Program-made: the position numbers and the translations under genes
Origin: Desulfuromonadaceae bacterium
GTDB taxonomy: Bacteria > Desulfobacterota > Desulfuromonadia > Desulfuromonadales > Syntrophotaleaceae
Direction of reading: 5' to 3'
Assembly: GCA_007134025.1 (NCBI GenBank)
Contig: SLLR01000067.1
Span: 1 to 45,400, forward strand
DNA: 45,400 nt
The notes under the pieces: model-generated
Told to the model about the DNA's origin: nothing
The model's database searches: none
The model's input: only the letters and a program-made list of their open reading frames with translations
Shown here: positions 1 to 45,400 of the stretch, piece after piece
Numbering within the stretch: the stretch's first letter is position 1
Layout of the letters: each line of letters starts with the position of its first letter

Positions 1-384
1 CAAGACAACCGCATCTTCGGTGGTGACCGATTTGTCGATATCGTGCTGGCCGAGGCGGAATCTCTTCCCGAACGGAAACCTGACGTGAATGCCGTGGTTG
101 CTGCCGTGAAAAAGCTTTATGAGTTTTCGGATGACCATCTCGCATCGCGGGGCCGGGAGCGGGAGAGTTGCGAAGCTCGTGGCCTTGCTGCGTGGGCGAC
201 GCTTGAGTTCAGCAGTGGGAAGTTGACAGAGCTCGCCAAGCTTGTGGGACGAGATTCATCGACGCTGACCTGTGCGGTGCGGCGCATTGAAAAACGCCGG
301 GAGAAAGACCCCGGGCTTGTTGATAGAATGGAGCGACTGAGGCGGGAAATAATGAAGTCAAGCTATCAAGTCCTGACCCCGTAG
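1..384 (+). CDS. REP-associated tyrosine (Y1) transposase, C-terminal part
   Basis: The reading frame is open from base 1 to the TAG at 382-384, so this is the 3' part of a gene that begins before the window. The visible ~127 residues hold a short 'GGDRFVDIVL' segment, then a DnaA-like C-terminal helix-turn-helix (about residues 75-120, with 'GRERESCEARGLAAW', 'LTELAKLVGRDSSTLT' and 'AVRRIEKR'). This arrangement is known from REP-associated tyrosine transposases (RAYT, TnpA_REP family), where it follows the catalytic HUH/Y1 domain; that catalytic half is outside the window. The last codons run through a 'caagtcctgacccc' stretch that I recall as typical of the end of such elements in this bacterial group. 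The gene ends directly against truA-derived sequence in the same frame, so it appears to have inserted into truA. Family assignment rests only on the C-terminal domain. Confidence 0.7.
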   Translation, partial: QDNRIFGGDRFVDIVLAEAESLPERKPDVNAVVAAVKKLYEFSDDHLASRGRERESCEARGLAAWATLEFSSGKLTELAKLVGRDSSTLTCAVRRIEKRREKDPGLVDRMERLRREIMKSSYQVLTP

Positions 385-655
385 TTCCCGGTTCGGGATA
401 TCTATTCGATGGAACTTCACCTGCACAACCGGTTGCTGACCATCGATGTCACGGGCAGCGGCTTTTTACGTCACATGGTGCGTACGATGGTAGGAACCCT
501 GGTGGAAATCTGGATAGGGAAAAAGGCCGCCCCGGTCAGTAGATGGGCTGTTGTCGGGCGCCGCAGACAGTGTTCCGGCCCACTGCGCGCCGGCCCAGGG
601 ATTGTGTCTGATGGAAGTCTTTTACGAGCCCCGGCCGAACTGGAAAAAAACTTGA
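385..655 (+). pseudogene. truA: truA remnant (tRNA pseudouridine synthase A), 5' truncated and frameshifted
   Basis: Right after the transposase stop the frame continues as 'VRDIYSMELHLHNRLLTI' and 'TGSGFLRHMVRTMVGTLVE'. This is the conserved C-terminal part of TruA, which makes pseudouridine at tRNA positions 38-40. Translation then leaves frame at a short A-run near 519-525. One A fewer would restore 'GKRPPRSVDGLLSGAADS', and that second frame continues with 'VPAHCAPAQGLCLMEVFYE' to a TGA at 653-655, an intact-looking TruA C-terminus. The gene therefore lacks its N-terminal catalytic half and carries a +1 shift. truA directly before rplM-rpsI is a common bacterial order, so this looks like the native locus broken by the transposase. 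A sequencing error could explain the shift but not the missing 5' part. Confidence 0.75.
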
Positions 656-680
656 CATCGCTGTTTCGTTCGGCTAGTTT
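652..680 (+). promoter_or_regulatory. Promoter for rplM-rpsI
   Basis: A perfect -35 hexamer TTGACA lies at 652-657. It is followed by a 17-bp spacer and a -10-like TAGTTT at 675-680. Transcription would start near 687, giving a leader of about 57 nt before rplM. The -35 overlaps the stop codon of the truA remnant, so the ribosomal operon has its own promoter despite the insertion upstream. Confidence 0.6.
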
Positions 681-743
681 GTTGGCTTCTGTGAGCCCCG
701 TTAACCAAATCACAGTTTTCGACATATAGAAGAGAGGAACTCG

Positions 744-1172
744 ATGAGCACCCAAGTAGCCAAAAAGGCTGAAGTGATCCGAAAATGGTATATCGTTGAC
801 CTTGAAGACAAGGTACTGGGTCGCGTCGCGACCGAAATTGCCCGTGTGTTGCGCGGTAAGCATAAAGCGATTTATTCGCCGAGCGTCGATACCGGCGATT
901 TCGTCATTGTGCTGAATGCCGAAAAGCTCAACCTGAGCGGCAACAAACTGGCCGACAAGAAGTATTACCGGCATTCCGGTTATCCCGGCGGATTGAAGAC
1001 GACCACTGCGGCCGAACTGCTGCAGAAGAAGCCCGAAGAGCTGGTTCGCAAGGCGGTTCGTGGCATGTTGCCCCGCAACACCCTGGGCCGTGACATGCTG
1101 AAAAAACTCAAGGTCTATGCCGGCAGCGATCATCCCCACGCTGCTCAGCAGCCCAAGGAACTGGTCTTTTAA
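744..1172 (+). CDS. rplM: 50S ribosomal protein L13
   Basis: Encodes L13, a large-subunit protein that binds 23S rRNA early in assembly. The 142-residue length matches the family. Conserved segments are visible: '[18 protein letters not shown]' near the N-terminus, '[13 protein letters not shown]' in the middle and '[18 protein letters not shown]' towards the C-terminus. The ATG at 744 has an 'agagaggaa' ribosome site ahead of it. It forms a two-gene operon with rpsI (30-bp gap), as in most bacteria. The likely promoter is at 652-680 and the operon ends at the terminator at 1635-1675. Identification is secure. Confidence 0.98.
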
Positions 1173-1202
1173 AAAAGTTACGTTTTGTATCAGGAGATAA
1201 AG

Positions 1203-1595
1203 ATGGCAGAACAGAAGTTCTACGCGACCGGCAAGAAAAAGACTTCCGTAGCCCGGGTCTGGATCAAGCCCGGAACCGGCGCAATCGTTGTTAATCGTCG
1301 GCCCCTCGATGAGTACTTCGGCCGTGCGACATCCAAGATGATCGTATGCCAACCCCTCGAGCTTACAGAGAACACCGGCAAGTTCGATATCAGCGTCAAC
1401 GTGTGTGGCGGCGGACCTTCCGGTCAGGCCGGAGCAATCAAACACGGCATCACCAAGGCCCTGCTGGCTGCCGATGGCCAATTGCGACCGGTTCTCAAGA
1501 AGGCCGGTTTCATTACTCGTGACAGCCGTATCAAAGAGCGTAAAAAATACGGTCGCAAGGCGGCTCGCGCCAGTTTCCAGTTCTCCAAGCGTTAA
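1203..1595 (+). CDS. rpsI: 30S ribosomal protein S9
   Basis: Encodes S9, a small-subunit protein whose C-terminal tail reaches towards P-site tRNA. The start is taken at ATG 1203 ([20 protein letters not shown]) because 'caggagataa' lies just upstream. An earlier in-frame codon at 1185 would put the ribosome site inside the gene. The 130-residue product has the family's '[19 protein letters not shown]' block, the '[19 protein letters not shown]' block and the typical C-terminal 'QFSKR'. It is cotranscribed with rplM. Confidence 0.98.
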
Positions 1596-1634
1596 TCGGA
1601 TACCGGTCGCATTGCAGCTCTTTTGCAGACTTTC

Positions 1635-1675
1635 GCAAAAGGGGAACCCACGGGTTCCCCTTTTGCGTTTTTGTT
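1635..1675 (+). terminator. Rho-independent terminator after rpsI
   Basis: A 15-bp perfect inverted repeat pairs 1635-1649 (gcaaaaggggaaccc) with 1652-1666 (gggttccccttttgc). A T-rich stretch 'gtttttgtt' follows. It closes the rplM-rpsI operon and separates it from argC. Confidence 0.9.
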
Positions 1676-1721
1676 GTGTCGCGAACAATGGCGGAACAAG
1701 GATTCGCCGACGGAGGATGGC

Positions 1722-2759
1722 ATGATCAAGGTGGCGATTGTCGGAGCCAGTGGGTACACGGGAGTGGAGTTGTTGCGTTTGCTGCTCAACCATCCGCAGG
1801 TGGAGATTACCTGCGTGACCTCCCGTCAGAATGCCGGGACGCCGATCAGTTCGGTATTCCCGTCACTTATGGGACGCAGCGATCTGGTTTTCGACCCGGT
1901 CGATGTGGATCTGATCACCGCCAGAGCCGAACTGGTTTTTACCGCATTGCCGCACAAAGCCGCTATGGAAGTGGTTCCCGACCTGCTGCGTGCGGGGTGT
2001 AAGGTGGTTGATCTGTCTGCGGATTATCGGCTTCGGGATGCGGCGACCTATGAACTTTGGTATCAGCCCCACACCAGCGTTGAACTCCTCTCCGAGGCTG
2101 TCTATGGCCTGCCGGAGCTGTACCGGTCGCAGATTCGGGGAGCACGGCTGGTGGCCAATCCAGGCTGTTATCCTACCAGCGTGGTTCTGGCTCTGGCTCC
2201 CCTGATAGAACAGAACAAGGTCTTTTTGTCGAGCCTGATTATTGACAGCAAGTCCGGCACCAGTGGCGCCGGACGTTCGGCCAGGGTTGGTTCCCTGTTT
2301 TGCGAGGTGAATGAGGGATTCAAGGCCTATGGGGTGGGCAATCACCGGCATACGCCGGAAATCGAGCAGACGCTGGCCGCCCTCGCTGGTGAACCGGTTG
2401 CGGTTTCCTTTACCCCACATCTGCTGCCGGTCAATCGCGGTATTCTGTCCACCTGCTATGCCGGCCTTAGTGATCCGCTTTCGACAGAAGCGCTGGTGGC
2501 ATTCTACCGGGAGCGCTATGCCGACGAACCCTTCGTGCGGATTCATCCGGCGGGAGAATGGCCCAATGTCACCTATGTGCGGGGCAGCAATTACTGCAAT
2601 ATCGGCCTGTTCAGCGACGCTCGCACCGGTCGGGTCATTGTGGTTTCGGTGATTGACAATCTGCTCAAAGGGGCTTCCAGCCAGGCCGTGCAGAATATGA
2701 ACCTGATGCTCGGTCTGGAAGAAACCTGCGGACTTGGCGATCTGCCGCTGTTTCCTTAA
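1722..2759 (+). CDS. argC: N-acetyl-gamma-glutamyl-phosphate reductase
   Basis: Third step of arginine synthesis: NADPH-dependent reduction of N-acetylglutamyl phosphate to the semialdehyde. The start is ATG 1722 ([17 protein letters not shown]), preceded by 'ggagg' at 1712-1716. The frame is open further upstream, but that would run through the terminator hairpin. The 345-residue length is normal. The N-terminal Rossmann motif GASGYTG is clear. The catalytic cysteine sits in '[11 protein letters not shown]' and the conserved histidine region is '[13 protein letters not shown]'. The gene stands alone between the ribosomal operon and the ygiQ-like gene, and no other arg gene is in the window. 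Confidence 0.97.
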
Positions 2760-2899
2760 AAGAGTCATTTTCGCTTTTCAAAGGGCTGCTGCGGCACCTT
2801 TGACAGGACAGGCCTGGCCGATCGAGGCTTTTAGCGTGAGGAATCAAGCTGCTGAAAACGCCCTGCAATAAGGATTTTCTGCCAGTCTGTCGGCAGGAC

Positions 2900-4690
2900 A
2901 TGGAAAGACGTGGCTGGGAACAACTCGACGTACTGTTCGTCACCGGTGATGCTTACGTCGACCATCCGGCTTTCGGAGTTCCTTTGCTGGCCCGTCTGCT
3001 CGAGGCCGAAGGGTTTCGGGTCGGGATTCTGGCCCAGCCCGACTGGCAGGATCCACGGGCCATGCAGGTGATGGGGCGTCCGCGGTTGTTTGCCGCCGTC
3101 GCTTCCGGTGCCATGGACTCCATGGTCAATCACTACACGGCGGCCAGAAAACGCCGCCGCAACGACGCCTATACCCCCGGCGGTCGCAGCGGCGCACGGC
3201 CCAACCGGGCCGTTATCGCCTATACGGGGGCAGTCAAAAACGCTTTCAAGGGGTTGCCGGTGGTCATCGGCGGCATCGAAGCCAGTCTTCGCCGCCTGGC
3301 TCATTACGATTACTGGTCCGATTCGGTTCGGCGCTCACTGCTGGTGGACAGCAAGGCCAACCTGTTGCTTTACGGCATGGCCGAAAGCGCTTTGCTGGAA
3401 TTGACCCGGCGCTTGGCCGTTGACGAACCCATTGAGAACCTTGAGAATATTCCCGGAAGCGCGATGCTGGTCCGTGCTGCCCCGTCGGACGCCCTTGAGC
3501 TGCCCGATTACGATCGGGTTGCCGGCGACAAGAGCGCTTTTGCCGAGGCTTACCGGTTGGCCGCTGAACAAAACAACCCTTATTGCGCCCGTCCTTTGGC
3601 GCAGCGCCATTCAGACCGCTGGGTGCTGGTGAACCCCCCGTCCCGTCCTCTGCAGCAAGGCGCATTGGATCGCCTGTATGCCCTGCCGTTTCAGCGCCGC
3701 CCCCATCCCGCTTATACCGAATCGATTCCCGCATTTGAACAGATTCGGTTTTCCATTACCAGCCATCGAGGGTGTGCCGGCGGCTGCGCCTTTTGTGCCA
3801 TCGCCCAGCATCAGGGTAAACTGATACAGTCCCGTTCAGAGCAATCGCTGGTGGAAGAAGTGCAAAAGCTCGTGGCGCAGGAGGATTTTCGCGGTACCAT
3901 CAGCGATGTGGGCGGCCCCAGCGCCAACATGTACGGAATGCGCTGCGATAATCCGCAGGCGCGTGAAGCTTGCCGGCGGGACGGTTGCCTGTTTCCCGGC
4001 CCCTGTCCCCATCTGCGTGTCGAAGACGGCCGGGTCGCGCAACTGCTGAAACGCTTGCGCAGTCTCGCAGGAGTGCGTCATCTGTTTGTTGCCTCCGGAG
4101 TGCGTCTGGATCTCCTCGAACGGCAGCCGGAATACCGGCGCCGGCTTGTTGGCGAACACGTCAGCGGCCTGCTCAAGGTGGCTCCCGAATCCCTGAGCGA
4201 AGAACTGACCCGTCTCATGCGCAAGCCCGATCCGGAGGTATTTGAAAGGTTTCTCCACCTTTTTCGCACGGAGAGCCGCAATTGTGGTCGTCGACAGACT
4301 GTGGTGCCCTATCTGATCGCGGGGTACCCCGGATCAACCCTGGGACAAACGGTGGATACGGCCCTGGCCTTGTGTCGTCTTGGATTGCGTGTGGAGCAGG
4401 TGCAGGAATTTACCCCGACGCCGGGAACCCTGGCGACCTGTCTGTACCACACTGGTCGCGACCCCTGGACCGGAGAGCAGGTTGCGGTGCCGCTTTCCGA
4501 CCGGGAACGCCGGCTGCAGAAGGCGCTGCTGCTCTTTCATCTTCCCGATAATCGAGCAGCGGTCAGAGAGGCCCTGCGTCGTTGCGGCCGTGAGGCGGAT
4601 GGCGCTCTGCTGCTGGAGGGACCGATCGCCGAGCAAAAGATCACCGGTAAACGGAGGCGGGCGCTTGACAGAGGCCGGGGCAAGGCTTAA
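2900..4690 (+). CDS. YgiQ-family radical SAM protein
   Basis: A member of the YgiQ family (UPF0313), radical S-adenosylmethionine enzymes of undetermined substrate. The [4Fe-4S] motif CAGGCAFC gives Cys292, Cys296 and Cys299, counted from ATG 2900. The N-terminus has the hallmark 'VTGDAYVDHPAFG', followed by 'ILAQPDW', 'SGAMDSMVNHYT' and 'IGGIEASLRRLAHYDYW'. The C-terminal half has 'VAPESLSEELTRLMRKP' and 'PYLIAGYPGSTL'. Codons just before ATG 2900 still read as family sequence (FLPVCRQDM), with no ATG, GTG or TTG between the stop at 2837-2839 and 2900. The true start may therefore be a CTG at 2849 or 2852, behind 'gagga' at 2838-2842. The next gene follows after 53 bp. Confidence 0.9.
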   Translation: MERRGWEQLDVLFVTGDAYVDHPAFGVPLLARLLEAEGFRVGILAQPDWQDPRAMQVMGRPRLFAAVASGAMDSMVNHYTAARKRRRNDAYTPGGRSGARPNRAVIAYTGAVKNAFKGLPVVIGGIEASLRRLAHYDYWSDSVRRSLLVDSKANLLLYGMAESALLELTRRLAVDEPIENLENIPGSAMLVRAAPSDALELPDYDRVAGDKSAFAEAYRLAAEQNNPYCARPLAQRHSDRWVLVNPPSRPLQQGALDRLYALPFQRRPHPAYTESIPAFEQIRFSITSHRGCAGGCAFCAIAQHQGKLIQSRSEQSLVEEVQKLVAQEDFRGTISDVGGPSANMYGMRCDNPQAREACRRDGCLFPGPCPHLRVEDGRVAQLLKRLRSLAGVRHLFVASGVRLDLLERQPEYRRRLVGEHVSGLLKVAPESLSEELTRLMRKPDPEVFERFLHLFRTESRNCGRRQTVVPYLIAGYPGSTLGQTVDTALALCRLGLRVEQVQEFTPTPGTLATCLYHTGRDPWTGEQVAVPLSDRERRLQKALLLFHLPDNRAAVREALRRCGREADGALLLEGPIAEQKITGKRRRALDRGRGKA

Positions 4691-4743
4691 CATGACCGAC
4701 CCCAAAACACTGCGAAGAGCCCTTTGGGGGGCGGGAGGACGGC

Positions 4744-4929
4744 ATGGACTATTGGCTGACAGTGTTTGGCCTGCTGCTGGTGATCGAGGGGATACCCTGG
4801 TTTTTGTGCCCGCGCGGATTCAGGAATCTGCTTGCTGTCCTGTCCCGGAGTGGGGAGGCTTCTCTGCGATTGTTTGGTCTGAGCGCCATGCTGCTTGGCC
4901 TGCTGTTGGTCTATCTGGGGCGCCCGTAA
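4744..4929 (+). CDS. DUF2065 small membrane protein
   Basis: A 61-residue protein starting at ATG 4744 behind 'gggagga'. It has two hydrophobic segments (about residues 3-20 and 41-58) separated by a basic stretch, 'CPRGFRNLLAVLSRSGEAS'. The pattern 'LLLVIEGIPWFLCPRGFR' and 'LRLFGLSAMLLGLLLVYLG' fits the DUF2065 (YjeT-like) family of inner-membrane proteins, whose role is unknown. It lies 53 bp after the ygiQ-like gene and probably shares its transcript. Confidence 0.75.
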   Translation: MDYWLTVFGLLLVIEGIPWFLCPRGFRNLLAVLSRSGEASLRLFGLSAMLLGLLLVYLGRP

Positions 4930-5085
4930 AACCAACCCCCTGAATCACTGCAGGGAGCCGTTTCAAACCGCTATCCATGCCTCGGTAATCGTTGTAAGGG
5001 GTTGAAAGGGCGTTGACTTTGACCATTATTCGTGCTTGATTAAGCCCGTATCGGCTGTCTTTTCAGCCTGTGGATTCTGCTCCGC

Positions 5086-6117
5086 ATGCGTTTGAGTGAT
5101 TTTGATTTTGAGCTACCGGAAGAGCTGATTGCCCAGCAGCCCCTGGCCGAGCGGTCCGACTCCCGGCTGATGGTGCTGAGTCGCGCCGACGGCGGCCTCG
5201 CCCTGGGAAGTTTTGCCGCCGTTGCCGATCATTTTCGACAAGGGGACCTGCTGGTCATTAATGACACCCGGGTTATTCCGGCCCGCCTTCAGGGTCGCAA
5301 GGAATCCGGCGGCAGGGTCGAGGCGTTGCTGGTTCGACGTCTTCCCGACGATGGCGAGGTCTGGAGCTGCCTCACCAAAGCCTCCCGGGGACCTGCCGCG
5401 GGCACCCGGCTGCTGTTTGGAAAGGATCTCACCGCAACTGTCCTGGCGGGCGGGGAGGCACCCTACAAGCGGATCCGTTTCCACTGCGACGGGGACTTTC
5501 TGACCCGGTTGAACGAAATCGGCCGCATACCCCTGCCACCCTATATTCGCCGGGATGACCGCCCTCTGGACAGAGAACGCTATCAGACCGTATTTGCCCG
5601 CGAGGACGGTTCTATCGCCGCACCTACAGCCGGGCTGCATTTTACCCCTGAGATCTTCCATATTTTGCGGGACAAAGGGGTTGAAATTCAATCGCTGACG
5701 CTGCACGTGGGACTTGGCACCTTTCTGCCGGTACGGGTGGAGGATGTACGCCTACATCGCATGCATGAGGAGACTTACACGGTCTCTCCGAAAACTGCCG
5801 CCGCCGTTAATCGGGCACGGGCCGAAGGCCGCCGGGTGATCGCCCTTGGCACCACCAGTGCCCGTACCCTGGAGTACGCAGTTGATGACGAAGGCCGGCT
5901 GCGATCCGGCTCGGGACTCTGCGACCTGTTTATTTACCCCGGCTACCGGTTTCGTGTCGTGGATGGACTGTTAACCAATTTTCACCTTCCACGCTCGACC
6001 CTGCTGATGCTGGTTTCAGCCCTGGCCGGGCGCGAAGCGATTCTTGCTGCCTACCGGCGGGCGGTCGCCGAAGGATTCCGTTTTTTCAGTTACGGCGATT
6101 GCATGCTGATTTTATAG
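5086..6117 (+). CDS. queA: S-adenosylmethionine:tRNA ribosyltransferase-isomerase
   Basis: Late queuosine step: transfers and isomerises the ribosyl group of SAM onto 7-aminomethyl-7-deazaguanine in tRNA, giving epoxyqueuosine. The 343-residue product begins 'MRLSDFDFELPEELIAQ' and has the family blocks 'INDTRVIPARLQGR', 'GRIPLPPYIRR', 'AAPTAGLHFTPEI', 'LHVGLGTFLPV' and 'TNFHLPRSTLLMLVSAL'. The ribosome site before ATG 5086 is weak. The stop at 6115-6117 lies almost on the tgt ribosome site, so the two queuosine genes are probably translationally linked. Confidence 0.97.
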   Translation: MRLSDFDFELPEELIAQQPLAERSDSRLMVLSRADGGLALGSFAAVADHFRQGDLLVINDTRVIPARLQGRKESGGRVEALLVRRLPDDGEVWSCLTKASRGPAAGTRLLFGKDLTATVLAGGEAPYKRIRFHCDGDFLTRLNEIGRIPLPPYIRRDDRPLDRERYQTVFAREDGSIAAPTAGLHFTPEIFHILRDKGVEIQSLTLHVGLGTFLPVRVEDVRLHRMHEETYTVSPKTAAAVNRARAEGRRVIALGTTSARTLEYAVDDEGRLRSGSGLCDLFIYPGYRFRVVDGLLTNFHLPRSTLLMLVSALAGREAILAAYRRAVAEGFRFFSYGDCMLIL

Positions 6118-7245
<1,128 letters not shown>

Positions 7246-7323
7246 CCATAGCGGACAATTCGTCGGGAAAACGCGGTACATCTTTCGTCTCACTTAACTT
7301 ACATCAAATCAAGGAGGTCTTTC

Positions 7324-7635
7324 ATGGTATCCGAAGCCTATGCTTTTGCCGGAGCTGCCGGCGGGCAGCAGGGAAGCAATCCCTATCAGGGCATCATCAT
7401 GCTGGTGATGATGTTCGCCATCTTTTACTTTCTGCTGATTCGTCCGCAGCAGAAAAAGGCCCGCATGCACAAGGAACTGATTGAAAGCCTGAAGACCGGC
7501 GACACGGTCATTACGGTCGGCGGCATGTTCGGCAAGGTGTCGGCCATTCAGGACGACGTCCTCACCTTGGAAATCGCCACGGGGGTTAAAATCAGAATTA
7601 CCCGCAGTTCCGTTGCTTCCGTGGCCAAAGACTAA
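7324..7635 (+). CDS. yajC: Preprotein translocase subunit YajC
   Basis: A 103-residue accessory subunit that associates with SecDF at the inner membrane. The start at ATG 7324 has an excellent 'aaggagg' site at 7312-7317. A single transmembrane segment spans about residues 23-41 ('IIMLVMMFAIFYFLLI'), followed by the family signature 'RPQQKKARMHKELIESLK' and 'GDTVITVGGMFGKV'. It is 30 bp upstream of secD. Confidence 0.96.
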   Translation: MVSEAYAFAGAAGGQQGSNPYQGIIMLVMMFAIFYFLLIRPQQKKARMHKELIESLKTGDTVITVGGMFGKVSAIQDDVLTLEIATGVKIRITRSSVASVAKD

Positions 7636-7665
7636 TATTTGATCTGTAAAGGAGCTCATACTGTC

Positions 7666-9264
7666 ATGTCCAAAAGCATCAAGGTGCGGGGCGGGATTGT
7701 TCTCGGTTGCCTCTTGCTGGCACTGGTTTCCCTGGCGCCGACTTTTGTCGGCGAGCGTCTGCCTTCCTGGTGGCGGAACGCTTTTGATCCCATCCAATTG
7801 GGGCTCGATCTGCAGGGCGGCATGCACCTGGTTCTGGGAGTGGATGTGGACAAGGCGGTGGAAAGCCGCCTGGACGCCATTGGCGATCAGCTCGAAGGGT
7901 TGCTGCGGGAACAGGATGTTATCTTTCAGCGGATCCACCGCCGGACCGGTCAGAGACTGGTGGTCACGGTCTATGATGCCCAGGCCGGGGCCCAGGTCGA
8001 TAGTCTGATGAAGGCGAACTTTCCCAACCTGGAACCGCTGACCCTGCCGGCCGAGGGCGGCTACATCGACAAAAACTTCCGTCTCAGTGACAGGGAGGTC
8101 CAGCGCATTCGCGAATACGCGGTGCGGCAGGCCCTCGAAACCCTGCGCAACCGGATCGATCAGTTCGGCGTCAGCGAACCGACCCTGCAGCTGCAAAGCG
8201 GCAACCGCATTCTGATTCAGTTGCCTGGGGTGCGGGATCCGCAGCGGGCCATTGCCCTGCTGGGTAAAACCGCGCTGCTGGAGTTCATGATGGTCGATGA
8301 GCGGGCCGATCTGCAGCAGGCGCTGCAAGGTCAGGTGCCGCCCGGCAGCAAGCTGCTCTATGAGCGGCGCGTGGACTCCCGTACCGGTGCGGTAACGGAG
8401 ATCCCTCTGGTGGTGCGGGATGCGGCGGTTTTGACCGGAGACCTTCTTTCCGATGCCCAGGTACGCATCGATCCTCGTTTCAACAGGCCCTATGTTTCCA
8501 TTGATTTCAACGCTGTCGGCGCCCGGCGGTTTGACCAGATCACCGCCGCCAATGTGGGCCGCCGGCTGGCTATTGTGCTCGATGATACGGTGTATTCGGC
8601 CCCGGTCATTCAGGAGCGGATCTCCGGCGGCAGCGCCCAGATCAGCGGCTCTTTTAACGAGCAGGAGGCCACCGACCTGGCCATTATCCTGCGGGCCGGT
8701 TCCCTGCCGGCGCCGGTGGAAATTCTGGAAGATCGGACCGTGGGCCCTTCTCTGGGGCGTGACTCCATTCGACGCGGGGTGGTTTCCATAGTCATCGGTT
8801 TGCTGCTGGTGCTCTTGTCCATGGCGGTCTATTACAACCTCTCGGGCATGGTGGCCAATCTGGCCCTGGTACTGAATCTGGTTTTCGTACTGGCCATCCT
8901 CAGCCTGTTCAAGGCAACGCTGACGCTGCCGGGAATTGGCGGTATCGTGCTCACCATCGGCATGGCGGTGGACGCCAATGTGCTGATTTTCGAGCGGATT
9001 CGGGAGGAGTTGAGGCTGGGCAGGACGGTCCGGGCCGCTGTGGAAGCGGGCTATGCCAAGGCATTGACCACCATTCTCGACGCCAACGTGACGACCCTGA
9101 TCGCCGCTTTGGTCCTGTTTCAATTCGGCACCGGCCCGGTCAAGGGTTTTGCCGTGACCCTGTCCGTGGGAATTATCGCGTCCCTGTTTACCGCCATCTT
9201 TGTTTCGAGACTGGTGTTTGATTTTTTCCTGGCCCGCTTCGATATAAAGCGGCTTAGCATATAG
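7666..9264 (+). CDS. secD: Protein translocase subunit SecD
   Basis: SecD works with SecF to use the proton-motive force to pull exported proteins out of SecYEG. The start is ATG 7666 (MSKSIKVRGG). A ribosome site 'aaagga' is present but about 12 nt away. The 532 residues contain an N-terminal membrane segment, the 'LGLDLQGGMHLVLG' motif, a periplasmic domain with 'LRNRIDQFGVSEPTLQL', then a C-terminal bundle of membrane helices. That bundle includes 'GIGGIVLTIGMAVDANVLIF', the conserved D-A-N segment of transport-coupled SecD. Unlike the fused SecDF of some Gram-positives, secF is separate here, 11 bp downstream. Confidence 0.97.
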   Translation: MSKSIKVRGGIVLGCLLLALVSLAPTFVGERLPSWWRNAFDPIQLGLDLQGGMHLVLGVDVDKAVESRLDAIGDQLEGLLREQDVIFQRIHRRTGQRLVVTVYDAQAGAQVDSLMKANFPNLEPLTLPAEGGYIDKNFRLSDREVQRIREYAVRQALETLRNRIDQFGVSEPTLQLQSGNRILIQLPGVRDPQRAIALLGKTALLEFMMVDERADLQQALQGQVPPGSKLLYERRVDSRTGAVTEIPLVVRDAAVLTGDLLSDAQVRIDPRFNRPYVSIDFNAVGARRFDQITAANVGRRLAIVLDDTVYSAPVIQERISGGSAQISGSFNEQEATDLAIILRAGSLPAPVEILEDRTVGPSLGRDSIRRGVVSIVIGLLLVLLSMAVYYNLSGMVANLALVLNLVFVLAILSLFKATLTLPGIGGIVLTIGMAVDANVLIFERIREELRLGRTVRAAVEAGYAKALTTILDANVTTLIAALVLFQFGTGPVKGFAVTLSVGIIASLFTAIFVSRLVFDFFLARFDIKRLSI

Positions 9265-9275
9265 GGGAGGGCGGT

Positions 9276-10190
9276 ATGCAACTGATCAAACCCGAGATCA
9301 ATCTCGATTTTGTGGGCAAACGGCGTTTTGCGTTGGTTTTTTCCTTGGTACTGATCACGGTGAGCCTGGTGTCGCTGCTCGTGCGGGGCGGCCCCAACTA
9401 CGGCATCGATTTCGCCGGCGGTATTCTGGTGCAGGTCAAGTTCAGTGAAGCGACAACGGCCGCTGCGATTCGGGAAGCCGTGCAGGATATTGAACTGCGC
9501 GGTCTCACGGTGCAGCAGTTCGGCGACGAAACCCACGAGTTTCTGCTGCGATCCCAGGAGTCCGATACCCTTCTGGAAGGGCTTTCCCAGAGAGTCGGGA
9601 GCGCACTGGACGCGGCTTATGGCAGCGGTCAGGCAGAGATTCGCCGGGTCGAAATGGTTGGTCCTCAGGTAGGGCGGGATTTGCGTCAGAAGGGGGCCAT
9701 GGCGATTCTTTATGCCATGGTGGGTATTTTAATCTATGTCACCTGGCGGTTTGAATTTCGGTTTGCCGTTGGCGCCATCCTGGCGCTGGCCCATGACGTG
9801 GTGATCACCCTGGGGATCTTTTCCCTGACCGGGCGGGAAATCGATCTGCCGATTATTGCCGCCTTTCTTGCCATCATCGGGTATTCCCTCAATGACACCA
9901 TCATCGTTTATGACCGGATTCGCGAGAACCAGGGCCAACATGGCAAGCAGGGCCTAGAGTTTCTCATCAACCGCTCCATCAATGAGACCCTGTCGCGAAC
10001 TCTGCTCACCTCCGGAACCACTTTGACGGTAGTGCTGGCGCTGTTTATCTTTGGCGGAGGGGTCATTCACAACTTCGCCTTCGCGTTGTTGGTCGGAGTG
10101 CTGATCGGTACCTACTCCTCGGTGTTTGTCGCCAGCCCGCTGCTGATTTACTGGGAACGCTACCGCGCCCGGTCCAAAGCCAAGGCCTGA
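9276..10190 (+). CDS. secF: Protein translocase subunit SecF
   Basis: Partner of SecD in the inner membrane. The 304-residue product starts at ATG 9276 behind 'agggga'. It carries 'NYGIDFAGGILVQVKF' after the first membrane helix, 'VEMVGPQVGRDLRQKG', and the membrane motif 'GYSLNDTIIVYDRIREN' typical of SecF. The transcript from yajC-secD-secF ends at the hairpin just downstream (10220-10255). Confidence 0.97.
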   Translation: MQLIKPEINLDFVGKRRFALVFSLVLITVSLVSLLVRGGPNYGIDFAGGILVQVKFSEATTAAAIREAVQDIELRGLTVQQFGDETHEFLLRSQESDTLLEGLSQRVGSALDAAYGSGQAEIRRVEMVGPQVGRDLRQKGAMAILYAMVGILIYVTWRFEFRFAVGAILALAHDVVITLGIFSLTGREIDLPIIAAFLAIIGYSLNDTIIVYDRIRENQGQHGKQGLEFLINRSINETLSRTLLTSGTTLTVVLALFIFGGGVIHNFAFALLVGVLIGTYSSVFVASPLLIYWERYRARSKAKA

Positions 10191-10219
10191 CGCCTTTTTC
10201 TCTTTGGCAATTTTCCAGA

Positions 10220-10255
10220 CGGGCCGGAAGAACAGCATTCCGGCCCGTTTTGTTT
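10220..10255 (+). terminator. Rho-independent terminator after secF
   Basis: A 10-bp perfect stem pairs 10220-10229 (cgggccggaa) with 10238-10247 (ttccggcccg) around an 8-nt loop, followed by 'ttttgttt'. It lies between secF and recJ. The recJ ribosome site begins right after the T-tract. Confidence 0.85.
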
Positions 10256-10267
10256 AGGGGCTTTTTC

Positions 10268-12019
10268 ATGTTTCCTGCTTTGATCCACCGCTGGAAACTG
10301 CGCGGTGAAGTGGACCCTGTGGTTGCCGCCACCCTGTCCGAAGAGTTGCGCATTAGCCTGCTGGCGGCGTCCCTGATGCTGCAGCGGGGAGTAGCGGATG
10401 CAGCATCGGCGCGGCGGTTTCTTGACAGCCGACTGGCCGATATGCCCGATCCATTTACAATGGTCGATATGGATTTCGCCGTGCAGCGCCTGTGTCGCGC
10501 CGTGCAACAGGGGGAACCGATTGCGGTGCATGGCGACTACGACGTGGATGGGATTACCGCCAGCGCCCTGCTGGTGGAAAACCTGCGGGCCTTCGGAGCG
10601 CAGGCCGAGTACTACATTCCCTTGCGGCTGGTGGATGGCTACGGCCTGTCCGGAGAGGCTCTGCAGCGGGCGGCAGCCCGCGGCGCCCGTGTCGCGGTGT
10701 CCGTCGACTGCGGAGTTTCCGCTGTGGCCGAAGCCCTTCTGGCTCGGGAACTCGGTCTTGACCTGATTATCACCGACCATCATCAGCCGCCGGAACAACT
10801 TCCCGAGGCCTTCGCTGTTCTCAACCCTCATCGTCCCGGGTGCGGCTTTGCGGAAAAAGACCTGGCGGGCGTGGGTGTGGCCTTCATGTTACTGGTGGCA
10901 CTGCGCTCCAAATTGCGGGAACTGGGCTGGTTTAATGACCGGCCGGAGCCCGATCTGCGCCACAGCCTGGATCTGGTTGCCCTCGGTACCATCGCCGATA
11001 TTGCACCGCTCAGAGGCCTCAATCGCGTTCTTGTCAAATCCGGGCTGGCAGTTCTCAACCAAGGCCGCCGTCCCGGAATCGCTGCCCTTAAACAGGTGGC
11101 CGATGTGGTCGAAGTAACCAGCGGCAGCGTCGGCTTTCGGCTGGCTCCGCGGCTCAATGCCGCCGGTCGGCTGCAGGACGCCGCTCAGGGGGTCGCGCTG
11201 CTTCTGGAACCGTCATTTCAGGCGTCGCTTTCCAGTGCTCGCTGCCTCGATGAGTGCAACCGCGAACGTCAGGCTATAGAACAGCAGACTCTCGATCAGG
11301 CCCTGGCCCAATTGGCCGAAGGAATGGATGCTGAACGTTACAGTATTGTTCTGGCTAATGCCAACTGGCATCCGGGTGTGATCGGAATTGTCGCCAGCCG
11401 CCTGGTCGAACGTTTTCATCGTCCGACGGTCCTGATCGCGCTGGATAACGGCACAGGGAAGGGTTCGGCCCGTTCCATCGGAGGGTTTCATCTGTATCAT
11501 GCTCTGCAGGCTTGTCGGAACTGGCTCAAGGGTTTTGGCGGACACGAATTTGCCGCTGGACTCTCGATCGAGGAGGCTCTGGTTGAGGATTTTTCCGGGG
11601 CCTTCGAGAGGGTGGCCCGGGAACAGTTGAGTAAAGACGATCTAAATCCCCGGCATCTTTTTGACGAGGAAGTGCTGTTGGAGGACCTGAACCTGGATAC
11701 GGTCGCGGAACTGGAAAAACTGTCACCCTTTGGCGCCGGCAACCCGCAACCGCTGCTGCTGGCGCGCAACCTTCAGGCCGAAAAACCCGAAGTACTGAAA
11801 GACAAGCATCTACGTTTTCATGGGGTCCAGGGCGGAACTCGACTGGCCTGCATTGCTTTCGGCATGGCCCATCGGCTGGAGGAACTGGCCGGTGATTTTG
11901 ATTTGCTGTTTACCCCCTCGATAAACGAATGGCGAAATCGGCGTACGGTACAGCTCAAGGTCAAGGATCTGCGCAGGGTGCCTGTAGCGGAGACAGAAGC
12001 GACCGACGACAGGGTCTGA
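10268..12019 (+). CDS. recJ: Single-stranded-DNA-specific exonuclease RecJ
   Basis: A 5'-3' single-strand exonuclease of the DHH superfamily, used in RecFOR recombination and mismatch repair. The start is ATG 10268 (MFPALIHRWKL), with 'agggg' 7 nt upstream. The 583 residues carry the metal-binding motifs in order: 'HGDYDVDGITA' (residues 88-98), 'VSVDCGVSA', 'IITDHHQPP' (Asp170-His171-His172), 'ALGTIADIAPL' and the DHHA1-domain 'FGGHEFAAGLSIEEA'. The C-terminal OB-like domain follows 'SPFGAGNPQPLLLARN'. It is separated from secF by a terminator, so it may have its own promoter or rely on read-through. Confidence 0.96.
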   Translation: MFPALIHRWKLRGEVDPVVAATLSEELRISLLAASLMLQRGVADAASARRFLDSRLADMPDPFTMVDMDFAVQRLCRAVQQGEPIAVHGDYDVDGITASALLVENLRAFGAQAEYYIPLRLVDGYGLSGEALQRAAARGARVAVSVDCGVSAVAEALLARELGLDLIITDHHQPPEQLPEAFAVLNPHRPGCGFAEKDLAGVGVAFMLLVALRSKLRELGWFNDRPEPDLRHSLDLVALGTIADIAPLRGLNRVLVKSGLAVLNQGRRPGIAALKQVADVVEVTSGSVGFRLAPRLNAAGRLQDAAQGVALLLEPSFQASLSSARCLDECNRERQAIEQQTLDQALAQLAEGMDAERYSIVLANANWHPGVIGIVASRLVERFHRPTVLIALDNGTGKGSARSIGGFHLYHALQACRNWLKGFGGHEFAAGLSIEEALVEDFSGAFERVAREQLSKDDLNPRHLFDEEVLLEDLNLDTVAELEKLSPFGAGNPQPLLLARNLQAEKPEVLKDKHLRFHGVQGGTRLACIAFGMAHRLEELAGDFDLLFTPSINEWRNRRTVQLKVKDLRRVPVAETEATDDRV

Positions 12020-12036
12020 AAAGTGAAGCATCCCGT

Positions 12037-12065
12037 TTGTGTTGTCGACTCATGTACGCTATAAA
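12037..12065 (+). promoter_or_regulatory. Candidate promoter for lapA
   Basis: TTGTGT at 12037-12042, a 17-bp spacer and TATAAA at 12060-12065 form a plausible sigma-70 promoter in the recJ-lapA gap. Transcription would begin near 12072, leaving a leader of about 105 nt. The -35 is weak and the -10 is good. Confidence 0.45.
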
Positions 12066-12176
12066 TTGAAATATCTTGGTTGATATGCCCGGCGAATGCT
12101 GCCGGTGGATGGTTTTTAAAGGGTTGGTTTTGGCCCAGCGAATGAGTTGCGAATCGTTATAGGGAGGCGAACAGGT

Positions 12177-12425
12177 ATGAGACGGATAAAACCTGCGATA
12201 CTGATTGTGGTCGGTATGATCCTGATGTTGCTGGTGGTGCAGAATACTGCGCCGGTTCAGGCACATTTCCTGTGGATGACGGCGGAAGTTCCGGTTGTTG
12301 TCCTGTTGTTTGTGGTCGCTATCGGTGGTTTTGTTTCCGGTCTGCTTGTTGCCTGGCTGTCGCGCCGGGGATCCGGAAACTCTAGTTCTAAAGACAAATC
12401 CGCAACGACTTTGAAGCAGGAATGA
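12177..12425 (+). CDS. LapA-family (DUF1049) inner-membrane protein
   Basis: An 82-residue protein starting at ATG 12177 behind 'agggagg' (12162-12168). An in-frame GTG 30 bp earlier is rejected because the ribosome site would fall inside it. Two hydrophobic helices (about residues 6-22 and 39-62) flank 'NTAPVQAHFLWMTAEVPV', matching the lipopolysaccharide assembly protein A domain, where 'VQNTAPV' is characteristic. In E. coli, LapA works with LapB in controlling LpxC and LPS synthesis. No lapB is beside it, so the same role here is inference. The C-terminus is serine/lysine rich. Confidence 0.75.
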   Translation: MRRIKPAILIVVGMILMLLVVQNTAPVQAHFLWMTAEVPVVVLLFVVAIGGFVSGLLVAWLSRRGSGNSSSKDKSATTLKQE

Positions 12426-12616
12426 AGGACTGCCTCTTGAGGGCAGTTGTCTGAAAAAGCCCGATAGCCGTCGATTGGTTGCAGAGAATGGGATGTCCAA
12501 CATCCATACAGAACGGCCCGACGCTCTGTTGCGTCGGGCCGTTCTGTATGGCGCAGAGGCCGGTTTTGACATGGCCCGTGACCCTTAGTTCTGTAGATGC
12601 CGAATCCTCGCACCAA
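12426..12616. repeat. Perfect 19-bp inverted repeat between convergent genes
   Basis: In the 191-bp gap between lapA (plus) and the aminotransferase (minus), bases 12506-12524 and 12531-12549 are exact reverse complements around the 6-nt loop tctgtt. This is a very stable hairpin on either strand. No run of T follows on either side, so it is not a textbook intrinsic terminator. It may still act as a bidirectional terminator or mRNA-end stabiliser. A smaller 6-bp hairpin (12429-12434 with 12442-12447) follows lapA directly. I see no coding sequence in the gap. Confidence 0.7.
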
Positions 12617-13807
12617 CTAGAGTAGTCCCGCTTCCCTTGCAAGATTTTCCCAGGCAGGCAGGCTGCGACGGATCATATCCATCTCCACACAGTAGGCGAT
12701 GCGAAAATAGCCGGAAGCACCAAATCCCTGACCGGGCACTACCAGGATATTGTGTTGCTGGGCCAGGCGGGCGAAAGCCACGTCATCTTTGAGGGGGGAT
12801 TCGGGAAAAAAGTAAAACCCCCCCTGCGGTTTGATGGTGCGGAAGCCACAGGAGCTCAGCTGCGCGTAGAGCAGATCCCGTTTTTGCTGGTAGTCGGCGA
12901 TGTCGACGCTTTGGTCCTGCAGCCGGGTGACCAGTCGCTGCATCAGGGCCGGGGCGTTGACAAACCCCAGCACCCGATTGCAGAACACGGCCCCTTCGAT
13001 AAACTGGTCCACCTCTTCCATGGCCGGGTTGGCGGCCAGATAACCGATCCGTTCTCCGGGCAGGGCCAGGTCCTTGGAGTGGGAAGTGATGATCACGGAA
13101 TTTTTTACATAGGAAAAAATGCAGGGGACCTGGCGCCCTTCGTAGGCCAGGCGGGCATAAGGCTCGTCGGACAGCACGAACAGGGTGCGCCCCAGCTGTC
13201 GCTCCTTGCGCTCCAGCAGCTCGCCGAGGGCCTGCAGGGAATCGGCGGAATAGATGACCCCGGTCGGGTTGTTGGGCGAGTTGAGAATGATTGCTCGCGT
13301 GTTGGTGCCGATAGCCGCTTCGACGGCATCCACATCCAGTTCAAATGTGTCCGGACGGGTTTTCACGGTGCGGGCGGTGCCGCCATGGTTGTCGATATAG
13401 AACAGGTATTCGACGAAGTAGGGAGCCAGAATAATGACCTCTTCGCCCGGATTGAGAAGAGTTTTCAGAACCACGTTGAGTCCACCGCCGGCACCACAGG
13501 TCATCACCACCTGGTCCGCCGCGACCCGCTGTGGCGCTTTACGGGAGAGGTGGTCGGCAACGGCCTGGCGGGTTTCCTGGTAGCCGGCGTTGCTCATGTA
13601 GCGATGCATGCCGGGTACCGGTTCCCGAGCCAGGCGCAGCAGTTCTTCCTGCAGGGCTGCGGGGGGCTCGGTAGAAGGGTTGCCGATGGTGAAATCAAAA
13701 ATATTGTCGGCACCCCGTTCGGCCCGCAAGCGGGCACCCTCTTCAAACATTTTGCGAATCCAGCTGGCTTTTTCGATATACTGGGCAATCTTGGTTGAAA
13801 TACTCAT
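12617..13807 (-). CDS. Class I/II pyridoxal-phosphate aminotransferase
   Basis: A 396-residue fold-type I aminotransferase. The start is the minus-strand ATG at 13807 (MSISTKIAQYIEKASW), with 'aaggag' just upstream. A longer in-frame version would begin before that site. Cofactor residues are visible: the SPNNPTG loop near 177-183, 'VLSDEPYARL' with Asp214, and the Schiff-base lysine Lys245 in 'TSHSKDLALPGERIGY'. The N-terminal 'DFTIGNPSTEPP' and 'MHRYMSNAGYQETR' resemble aspartate/aromatic aminotransferase-like enzymes. The substrate cannot be read from sequence. Its position head-to-head with pheA-tyrA-aroA makes an amino acid role, possibly aromatic transamination, reasonable but unproven. 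Confidence 0.88.
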   Translation of the reverse strand: MSISTKIAQYIEKASWIRKMFEEGARLRAERGADNIFDFTIGNPSTEPPAALQEELLRLAREPVPGMHRYMSNAGYQETRQAVADHLSRKAPQRVAADQVVMTCGAGGGLNVVLKTLLNPGEEVIILAPYFVEYLFYIDNHGGTARTVKTRPDTFELDVDAVEAAIGTNTRAIILNSPNNPTGVIYSADSLQALGELLERKERQLGRTLFVLSDEPYARLAYEGRQVPCIFSYVKNSVIITSHSKDLALPGERIGYLAANPAMEEVDQFIEGAVFCNRVLGFVNAPALMQRLVTRLQDQSVDIADYQQKRDLLYAQLSSCGFRTIKPQGGFYFFPESPLKDDVAFARLAQQHNILVVPGQGFGASGYFRIAYCVEMDMIRRSLPAWENLAREAGLL

Positions 13808-13942
13808 TACCGCTCCTTGTTGCTTGAGTTGGTATGGAGATGACAATGACGGATCCCGGTTACTTCGAGCTTCAAAATCATCGACGGGGCTTTTCCGTTT
13901 TGCCGGACGTATCGGGCAGCCGTTGCAGGGGCGCCAACATCG

Positions 13943-13971
13943 TTGATTTTTTAACAGGGATTCGCTAGATT
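13943..13971 (+). promoter_or_regulatory. Candidate promoter for the pheA operon
   Basis: TTGATT at 13943-13948, a 17-bp spacer and TAGATT at 13966-13971. A transcript from near 13978 would have a leader of about 27 nt before pheA. The 197-bp region between the divergent aminotransferase and pheA holds no other gene. I found no terminator-antiterminator leader. Confidence 0.5.
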
Positions 13972-14004
13972 GTACAGCTTCAATTCCATCTCCGAGAGGT
14001 CGCC

Positions 14005-15075
14005 ATGGCGAAACAGAAACTTAACCGACTGCGGGAGCAGATCGATCAAATCGATGACCAGATACTGGAATTGCTCAACCGCCGGGCCGAAGTGGTCATG
14101 GAAGTCGGTCGCGTCAAAGACAACAGCCGGCAGGAGTTTTATGTGCCGGGTCGGGAACAGGCGATCTTCGAGCGCCTCACCCGTAATGCCGGCCCGTTTC
14201 CGGCGGATGGTGTGAGGCGGGTGTTCCGGGAGATCATTTCCGCCTCTCTGGCCCTGGAACAACCGATGAAGATAGCCTATCTCGGGCCGCCGGCCACCTT
14301 TACCCATCAGGCGGCTCTGCGGCAGTTCGGTCTTTCCGCCCACCTTGTGGCGCAGAAAAGTATTCCAGCGGTTTTTGAGGAGGTCTGTCGGGGACGGGCA
14401 CCCTACGGCGTGGTGCCGGTGGAGAATTCTACCGAGGGCGTGGTCTCTCACACTCTGGACATGTTTATTCGATCGGAATTGAAGATCAACGCCGAGATCC
14501 TGTTGGAGATCGAACACAACCTGCTGTCCCTGAGCGGTCGCATGGAAGATGTTCGTAAAATCGTCTCCCATCCTCAGGCGCTGGCGCAATGCCGTCAGTG
14601 GCTGGAAGAGAATCTGCCCGATATTGCGCTGGTCGATGTCTCCAGTACCGCTTTGGCCGCCCAGATGGCAGCCGAGGACGAGAGCGTGGCTGCGATTGCC
14701 GGGGAGGTCGCCGCCAGCCTCTACGGGCTTAAAATCGTCAAACAGAAGATCGAAGACAATCCCAATAATTTCACACGTTTTTTAGTGATCGGGCGGAATA
14801 TCCCGGCGCCCAGCGCCCGGGACAAAACTTCGGTCATGTTCAGCGTCAAGGACGAACCCGGCATTCTTTATCGCATGCTTGAGCCCTTCAGCAAGCGAGG
14901 CATCAACCTCAGCAAGATCGAGAGCCGGCCCATGAAAAAGAAGGCTTGGGAGTACGTGTTTTTTCTTGACCTGGACGGCCATGTTCAGGACCCGGAGGTG
15001 GCCGAGGCTCTGGAGGAGCTACGCAGCTGCTGCCAGGAATTTCGGTTGCTTGGTTGCTATTCTCGTTCCCGCTGA
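14005..15075 (+). CDS. pheA: Bifunctional chorismate mutase / prephenate dehydratase
   Basis: Converts chorismate to prephenate and on to phenylpyruvate in phenylalanine synthesis. The 356 residues read as three domains. An AroQ-type chorismate mutase covers about 1-85 ('LREQIDQIDDQILELLNRRA'). Prephenate dehydratase covers about 88-268 ('IAYLGPPATFTHQAALRQFG', 'GVVPVENSTEGVVSHTLD', 'NNFTRFLVIGR'). A C-terminal ACT domain (about 275-350) has 'EPGILYRMLEPFSKRGINLS' and 'IESRPMKKKAWEYVFF'. The ESRP motif is known for phenylalanine binding, so feedback inhibition by phenylalanine is likely. It leads a run of aromatic-pathway genes, with tyrA 42 bp downstream. Confidence 0.96.
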   Translation: MAKQKLNRLREQIDQIDDQILELLNRRAEVVMEVGRVKDNSRQEFYVPGREQAIFERLTRNAGPFPADGVRRVFREIISASLALEQPMKIAYLGPPATFTHQAALRQFGLSAHLVAQKSIPAVFEEVCRGRAPYGVVPVENSTEGVVSHTLDMFIRSELKINAEILLEIEHNLLSLSGRMEDVRKIVSHPQALAQCRQWLEENLPDIALVDVSSTALAAQMAAEDESVAAIAGEVAASLYGLKIVKQKIEDNPNNFTRFLVIGRNIPAPSARDKTSVMFSVKDEPGILYRMLEPFSKRGINLSKIESRPMKKKAWEYVFFLDLDGHVQDPEVAEALEELRSCCQEFRLLGCYSRSR

Positions 15076-15117
15076 TTGCCCCGGCTATCCTTTCCCTGAA
15101 AGGCATTTCGATTTCCC

Positions 15118-15984
15118 ATGCAGGATTTATTCATCCCTAAAATGACCCTCATCGGAACCGGCCTGATCGGCGGTTCCCTGTCCCTGGCGCTCAAGCAGGC
15201 CGGCGCAGTCGGCGATGTGACCGGGGTCGGTCGCGGGCTGGACAATCTGAAAACGGCTCTTGCTTTGGGCGTAATCGACCGCTACAGCCAGCAGGCCGAA
15301 GCGGCGGTAGCCGACGCCGATCTGGTTTTTCTCGCCACGCCGGTCAGGTCGCTGCCGACCATGGCAGCCCGCATTCTTCCCCATATGAAACCGGGGGCGG
15401 TGCTGACCGATGGCGGCAGCGTCAAGGAACACATCGTCCATGCCATTGAACCATTGCTGCCCGCCGGGATTCATTTTGTGGCAGGGCATCCCATCGCTGG
15501 AACCGAGAAGAGCGGTGCAGCGGCGGCTTTTGCCGGCCTTTATCAGGACCGTCGCTGCATTTTGACTCCCACGGTCAACACCGACGCTCAGGCGTTGGAT
15601 CTGGTGCGTCGCATGTGGCAGACGGTGGGGAGCGAGGTCGTAATCATGGACGTGGTCAAACATGACCGCATCCTGGCCGCTATCAGTCATCTGCCCCACA
15701 TGGTAGCCTACGCTTTGGTCAACGCCGTTGCCGACAACGATCGTTACGACGAGAACCTGCTGGATTATTCCGCTGGAGGGTTTCGGGATTTTACCCGCAT
15801 CGCCTCTTCCGATCCGGACATGTGGCGGGACATTGCCCTGACCAACCGGGAAGCTTTGCTGGAGATGCTGAGGGGCTTTGAGTCGATGCTGGCTGCTCTC
15901 AGGGCGGATATCGACGCCGGCAACGGTGATCGAATTTTCGATTTTTTTTCCCGTTCAAAAAAACGGCGGGACGCTCTTCTTTGA
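15118..15984 (+). CDS. tyrA: Prephenate dehydrogenase
   Basis: NAD(P)-dependent oxidative decarboxylation in tyrosine synthesis (prephenate to 4-hydroxyphenylpyruvate, or arogenate to tyrosine in some relatives). The 288-residue protein has the dinucleotide fold 'MTLIGTGLIGGSLSLALK' and the histidine-containing 'FVAGHPIAGTEKSG'. It also has 'HDRILAAISHLPHMVAYAL' and 'GGFRDFTRIASSDPDMWRDI'. The start is ATG 15118; an in-frame ATG at 15142 directly before the Rossmann strand is an alternative. It lies between pheA and aroA, so Phe, Tyr and chorismate steps share one operon. Confidence 0.94.
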   Translation: MQDLFIPKMTLIGTGLIGGSLSLALKQAGAVGDVTGVGRGLDNLKTALALGVIDRYSQQAEAAVADADLVFLATPVRSLPTMAARILPHMKPGAVLTDGGSVKEHIVHAIEPLLPAGIHFVAGHPIAGTEKSGAAAAFAGLYQDRRCILTPTVNTDAQALDLVRRMWQTVGSEVVIMDVVKHDRILAAISHLPHMVAYALVNAVADNDRYDENLLDYSAGGFRDFTRIASSDPDMWRDIALTNREALLEMLRGFESMLAALRADIDAGNGDRIFDFFSRSKKRRDALL

Positions 15985-16096
15985 GTGAAGGCAGGTTGGT
16001 CGGGCCATTTTCAATGCGGCACCAGCCACCCGCCCCCTCGAACGTCCCCTGATCCCTACTGAACTGACATTGGAATTTTTACGAAGGCATTCCCTA

Positions 16097-17386
16097 ATGA
16101 AACAACAGATCGTCCATTCTTCCAGTCCTCTGCGCGGCGACATTTCCGTGCCTGGCGACAAATCGATTTCACATCGTTCCATTATGCTTGGTTCCCTGGC
16201 GAGCGGCACCACCGAAGTTCACGGCTTTCTGCAAGGTAAGGACAGTCTGGCGACCCTGCTGGCTTTTCGCGGCATGGGAATCGGGATAGAAGACCTGGGC
16301 GGCGGCCGGCTGCGCATAGAAGGGCGTGGCCTGCGAGGTCTGCAGGAGCCCCAGGACGTGATCGACTGTGGTAATTCAGGTACCACCATGCGCCTGATGA
16401 TGGGTCTGCTGGCCGGCCAGTCGTTTTTCAGCGTTCTCAGTGGTGATCGTTATCTGCGGCGCCGACCCATGAAGCGGGTGACGGTTCCGCTGAGTGCCAT
16501 GGGCGCTCGCATCTGGGGTCGCTGTGAAGGTGAACGGGCGCCGCTGGCGATTCAGGGCAGTGCCCTGCGTCCGGTCCGCTACGATTCGCCCATCGCCAGC
16601 GCACAGGTCAAGTCGGCTCTGCTGCTGGCGGGGCTCTATGCCGACGGCGAAACCACCGTGTGCGAACCGCATCTTTCCCGCGACCACAGTGAACGCATGC
16701 TGAAATATTTCGGCGCCACTCTGCGTTCCTTTGGTGGCGGTGTGACAATGAGCGGTAATCCTCGCCTGACCGGCAGGGAGGTCTTTGTTCCGGCGGATAT
16801 TTCTTCGGCGGCGTTTTTTCTGGTGGCGGCTCTGGTGGTTCCCGGATCCGAACTGTTGATTCGCAATGTCGGAGTCAATCCCACCCGCAGCGGCATCATC
16901 GATATTCTGCGGGCCATGGGAGGCTCCATCGAACTGCTTGACGCCCGGGAACGTTCCGGCGAGCCGGTGGCCGATCTGTGGGTGCGCAGCAGTTCCCTGC
17001 GAGGCATCGATATCAGCGGTGGCCTGGTGCCTCGGGCCATCGACGAATTTCCGGTGATCAGTGTGGCGGCCAGTTTTGCCGAAGGGGTGACCACCATTCG
17101 CGATGCCGAGGAGTTGCGGGTCAAGGAGACAGATCGTATTCAGGCCATGTGCGATGCTCTGAATGCTGTCGGCGGCCAGGTGGAGGACCTTGAGGACGGC
17201 ATGCGCATCGTGGGACAGGAGCAAATGCGCGGCGGTACCGTCGACTCCTGCGGCGATCACCGCATCGCCATGAGCATGGCTGTGGCGGCTCTGCGTTGCG
17301 CGGCCCCGGTGACCGTAACCGACACGGCCTGCACCGAGACCTCTTTTCCTGGCTTCTGGTCCCTGCTGCGGCAACTGGCGGGCTGA
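16097..17386 (+). CDS. aroA: 3-phosphoshikimate 1-carboxyvinyltransferase (EPSP synthase)
   Basis: Sixth shikimate step: joins phosphoenolpyruvate to shikimate-3-phosphate. The start is ATG 16097 (MKQQIVHSSSPLRGD), behind 'gaagg'. A TTG 27 bp earlier is in frame but has no ribosome site. The 429 residues contain 'VPGDKSISHRSIMLGSLA', 'IDCGNSGTTMRLMMGLL', 'RRRPMKRVTVPL', 'SAQVKSALLLAGLYA', 'SRDHSERML' and 'RVKETDRI', covering both inside-out barrel domains. It follows tyrA after 112 bp and precedes cmk by 44 bp. Confidence 0.97.
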   Translation: MKQQIVHSSSPLRGDISVPGDKSISHRSIMLGSLASGTTEVHGFLQGKDSLATLLAFRGMGIGIEDLGGGRLRIEGRGLRGLQEPQDVIDCGNSGTTMRLMMGLLAGQSFFSVLSGDRYLRRRPMKRVTVPLSAMGARIWGRCEGERAPLAIQGSALRPVRYDSPIASAQVKSALLLAGLYADGETTVCEPHLSRDHSERMLKYFGATLRSFGGGVTMSGNPRLTGREVFVPADISSAAFFLVAALVVPGSELLIRNVGVNPTRSGIIDILRAMGGSIELLDARERSGEPVADLWVRSSSLRGIDISGGLVPRAIDEFPVISVAASFAEGVTTIRDAEELRVKETDRIQAMCDALNAVGGQVEDLEDGMRIVGQEQMRGGTVDSCGDHRIAMSMAVAALRCAAPVTVTDTACTETSFPGFWSLLRQLAG

Positions 17387-17430
17387 AAGACGTATCCAGC
17401 GGGCATCTTGTCGTACATCAAGGAGAATCA

Positions 17431-18144
17431 TTGAAACGGGAACTGATCATCGCCATTGACGGACCGTCCGGCTCCGGAAAAAGCACGCTGAGCCGAAGGC
17501 TGGCCGCGGCGCTTGACTATACCAACATCGACACCGGGGCCATGTACCGTTCCGTCGGCCTGGCCGCCCATCGCGCCGGCATCGATACCGGGGACGACAG
17601 GGCACTGAACACCCTGTGCGCCGGGTTGTCCATCGAATTTGTGCGCAAGGACGAAGAAGAGCAGGTTTGGCTCAACGGGGAAGACGTCAGCGAGGCCATA
17701 CGAACTCCGGAAATGAGCCTGATGGCCTCCCGGGTTTCGGCCAATGCCGCGGTACGCAAGACCATGCTTGGCCTGCAGAGGGCTCTGGGAGAGCGGGGCG
17801 GAGTGATTCTCGAAGGCCGGGACATTGGCACCGTGGTCTTCCCTCGGGCCGAAGTGAAATTTTTTCTAAAAGCCAGCGCTCGAGAGAGGGGCCGTCGCCG
17901 TTGTCAGGAACTGCGGGACAAGGGGCTTGATGTGAGCCTGGAGCAGACCATCGAAGAGGTGAAGCAACGGGATGCCGCCGACACCAATCGCCTTCACGCG
18001 CCCCTGTTGCAGGCCGAGGATGCCGTGGTGATCGATACCACCGCCATGACCATAGACCAGGTGCTGCAGCAGATGATCGCGGTGGTGGCCGAGCGCCGGC
18101 AACGGGCCGGTCCGGTGTTTACACGGAAGGAGTCGGGATCATGA
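17431..18144 (+). CDS. cmk: Cytidylate kinase (TTG start)
   Basis: Phosphorylates CMP and dCMP. The start is TTG 17431, 5 nt after 'aaggag' (17420-17425). No ATG or GTG lies at a suitable distance, and the product then begins (M)KRELIIAIDGPSGSGKST, with the P-loop at residues 11-19 as expected for Cmk. The 237 residues include 'NIDTGAMYRSVGLAA', 'GRDIGTVVFPRAEVKFFL' and 'RDAADTNRLHAPL'. The stop overlaps the ispH start (ATGA at 18141-18144), indicating translational coupling. Confidence 0.95.
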   Translation: MKRELIIAIDGPSGSGKSTLSRRLAAALDYTNIDTGAMYRSVGLAAHRAGIDTGDDRALNTLCAGLSIEFVRKDEEEQVWLNGEDVSEAIRTPEMSLMASRVSANAAVRKTMLGLQRALGERGGVILEGRDIGTVVFPRAEVKFFLKASARERGRRRCQELRDKGLDVSLEQTIEEVKQRDAADTNRLHAPLLQAEDAVVIDTTAMTIDQVLQQMIAVVAERRQRAGPVFTRKESGS

Positions 18145-18974
18145 AAATCGTTCTGGCCGCCAGCGCCGGTTTTTGTTTCGGGGTCAAACGGGCCACTCAG
18201 ATGGCTTTCAAGGCGGCGGAGGAGACCCGCCGAATCTGCTCCCTGGGCCCCATCATTCATTCGCCTCAAGTGGTGGAAAAGCTCGAAAACAAGGGGGTGC
18301 GGGTGGTGGAAAAGCTGGAGGACATCGAGGAGGGGACGGTCATCATCCGCTCCCATGGCATCACCGCCGGCGAACTGGAGGAGATCAAGGCCCGCAACCT
18401 TATTCCCGTGGATGCGACCTGTCCCTTTGTGAAAAAAGCTCAGGATTACGCCACCATGCTCTGCTCTGAAGGGTATTCGGTGGTGCTCGTGGGGGAAAAA
18501 GATCATCCCGAAGTCAAGGGGATCATTTCCTATACCCGTGACGGCGAGGTCACGGTGGTTGCCGACAGCCAGGAAGCCCGACGCCTGCCGGGCAAGGGCA
18601 AGATCGGCATCGTTGCCCAAACCACTCAGTCTTTTAAAAATCTTCGCCAGGTGACCTCCGTCTGTCTCGATAAAAGCAAGGAGGTGCGGGTCTTCAATAC
18701 CATCTGCGACGCGACCTCGGTGCGCCAGCAGGAGGCGCGAAAAATAGCCCGGGAGGTGGACCTGATGCTGATCGTCGGCGGCTTTAACAGCGCTAACACC
18801 ACCCGCCTGGCCCAGATTTGCCGCGAACTGCAACCCCGTACCTATCACGTCGAGACCGCAGCGGAAATCGAGCCGAACTGGTTCGGAGGCGTTAATACTG
18901 TCGGCATTACTGCCGGCGCTTCGACCCCTCGGTGGATCATCGACGAAGTGGTGGAGCGCGTGGCCTGTTTCTGA
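18141..18974 (+). CDS. ispH: 4-hydroxy-3-methylbut-2-enyl diphosphate reductase
   Basis: Last step of the MEP isoprenoid pathway, making IPP and DMAPP with a [4Fe-4S] cluster. The 277-residue protein begins 'MKIVLAASAGFCFGVKRA'. The three cluster cysteines are Cys12, Cys94 ('VDATCPFVKKAQ') and Cys189 ('NTICDATSVRQ'). 'GITAGASTPRWIIDEV' near the C-terminus is also typical. It overlaps cmk by 4 bp and precedes rpsA. Some bacteria carry a fused IspH-S1 protein; here the two are separate. Confidence 0.97.
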   Translation: MKIVLAASAGFCFGVKRATQMAFKAAEETRRICSLGPIIHSPQVVEKLENKGVRVVEKLEDIEEGTVIIRSHGITAGELEEIKARNLIPVDATCPFVKKAQDYATMLCSEGYSVVLVGEKDHPEVKGIISYTRDGEVTVVADSQEARRLPGKGKIGIVAQTTQSFKNLRQVTSVCLDKSKEVRVFNTICDATSVRQQEARKIAREVDLMLIVGGFNSANTTRLAQICRELQPRTYHVETAAEIEPNWFGGVNTVGITAGASTPRWIIDEVVERVACF

Positions 18975-19020
18975 GCTTGCGTAGAAAAGCGCGGTTTCCG
19001 GATGAAAACCAAATAAGGGT

Positions 19021-19048
19021 TTGTTTTTTTCCAATTTCGTGTTATGTT
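19021..19048 (+). promoter_or_regulatory. Candidate promoter for rpsA
   Basis: TTGTTT (19021-19026), a 16-bp spacer and TATGTT (19043-19048) precede rpsA. The leader from about 19055 is roughly 60 nt. It contains an inverted repeat, ctgtcgtc (19072-19079) with gacgacag (19081-19088), shortly before the ribosome site. Confidence 0.4.
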
Positions 19049-19116
19049 CCCCGCCGTGACTTCAGGTCATGCTGTCGTCGGACGACAGGATTATTCCGAG
19101 GGGGTACGTATTTTAC

Positions 19117-20862
19117 ATGGTTGAAAGCAAAGAGAAAATAGGCAAGAACAAGGAAGTGGATCTGTTTGGAGATGACCTGGAAATGGATGAAGGCGAGCTG
19201 AGTTTCAGCGAGCTTTTTGAAAACAGCATCAAAGAACTGAATGTCGGTGATGTGGTCGAGGGGACCGTTGTACAGATCAATCCCGACACGGTTGTTGTTG
19301 ATGTGGGCTATAAATCCGAAGGCATCATTCCACTTTCTGAACTGGTCGATGAAAACGGGGAGGTCCATGTTGAAGTCGGGGACAAACTGGACGTGCTCTT
19401 CGAGCGCCGTGAAAACGAGAACGGACTGATCGGCCTTTCCAAAGAGAAGGCGGATCGTCAGAAGATCTGGAACGGCCTGGAAGAGGATGCCGTCGTCGAG
19501 GGTCGAATTGTCAGCCGTATCAAGGGTGGTCTGTCCGTTGACATCGGTGTGACTGCCTTCCTGCCCGGCTCTCAGGTGGATCTTCGGCCGGTACGCAATC
19601 TGGATAAACTCCTCGGAGAATCCTTTGATTTCAAGATCATCAAACTCAACAAGCGGCGTGGCAATATTGTGCTGTCCCGTCGGGTGCTTCTCGAGGAGCA
19701 GCGGGAAAGTCTCCGCAAGGACACTCTGGAGACCCTGTCTGAAGGTCAGGAGATCGAAGGTGTGGTGAAGAACCTCACCGATTACGGTGCGTTTATCGAT
19801 CTGGGCGGCATCGACGGGTTGCTGCACATCACCGACATGTCCTGGGGGCGGGTCGCGCATCCTTCCGATGTGCTTGCGGTCGGCGACAAGATCAAAGTCA
19901 AGGTCCTCAAGTTTGACCAGGAAAAAGCCCGGGTTTCCCTCGGTCTCAAGCAGATGATTCCCGATCCCTGGCTCAATGTGGACGATAAGTATCCAGTTGG
20001 GTCGCGGGTGGCCGGCAAGGTCGTCAGCCTGACCGATTACGGTGCTTTCGTTGAGCTCAGCGAGGGAGTGGAAGGTCTGATTCATGTTTCCGAGATGAGC
20101 TGGACCAAACGCATCAAGCATCCCAACAAACTGCTCAGCGTGGGCGACGAGATCGAAACCGTGGTGCTGGCCCTGGACATTCCCAGCCGCCGTATTTCCC
20201 TGGGCCTGAAGCAGACGGAGCGTAATCCCTGGGAGGTTATCGGCGAGAAGTTTCCGGTCGGCACCATTATAGAGGGCCAGGTCAAAAATATCACCGATTT
20301 CGGCATTTTTGTCGGGGTTGATGAAGGGATCGACGGTCTGGTGCATATCTCCGACCTGTCCTGGACCAAGCGGATCAAGCACCCTTCGGAAATTTACAAG
20401 AAGGGCGATCTGGTCAAGGCCGTGGTGTTGAATATCGATCAGGATAACGAACGCTTCTCCCTTGGCGTCAAGCAGCTCGCCGCAGATCCATGGCAGACCA
20501 TTACCACCCGTTATGCTCCCGGCACTCTGATCTCGGGCAAGGTAACTTCGGTTACCGACTTCGGCATCTTCCTTGAGGTTGAAGAGGGGATCGAGGGTCT
20601 GATTCACGTCTCCGAAATCAGCAAGGAGAAGATCGATACGCCGAAAGAGTTCGTCAGTGTTGGCGACAGCCTTGAGGCCGTGGTTCTGAACGTTGACACC
20701 AGCGAGCGCAAGATCGCTCTCTCGATCAAGAATCTGGCCCGGCAGAAGGAAAAGGCCGAGGTGGATGAATTCATGGGCGCACAGAAAAACGCGACCTCCA
20801 GCCTGGGCGATCTGCTTCAGGGAGCCATGAGCAAAGTCGGAAGCGATAACGACGAAGAATAA
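19117..20862 (+). CDS. rpsA: 30S ribosomal protein S1
   Basis: S1 binds mRNA leaders and helps initiation on the 30S subunit. The start is ATG 19117 (MVESKEKIGK), with 'gaggggg' upstream. The frame is open to 19069, but that would include the likely leader. The 581 residues hold six S1 (OB-fold) repeats at roughly 36-100, 121-185, 207-273, 294-361, 381-448 and 468-535. Repeats 3-6 share 'GKVVSLTDYGAFVELSEGVE'-type cores ending in 'GLIHVSEMSW'. The acidic N-terminal tail ('EVDLFGDDLEMDEGELSF') is common in this group. The gene ends at a strong terminator (20877-20919). Confidence 0.97.
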   Translation: MVESKEKIGKNKEVDLFGDDLEMDEGELSFSELFENSIKELNVGDVVEGTVVQINPDTVVVDVGYKSEGIIPLSELVDENGEVHVEVGDKLDVLFERRENENGLIGLSKEKADRQKIWNGLEEDAVVEGRIVSRIKGGLSVDIGVTAFLPGSQVDLRPVRNLDKLLGESFDFKIIKLNKRRGNIVLSRRVLLEEQRESLRKDTLETLSEGQEIEGVVKNLTDYGAFIDLGGIDGLLHITDMSWGRVAHPSDVLAVGDKIKVKVLKFDQEKARVSLGLKQMIPDPWLNVDDKYPVGSRVAGKVVSLTDYGAFVELSEGVEGLIHVSEMSWTKRIKHPNKLLSVGDEIETVVLALDIPSRRISLGLKQTERNPWEVIGEKFPVGTIIEGQVKNITDFGIFVGVDEGIDGLVHISDLSWTKRIKHPSEIYKKGDLVKAVVLNIDQDNERFSLGVKQLAADPWQTITTRYAPGTLISGKVTSVTDFGIFLEVEEGIEGLIHVSEISKEKIDTPKEFVSVGDSLEAVVLNVDTSERKIALSIKNLARQKEKAEVDEFMGAQKNATSSLGDLLQGAMSKVGSDNDEE

Positions 20863-20876
20863 TAAGGTCTGATTTT

Positions 20877-20919
20877 CGAAGCCCGTGTGGCCTTTAGCCA
20901 CCGGGCTTCGTTCTTTTTT
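20877..20919 (+). terminator. Rho-independent terminator after rpsA
   Basis: The outer stem cgaagcccg (20877-20885) pairs with cgggcttcg (20902-20910). An inner gtggc/gccac continuation follows after a single bulged base. The tract ttctttttt comes directly after. It ends the rpsA transcript just before sppA. Confidence 0.88.
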
Positions 20920-20930
20920 CGGGATTTCGG

Positions 20931-21815
20931 ATGAAAAGAAGACCATTTTTGATGGCCCTGCTGACCCTTGGGGCCATTTTTCTGTTTTTTTTGCTGCTAA
21001 TCATTCTGGTGGGAAAGACCACGGGACGTCCAGGTCGGTTTGTGCTCGGGGACAAGATTGGCTACGTGACCATTTCCGGTCCCATCATGGCTTCGGAAAC
21101 GATCATCGAGCAGCTCGACAAGTTCACCGAAGACGGCTCTGTCAAGGCGATCGTTCTGCGAATTGAATCTCCAGGAGGTGGAGTCAGCCCTTCACAGGAG
21201 ATTTACCATCGAGTCAAGGCGACCGCCGCCATCAAACCTGTTGTGGTTTCCATGGGATCGGTAGCCGCTTCCGGCGGTTATTATGTTGCCGTGCCCGCGC
21301 AGCGCATTCTTGCCAATCCAGGCACCATTACCGGAAGTATCGGTGTCATCATGCAGTTCACCAACATCGAAGAGTTGCTGGGCAAGGTGGGCCTGAAGAG
21401 CCAGGCCGTAAAAAGCGGTGAGCACAAGGATATCGGATCGCCGGTGCGGAGCATGTCAGCTGCGGATCGTGCCATTCTCCAGGCCCTCATCGACGACGTC
21501 CACAATCAGTTCGTTGAAGCAGTTGCCCAGGCCCGCAATATGAAGTCGTCGCGAGTTCGGCAACTGGCCGACGGACGGATTTTTACCGGCCGGCAGGCTT
21601 TGGAGGCCGGCCTGGTCGATGAATTGGGTAGTTATCAGGATGCCATTCGGGTGGCGGCGGAACTGGCCGGCATAGAAGGTAAACCCCGCATTGTCTATCC
21701 GGCCCGGGAAAGAACCCGCTGGGTGGAATATTTTGTTCAGGAAACGATGCAACAGGTTAAGCAAACCCTGCGGGGGAATGATGCCGGGTTGCAGTTTCTT
21801 TGGTCCGGCGAATAG
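20931..21815 (+). CDS. sppA: Signal peptide peptidase SppA
   Basis: A membrane serine protease that clears cleaved signal peptides. The 294-residue product has one N-terminal membrane anchor (about residues 7-27) and a single ClpP-like protease domain, the short SppA form rather than the doubled ~600-residue enterobacterial form. The Ser-Lys dyad is visible: Ser114 in 'GSVAASGGYYVA' and Lys166 in 'GEHKDIGSPVR', with the expected 52-residue spacing. 'LRIESPGGGVSPSQEI' precedes them. ihfB follows after 9 bp. Confidence 0.95.
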   Translation: MKRRPFLMALLTLGAIFLFFLLLIILVGKTTGRPGRFVLGDKIGYVTISGPIMASETIIEQLDKFTEDGSVKAIVLRIESPGGGVSPSQEIYHRVKATAAIKPVVVSMGSVAASGGYYVAVPAQRILANPGTITGSIGVIMQFTNIEELLGKVGLKSQAVKSGEHKDIGSPVRSMSAADRAILQALIDDVHNQFVEAVAQARNMKSSRVRQLADGRIFTGRQALEAGLVDELGSYQDAIRVAAELAGIEGKPRIVYPARERTRWVEYFVQETMQQVKQTLRGNDAGLQFLWSGE

Positions 21816-21824
21816 GAGGCTGTG

Positions 21825-22118
21825 ATGACCAAAAGCGAGTTGATCGAAAAATTATCCTACAGCAATAATCTGCTTGGGAAAAAAGAATCGGAACTGGTGG
21901 TCAATACGGTGTTGGAAGGCATCCGCAATGCTTTAATTGAGGGTGAGCGGGTCGAGATCAGGGGCTTCGGGTCCTTCACAGTTCGTACTCGGGATGCCCG
22001 GGATGCCCGAAATCCCAAAAGCGGCGAGGTTGTGCGTATCGCTTCCAAAAAGACCGCGTTTTTTAAAACCGGCAAGGAATTGCGTGAGCGGGTGGATAAG
22101 GAAGCCCCAGGACTTTAA
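21825..22118 (+). CDS. ihfB: Integration host factor beta-type subunit
   Basis: A 97-residue DNA-bending protein of the HU/IHF family. The start is ATG 21825, 5 nt after 'aggagg'. The N-terminus 'MTKSELIEKLSYSN' and the core 'GERVEIRGFGSFTVRTR' with 'RNPKSGEVVRIASK' fit IHF-beta better than HU. In many bacteria ihfB sits downstream of rpsA, as here with sppA between. The tip-of-arm proline region (RNPKSGE) is intact. Confidence 0.88.
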   Translation: MTKSELIEKLSYSNNLLGKKESELVVNTVLEGIRNALIEGERVEIRGFGSFTVRTRDARDARNPKSGEVVRIASKKTAFFKTGKELRERVDKEAPGL

Positions 22119-22156
22119 CGAAGCCGCGGACACAAAATTCGGCAAAGGATCGACTC

Positions 22157-22546
22157 ATGACAGTGCCCAACACGCATTTGGCTATTTCTCCATCCCTGGT
22201 CGGTACGCCTGTTGAACTTTCCCCTAACCGGGCCGTAGCGCAGCTTGTGACCCGGCAGGAAATGTGTGCCGACGATGCGGGGCTGGTCCATGGCGGTTTT
22301 GCTTTCGGTCTGGCCGATTACGCGGCTATGCTGGCCGTCAATGATCCCTTCGTTGTTCTCGGATCAGCTGAAAGCAGGTTTCTGGCTCCGGTTCGCTGTG
22401 GCGAGCTGATGATGGCCACCGCCGAGGTGGTGGAAGAACAGGGCAAAAAACGCCAGGTTGATTGTCGGATCACGGTTGGCGATCGGGTTGTTTTTGAAGG
22501 GCGGTTCATTTGCTTTGTGCTGCCACGGCACGTCCTGGATCAGTAA
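22157..22546 (+). CDS. Hotdog-fold (PaaI-like) thioesterase
   Basis: A 129-residue single-domain hotdog protein. The segment 'DDAGLVHGGFAFGLADYAAM' is the family's active-site helix with the 'HGG' motif, and 'ESRFLAPVRCGELMMATAEV' is a core strand region. Such proteins hydrolyse acyl-CoA or acyl-ACP thioesters; the substrate here is unknown. The start is ATG 22157, with 'aaagga' 7 nt upstream. It follows ihfB by 38 bp and precedes a hairpin terminator at 22605. Confidence 0.78.
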   Translation: MTVPNTHLAISPSLVGTPVELSPNRAVAQLVTRQEMCADDAGLVHGGFAFGLADYAAMLAVNDPFVVLGSAESRFLAPVRCGELMMATAEVVEEQGKKRQVDCRITVGDRVVFEGRFICFVLPRHVLDQ

Positions 22547-22604
22547 TTCGTCTCGCGTTTGGGTAGTGCATTTTTTCTTTGTTGTGCCTTGGATATTCTC
22601 TGGT

Positions 22605-22638
22605 AAAGGCCCCTTCCTGATTTCGGATGGGGCCTTTT
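22605..22638 (+). terminator. Probable terminator after the thioesterase gene
   Basis: aaaggcccc (22605-22613) pairs with ggggccttt (22629-22637), and the loop can extend the stem through tcc/gga. A short T stretch is built into the 3' arm, but no long U-tract follows. It lies in the 249-bp gap before the pseudouridine synthase. The rest of that gap (22640-22795) can fold an imperfect hairpin around 22727-22768 but shows no gene. Confidence 0.6.
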
Positions 22639-22795
22639 GCTTGGTTCTGCCGCTGCCGGGCTCCTTGGCCTTTCAAGCAACAGAAAGCTTCAACGCAATG
22701 TGACCCTTACGGCAAGGGTCCTGCGTTTCGAAGGCGTCTGCCGCAGAGGGGTGCAGGGCCTCTTCGAAGTGGTTAATTTTACCAGAGGTACTATC

Positions 22796-23743
22796 ATGGC
22801 AGGAAAGATTTATCGCCTTCTGGTCGATGCGGAAACCTCGGGGATCCGCATCGACCAGTTTGTTGCCGCCAGGGTGCCGGAGCTGTCCCGGGGGCAGGTA
22901 CGAAAAATTATTGACCTCGGGGGGGTTCATCTGGCCGGAAGGCGGGTCGGGCGCTGCTCTCTGGAGGTGCGGTGCGGTCAGAAGGTGGAGGTCTATCTGG
23001 ACGGCCGCTCCCTGGAGATTTTTTCCTTGTCTCCGGACCAGATTTTGTTTCAGGATGCTTATCTGCTGGTGATCGATAAGCCGGCGGGAGTTGAATTTCA
23101 ACCCACTCATGCCCGGTATAAGGGAACCCTTTACGATGCGGTTCGTCGCTATCTCGCTGAATCTGAGAGCAGCGGGGTGACGTTGGGCATGGTTCAGCGC
23201 CTGGATCGGGATACATCCGGAGCGACGGTTTTTTCCATACACCCCCGTGCTCACGGAGCTATGACCAAACTGTTTTCCGAACGTCGTGTCGAGAAACGCT
23301 ACCGCGCTCTGGTGTGCGGTAGCCCTGAGGAAGATTGCGGCGAAATTCGCTCTCTACTGGCCCGACAACATCGCACCAATCGTATGAAATCTGTCGACAA
23401 AGGGGGCAAGGAGGCGATTACCCGGTATCGGGTGCTGGAACGTTTTGACAGCTACGCTCTTGTCGAAGTGGAACTGGTCACCGGTCGCTCTCATCAGATT
23501 CGAGCACATTTTTGCGAAGCGGGACACGCTCTGCTCGGTGATCGAAGCTATGGCGGTGACGGTTCCTCTACTGACTGCGAAGCGCCACGCACGATGCTCC
23601 ACGCCTTCCGTCTGGCCTTCACCCATCCGGTCTCCGGGCTTCCCCTGGTGTTTGAGGTGGCTCCGCCTGCGGATATGCTGGCGGTCCTGAACGGCCTGAG
23701 AGACCATAACAACCCATGGTCGCTGCAAACTCCAAAAGAATAG
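22796..23743 (+). CDS. RluA/RluD-family RNA pseudouridine synthase
   Basis: Isomerises uridine to pseudouridine in rRNA or tRNA. The start is ATG 22796 (MAGKIYRLLVDAE), with 'agaggt' upstream. The open frame reaches 22637 but crosses the terminator region. The 315 residues have an N-terminal S4 RNA-binding domain (about 16-65, 'RIDQFVAARVPELSRGQVRK'). The catalytic block is 'MVQRLDRDTSG' with Asp137 (the family usually has HRLDRDTSG), then 'EKRYRALV' and 'LVTGRSHQIRAHF'. Which uridine it modifies cannot be told from sequence. lgt starts 10 bp later. Confidence 0.9.
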   Translation: MAGKIYRLLVDAETSGIRIDQFVAARVPELSRGQVRKIIDLGGVHLAGRRVGRCSLEVRCGQKVEVYLDGRSLEIFSLSPDQILFQDAYLLVIDKPAGVEFQPTHARYKGTLYDAVRRYLAESESSGVTLGMVQRLDRDTSGATVFSIHPRAHGAMTKLFSERRVEKRYRALVCGSPEEDCGEIRSLLARQHRTNRMKSVDKGGKEAITRYRVLERFDSYALVEVELVTGRSHQIRAHFCEAGHALLGDRSYGGDGSSTDCEAPRTMLHAFRLAFTHPVSGLPLVFEVAPPADMLAVLNGLRDHNNPWSLQTPKE

Positions 23744-23753
23744 AAGGATTACT

Positions 23754-24539
23754 ATGCTGACTTATCCTCAGATCGATCCGGTTATCTTCCGGTTCGGCCC
23801 CTTCGCCATTCGCTGGTACGGACTCATGTACCTGCTGGGTTTTTTGGCCGGTTACGTTCTGATTCGGCACCTGTCACGTTTGCGGCACCTGCCTTTGAAT
23901 AAAACCGAGGCAGCGGACCTGCTTTTCTATTGTGTGCTTGGGGTCGTGGTTGGTGGGCGCCTCGGCTATGTACTCTTCTACGACCTGGGGTATTTTCTGA
24001 CCCGTCCTTTGCAGGCTTTAGCCATCTGGCAGGGAGGGATGAGTTTTCACGGGGGACTGGCCGGGGTGGTGGTGGCGGTGTCTCTTTTTTGCTGGCGAAA
24101 GAAACTGTCCTGGTTCCTGACCGCCGATGTGCTGGTGACGGCAGCGACTGTGGGTATCGGTCTGGGGCGGCTGGGCAATTTTATCAACGGCGAGCTGTGG
24201 GGTCGGGTGACGGAAGCACCCTGGGGTATGGTGTTCCCAGGAGCCGGACCGTTGCCCCGCCATCCCAGTCAACTTTACGAAGCCCTGCTTGAAGGTGCTT
24301 TGCTGTTTGCGATACTGTATCTGCTGCACCGCAGAGCTGCGGCACCGGGTATTCCTTTCTTCAGCTTCCTTCTGCTTTACGGAGTGTTTCGTTTTGCGGT
24401 GGAGTTTTTCAGAGAACCCGATGCCCATATCGGCACCTTGGGTCATTTGCTGACTATGGGGCAGGTGCTGTCTTTGCCGATGATTCTTGTCGGGGTGGCG
24501 GGGCTTGCCTGGATTCATGCCGGAAGGCGCAGGCCGTGA
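23754..24539 (+). CDS. lgt: Prolipoprotein diacylglyceryl transferase
   Basis: Attaches diacylglycerol from phosphatidylglycerol to the lipobox cysteine of prolipoproteins. The 261-residue integral membrane protein has several hydrophobic helices and the signature blocks 'FAIRWYGLMYLLGFL', 'VVGGRLGYVLFYD', 'GGMSFHGGLAGVV' and 'GLGRLGNFINGELWGR'. It would process the lipoproteins encoded further along (26412, 28120, 28929). Its stop overlaps the next gene's GTG start by 4 bp. Confidence 0.96.
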   Translation: MLTYPQIDPVIFRFGPFAIRWYGLMYLLGFLAGYVLIRHLSRLRHLPLNKTEAADLLFYCVLGVVVGGRLGYVLFYDLGYFLTRPLQALAIWQGGMSFHGGLAGVVVAVSLFCWRKKLSWFLTADVLVTAATVGIGLGRLGNFINGELWGRVTEAPWGMVFPGAGPLPRHPSQLYEALLEGALLFAILYLLHRRAAAPGIPFFSFLLLYGVFRFAVEFFREPDAHIGTLGHLLTMGQVLSLPMILVGVAGLAWIHAGRRRP

Positions 24540-25174
24540 GGCGGGTTCGAGGCGTTATTTTTGACTGCGACGGGGTACTGTTTGAGAGTCGTGAGGCCAA
24601 TCTGGCCTACTACAATACAGTTTTTGAACGGTGCGGGTTCGCTCCGGTGCAGGTTGACGATGAGGACAAAATGCGGATTTGCCATACCCGCTCCACCCCC
24701 GAGGTGTTCCGTCTGCTGTTGGAACCGCTTCAGGCGCAGCAGGCATTGACGGTGGCAAAAAACTTGGATTACAAACAGTTTACACCGCTGATGGTGCCTG
24801 AGCCCGATCTATTGGAAGTTCTGGAGGTGCTGTTTCAGGACCGCCCCTTGGCTGTGGCCACCAACCGCGGTCGGGGTGCCCGGGATCTGTTGGCCTTTTT
24901 TAACCTGGAGCGTTATTTCACCACGATAGTGAGCAGCGCCGACGTGGAGAGGCCTAAACCCAGCCCCGATATGCTGCTGCTGGCGGCTCGAAGGCTCGGT
25001 TTCGATTCCGGCGAGCTGCTTTTTATCGGCGATTCGGAACTTGATTACCAGGCCGCCGAGGAGGCCGGCATGCCCTTTGTCGGCTATAAAAATCGTTTTT
25101 CCAATGGAACTTCCGTTAACAGCCACCGGGAACTGCTGAGGTTGCTCGGTGTCGACGGGGCCAGCCCTCAATAA
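24536..25174 (+). CDS. HAD-superfamily hydrolase (phosphoglycolate phosphatase-like)
   Basis: A 212-residue haloacid-dehalogenase-fold phosphatase with a GTG start at 24536 overlapping the lgt stop (GTGA), so translation is probably coupled. Motif I is 'GVIFDCDGVLFES' (Asp10, Asp12), motif II is 'VATNRG', the motif III lysine is in 'ERPKPSPDMLL' and motif IV is 'FIGDSELDYQAAEEAG'. The long cap insertion suits the phosphoglycolate/beta-phosphoglucomutase subgroup; the substrate is unknown. Its 3' end overlaps the convergent RsbW-like gene by 7 bp, with no terminator visible. Confidence 0.85.
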   Translation: MRRVRGVIFDCDGVLFESREANLAYYNTVFERCGFAPVQVDDEDKMRICHTRSTPEVFRLLLEPLQAQQALTVAKNLDYKQFTPLMVPEPDLLEVLEVLFQDRPLAVATNRGRGARDLLAFFNLERYFTTIVSSADVERPKPSPDMLLLAARRLGFDSGELLFIGDSELDYQAAEEAGMPFVGYKNRFSNGTSVNSHRELLRLLGVDGASPQ

Positions 25175-25590
25175 AGATTCTTTTCCATTTCAAGCACGTG
25201 GCCGTCGTCGAGCTTGATATAGCTTACCCGATCCATCAGCGACTTAATGATAAAGATGCCGCGGCCGTGCTCCTCAAGAGTGTCGTCGCAAGACTCCTGC
25301 ACATCGCAGAGCGAAAAGCCGGGTCCCTGGTCAAAAACACGTATGGTGAGAAGACCGTTTTCGACCCGAATGGTGACGTGAAGAAACGGGCTGCTTCGGT
25401 TGTCGGCCGCATGCTCAATGGCGTTGGCTACCGCTTCAGTCAGCACCAGATTGACATGGTAAGCCAGCGTTTCCCGGTCGCCGGAAAATGAGCTCAGGTT
25501 CCAGGCCAGCTGTTCTCCGATCTTGCCGATCAGACACAAATAGTCGGTTTCATAGGGAAAACTGATATCAAGAAAGATGCGCTCGCTCAT
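25168..25590 (-). CDS. RsbW-like ATP-binding anti-sigma/anti-anti-sigma kinase
   Basis: A 140-residue GHKL-fold protein with the N-box 'LVLTEAVANAIEHAADN', the G1 box 'VFDQGPGF' and the G2 box 'HGRGIFIIKSLMD'. These are the ATP site of RsbW/SpoIIAB-type serine kinases. Such proteins bind a sigma factor or other target and phosphorylate a STAS-domain antagonist. The STAS partner is the gene immediately upstream, overlapping by 4 bp (ATGA). No sigma factor or PP2C phosphatase is in the window, so the controlled target is unknown. Confidence 0.87.
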   Translation of the reverse strand: MSERIFLDISFPYETDYLCLIGKIGEQLAWNLSSFSGDRETLAYHVNLVLTEAVANAIEHAADNRSSPFLHVTIRVENGLLTIRVFDQGPGFSLCDVQESCDDTLEEHGRGIFIIKSLMDRVSYIKLDDGHVLEMEKNLY

Positions 25591-25943
25591 GTCTGCTCGG
25601 ATAAATCCTGAAAGCTGCTCAGTGCCTGGTGCCGGTCGGAAAAAATATCAAACACCCGATGCAGCCGGGTCAGTTCGAACATGGATTGTACCTGCGGCTG
25701 CAGGCCGCAGAGTTTGAGACTGCCGTTACGGGCGCTGGCATTCTTGAAGCCTGAGACCAGGGCGCCAAGACCGGATGAATCGACAAACCGAACGTCCTGC
25801 AGATCAATGATCATGCGGTGATTTCCCTCTTCCAGCAGTTTCAGCATCTGGTTTTTAAGTTCCGGGCTGTTGTGAGCGTCAAGGCGTTCTTCTTGAACCT
25901 GAATCAGGGTGACGGCATCTCGGGACTCAATGTTGGTCAACAT
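25587..25943 (-). CDS. STAS-domain anti-sigma factor antagonist
   Basis: A 118-residue single STAS domain starting at the minus-strand ATG 25943 (MLTNIESRDAVTL), behind 'gaggag'. A longer in-frame start is rejected for lack of a ribosome site. The phosphorylation segment 'VRFVDSSGLGALVSG' places the modifiable serine at 56 or 57, as in SpoIIAA/RsbV. 'NHRMIIDLQDVRF' is the preceding core strand. It is coupled to the RsbW-like kinase gene. A 7-bp hairpin (25955-25961 with 25968-25974) lies immediately 5' of the ribosome site. Confidence 0.9.
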   Translation of the reverse strand: MLTNIESRDAVTLIQVQEERLDAHNSPELKNQMLKLLEEGNHRMIIDLQDVRFVDSSGLGALVSGFKNASARNGSLKLCGLQPQVQSMFELTRLHRVFDIFSDRHQALSSFQDLSEQT

Positions 25944-26129
25944 AGGGTTCTCCTCAGGCGAAAAAAGTCGCCTGCGATGTTTTGTTGGCGATATGGCAGA
26001 AAGCGCCAGGTTGCAGAACTTTTTCCCTGCCAGTCGTTTCCGCTCCAAGCTGATGGTTGCCGGTTGTTTACTTCGTTTTCCCATACTGCGCTATTGGATA
26101 ACGAAGCGAATCTGCCTCATAATACCATG

Positions 26130-26350
26130 TTGTCGGCAAAAATGAATGCTGCAAGTTGCAGTCATTCCATTGTGAATTTTGCGGAAGCGTATCGCGAACC
26201 ATGCGTAGCCTGGCAGCAGGAAATAATACCGCTTTCAAGGCGGCGCCTTCAGGGCCGAGATGTCGTGAACAAGCCTCTGTACAGGTGCCGGAGATTGACC
26301 CCGGCCCCATGGTGTGGTACTAATTTTTAGCCGCTGGAGCGGCTTTTTTC
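26130..26350 (+). ncRNA. Candidate small RNA of about 220 nt
   Basis: A plus-strand transcript can be drawn from the possible promoter at 26094-26123 to the terminator at 26329-26349 without containing any gene. Inverted repeats inside it include 'tgcaagttgca', 'aaggcggcgcctt', 'cctctgtacagg' and gccgg...ccggc (26287-26306). Bases 'accatg' near the proposed 5' end could pair with 'catggt' near the 3' end. I could not match it to 6S RNA, tmRNA, SRP RNA, RNase P or a known riboswitch. It could instead be an attenuated leader of the TPR gene. Confidence 0.3.
26329..26349 (+). terminator. Intrinsic terminator with no gene upstream on its strand
   Basis: agccgct (26329-26335) and agcggct (26338-26344) form a short GC-rich hairpin followed directly by tttttt. 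The nearest upstream plus-strand gene ends 1.1 kb earlier, behind two opposite-strand genes. The terminator therefore implies an unannotated transcript. Confidence 0.75.
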
Positions 26351-26411
26351 CCTTCAAAAGAGCAATCAAACCGACCCTGATCAATCTGTTTCCCTTCTCC
26401 CTGGAGCCGGC

Positions 26412-28127
26412 ATGGCTGTCAAGTTGCTGTCTTTTCTTGTGTTGCTGGTCTTTGTGACCGGCTGTCCGAACCCGGTGGTGCGTTCGACACATGCCGATGC
26501 CCGGGCTGACGAAGGTGCGGATTATGTGTCGGCGCTTGATGATGACGAGGCCAGAGCGCTTTATTATTTCGGGTTGGCACGTCTGCTGACGGTTGATGGA
26601 GATTACCCGCAAGCGGTGGCGGCGTTGCGGGAAGCTTTGCAGCACGACCCCCGGTCTGTTTATCTGCGACTGTTTCTGGCTGAGCTCTATCTTTCTCTGG
26701 GGGAGATCGACGAGGCCGTCGCGGTTGCAGAGGAAGCCGGCATCCTCGCACCACTGGATTTTCGCCCTCATTTGCTGCTCGGCAATATCTTTTTCGAGCA
26801 AGGCCGGGATGAGGAAGCTATCCTGAGTCTGCGACAGGTAGCGGAACTGGAACCTGCTGAGTTGGACGCCCGATTACGGCTGGCCGTGGCCTATGCTCGC
26901 AGCGGTGACGAAGCCAAGGCAGTGATGCTTCTCGAGACTCTGTGGCAGCAGAATCCCGATTATCTGCTGGCTGGACTGACCCTCGCCCGGGTCTGTCGGG
27001 AAGTTGGTCATTTAGACCGGGCCGAGGAGGTCTACTGGAATTTACTGGAGACCTATCCGGATCTGGACGCGGTGAGTCTGGAATTGTCCGGTCTTTACCA
27101 GTCCCGGGGCGATTTTGTCGCGGCCACGGAGGTATTGCGCCAGGCTTTGCAGCGCAATCCGGACAATGTAGCGCTGCGCCTGTATCTGGTGCGGCAAAGA
27201 CTGGCGGTTTCGGATTATTCAGGAGCGCTACAGGAAATTGATGAAGTGATCGACCGTTATCCTGGTGAAGCAGAGGGCTACCGCCTGCGCGGTCTGATTC
27301 TTATGGACCAGGGGGACTGGGACCAAGCGGTCGCTTCTTTTCGGAATGTTCTGGAATTGGAGCCGGAGGCAGACCCGGTTCGGTTTCATCTGGGGACGGC
27401 TTTGGAGCGCAGCCTGAAGTGGGAAGAGGCGCTGGAGGTCTTTGCCGATATTCCTCCCGAATCGGAACTGTTTGCCGACGCCACCAGTCATATGGCCTAT
27501 CTGCTGCGTCGTCTGGACCGGATCGATGAAGCCATAAACCTTTTGCGAACGCGTTTTGAACTGTTGCCTCCGCGGATCGAAATCACGGCTTTTTTTGCCT
27601 CCCTGTATCAGGAACTGGGTCGACTCAAAGAGGCCCGTGAGGTGCTGAAAGAAGGAGTGCAAAGGTTCCCGGTAAGTGCTGAACTGCACTACTATCTCGG
27701 CCTGGTCCAACATGATGACGGATTGTTTGATGACGCTGTGGATTCCATGCGCCGGGCTATCGAACTGGACGGCGAGCATGCCGAGGCGCTGAACTTTCTG
27801 GCCTATACCTTTGCTGAGAAGCGGATACATCTCGATGAAGCTCTAGACCTCGCTCGACGCGCCGTGGCCCTGGACAATGCCGCCCATATACTGGACACGC
27901 TGGGATGGGTCTACTTCCAGCTTGGCCGGTTCGAAGAGGCACGCCCGGAGCTTGAGGCGGCGGCGGCGCTTATGCCTGATGACGCGGTGGTTCAGGAACA
28001 CCTGGGGGATCTGTACCGGGCTCTGGGCCTTTTCGAACGGGCACGTCGTGCCTATCTGAGGGCTTTGGAGCATACCCAGGAGGGCTCCGAGCTGGAAACC
28101 AAATTGGAGGAGCTGCCCCATGAGTGA
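26412..28127 (+). CDS. TPR-repeat lipoprotein
   Basis: A 571-residue protein with a lipoprotein signal peptide (hydrophobic 'LLSFLVLLVFVTG', then the lipobox cysteine at residue 17 in 'VTGCPNP'). It would be lipidated by Lgt and anchored at a membrane. The rest is almost entirely tetratricopeptide repeats, more than ten helical hairpins such as 'DYPQAVAALREALQHDPRS' and 'AHILDTLGWVYFQLGRFEEA'. TPR proteins are scaffolds for protein complexes; the partners here are unknown. Its stop is overlapped by the next lipoprotein gene, which suggests joint expression and possibly a shared envelope role. Confidence 0.85.
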   Translation: MAVKLLSFLVLLVFVTGCPNPVVRSTHADARADEGADYVSALDDDEARALYYFGLARLLTVDGDYPQAVAALREALQHDPRSVYLRLFLAELYLSLGEIDEAVAVAEEAGILAPLDFRPHLLLGNIFFEQGRDEEAILSLRQVAELEPAELDARLRLAVAYARSGDEAKAVMLLETLWQQNPDYLLAGLTLARVCREVGHLDRAEEVYWNLLETYPDLDAVSLELSGLYQSRGDFVAATEVLRQALQRNPDNVALRLYLVRQRLAVSDYSGALQEIDEVIDRYPGEAEGYRLRGLILMDQGDWDQAVASFRNVLELEPEADPVRFHLGTALERSLKWEEALEVFADIPPESELFADATSHMAYLLRRLDRIDEAINLLRTRFELLPPRIEITAFFASLYQELGRLKEAREVLKEGVQRFPVSAELHYYLGLVQHDDGLFDDAVDSMRRAIELDGEHAEALNFLAYTFAEKRIHLDEALDLARRAVALDNAAHILDTLGWVYFQLGRFEEARPELEAAAALMPDDAVVQEHLGDLYRALGLFERARRAYLRALEHTQEGSELETKLEELPHE

Positions 28128-28932
28128 GTGCCCGAAACAGGGGGGTGTAACGCCGCTCCGGCGAGGCGGGTATGGACTGGGTGCCATGTCCCTGCTGGGC
28201 CTGCTGCCTTTGCTGCTGGCCCATTGCGCTCCGGTTCCGAAACCACAACCGCCGCCGCTTCTGGATGAAGCGGCCCTAGTCCGGCGACTGCAGGATAACG
28301 CCGGAGCCTGGCAGACCCTGAAGGGCATGACGCGCATGCGTACCGTGACCGAGAGCGGTTCGGCGTCGGCCCGCCAGGCCCTGATGCTGGCCAAGCCGGA
28401 CTCCCTGCGCGCCGAGGTGATCAGCCCTTTTGGTCAGCCACTGCTGCTGGTGGCTGCCCATGAAGGCGCAATGCAGGTTTATCTGCCCCGGGAGCAGCGC
28501 TTTCTGGAGGGCGTCGCGAGCCCCTGGCAGATCGCCCGGTTGACCGGAACGCCTCTCACCGCAGAGCAGTTGGTGCGTCTGGCGCTTTACGACGTGCCGC
28601 TGATTGCCCATGAAACCACCAGCCTGGAGGTCCGTGTCCAGGGTTATGTTTTGTATCTGACGGGAACCGTGGACGCCCAGCGCCTTGATTTTGATGAGGC
28701 CGGCCGACTCACCGGGACGGTCTATTTTCGTGACGGTGCGTCCCTGCTGGAAGTTCATTACAGTCGTTTTGACCGGGAACGGGGAGATTTTCCCCTGGAG
28801 GTGGCCGTGTCAACGCCGCAAGGCAGCCGTTTTTCCCTGAGTTACAGCGACGTGCAGCTGAACAGGGAAATCGCTGTTGAACGATTCGGCTTGCAGCTTC
28901 CGGCCGGGGTTGCGGTGGAGCCCCTGCCATGA
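28120..28932 (+). CDS. DUF4292-type lipoprotein (LolA/LolB-like fold expected)
   Basis: A 270-residue protein starting at ATG 28120, overlapping the TPR gene by 8 bp. A signal peptide with a hydrophobic stretch 'LGLLPLLLAHC' ends in a lipobox cysteine near residue 36. The long basic N-region means an internal ATG at 28186 is possible. The mature part is beta-rich, with 'LKGMTRMRTVTESG' and 'DSLRAEVISPFGQPLLLV' typical of outer-membrane-directed DUF4292/LolB-like proteins. The fold assignment is by pattern, not by search. It overlaps the next gene by 4 bp, so three envelope genes are tightly coupled. Confidence 0.65.
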   Translation: MSECPKQGGVTPLRRGGYGLGAMSLLGLLPLLLAHCAPVPKPQPPPLLDEAALVRRLQDNAGAWQTLKGMTRMRTVTESGSASARQALMLAKPDSLRAEVISPFGQPLLLVAAHEGAMQVYLPREQRFLEGVASPWQIARLTGTPLTAEQLVRLALYDVPLIAHETTSLEVRVQGYVLYLTGTVDAQRLDFDEAGRLTGTVYFRDGASLLEVHYSRFDRERGDFPLEVAVSTPQGSRFSLSYSDVQLNREIAVERFGLQLPAGVAVEPLP

Positions 28933-30572
28933 GCCGTGCACTGAGTAGATGCCGGTTGTTGCGCTGGCTGATGACGTTCTGCTGCCTGCTGGCCATCGGT
29001 GCCTGCGACCGCCGGGACCAGGAGCTTTCGGTGCAGGCGGAGGACGCTCCACCCGCAGCTGGGGACACCATCCTCATCGGTTCCGGCGCCGATGCCGTGA
29101 CCCTGTTGCCGGTATTGGCCAGCGACAGTACTTCCGCCGACATCAACGGCCTGGTTTACAATGGTCTGGTCCGTTACGACAAGAATCTTGAAATCGAAGG
29201 AGTGCTGGCCGAGTCCTGGGAGGTTTCCGAAGACAATCGGGTACTCACGTTTCACCTGCGCCGGGATGTGCTGTGGCATGACGGTGCTCCTTTTACCGCC
29301 GATGATGTCCTTTTTACCTATGAACTGCTGGTAGACCCCGAAACGCCCACGGCCTATGCCGATCGCTACCGGCAGGTGGCGGAGGCGCAAGTTCTCGACA
29401 GGTACACTTTTCGAGTGCGTTACTACGAGCCACTGGCGCCGGCCCTTATCAGCTGGGCTTTTCCGGTTCATCCCCGCCACCTGCTGGAGGGAGTCGAGCT
29501 GACCCGCACCACCCTGGCCAGCCGCCCGGTGGGAACCGGACCCTATCGCCTGGTGGACTGGAGGCGGGGCGAACGCATCGTGCTGGAGGCCAACCCGGAC
29601 TACTTTGAGGGGCCGCCCTATATTCATCGGGTTCTTTACCGGGTCATTCCCGACTCGACGACCATGTTTCTGGAGCTTCAGTCCGGTGGCCTCGACTACA
29701 TGGGCCTGACCCCTCTGCAGTATGCCATGCAGACCGATACGCCGGCCTTTCGGCGGCGGTTTCGCAAATACCGTTATCCTGCCTTCGCCTACACCTACCT
29801 TGGTTACAACCTGCAACGGCCCCTGTTTCAGGATCGGCGGGTTCGACAGGCGCTCTCCTACGCCATCGACAAACAGGAAATCATCGACGGCGTGCTGCTC
29901 GGCCTGGGTCAGGTCGCCGACGGACCCTATACGCCGGGAAGCTGGGTTCATCATCCGCAACTGCGGCAGTACGATTACAATCCCGGGCGGGCCCGGGAGC
30001 TGCTGGCCGAAGCCGGCTGGAGCGATGGCAACGGCGACGGCTTTCTGGAACGGGACGGCCGGCCGCTGGCTTTTACCATCGTCACCAATCAGGGCAACGA
30101 TCAGCGGGTCAAGGCCGGAGAAATCATTCAGCGCCGTCTTGCCGAGGTGGGTGTGCAGGTGCGATTGCGGGTGGTGGAATGGGCGACCTTTCTCAACGAG
30201 TTCATTAACCCCGGAAATTTCGACGCCACCATTCTGGGCTGGAGCGGAGGCATCGATCCGGATGTCTATAATGTCTGGCATTCCAGCAAGACCGGGCCGG
30301 GCGAACTTAATTTTATCGGTTTCAAGAACGAGGAGGTGGATGAGCTACTGGAGCAGGGGCGGCGAACCTTCGACCTGCAGGAGCGCCAGAGAATCTACCG
30401 CCGGTTTCAGGAAATTCTGGCTGAGGAGCAGCCCTATACCTTTCTGTATGTGCCCGAAAGCCTGCCGGTGGTGGCGGCGAGGTTCCGCGGCATCGAACCG
30501 GCTCCCGCCGGGATCATGTACAACTTTATTCGCTGGTACGTGCCTGCTGAAGAACAGAAATACCATCGATGA
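28929..30572 (+). CDS. Peptide ABC transporter substrate-binding lipoprotein (SBP family 5)
   Basis: A 547-residue extracytoplasmic solute-binding protein of the DppA/OppA type. The lipobox is 'LLAIGACDRRD'. The mature part has the family 5 signature 'LAESWEVSEDNRVLTFHLR', 'DVLWHDGAPFTADDVLFTYE', 'VRQALSYAIDKQEIID' and, near the end, 'NEEVDELLEQGRRTFD'. It delivers peptides or similar solutes to the permeases encoded next (30621 and 32747). No ATP-binding subunit gene is in the window. It starts inside the stop of the preceding gene (ATGA). Confidence 0.9.
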   Translation: MSRALSRCRLLRWLMTFCCLLAIGACDRRDQELSVQAEDAPPAAGDTILIGSGADAVTLLPVLASDSTSADINGLVYNGLVRYDKNLEIEGVLAESWEVSEDNRVLTFHLRRDVLWHDGAPFTADDVLFTYELLVDPETPTAYADRYRQVAEAQVLDRYTFRVRYYEPLAPALISWAFPVHPRHLLEGVELTRTTLASRPVGTGPYRLVDWRRGERIVLEANPDYFEGPPYIHRVLYRVIPDSTTMFLELQSGGLDYMGLTPLQYAMQTDTPAFRRRFRKYRYPAFAYTYLGYNLQRPLFQDRRVRQALSYAIDKQEIIDGVLLGLGQVADGPYTPGSWVHHPQLRQYDYNPGRARELLAEAGWSDGNGDGFLERDGRPLAFTIVTNQGNDQRVKAGEIIQRRLAEVGVQVRLRVVEWATFLNEFINPGNFDATILGWSGGIDPDVYNVWHSSKTGPGELNFIGFKNEEVDELLEQGRRTFDLQERQRIYRRFQEILAEEQPYTFLYVPESLPVVAARFRGIEPAPAGIMYNFIRWYVPAEEQKYHR

Positions 30573-30620
30573 TGAGCAAAAAAACGGCTAAAAGCAAAAG
30601 GTTGGAATAAAAAAGCTGAT

Positions 30621-31595
30621 ATGCTTTCTTATCTTTTCAAACGACTCGTGTTGATGGTCCCGCTGCTGCTGGGTATCACCCTGGTGTCTTTTGTGGTGAT
30701 CCACCTGGCCCCCGGCGAACCCACCGACCTGCAGACCCAGCTCAACCCCGAGATCAGCGCCGAACTGCAGCAGCGACTGCGGGCCCAGTACGATCTGGAT
30801 CGGCCGCTGCTGGTGCAGTATGGCAAGTGGCTGGGGCGACTGGTACGTCTCGATTTTGGCGATTCCTTTTCTCAGGATCGTCGCCCGGTGACCGCCAAGA
30901 TCGCCGAACGTCTGCCCATCACCATCCTGATCAACGTCCTTTCCATCAGCCTGATTCTGGCGGTGGCGGTGCCGGTGGGCATTCTGGCCGCTGTGCGGCG
31001 CAACTCGCCCTTTGACCGTCTCACCACCCTGTTGGTCTTTATCGGTTTTGCCACACCGTCTTTCTGGCTGGCCCTGTTGCTCATGGATCTCCTCGGAGTG
31101 CGCTACGGTTTGTTGCCGGTGGTCGGTCTCAAGTCCCTTGGCTACGACTATCTGAGTTTTCCCGGCCGCGTTCTGGACATTCTGCGCCACCTGGTACTGC
31201 CCGTTTTTGTGTCGGCTTTTGGCGGCCTGGCCGGTTTTTCCCGATATATGCGGGCCAATATGCTTGAGGTCATTCGGCAGGATTATATTCTCACCGCGCG
31301 GGCCAAAGGGCTTACGGAGCGGCGGGTGATCGGCCATCATGCCCTGCGCAATGCGTTGTTGCCGGTTATCACCATCCTCGGCCTGTCGGTGCCGGGGTTG
31401 ATCGGCGGCAGCGTTATTTTTGAGACGATCTTTGCCATTCCCGGTATGGGCAAGCTTTTTTATGACGGGGTGATGATGCGGGATTATCCCCTGATTATGG
31501 GGATACTGGTGATCGGGGCGATACTGACCCTGATCGGCAATCTGCTCGCCGATCTGGGCTACGCCCTGGCCGATCCCAGAATACGACGGGGCTGA
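30621..31595 (+). CDS. Peptide ABC transporter permease, DppB/OppB type
   Basis: A 324-residue inner-membrane permease with about six helices. The N-terminus '[20 protein letters not shown]' and '[15 protein letters not shown]' is classical DppB. The EAA loop that contacts the ATPase lies near '[20 protein letters not shown]', followed by '[14 protein letters not shown]'. It lies 48 bp after the binding protein gene. Its partner permease (DppC type) comes only after an intervening galE gene. The ribosome site before ATG 30621 is weak. Confidence 0.92.
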
Positions 31596-32682
<1,087 letters not shown>

Positions 32683-32746
32683 AATTCAGGAACAATATCC
32701 TAAGTAATTAAAAAACAATGATTATTTATTCAGGGTCGGCTGGAGT

Positions 32747-33619
32747 ATGAACATTATTTCAACGCAGGAAAAGGCCAAATCCTCCTTCTGGCGCCATCTC
32801 TTCTGGCCCCGGTTACGCCGTAACCGCATGGCCATGGCCGGCGCCTGTATCGTGCTGAGCATGGCGATTCTGGCCTTGCTGGCGCCTTTTCTGGTCCGGG
32901 ATCCGGGCCATATCGATGTGACCCTGCGATTGCAGGCGCCGAGCTTGCGCTATCCCCTCGGTACCGACGATTTGGGCCGCGACGTGCTGGCCCGGATCCT
33001 CTACGGCGGTCGTATTTCGCTGCTGGTCGGTTTCGTGGCGGTGGGGATCGCCAGCACCATCGGCACGGTTCTGGGCGCCCTGGCGGGTTATTACGGACGC
33101 TGGGTCGATGGAGTGATCATGCGCTTTGTCGACATCATGTTGTGTTTTCCCAGTTTTTTTCTGATTCTGGCGGTGGTGGCCTTTCTCGAGCCGTCTATCT
33201 GGAACATCATGGCCATTATCGGCCTGACCGGCTGGATGGGCGTGGCCCGACTGGTCCGTGCCGAGTTTCTGTCCTTGCGGGAAAGGGATTTCGTGCTCGC
33301 AGCACGGGCCGCCGGGGCCCGCGATCGGCGAATCATTTTTTTGCACATTCTGCCCAACGCCTTTTCACCGTTGCTGGTTTCCGCCACCCTTGGAGTAGCC
33401 GGCGCGATTCTGACCGAAAGTGCCCTGTCGTTTCTTGGCATTGGCGTGCAGCCGCCGACACCTTCCTGGGGCAACATGCTGATTGTGGGCAAGCAGACCC
33501 TCGGCAGCGCCTGGTGGTTGTCGGCCTTCCCCGGTCTGGCGATTCTGCTGACGGTGCTGGGCTACAATCTGCTTGGCGAGGGGATTCGTGACGCCCTGGA
33601 CCCCCGCCTCAGAGGATAA
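32747..33619 (+). CDS. Peptide ABC transporter permease, DppC/OppC type
   Basis: A 290-residue permease, the usual partner of the DppB-type gene at 30621. The N-terminus 'RLRRNRMAMAGACIVLSMA' and the OppC-type block 'RYPLGTDDLGRDVLARILYG' are clear. The EAA loop is in 'RERDFVLAARAAGARDRRII' and 'ALSFLGIGVQPPTPSWG' is near the C-terminus. It ends 'NLLGEGIRDALDPRLRG', as is typical. Spacing to galE is 89 bp of AT-rich DNA. No ATPase genes follow; the next gene is a SEC-C protein. Confidence 0.93.
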   Translation: MNIISTQEKAKSSFWRHLFWPRLRRNRMAMAGACIVLSMAILALLAPFLVRDPGHIDVTLRLQAPSLRYPLGTDDLGRDVLARILYGGRISLLVGFVAVGIASTIGTVLGALAGYYGRWVDGVIMRFVDIMLCFPSFFLILAVVAFLEPSIWNIMAIIGLTGWMGVARLVRAEFLSLRERDFVLAARAAGARDRRIIFLHILPNAFSPLLVSATLGVAGAILTESALSFLGIGVQPPTPSWGNMLIVGKQTLGSAWWLSAFPGLAILLTVLGYNLLGEGIRDALDPRLRG

Positions 33620-33662
33620 CCCCGGCGCTTGCCCCGGCTGCTTCTGAGAGATAAGGATGCAA

Positions 33663-34169
33663 ATGAAATCAGGACGTAACGATCTCTGCCTCTGCGGCAG
33701 TGGTCGCAAATACAAAAAGTGCTGTCTGGCAAGCGGTGTTGCGCCGATTCCCGCCGCTCTGTCTCCGGCACAACTGGTGGAGGCTCGGCGGCAGGCTTTT
33801 GACCGTGGAGATTTTGAATTTATTTACGATTCCTATCACTGCGAATCGCCCTTTCGGGTACACTTTCCCGAACGGGCCGCCTATCTCAGCTATGCCTGCC
33901 AGCAGTTGTGCGATCGTTACCGGATTGTGGATTGCCGAATACTGGGGGAGGATAGGCCTTCCACAGATGAATCCAGGGTGTTGTTTTATCTCGACATGTA
34001 CTCGGGTAACGAGCAGCATGAGAGTCTGGAGTTATCCCGCTTTTTGCTGACCACCGATGGCTGGCGTTATCATTCGGGGCACAAGATTGACCGGCGGCAA
34101 TGTCCGGGTCCGCTGGAATTCATCTCCATCTCCCAGGTTGAAGCCCTGGCCGACGGTATCTGTTTCTAG
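33663..34169 (+). CDS. SEC-C motif, YchJ-like protein
   Basis: A 168-residue protein starting at ATG 33663, 5 nt after 'ataagga'. The ATG at 33657 overlaps that site and is less likely. The N-terminus holds a zinc-binding SEC-C motif, 'NDLCLCGSGRKYKKCC', also found at the tail of SecA. The remainder has the layout of the UPF0225/YchJ NTF2-like domain ('ARRQAFDRGDFEFIYDSYH' and 'LELSRFLLTTDGWRYHSG'). Function is unknown. It sits alone between the permease gene and mutM. Confidence 0.75.
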   Translation: MKSGRNDLCLCGSGRKYKKCCLASGVAPIPAALSPAQLVEARRQAFDRGDFEFIYDSYHCESPFRVHFPERAAYLSYACQQLCDRYRIVDCRILGEDRPSTDESRVLFYLDMYSGNEQHESLELSRFLLTTDGWRYHSGHKIDRRQCPGPLEFISISQVEALADGICF

Positions 34170-34194
34170 TCATAGTGGCTGACCGGAGATTGTA

Positions 34195-35010
34195 ATGCCA
34201 GAACTGCCGGAAGTTGAAACTATTCGCCGTGGTATCGAGCCTTTTATCGTGAATAACCGGGTCTGCCGGGTTCTGCTGCGAACACCGAAACTGCGTTGGC
34301 CGGTGCCTGCCGATCTGGACCGCCGTCTTGGCGGTCAGGTCGTGCAACGGGTCGAACGGCGGGCCAAGTATCTGCTATTGCGTACCGCCGTCGGCACTTT
34401 GCTGATTCATCTGGGCATGAGCGGTTATCTGCGGACTCTGCAAGGGGATCAACCGCCCGGAAAGCACGACCACGCCGATATTCTGTTTGATGACGGTTTT
34501 TGTCTGCGACTCAATGATGCCCGTCGCTTCGGCGCGTTGCTGTGGCTGGAGGGAGATCCCCAACGGCACCCCTTGTTGGCCGGCCTCGGCCCCGAACCCC
34601 TGTCTGCGGAACTGAGCGGCGAAGTCCTGTTTAAAAAGGGCCGTGGACGGCGTCTGGCGGTCAAGTCCTTTATCATGGACTCCCGAATCGTCGTGGGGGT
34701 CGGCAACATCTACGCCAGCGAAGCCCTGTTTGTCGCCGGTATCGACCCGAGCCGAGCCGCCGGCCGTATCAGCCGGCAACGCTATCGGCGTCTGGCGGCG
34801 GCGATTCGCGAGGTGCTGCAGCGGGCGATTGCCGCCGGGGGTACCACTTTGCGGGATTTCAGCGACCAGCAGGGCCGGCCCGGTTATTTTGCCCAGCAGT
34901 TGCAGGTCTACGGGCGCGCCGGCGAGGCCTGTACGGTCTGCGGTCAGCCGATCGTCAAAATCATTCTTGGGCAGCGTGCCAGCTATTTTTGTTCCCGTTG
35001 CCAGAACTGA
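34195..35010 (+). CDS. mutM: Formamidopyrimidine-DNA glycosylase
   Basis: Removes 8-oxoguanine and formamidopyrimidines. The 271-residue protein begins MPELPEVETIRRGI, supplying the catalytic N-terminal proline and Glu after Met removal. The conserved lysine is in 'VERRAKYLLL', the helix-two-turn-helix region is 'GVGNIYASEALFVAGIDPSR', and the C-terminal zinc finger uses 'CTVCGQPI' and 'YFCSRCQN'. The zinc finger and MPELPEVE start distinguish it from Nei. The start is ATG 34195 with 'cggaga'. Confidence 0.97.
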   Translation: MPELPEVETIRRGIEPFIVNNRVCRVLLRTPKLRWPVPADLDRRLGGQVVQRVERRAKYLLLRTAVGTLLIHLGMSGYLRTLQGDQPPGKHDHADILFDDGFCLRLNDARRFGALLWLEGDPQRHPLLAGLGPEPLSAELSGEVLFKKGRGRRLAVKSFIMDSRIVVGVGNIYASEALFVAGIDPSRAAGRISRQRYRRLAAAIREVLQRAIAAGGTTLRDFSDQQGRPGYFAQQLQVYGRAGEACTVCGQPIVKIILGQRASYFCSRCQN

Positions 35011-35076
35011 GTTGGTGGGGACGGTCTGCGCCGCAACCTTCATCACCCCCTGCCGGCGATTATGGAAAGAGAGAGT

Positions 35077-35505
35077 ATGGATAATTTTGGTTTTGTCCTG
35101 CCTTACCGGGTACGTATCAGTGACATCAATTATGGCGGCCATGTGAGCAACGCGGCGGTTCTGAATTTTTTTCAGGACGCCCGCATCGGTTATCTGCAGC
35201 AGCTCGGTTCTTTCAGCGAGACGGATATCGGTGGCTGCGGCATTATTCTGCCCGAAGCGCATGTTCACTACAGGGCAGAGATGTTTCTTGGGGATGAGCT
35301 GCAGATCGGCGTGCGCATCGAGGAACTGAGGCGTTCTTCACTGATCATGAGATATCGCATCGAACGGCAGGGCACGGTGACCGCCGAAGGCACCACCGCC
35401 CTGGTGGCCTTTGACTACCGGCAACGCAAACCCCGCCGACTGCCCGATACTTTTCGGCAGGCGGTGATCGCTCTGGAGCGACTGCCTTTGGAATCCTGTC
35501 GGTAA
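35077..35505 (+). CDS. Acyl-CoA thioesterase, 4HBT hotdog family
   Basis: A 142-residue hotdog thioesterase resembling 4-hydroxybenzoyl-CoA thioesterase/YbgC types: 'YRVRISDINYGGHVSNAAVL' has the D-x-x-x-x-G-H-V-x-N pattern of the active site, then 'EAHVHYRAEMFLGDELQIGV'. The start is taken at ATG 35077, after 'gaaagagaga'. An in-frame ATG at 35062 would add five residues but lacks a ribosome site. The substrate is unknown. The small zinc-ribbon gene follows by 33 bp. Confidence 0.82.
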   Translation: MDNFGFVLPYRVRISDINYGGHVSNAAVLNFFQDARIGYLQQLGSFSETDIGGCGIILPEAHVHYRAEMFLGDELQIGVRIEELRRSSLIMRYRIERQGTVTAEGTTALVAFDYRQRKPRRLPDTFRQAVIALERLPLESCR

Positions 35506-35538
35506 CGGCCTCCGGCGGGCGAGAAAGGAGCACACTCT

Positions 35539-35742
35539 ATGGAAGAGTTTCGTATCTGTCCACAATGTGGTTACGGACGGGGTTTTCATGTCTATTTCAA
35601 GCCGCAAGGTGCCCGCCACGGCATCGGCCTGATCTGCCCCTCCTGCGGAAGAGCTTATGATATTGGCTGGCTGGTTCAGCGCCTGGAAGGGGAGCCGGAA
35701 ACTGGTCCCTGCTTCAACAGTGGCGACGACAATAATAGTTGA
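35539..35742 (+). CDS. Small zinc-ribbon protein of unknown function
   Basis: A 67-residue protein behind 'aaaggag'. Two CxxC pairs, 'CPQCGYGRGF' (Cys8, Cys11) and 'CPSCGRAYDIGW' further on, form a zinc-ribbon-like pattern; a later single cysteine is in the tail 'TGPCFNSGDDN'. I do not recognise a named family. It precedes the Fe-S/cysteine operon, and the proposed IscR-type operator overlaps its stop codon, so it belongs to the upstream transcript. Confidence 0.65.
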   Translation: MEEFRICPQCGYGRGFHVYFKPQGARHGIGLICPSCGRAYDIGWLVQRLEGEPETGPCFNSGDDNNS

Positions 35743-35767
35743 CGCTTTTGCTCAGGTATGTTACTCA
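35735..35767 (+). promoter_or_regulatory. IscR-type operator with overlapping promoter for cysE-iscR-iscS
   Basis: Bases 35735-35759 match 21 of 25 positions of the type 1 IscR box as I recall it (ATASYYGACTRWWWYAGTC, then RRSTAT). The left half reads ATAGTTGAC, then a T-rich centre, then TCAGGTAT. Inside it, TTGACG (35739-35744) can serve as a -35, with a 17-bp spacer to TACTCA (35762-35767) preceded by TGT as an extended -10. Apo/holo-IscR binding here would repress the operon when Fe-S supply is sufficient. Confidence 0.65.
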
Positions 35768-35823
35768 TGGGCGGAGATCGGCTCATGGGAAGGGCCGTTG
35801 CGGCTACAGAAAAGGAGGCCCTG

Positions 35824-36516
35824 GTGTTTGCGCTTTTGAAAGAGGACTTGCAATCGGTATTTGAACGGGATCCGGCGGCGCGAAGCGTGGTGGAGATTCT
35901 GTTCTGTTATCCGGGATTCCATGCTTTGCTGTTCTACCGACTGGCCCATGCTTTGTGGAAGCGCCGCTGGTATTTTCTCGGTCGCTTTGTGTCCCATGTC
36001 GGGAGGTTTTTTACCGGCGTGGAGATTCATCCCGGCGCCCGCATCGGTCGCCGGTTTTTTATCGACCACGGCATGGGTGTAGTGATCGGCGAGACCACGG
36101 AAATCGGCGACGGCTGTACCCTGTATCACGGCGTCACTCTGGGAGGAACCTCCTGGGCCAAGGAGAAACGTCATCCTACCCTGGGCAACAACGTCGTGGT
36201 GGGAGCCGGAGCCAAGGTTCTCGGTCCCTTCAAGGTGGGCGACAACAGCAAGATCGGCTCCAATTCGGTGGTGGTCAAAGAGGTGCCGGCCAGTTCAACG
36301 GTGGTCGGTGTGCCCGGACGGCTGGTTTACGCCAACGGCGTACGCAGCACGGAACGGCAGGACCTCGAACACGGCCAGCTTCCCGATCCCGGCGCACAGG
36401 CCCTGCACTGTCTCTTCGACCGACTCAACGCGCTGGAGAACCGGGTCCGCGAGTTGACCGAAGCGCAGGCCGCCGATTCTTCGCCGCCGACTCAGGCGCA
36501 ACAGGGCCGGGGCTGA
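35824..36516 (+). CDS. cysE: Serine O-acetyltransferase (GTG start)
   Basis: Acetylates serine, the first step of cysteine synthesis. The start is placed at GTG 35824, 5 nt after 'aaaggagg'. It gives the family-typical N-terminus (M)[19 protein letters not shown], whereas ATG 35758 would lie upstream of the predicted transcription start. The 230 residues carry the left-handed beta-helix hexapeptide repeats ('[18 protein letters not shown]', '[13 protein letters not shown]', '[18 protein letters not shown]') with the catalytic DHG. The C-terminal tail lengthens the protein with a variable region. It heads an operon with iscR (3-bp gap), linking cysteine supply to Fe-S assembly. Confidence 0.95.
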
Positions 36517-36519
36517 TCC

Positions 36520-36987
36520 ATGCGCATTTCCAACAAGGCCCAATACGCCGTGCGTGCCATGGTGCGGCTCAATATGTGCGGTAGCGACAGACCCGTTTCC
36601 AGCAAGACCATTGCTGAAAAAGAGGCCATTTCTCTGGCTTTTCTGGAGCAGATTTTTGGCAAGCTTCGGCGAGCCGGTCTGGTGCGTAGCCTGCGCGGGC
36701 CCGGCGGGGGATACGTGCTGGCCCGCAACGCCGGGCAGATCCGCATTCACGAGATTATCGAAAGTGTTGAACAGACCCTGGCGCCGGTGGCCTGCATGGA
36801 TGACAAAGGCCGCTGCAATTGCGACGAACAGTGCATCACCCATACGGTCTGGGAAGGTCTCGGGCGCCGGGTGCGACATTTTCTGTCATCTATTACGCTG
36901 GCCGATCTGACTGCGGAGGCCATGGAAAAAATGGCTCTTAAGGGCAATGGGCCAATTATATTCCGTGATTTGGAGGAACGGCAGTGA
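36520..36987 (+). CDS. iscR: Rrf2-family regulator IscR
   Basis: A 155-residue winged-helix repressor that senses Fe-S status through a [2Fe-2S] cluster. The N-terminus 'MRISNKAQYAVRAMVRL' and recognition region 'LRRAGLVRSLRGPGGGYVLA' are family-typical. Cluster ligands fit the pattern Cys92, Cys99 (or Cys101), Cys105 and His108, one residue wider than the E. coli spacing. It probably autoregulates through the operator at 35735-35759. It overlaps iscS by 4 bp. Confidence 0.92.
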   Translation: MRISNKAQYAVRAMVRLNMCGSDRPVSSKTIAEKEAISLAFLEQIFGKLRRAGLVRSLRGPGGGYVLARNAGQIRIHEIIESVEQTLAPVACMDDKGRCNCDEQCITHTVWEGLGRRVRHFLSSITLADLTAEAMEKMALKGNGPIIFRDLEERQ

Positions 36988-38156
36988 AGCGGATTTATCT
37001 GGACAACAATGCCACTACCGCGGTGCGTGCTGAGGTGCTGGAAGCGATGCTGCCTTTTTACCGGGAGCAATTCGGCAACCCGTCGAGCATCCACTGGGCC
37101 GGCCGTTCAGTGAGCGAAGCTGTCGAGGAGGCCCGAGAACGGGTCGCACGGCTTCTAAACGCCCGCCCTGAAGAGATTGTCTTTACCTCCTGCGGCAGCG
37201 AAAGCAATGCCTTGGCGCTGCGAGGCAGCGTGGTTTTTTCCGAAGCTTGGAATGGCCATGTCATTACCACTGCTGTCGAACATCCGGCGGTTCTCAACAG
37301 CGTCCGGTTTCTTGAGAAACAGGGAGTAGCCGTCACGATCCTTCCCGTGGACGGCGACGGCCTTGTCGATCTTGATCTGCTGGAAGCGTCGATTCGACCC
37401 GAAACGCTTCTGATTTCGGCCATGTGGGGCAATAACGAGACCGGTACGCTGTTTCCCGTTGCCGAGATCGGCGCCATCGCCCGCCGGCACAAGGTCCGCT
37501 TTCACACCGATGCGGTGCAGGCCATCGGCCGGGTGCCGGTGGACGTGCAGGCCGCCGGGGTCGATCTGCTGAGTCTCTCCGGTCACAAGTTCGGCGCTCC
37601 CAAGGGGGTCGGTGCCCTCTATGTACGCAAGGGCACTGGACTGACCCCACTGATTCATGGAGGTCATCAGGAGCGCGGTCGCCGGGCCGGCACTCTCAAT
37701 GTACCGGGTATTGTCGGTCTCGGGGTTGCCTGTGAACGGGCCGCCGCCGACCTGGATCTTCAGGTTCCCCGGATTCGCGCCCTGCGTGACCGTCTCGAAG
37801 AAGGTATTCTGAGCCGCGTTTCCGAAGTGCGGGTCAACGGCCATCGGCGGCAGCGTTTGCCCAATACCCTGAATGTCAGTTTTGCCTATATCGAAGGCGA
37901 GGCGATCCTGCTGTTTCTCGACATGAAAGGGGTGGCCGCATCCAGCGGTTCGGCCTGCATGTCCGACTCCTTCGGCAACTCTCACGTGATTGATGCCATG
38001 GGTGTCGATCCGATGATGGCCAACAGCAACATCCGCTTCGGGCTGGGGCCGGATACCACCGAGGAAGATATCGATTTCGTTCTTGAAATATTGCCGCCGA
38101 TCATTCAGAAACTGCGGGACATGAGTCCTTTTTACAGTGAAAAGGCCGCCGGCTGA
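36984..38156 (+). CDS. iscS: Cysteine desulfurase (GTG start)
   Basis: A PLP enzyme that removes sulfur from cysteine for IscU and MnmA. GTG 36984 overlaps the iscR stop and follows 'ggagg'. The 390-residue product begins (M)KRIYLDNNATT. The PLP lysine is Lys202 in 'SLSGHKFGAPKGVGAL' and the sulfur-carrying cysteine is Cys325 in 'SSGSACMSDSFGNSHVI'. That loop is longer than in SufS-type enzymes, as in IscS/NifS, but its wording differs from the usual SACTS-SLEPS form. It may be called nifS in relatives. Confidence 0.94.
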   Translation: MKRIYLDNNATTAVRAEVLEAMLPFYREQFGNPSSIHWAGRSVSEAVEEARERVARLLNARPEEIVFTSCGSESNALALRGSVVFSEAWNGHVITTAVEHPAVLNSVRFLEKQGVAVTILPVDGDGLVDLDLLEASIRPETLLISAMWGNNETGTLFPVAEIGAIARRHKVRFHTDAVQAIGRVPVDVQAAGVDLLSLSGHKFGAPKGVGALYVRKGTGLTPLIHGGHQERGRRAGTLNVPGIVGLGVACERAAADLDLQVPRIRALRDRLEEGILSRVSEVRVNGHRRQRLPNTLNVSFAYIEGEAILLFLDMKGVAASSGSACMSDSFGNSHVIDAMGVDPMMANSNIRFGLGPDTTEEDIDFVLEILPPIIQKLRDMSPFYSEKAAG

Positions 38157-38287
38157 GTTTCTGCAGAGCAGTGAATGCAGGTTTCCCGAGGTTTTTACGC
38201 AACAGCGAGCCTCTCTGCAAGCAACGGGCTGCGGCAAATCTGCCCCAGGCCATCTGCCATCAAAATACGTATAACAAGGAGATCGTG

Positions 38288-38653
38288 ATGTATTCCGACA
38301 AGGTTATCGATCATTTTACCAATCCCCGCAACGTGGGGATCATTGCCGACGCCGACGGTGTCGGTGAAAAGGTCAGTGCGTCCTGTGGTGATCGCATGAA
38401 AATTTTCCTCAAGGTTTCTGATGGTGTTATCGAGGAGATCAAATTTCAGACCTACGGTTGCGGCGCGGCCATCGCTTCTTCGTCCATGATGTCGGAACTG
38501 GTGGTAGGCAAAACTCTGGAAGAGGCCCTGGCGCTGACCAACGACGACGTCGCTGCGGCACTGGACGGTCTGCCGGCTCCCAAGCTGCATTGTTCCAATC
38601 TGGCCGCCGACGCCTTGCACGAGGCCATTAAAGACTATCAGGACAAGGGCTGA
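38288..38653 (+). CDS. iscU: Fe-S cluster scaffold protein IscU/NifU N-terminal type
   Basis: A 121-residue scaffold on which clusters are built from IscS sulfur. The start is ATG 38288, 5 nt after 'aaggag'. The frame is open upstream but has no ribosome site there. The three ligand cysteines are Cys33 (in 'SASCGDRMKIFLKV'), Cys58 ('YGCGAAIASSSMMSE') and Cys102 ('KLHCSNLAADAL'). The first site departs from the common N-P-x-C-G-D. It lies 131 bp after iscS. No hscA, hscB, iscA or fdx follow, so the cluster is a minimal Isc set. Confidence 0.93.
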   Translation: MYSDKVIDHFTNPRNVGIIADADGVGEKVSASCGDRMKIFLKVSDGVIEEIKFQTYGCGAAIASSSMMSELVVGKTLEEALALTNDDVAAALDGLPAPKLHCSNLAADALHEAIKDYQDKG

Positions 38654-38685
38654 GAACTTTTCTGCCGAACTTCGATTGGTTGTGC

Positions 38686-38717
38686 GAGGGCCATCCGTTT
38701 TGCGGGTGGCCCTCTTT
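38686..38717 (+). terminator. Intrinsic terminator after iscU
   Basis: gagggccatccg (38686-38697) pairs with cgggtggccctc (38703-38714), with one wobble, around a 5-nt loop; 'ttt' follows. It separates the Isc genes from mnmA-mtaB. The following 170 bp to mnmA hold no recognised gene. Confidence 0.75.
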
Positions 38718-38889
38718 ATGCTCACGGGTGACGGTGCAGCACTAAACCGCCGTGGGAGATGGGCGATACACAGCGGTGTCACGGCAAACTGGCCGGGATC
38801 GCGAAACAAGGCGGCCTGTGCCCTGTTGCCTTAAAAGGCCTTGTCTGCAGAATTTCAGCTGTGCTTGTGTGTCGCCGCGAGGGAAGAAG

Positions 38890-39921
38890 ATGGATCATAA
38901 AAAAATCATGGTTGCCATGAGTGGCGGGGTTGATTCCAGCGTGACTGCCGCTTTGCTGCTACAAAAGGGGCATGATGTGCAGGGTTTGACCATGCGCATC
39001 TGGGATGGCCCGGTGGAGGTGGCCGACGATGCGCGGCGGGTTGCAGAGCGACTGGGCATACCCCACCATCTCATTGATTTGCGTGACCAGTTTCGGCAAC
39101 GGGTAGTGGCCCCTTTTTGTGCGGAATATCTGGCTGGAAAAACGCCCAATCCCTGCGTGTTGTGCAACCAGGCTTTTAAATTTCGTGTATTGCTGGATCG
39201 GGCCGCCGAGCTGGGAGCCGATGGTCTGGCCACTGGCCACTACGTGCGCCTGTGGCAGCACGAAGGGCGCTATGTGTTGGCCAAAGGCCGTAGCTTGAAC
39301 AAGGATCAGAGTTATTTTCTGTTTACCCTGACACAACAACAACTCGGCCGGGTCTGCTTCCCGCTGGGAGATCTGGACAAGGAGCAGGTTCGAGCCCTGG
39401 CCTGCCAATGGCAGCTGCCGGTAGCCGCCAAATCCGATAGCCAGGACATCTGTTTCATCCCCGATGGCGACTATATCCGCTTTCTGGAGCAGCATGCCGC
39501 CCTCAAAGATCTCAGCGGCGATATCGTCCATGTGGACGGCCGGATCCTGGGCCGTCACAGCGGAATTTATCGGTATACCATCGGCCAGCGGCGGGGGCTG
39601 GGACTGGCCTGGCCGGAGCCCTTGTTTGTGGCGCGCATTGATGCCGCCCGGCGGCAGGTGGTGGTTGGCGAGCGTTGTCATCTCGACGTGGCGGAACTGA
39701 CCCTGCAGGATTGCAACTGGATCATTCCCCGGCCCTCCGATTCTCTCCGCTGCCGGGTTCGTATCCGTTACCGGCACCGGGAAGCAGAGGCCACCGTGAC
39801 GGTTGTTGACGAAAAACGCTGCCGAGTGGTTTTTGACCGTCCGGAACAGGGAGTGACGCCGGGGCAGGCGGCGGTTTTCTACGATCAGGACCGGGTGCTG
39901 GGGGGCGGATGGATAATCTGA
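38890..39921 (+). CDS. mnmA: tRNA-specific 2-thiouridylase
   Basis: Thiolates U34 of tRNAs for Lys, Glu and Gln using sulfur relayed from IscS. The start is ATG 38890 (MDHKKIMVAMSGGVDSS), behind 'gaggga', with the PP-loop ATP site at residues 11-17. The catalytic cysteines are Cys92 ('NPCVLCNQAFKF') and Cys188 ('SDSQDICFIPDGDY'). 'GHYVRLWQHEGRYVL' and 'YRYTIGQRRGLGLAWPEPLF' are family blocks. The 343-residue length is normal. It overlaps mtaB by 13 bp and sits next to its sulfur donor. Confidence 0.96.
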   Translation: MDHKKIMVAMSGGVDSSVTAALLLQKGHDVQGLTMRIWDGPVEVADDARRVAERLGIPHHLIDLRDQFRQRVVAPFCAEYLAGKTPNPCVLCNQAFKFRVLLDRAAELGADGLATGHYVRLWQHEGRYVLAKGRSLNKDQSYFLFTLTQQQLGRVCFPLGDLDKEQVRALACQWQLPVAAKSDSQDICFIPDGDYIRFLEQHAALKDLSGDIVHVDGRILGRHSGIYRYTIGQRRGLGLAWPEPLFVARIDAARRQVVVGERCHLDVAELTLQDCNWIIPRPSDSLRCRVRIRYRHREAEATVTVVDEKRCRVVFDRPEQGVTPGQAAVFYDQDRVLGGGWII

Positions 39922-41225
39922 AATGCCGCTTTTCCATCGCTACCCTCGGCTGTAAAACCAATCAGTTTGAATCGGCGGCCATGGAAGAGACCCTGCGGGC
40001 GGCCGGATATGCACCGGTTGCCTTTGAGCTGGGTGCGGATCTGGTGATCGTCAATACCTGCACCGTCACTTCGGCCACCGACAGTCAGTCCCGCAAGCTG
40101 ATTCGCCGGGCCCGGCGAATCAACCCCGCCTGTCGCATCGTGGTCACCGGTTGCTACGCCCAGATCGACCCGGCAGCGTTGGCCGACCTGCCGGGGGTGG
40201 TGCTGGTCATCGGCAACGGGGAAAAGCGCGATCTGCTCCGGCTGCTCAGTGAAACCGGACCGAAAGTTCAGGTTGGCGACATGCGTCACCAGACCGGTCC
40301 GGCCCTGTCCCTGTCGAGCTTCTCCGGTCGCAGCCGGGCCTTTGCCCAGATTCAGAATGGCTGCGACGCCTACTGCTCTTACTGCATTATTCCCTATGCC
40401 CGGGGAGCCAGCCGCTCGGTACCGCCGGACCAGGTGCTGGAACAGGTGCGGCAACTGGTAAAGAGCGGTTTTCAGGAGGTGGTGCTGACCGGTATTCATA
40501 TCGGCGGCTACGGTCGGGATCTTGCCGAACCCGGCTCGCTGCTGAAACTGTTAAGGCGCATCGAGCTGGAGACGGATTTGACCCGCCTGCGTCTCGGATC
40601 CATCGAGCCCCAGGAGTTGGAAGACAGCCTGATCGAACAGGTCGCCTGTTCTTCCATTCTCTGTCCGCACTTTCATGTGCCCCTGCAGTCCGGGGACGAT
40701 GCCGTGCTGCGGCGCATGAACCGCCACTACGGCAGGGACTTTTTCGCCGAGCGGATAAGTAAAATTTCCGCCTGGATTCCGGATGCGGCCATCGGAATGG
40801 ATGTGATCACCGGCTTTCCCGGAGAGACCGAGGAAGAATTTGCCGCGACGCGCGATCTCATTGAGGCGTTGCCAGTGAGCTATCTGCATGTGTTCCCTTT
40901 CAGCCGTCGACCCGGCACCCCGGCGGCCCGTTTTCCCGACCCGGTTCCCGGACCACGGGCCCGGGAGCGGGCAGCGCTTCTGCGGTGTATCGGAGAAAAG
41001 AAGCAGCAGGATTATGCCTGCCGTTTTGTCGGCCGGCAACTGCAGGTGGTGGTGGAAGGGGGGCGCTACCGAGGACTCTGCAAAGGTCTCAGTGATAATT
41101 ATCTGTCGGTAATTTTTCCCGCCCCGCAAGGATTGGAGGGGGCTCTCAAGGCAGTGCAGGTCGACGGCTTCGACGGCGGGAGCCTGCGAGGCCGATTGGT
41201 CGCAAACACTGAAACAGTGCCATAA
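39909..41225 (+). CDS. mtaB: tRNA t6A37 methylthiotransferase MtaB
   Basis: A radical SAM enzyme converting t6A37 to ms2t6A37 in tRNA. The 438 residues show the N-terminal methylthiotransferase domain with Cys15, Cys51 and Cys82 for the auxiliary cluster, and the SAM cluster motif Cys152-Cys156-Cys159 ('GCDAYCSYCIIPYARG'). 'LRLGSIEPQELED', 'FHVPLQSGDDAVLRRMNR' and 'GMDVITGFPGETEEEF' follow, then a TRAM-type RNA-binding tail. The start inside mnmA and the short N-terminus favour MtaB over MiaB. Both its clusters need the adjacent Isc genes. Confidence 0.92.
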   Translation: MDNLKCRFSIATLGCKTNQFESAAMEETLRAAGYAPVAFELGADLVIVNTCTVTSATDSQSRKLIRRARRINPACRIVVTGCYAQIDPAALADLPGVVLVIGNGEKRDLLRLLSETGPKVQVGDMRHQTGPALSLSSFSGRSRAFAQIQNGCDAYCSYCIIPYARGASRSVPPDQVLEQVRQLVKSGFQEVVLTGIHIGGYGRDLAEPGSLLKLLRRIELETDLTRLRLGSIEPQELEDSLIEQVACSSILCPHFHVPLQSGDDAVLRRMNRHYGRDFFAERISKISAWIPDAAIGMDVITGFPGETEEEFAATRDLIEALPVSYLHVFPFSRRPGTPAARFPDPVPGPRARERAALLRCIGEKKQQDYACRFVGRQLQVVVEGGRYRGLCKGLSDNYLSVIFPAPQGLEGALKAVQVDGFDGGSLRGRLVANTETVP

Positions 41226-41260
41226 GAAAAGGGACTCCTCAGAGTCCCTTTTCTTATAAC
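41222..41260. terminator. Bidirectional terminator between mtaB and the rubredoxin-like gene
   Basis: A 16-bp perfect stem pairs 41222-41237 with 41242-41257 around ctca, starting within the mtaB stop codon. The arms carry A-rich and T-rich ends, so it can serve mtaB on the plus strand and the convergent small gene on the minus strand. Confidence 0.85.
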
Positions 41261-41278
41261 AAATTTTGTGTGCGGATG

Positions 41279-41398
41279 TTATTTGATTTTGATGAACCTG
41301 TCAGCTTTAACGCCGCATTTTGGGCAGGTTGCCGGCGGTTTCGGACCCTGCTCTTTTAAGCCACAAACGGTACATTGCCATTTCAAAGTGGTGGTCAT
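41279..41398 (-). CDS. Rubredoxin-like 39-residue protein
   Basis: A small gene read on the minus strand from ATG 41398 to TAA at 41279. Its ribosome site 'aaggag' lies 6 nt upstream, which strongly supports it. The product has two CxxC pairs, 'WQCTVCGLKEQGPKPPATC' and 'CPKCGVKADRFIKIK' (Cys9, Cys12, Cys25, Cys28), the metal site of rubredoxin-like knuckles, followed by the typical short hydrophobic end. It lacks most of a full 52-residue rubredoxin, so an iron or zinc site and an electron-transfer or oxidative-stress role are inference. The promoter carries a perfect palindrome (41453-41468). Confidence 0.85.
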   Translation of the reverse strand: MTTTLKWQCTVCGLKEQGPKPPATCPKCGVKADRFIKIK

Positions 41399-41451
41399 GG
41401 TTTTCTCCTTAGTATTTTTGGGGTTCATGATGTCGTCCCTTGCCGAGCAGC

Positions 41452-41481
41452 ATTATGTTTAAACATAACCCTTTTGGTCAG
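41452..41481 (-). promoter_or_regulatory. Promoter of the rubredoxin-like gene with palindromic operator
   Basis: On the minus strand, CTGACC (41481-41476), an 18-bp spacer and CATAAT (41457-41452) form a promoter giving a leader of about 47 nt. The perfect 16-bp palindrome TTATGTTTAAACATAA occupies 41453-41468, covering the -10 and adjacent spacer. That is the position expected of a repressor site. The regulator is not in the window. Confidence 0.55.
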
Positions 41482-41570
41482 CGATGTCCAGATCAATGGG
41501 TCCGCTTTTTATCGTTTACGTAAAAACTCCCAAAAACAGCATCGGCCGGGACGGGGCAGCGTTGTGGATC

Positions 41571-41590
41571 GCCCGTTCAGAAGAACGGGC
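41571..41590. other. Hairpin just downstream of nrdJ
   Basis: gcccgttc (41571-41578) and gaacgggc (41583-41590) form a perfect 8-bp stem with a 4-nt loop, 18 bp beyond the nrdJ stop on the minus strand. No T-run follows in that direction, so it may be a 3'-end stabiliser or a weak terminator. The 41482-41570 stretch holds nothing else recognised. Confidence 0.5.
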
Positions 41591-41607
41591 AGGGCGCTGC
41601 GCCGGCG

Positions 41608-43842
41608 TCAGGCGCACTCCGAGTAGCCGCAGGCGTGGCAGACGCTGCATCCTCCTTCCTGTTCGACGGGGCCCCCGCAGTCGGGGCAGGCGCCCCCATG
41701 AGTGCTGAAAAAGAAGGAGGGGTCGCTGTCCTTTTCACTGAGCATGTGCATCTGGATGGCCTTGGCCACGGCGTCGGCGCAGGAGGTAACCCGGTTGGCA
41801 CCAAAGCCTGCCGGCTTGTGACAGGTGATGCCGATGAGCTGCTTGATGGTCTGGCGGGCCTGACCGCCGCTTCGCCAGGCCAGAGACACCAGCCGACCGA
41901 TGGCTTCACACTGACTGGCGGCGCAGCCGCCGGCTTTGCCCATGGTGGTAAACAGTTCGAACAAGCCGCTGTCGTCCCGGTTGATGGTCACATAAAGAGG
42001 ACCGCAGCCCGTTTCCATCTGATAGGTAGAGCCCTGCAGAGCCCGCGGGCGTTCCCGCTTGCGTCCGGTTTTTCCTGATTCCCGAGGCAGGGTCTGCTTT
42101 CCGTCGGCCGCTTCGGTCTTGCCCACGGACAGAACCTGCATGTCCCGCGAACCGTCCCGATAGATGGTCACGCCCTTGCAGCCCTGCCGGTAGGCCATGA
42201 GGTAGACTTCCGCCACCTGTTCGCGGCTGGCGCTGTGGGGAAAATTGACGGTTTTTGAGACCGCGTTGTCCGTGTGTTTTTGAAAAGCCGCCTGCATTCG
42301 AATATGGTCCCGGGGGCTGATGTCGTGAGCGGTAACGAAGATGCGCCGCAGATCCTCCGGAATCTGGGTGAAGCCCTGAATGGTGCCCTGTTCGGCGATC
42401 TCCTTCATCAGTTCGGCGGAATAGAAGCCCCGCTCCCGGGCGATTTTTTCAAAGAGGGGATGGACCTCCACCAGCAGGTCGTTGTCGAGCACCTGGCGCA
42501 GATAGGAAATGGCGAAGATCGGCTCGATGCCACTTGAAGCACCGGCAATGATGGAAATGGTGCCGGTCGGCGCGATGGTGGTACAGGTAGCGTTGCGCAG
42601 CGGCTTCTCGCCGGCATGGTCATAACGGCTGCCGGTAAAGTTCGGAAAAGGAGCGCGCTCTTCGGCCAGCTGCCGCGAGGCGATCCGGGCTTCCCGGGTG
42701 ATGAAATCCATCACCTCTTCGGCGAGGTCCACAGCCTTGTCGTCGCCGTAACCCAGGCCCAGCAGAATCAGCATGTCGGCCCAGCCCATGATGCCCAGTC
42801 CGATCTTGCGGTTGGCCAGGGTTTTGTCGCGGATCTGTTGCAGGGGGTAGTTGTTGATTTCGATGACATTGTCCAGAAAGCGAACCGCCAGGTGTACTGT
42901 CTGTTGCAGTTTGTCCCAATCCACCCGGCCGTCGGCGGTGACCATTCGGGACAGGTTGATGGAGCCCAGGTTGCAGGATTCATAGGGCAGCAGGGGTTGC
43001 TCGCCGCAGGGATTGGTCGCTTCGATTTCCCCGGCCAGAGGAGTGGGGTTGTCCCGGTTCAGGCGGTCGAGAAAAATGATGCCCGGTTCACCGTTGGCCC
43101 AGGCCATGTCCACGATCCGGTCAAAGACCTTGCCGGCATCCTTCTGCGCCACCACCTGGCCGTCCCGGGGGTTGATGATGTCGTAGCTGTTGCCGGCTTC
43201 TACCGCCTCCATAAAGGTTTCGGTGAGCCCTACGGAGAGGTTGAAATTGGTGAGTACCGTCTGGTCCCGCTTGGCCATGATGAAATCCATGATATCGGGA
43301 TGATCGACCCGCAGGATGCCCATGTTGGCCCCCCGGCGGGTACCGCCCTGCTTGATGGTTTCGGTGGCGGCGTCGAAAACCCGCATGAAGGAAATAGGGC
43401 CGGAAGATACCCCCTTGGTCGACAGCACCACATCGTTGGCCGGCCGAATACGGGAAAAAGAAAAGCCGGTGCCGCCGCCGCTTTTGTGGATGAGAGCGGT
43501 GTGTTTGATGGCCTCGAAAATGCTTTCCATGGAGTCCTCCACGGGCAGCACAAAGCAGGCCGACAACTGCCCCAGTTCACGACCGGCGTTCATCAGGGTC
43601 GGCGAATTGGCGAGAAACTCCAGGGAACTGAGCAGGCGATAGAAATCCTTCTCAAGATCAGCGATATTGGCGTCGCCGGGAAAAAGATTCTCCGCCGCCG
43701 CCACCGTCTGGGCGACCCGGCGAAACATGTCGGCGGGCCGTTCCAGAACCCGGCCCTGTTCATCCCGTTTCAGATAGCGGCGTTCGAGGACAGTCAGGGC
43801 GTTGGGGTTTAACCGGGGCGCGCTGAGAGTGTTTTGAGACAT
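41608..43842 (-). CDS. nrdJ: Vitamin B12-dependent (class II) ribonucleotide reductase
   Basis: Makes deoxyribonucleotides using adenosylcobalamin and needs no oxygen. The 744-residue protein starts at the minus-strand ATG 43842 (MSQNTLSAPRLN), with 'cggaga' upstream. Key blocks are 'FLANSPTLMNAGRELGQLSA', 'SGGGTGFSFSRIRP', 'KQGGTRRGANMGIL', 'ATNPCGEQPLLPYESCNLGS' and 'APTGTISIIAGASSGIEPIF'. The C-terminus ends in a cysteine-rich tail, 'CPDCGGPVEQEGGC' then 'CHACGYSEC', common in NrdJ and thought to help reduction. Tandem NrdR-like boxes lie upstream. No cobalamin riboswitch was seen. Confidence 0.95.
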   Translation of the reverse strand: MSQNTLSAPRLNPNALTVLERRYLKRDEQGRVLERPADMFRRVAQTVAAAENLFPGDANIADLEKDFYRLLSSLEFLANSPTLMNAGRELGQLSACFVLPVEDSMESIFEAIKHTALIHKSGGGTGFSFSRIRPANDVVLSTKGVSSGPISFMRVFDAATETIKQGGTRRGANMGILRVDHPDIMDFIMAKRDQTVLTNFNLSVGLTETFMEAVEAGNSYDIINPRDGQVVAQKDAGKVFDRIVDMAWANGEPGIIFLDRLNRDNPTPLAGEIEATNPCGEQPLLPYESCNLGSINLSRMVTADGRVDWDKLQQTVHLAVRFLDNVIEINNYPLQQIRDKTLANRKIGLGIMGWADMLILLGLGYGDDKAVDLAEEVMDFITREARIASRQLAEERAPFPNFTGSRYDHAGEKPLRNATCTTIAPTGTISIIAGASSGIEPIFAISYLRQVLDNDLLVEVHPLFEKIARERGFYSAELMKEIAEQGTIQGFTQIPEDLRRIFVTAHDISPRDHIRMQAAFQKHTDNAVSKTVNFPHSASREQVAEVYLMAYRQGCKGVTIYRDGSRDMQVLSVGKTEAADGKQTLPRESGKTGRKRERPRALQGSTYQMETGCGPLYVTINRDDSGLFELFTTMGKAGGCAASQCEAIGRLVSLAWRSGGQARQTIKQLIGITCHKPAGFGANRVTSCADAVAKAIQMHMLSEKDSDPSFFFSTHGGACPDCGGPVEQEGGCSVCHACGYSECA

Positions 43843-44156
43843 GGTTTTTCTCCGAAAGGGCCCGGCTTCGGGGGGCGCCATGGCAGGTTGTTGTTCAGAC
43901 CGCCCGCGGGCTTTGGAAGGCTATTCTGTTTCTCTGAGGGCTGAATGTTTATTATACAGTATGCTGTGTCTTATGAGGATATAAACCACAAGATGTTGGA
44001 GTCTGTCAAGGACTGCGTGGCCTGGATTGCGGTTTCTCGACGGACCGGTTGCAGGCCGCCATTGACGCAGTTTGCGATTGCCATTCGGTTGTCATCAGTG
44101 GTAGTTTGCGCACTTTGACAATTTATTCAGCCAACGCTCAAATCAGGAGGGGCCGC
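43843..44156. other. 314-bp divergent intergenic region, nrdJ / PIN-PhoH
   Basis: Contains the two NrdR-like boxes and candidate promoter of nrdJ in its left half. The right half (44015-44156) has a repeated agtttgcg word (44070-44077 and 44103-44110) and the 'aggagg' ribosome site of the PIN-PhoH gene. I see no gene here on either strand. Confidence 0.6.
43951..44009 (-). promoter_or_regulatory. Tandem NrdR-like boxes and promoter of nrdJ
   Basis: Box 1 at 43954-43969 (minus strand ACACAGCATACTGTAT) matches 12 of 16, and box 2 at 43986-44001 matches 10 of 16, of the NrdR palindrome as I recall it (acaCwAtATaTwGtgt). The boxes are separated by 16 bp, placing their centres 32 bp apart, about three helical turns, as known for NrdR sites. 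A perfect TTGACA -35 lies at 44009-44004 with box 2 in its spacer. A TATAAT also lies at 43956-43951, overlapping box 1. The exact -10 is unclear. Confidence 0.6.
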
Positions 44157-45400
44157 ATGAAAAAAGTCTTCATACTGGATACCAATGTTTTTCTGCACGA
44201 TCCCCAGGCCATGCTCCGCTTTGAGGACAACGACGTCATTGTGCCGATTACGGTCATCGAGGAGGTCGATACGTTCAAGAAGGACCAAAATGAAATCGGC
44301 CGCAATGCTCGGCATCTTTCCCGGCTGCTGGACGGTTTTCGACAACAGGGACGCCTCACTGAAGGGGTGTCCCTGGACAACGGCGGGGTGCTCAAGGTTG
44401 TTCTCTTTACCCGTGAGGCGCTGGATCGGCTTCCTCCCGAACTGCAGATCGACAAGGCCGATAACCGCATTCTGGCCGTGGCGCTGCAGATGCGGGAGGA
44501 GTGTCAGTGCCCGGTGGTGTTCGTCACCAAGGACACCAACCTGCGGATCAAGGCCGACGCCATCGGTCTGGTGGCCCAGGACTACGAATCGGACAAGGTG
44601 TCCATCGAGGACCTTTATTCCGGAACCGCGGAGATCGAGGTGGACAAAAGCGATGTTGACCGCTTTTACGGCCAGGGCTATCTCGATCTCAGCGCCGAGC
44701 TGCTGCCCAACCAATGCGTCACCCTGATTGAGGCGGGCAATCCTTCCCATACGGCCATCGGCCGTTATCAGGCTTCCCTGGAGCGGGTTATCCCCCTGAT
44801 TCGGGTTCCCAAGGACGGACTCTGGGGTATTCATCCCCGCAACCGGGAGCAGCAGTTCGCCTTTGACATGCTGCTCAACGACGACGTGCAACTGGTCACC
44901 CTGGTCGGTAAGGCCGGGACCGGCAAGACCTTGCTGGCCATAGCCGCAGGTCTGCACAAGGCCTCGGACGAGGGCAGTTACAGCCGCCTGCTGGTGTCCC
45001 GGCCGATCTTTCCGCTGGGTCGGGATCTCGGCTTTCTGCCCGGCGACGTGGAAGAGAAGTTGTCGCCCTGGATGCAGCCGATTTTCGACAATGTCGACCT
45101 GTTGCTGGGCATGATCGACGAGCAGGGAAAACGCAAACGGGGCTACCGGGAACTGGTCGACATGGGGCTGCTGGAAATCGAGCCGCTCACTTACATCCGC
45201 GGTCGGTCCATCCCCAAGCAGTACCTGATCGTGGACGAGGCTCAGAATCTGACCCCCCACGAAATCAAAACCATCATCACTCGGGCCGGTGAAGGGACCA
45301 AGATCGTGCTGACCGGCGATCCCTACCAGATCGATAATCCCTATGTGGATGCGTCGAGTAATGGCCTGACCTATACCGTGGAAAAATTAAAAGGACAGGA
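44157..45400 (+). CDS. PIN domain-PhoH ATPase fusion (PhoH2/YlaK-like), 3' truncated by window
   Basis: The first 414 residues of a protein that continues past the window. The start is ATG 44157 behind 'aggagggg'. An N-terminal PIN nuclease domain (about 1-135) has acidic residues in 'VFILDTNVFLHD' (Asp8) and 'TVIEEVDTFKKD', and later 'VVFVTKDTNLRIKA'. A PhoH-type P-loop ATPase begins near residue 230, with Walker A 'GKAGTGKTLLA' (251-261) and Walker B 'LIVDEAQNLTPHE' (Asp360-Glu361). PIN-PhoH proteins are reported as RNA helicase-nucleases. It is divergent from nrdJ with no evident functional link. Confidence 0.92.
   Translation, partial: MKKVFILDTNVFLHDPQAMLRFEDNDVIVPITVIEEVDTFKKDQNEIGRNARHLSRLLDGFRQQGRLTEGVSLDNGGVLKVVLFTREALDRLPPELQIDKADNRILAVALQMREECQCPVVFVTKDTNLRIKADAIGLVAQDYESDKVSIEDLYSGTAEIEVDKSDVDRFYGQGYLDLSAELLPNQCVTLIEAGNPSHTAIGRYQASLERVIPLIRVPKDGLWGIHPRNREQQFAFDMLLNDDVQLVTLVGKAGTGKTLLAIAAGLHKASDEGSYSRLLVSRPIFPLGRDLGFLPGDVEEKLSPWMQPIFDNVDLLLGMIDEQGKRKRGYRELVDMGLLEIEPLTYIRGRSIPKQYLIVDEAQNLTPHEIKTIITRAGEGTKIVLTGDPYQIDNPYVDASSNGLTYTVEKLKGQ

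Follow-up and report, generated by a model that had tools for sequence, protein, structure and literature searches.

Has this bacterium lost TruA? The question is raised by the left edge of the window, a stretch of 45,400 nucleotides that is the whole of contig C138 in a 2.25 Mb genome (149 contigs, 99% complete) from a Desulfuromonadaceae bacterium, where the end of a transposase gene directly adjoins the remains of truA. The preliminary description took these remains for a truA broken by a REP-associated transposase and expected pseudouridines 38-40 to be missing from tRNAs. It also set them in a native order truA-rplM-rpsI, which the gene order of relatives bears out, with argC next. On the plus strand the truA relic (385-655) is followed by rplM (L13; 744-1172), its native downstream neighbour, for which a genome search found a single place, then by rpsI (S9; 1203-1595) and by argC (1623-2759, the true start probably lying downstream at about 1722). 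A conserved promoter-like element recognised by inspection (652-680; TTGACA, 17 bases, TAGTTT) is kept in relatives and overlaps the stop codon of the relic. Behind it the rplM leader contains an inverted repeat (689-715; CTGTGA...TCACAG) that is largely kept among the compared family genomes and, judged from its sequence, may form a putative L13 regulatory leader; Rfam gave no match in bases 1-3000.

The similarity of 385-655 to the C-terminal part of TruA, on which the preliminary description staked its reading, is present. The region matches PF01416 (PseudoU_synth_1 C-terminal domain; E 3.3e-8, 34 bits, cut-off 23) and positions 154-202 of TIGR00071 (E 1e-8, 35 bits, under the cut-off), and corresponds to the 3' third of the gene, approximately codons 170-250. 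Although it shares this domain with TruA, the relic has neither the N-terminal two thirds nor the catalytic Asp (GRTDA), nor a complete frame. Its frame ends in a stop of its own (TGA 653-655), as had been described, while residues encoded by 512-625 match the intact truA on contig C81 (see below) in a different frame. The break had been assigned to an A-run at about 519-525; that the frame is broken stands, but the A-run, which actually occupies 520-524, is the less economical place for it. One extra base at about 508-515 is, by eye, the most economical reading of the alignment with relatives, because the AGGGAAA that follows then aligns to them without gaps (MAFFT placed the gap about 20 bases further on). 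The second frame, which ends at the 653-655 stop, is further interrupted by a TAG at 515-517. With the N-terminal two thirds missing and the frame broken the relic cannot be an active enzyme, and 385-655 is thus a pseudogene relic, a non-working TruA.

On the other side of the junction, the frame open from base 1 closes at TAG 382-384, the stop reported earlier, and comprises the last 127 codons of a RAYT-like transposase gene (1-384, plus strand), the contig edge falling within the 3' half of the element. A second copy of this part on contig C42 (11790-12175) is 96% identical in nucleotides across exactly 386 bases and then diverges, while a third, a 97-base remnant also on C42, has the same end bases. 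Because the C42 copies stop matching there, 384-386 marks where the element truly ends on the right. The right-end region (359-386, plus strand) is an inverted match to the left end, with GGGTCAGGACTTGATARCTTG at 359-379 on the minus strand. The transposase frame does run on into truA, as was noticed, but this run has no meaning, as it has a one-in-three chance of arising. The transposase gene has at least two copies in the genome; by eye, a second left half on contig C87 (L110 1-260) has a duplicated end motif and adjoins an integrase C-terminal fragment.

The element is putatively Y1/HUH-type and REP-associated-like, and it appears to resemble RAYT/TnpAREP (NF047646) in two respects. The Y1 transposase domain with its HUH motif (HVH) is found in the left half on C81 (MTNHVHL), the window containing only the C-terminal part, and in a near-full-length copy in the relative G002 (91% DNA identity to the window's element part), and inverted ends, imperfect but related, lie on both sides of the gene. 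It differs in carrying an extra DnaA-C-like helix-turn-helix, which lies in the 127 window residues, and in that its sole family score falls under the curated cut-off, coming from the N-terminally incomplete G002 copy (Y1_Tnp and NF047646, 50.9 bits against a cut-off of 80). Moreover the inverted end motif, present at both element ends, occurs in the whole genome at 10 sites when up to 3 mismatches are allowed, of which half coincide with or adjoin element copies, whereas passages in two papers give more than 100 REPs as usual for REP-bearing genomes (PMC2817692, PMC8266576).

The opening question is answered on another contig. A search of the genome for a second truA, as the preliminary description had suggested, found a complete gene on C81 (1488-2240, minus strand) encoding 250 amino acids without stops. 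The product scores 172 bits against the TIGR00071 cut-off of 142.85 and 153 bits against a solved TruA, and with its catalytic Asp motif kept (SSGRTDA / GRTDA) it is a full member of the tRNA pseudouridine(38-40) synthase family. TruA function is therefore predicted to be carried by this copy and, because the genome has an intact truA, loss of pseudouridine 38-40 is not predicted. The gene stands in the order leuC-leuD-leuB-asd-truA-CGGC-dnaJ, and beyond dnaJ the contig continues with about 130 bases common to the sister species, the start of an IS110-like gene, and finally a RAYT element of the same kind, which the contig edge cuts off after its left end and 5' half. The IS110-like transposase 5' fragment (L007 ~240-470, by eye; a single copy in the genome) interrupts a small ORF whose sister-species counterpart is longer.

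That an element inserted into the only truA, with loss of TruA activity, is in our judgement extremely improbable. The element end directly adjoins truA sequence and the frame has decayed further, as such an event would have it, but the C81 copy exceeds the family cut-off and has the neighbours known from the sister species, no truA 5' half was found anywhere in the genome, and what presumably lies to the left of the element is the IS110-like fragment. What survives of the earlier claim is a truA frame broken beside a REP-associated-type transposase; insertion as the cause is unsupported, the 5' half expected across the element was not found, and simple insertion into truA was rejected. Loss of TruA could be maintained only if C81 were a contaminant, but C81 and C138 match adjacent positions of the same sister-species contig with approximately 89-92% DNA likeness.

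This contig belongs to G001, the one other genome of this genus searched (record name Desulfuromonadales bacterium CSSed11_297R1; the CSSed11 label appears in a paper on soda-lake sediments, PMC6146748). It holds leuB-asd-truA-CGGC-dnaJ-rplM-rpsI-argC in one piece, its truA is 94% identical to that of C81, and no truA relic is recognisable between dnaJ and rplM. Given this single-contig order and the half-elements at both contig ends, the most likely arrangement is that a single RAYT copy joins C81 to the window, which would put the relic some 2.3 kb downstream of the intact truA, a pairing that we infer from synteny alone. The assembly lacks about 390 bases from the middle of the element, and the neighbours of C42 and C87 in sister genomes gave no pairing of the element halves, the sister contigs also ending there. 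Around this collapsed middle the genome has a pair of left halves (C81, C87) and a pair of right halves (C138, C42), consistent also with recombination between two RAYT copies, such that the left partner of the relic would be C87 with its integrase fragment and C81 would run into C42. We consider this unlikely, since dnaJ and rplM lie 447 bases apart on one contig in G001 and the C81-C138 join needs no rearrangement. An assembly chimera at the repeat end would fit a window that begins within a repeated element, but the junction falls exactly at the element end, and the relic keeps rplM as its native neighbour and shows decay mutations of its own, which makes a chimera very improbable.

The order asd-truA-rplM-rpsI-argC is found in the family genomes G004, G006, G012, G002, G003, G005 and G007 (the contigs of G006 and G012 having only the asd end), and the relic lies at the site of the sole truA of family members, immediately followed by the conserved promoter-like element of rplM and the leader. 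Among the compared relatives, this genus is the only one in which truA and rplM are separated by genes for a CGGC-domain protein and a small protein with a DnaJ domain (L058, L007); neither gene was detected beside truA in the other relatives. For dnaJ, homologues from other genera do not exceed 64% identity; a search for a donor of truA-CGGC-dnaJ found none, and the best truA identity outside the genus is 68%. In G008 about 2.2 kb separates truA from rplM (L061 1843-4077) and by eye contains an ORF for an FKBP-like peptidyl-prolyl isomerase; there the gap has been filled independently.

Comparisons of the relic with other truA genes set it apart from the intact copy. At the DNA level it scores 115, 101 and 101 bits against truA from three genomes of genus g4, and 70 and 78 bits against the intact truA of its own genus (g1); the kinship with g4 is only moderate because truA of G037, from the unrelated family f5, also scores 103 bits. 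In a 3'-region protein tree of only 88 columns the relic falls within a starred set of six (98/93) together with three g4 and two f3 truA, apart from the intact copy, and clade tests on these columns reject neither relic+g4 (p 0.15) nor relic+g1 (p 0.10). The relic could be a tandem duplicate of the genome's own intact truA that subsequently decayed, with no foreign copy involved. Such an origin agrees with the relic+g1 grouping not being rejected and with full-length tests, under which the intact copy may formally have descended vertically, but g4 truA is nearer to the relic than the intact copy is, and no other family genome has two copies of truA, so that we regard a duplicate as distinctly unlikely.

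For the intact copy, the full-length truA tree contains a starred g2+g4 group (97/93) with g1 outside. Protein identity is higher between g1 and g4 than between g2 and g4 for asd, rplM, rpsI and argC, but not for truA. These comparisons are no more than suggestive of a foreign origin of the intact truA, because a tree holding the family together is not formally rejected (p-AU 0.21).

Taken as a whole, the evidence makes it very probable that 385-655 is the decaying relic of the lineage's old truA, made redundant by a truA-CGGC-dnaJ block that took position behind asd. The old truA would have stood between asd and rplM, as in the family, when a further truA, accompanied by CGGC and dnaJ, was added to the genus behind asd; now redundant, the earlier gene would have begun to decay. 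An IS110-like element and a RAYT element would have landed in the gap, and a deletion would have removed the 5' two thirds of the old gene, leaving its last third abutting the RAYT-like right end, while in the sister species the old truA would have gone entirely. We infer the order of these events, of which the two landings and the deletion may have come in another sequence. That this genus acquired the block horizontally, and that the block took over the operon position of the native truA, whose relic is still readable in one species, we propose tentatively, as a reading that may be correct but toward which we lean slightly less than against. In situ displacement of a gene by a transferred homologue is a described kind of event. 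The truA case resembles it in that the new gene occupies the old operon position and a relic of the old one persists, and differs in that foreign origin is here only suggested, with no donor identified.

For this genome the false claim of a loss of TruA is thereby removed, and the case illustrates that a broken gene at a contig edge needs to be checked against the whole genome. The locus itself is an ordinary pseudogene relic with mobile-element debris, a product of ordinary gene turnover; at most, it would record how a second version took the place of a housekeeping gene while the old copy decayed beside mobile elements.
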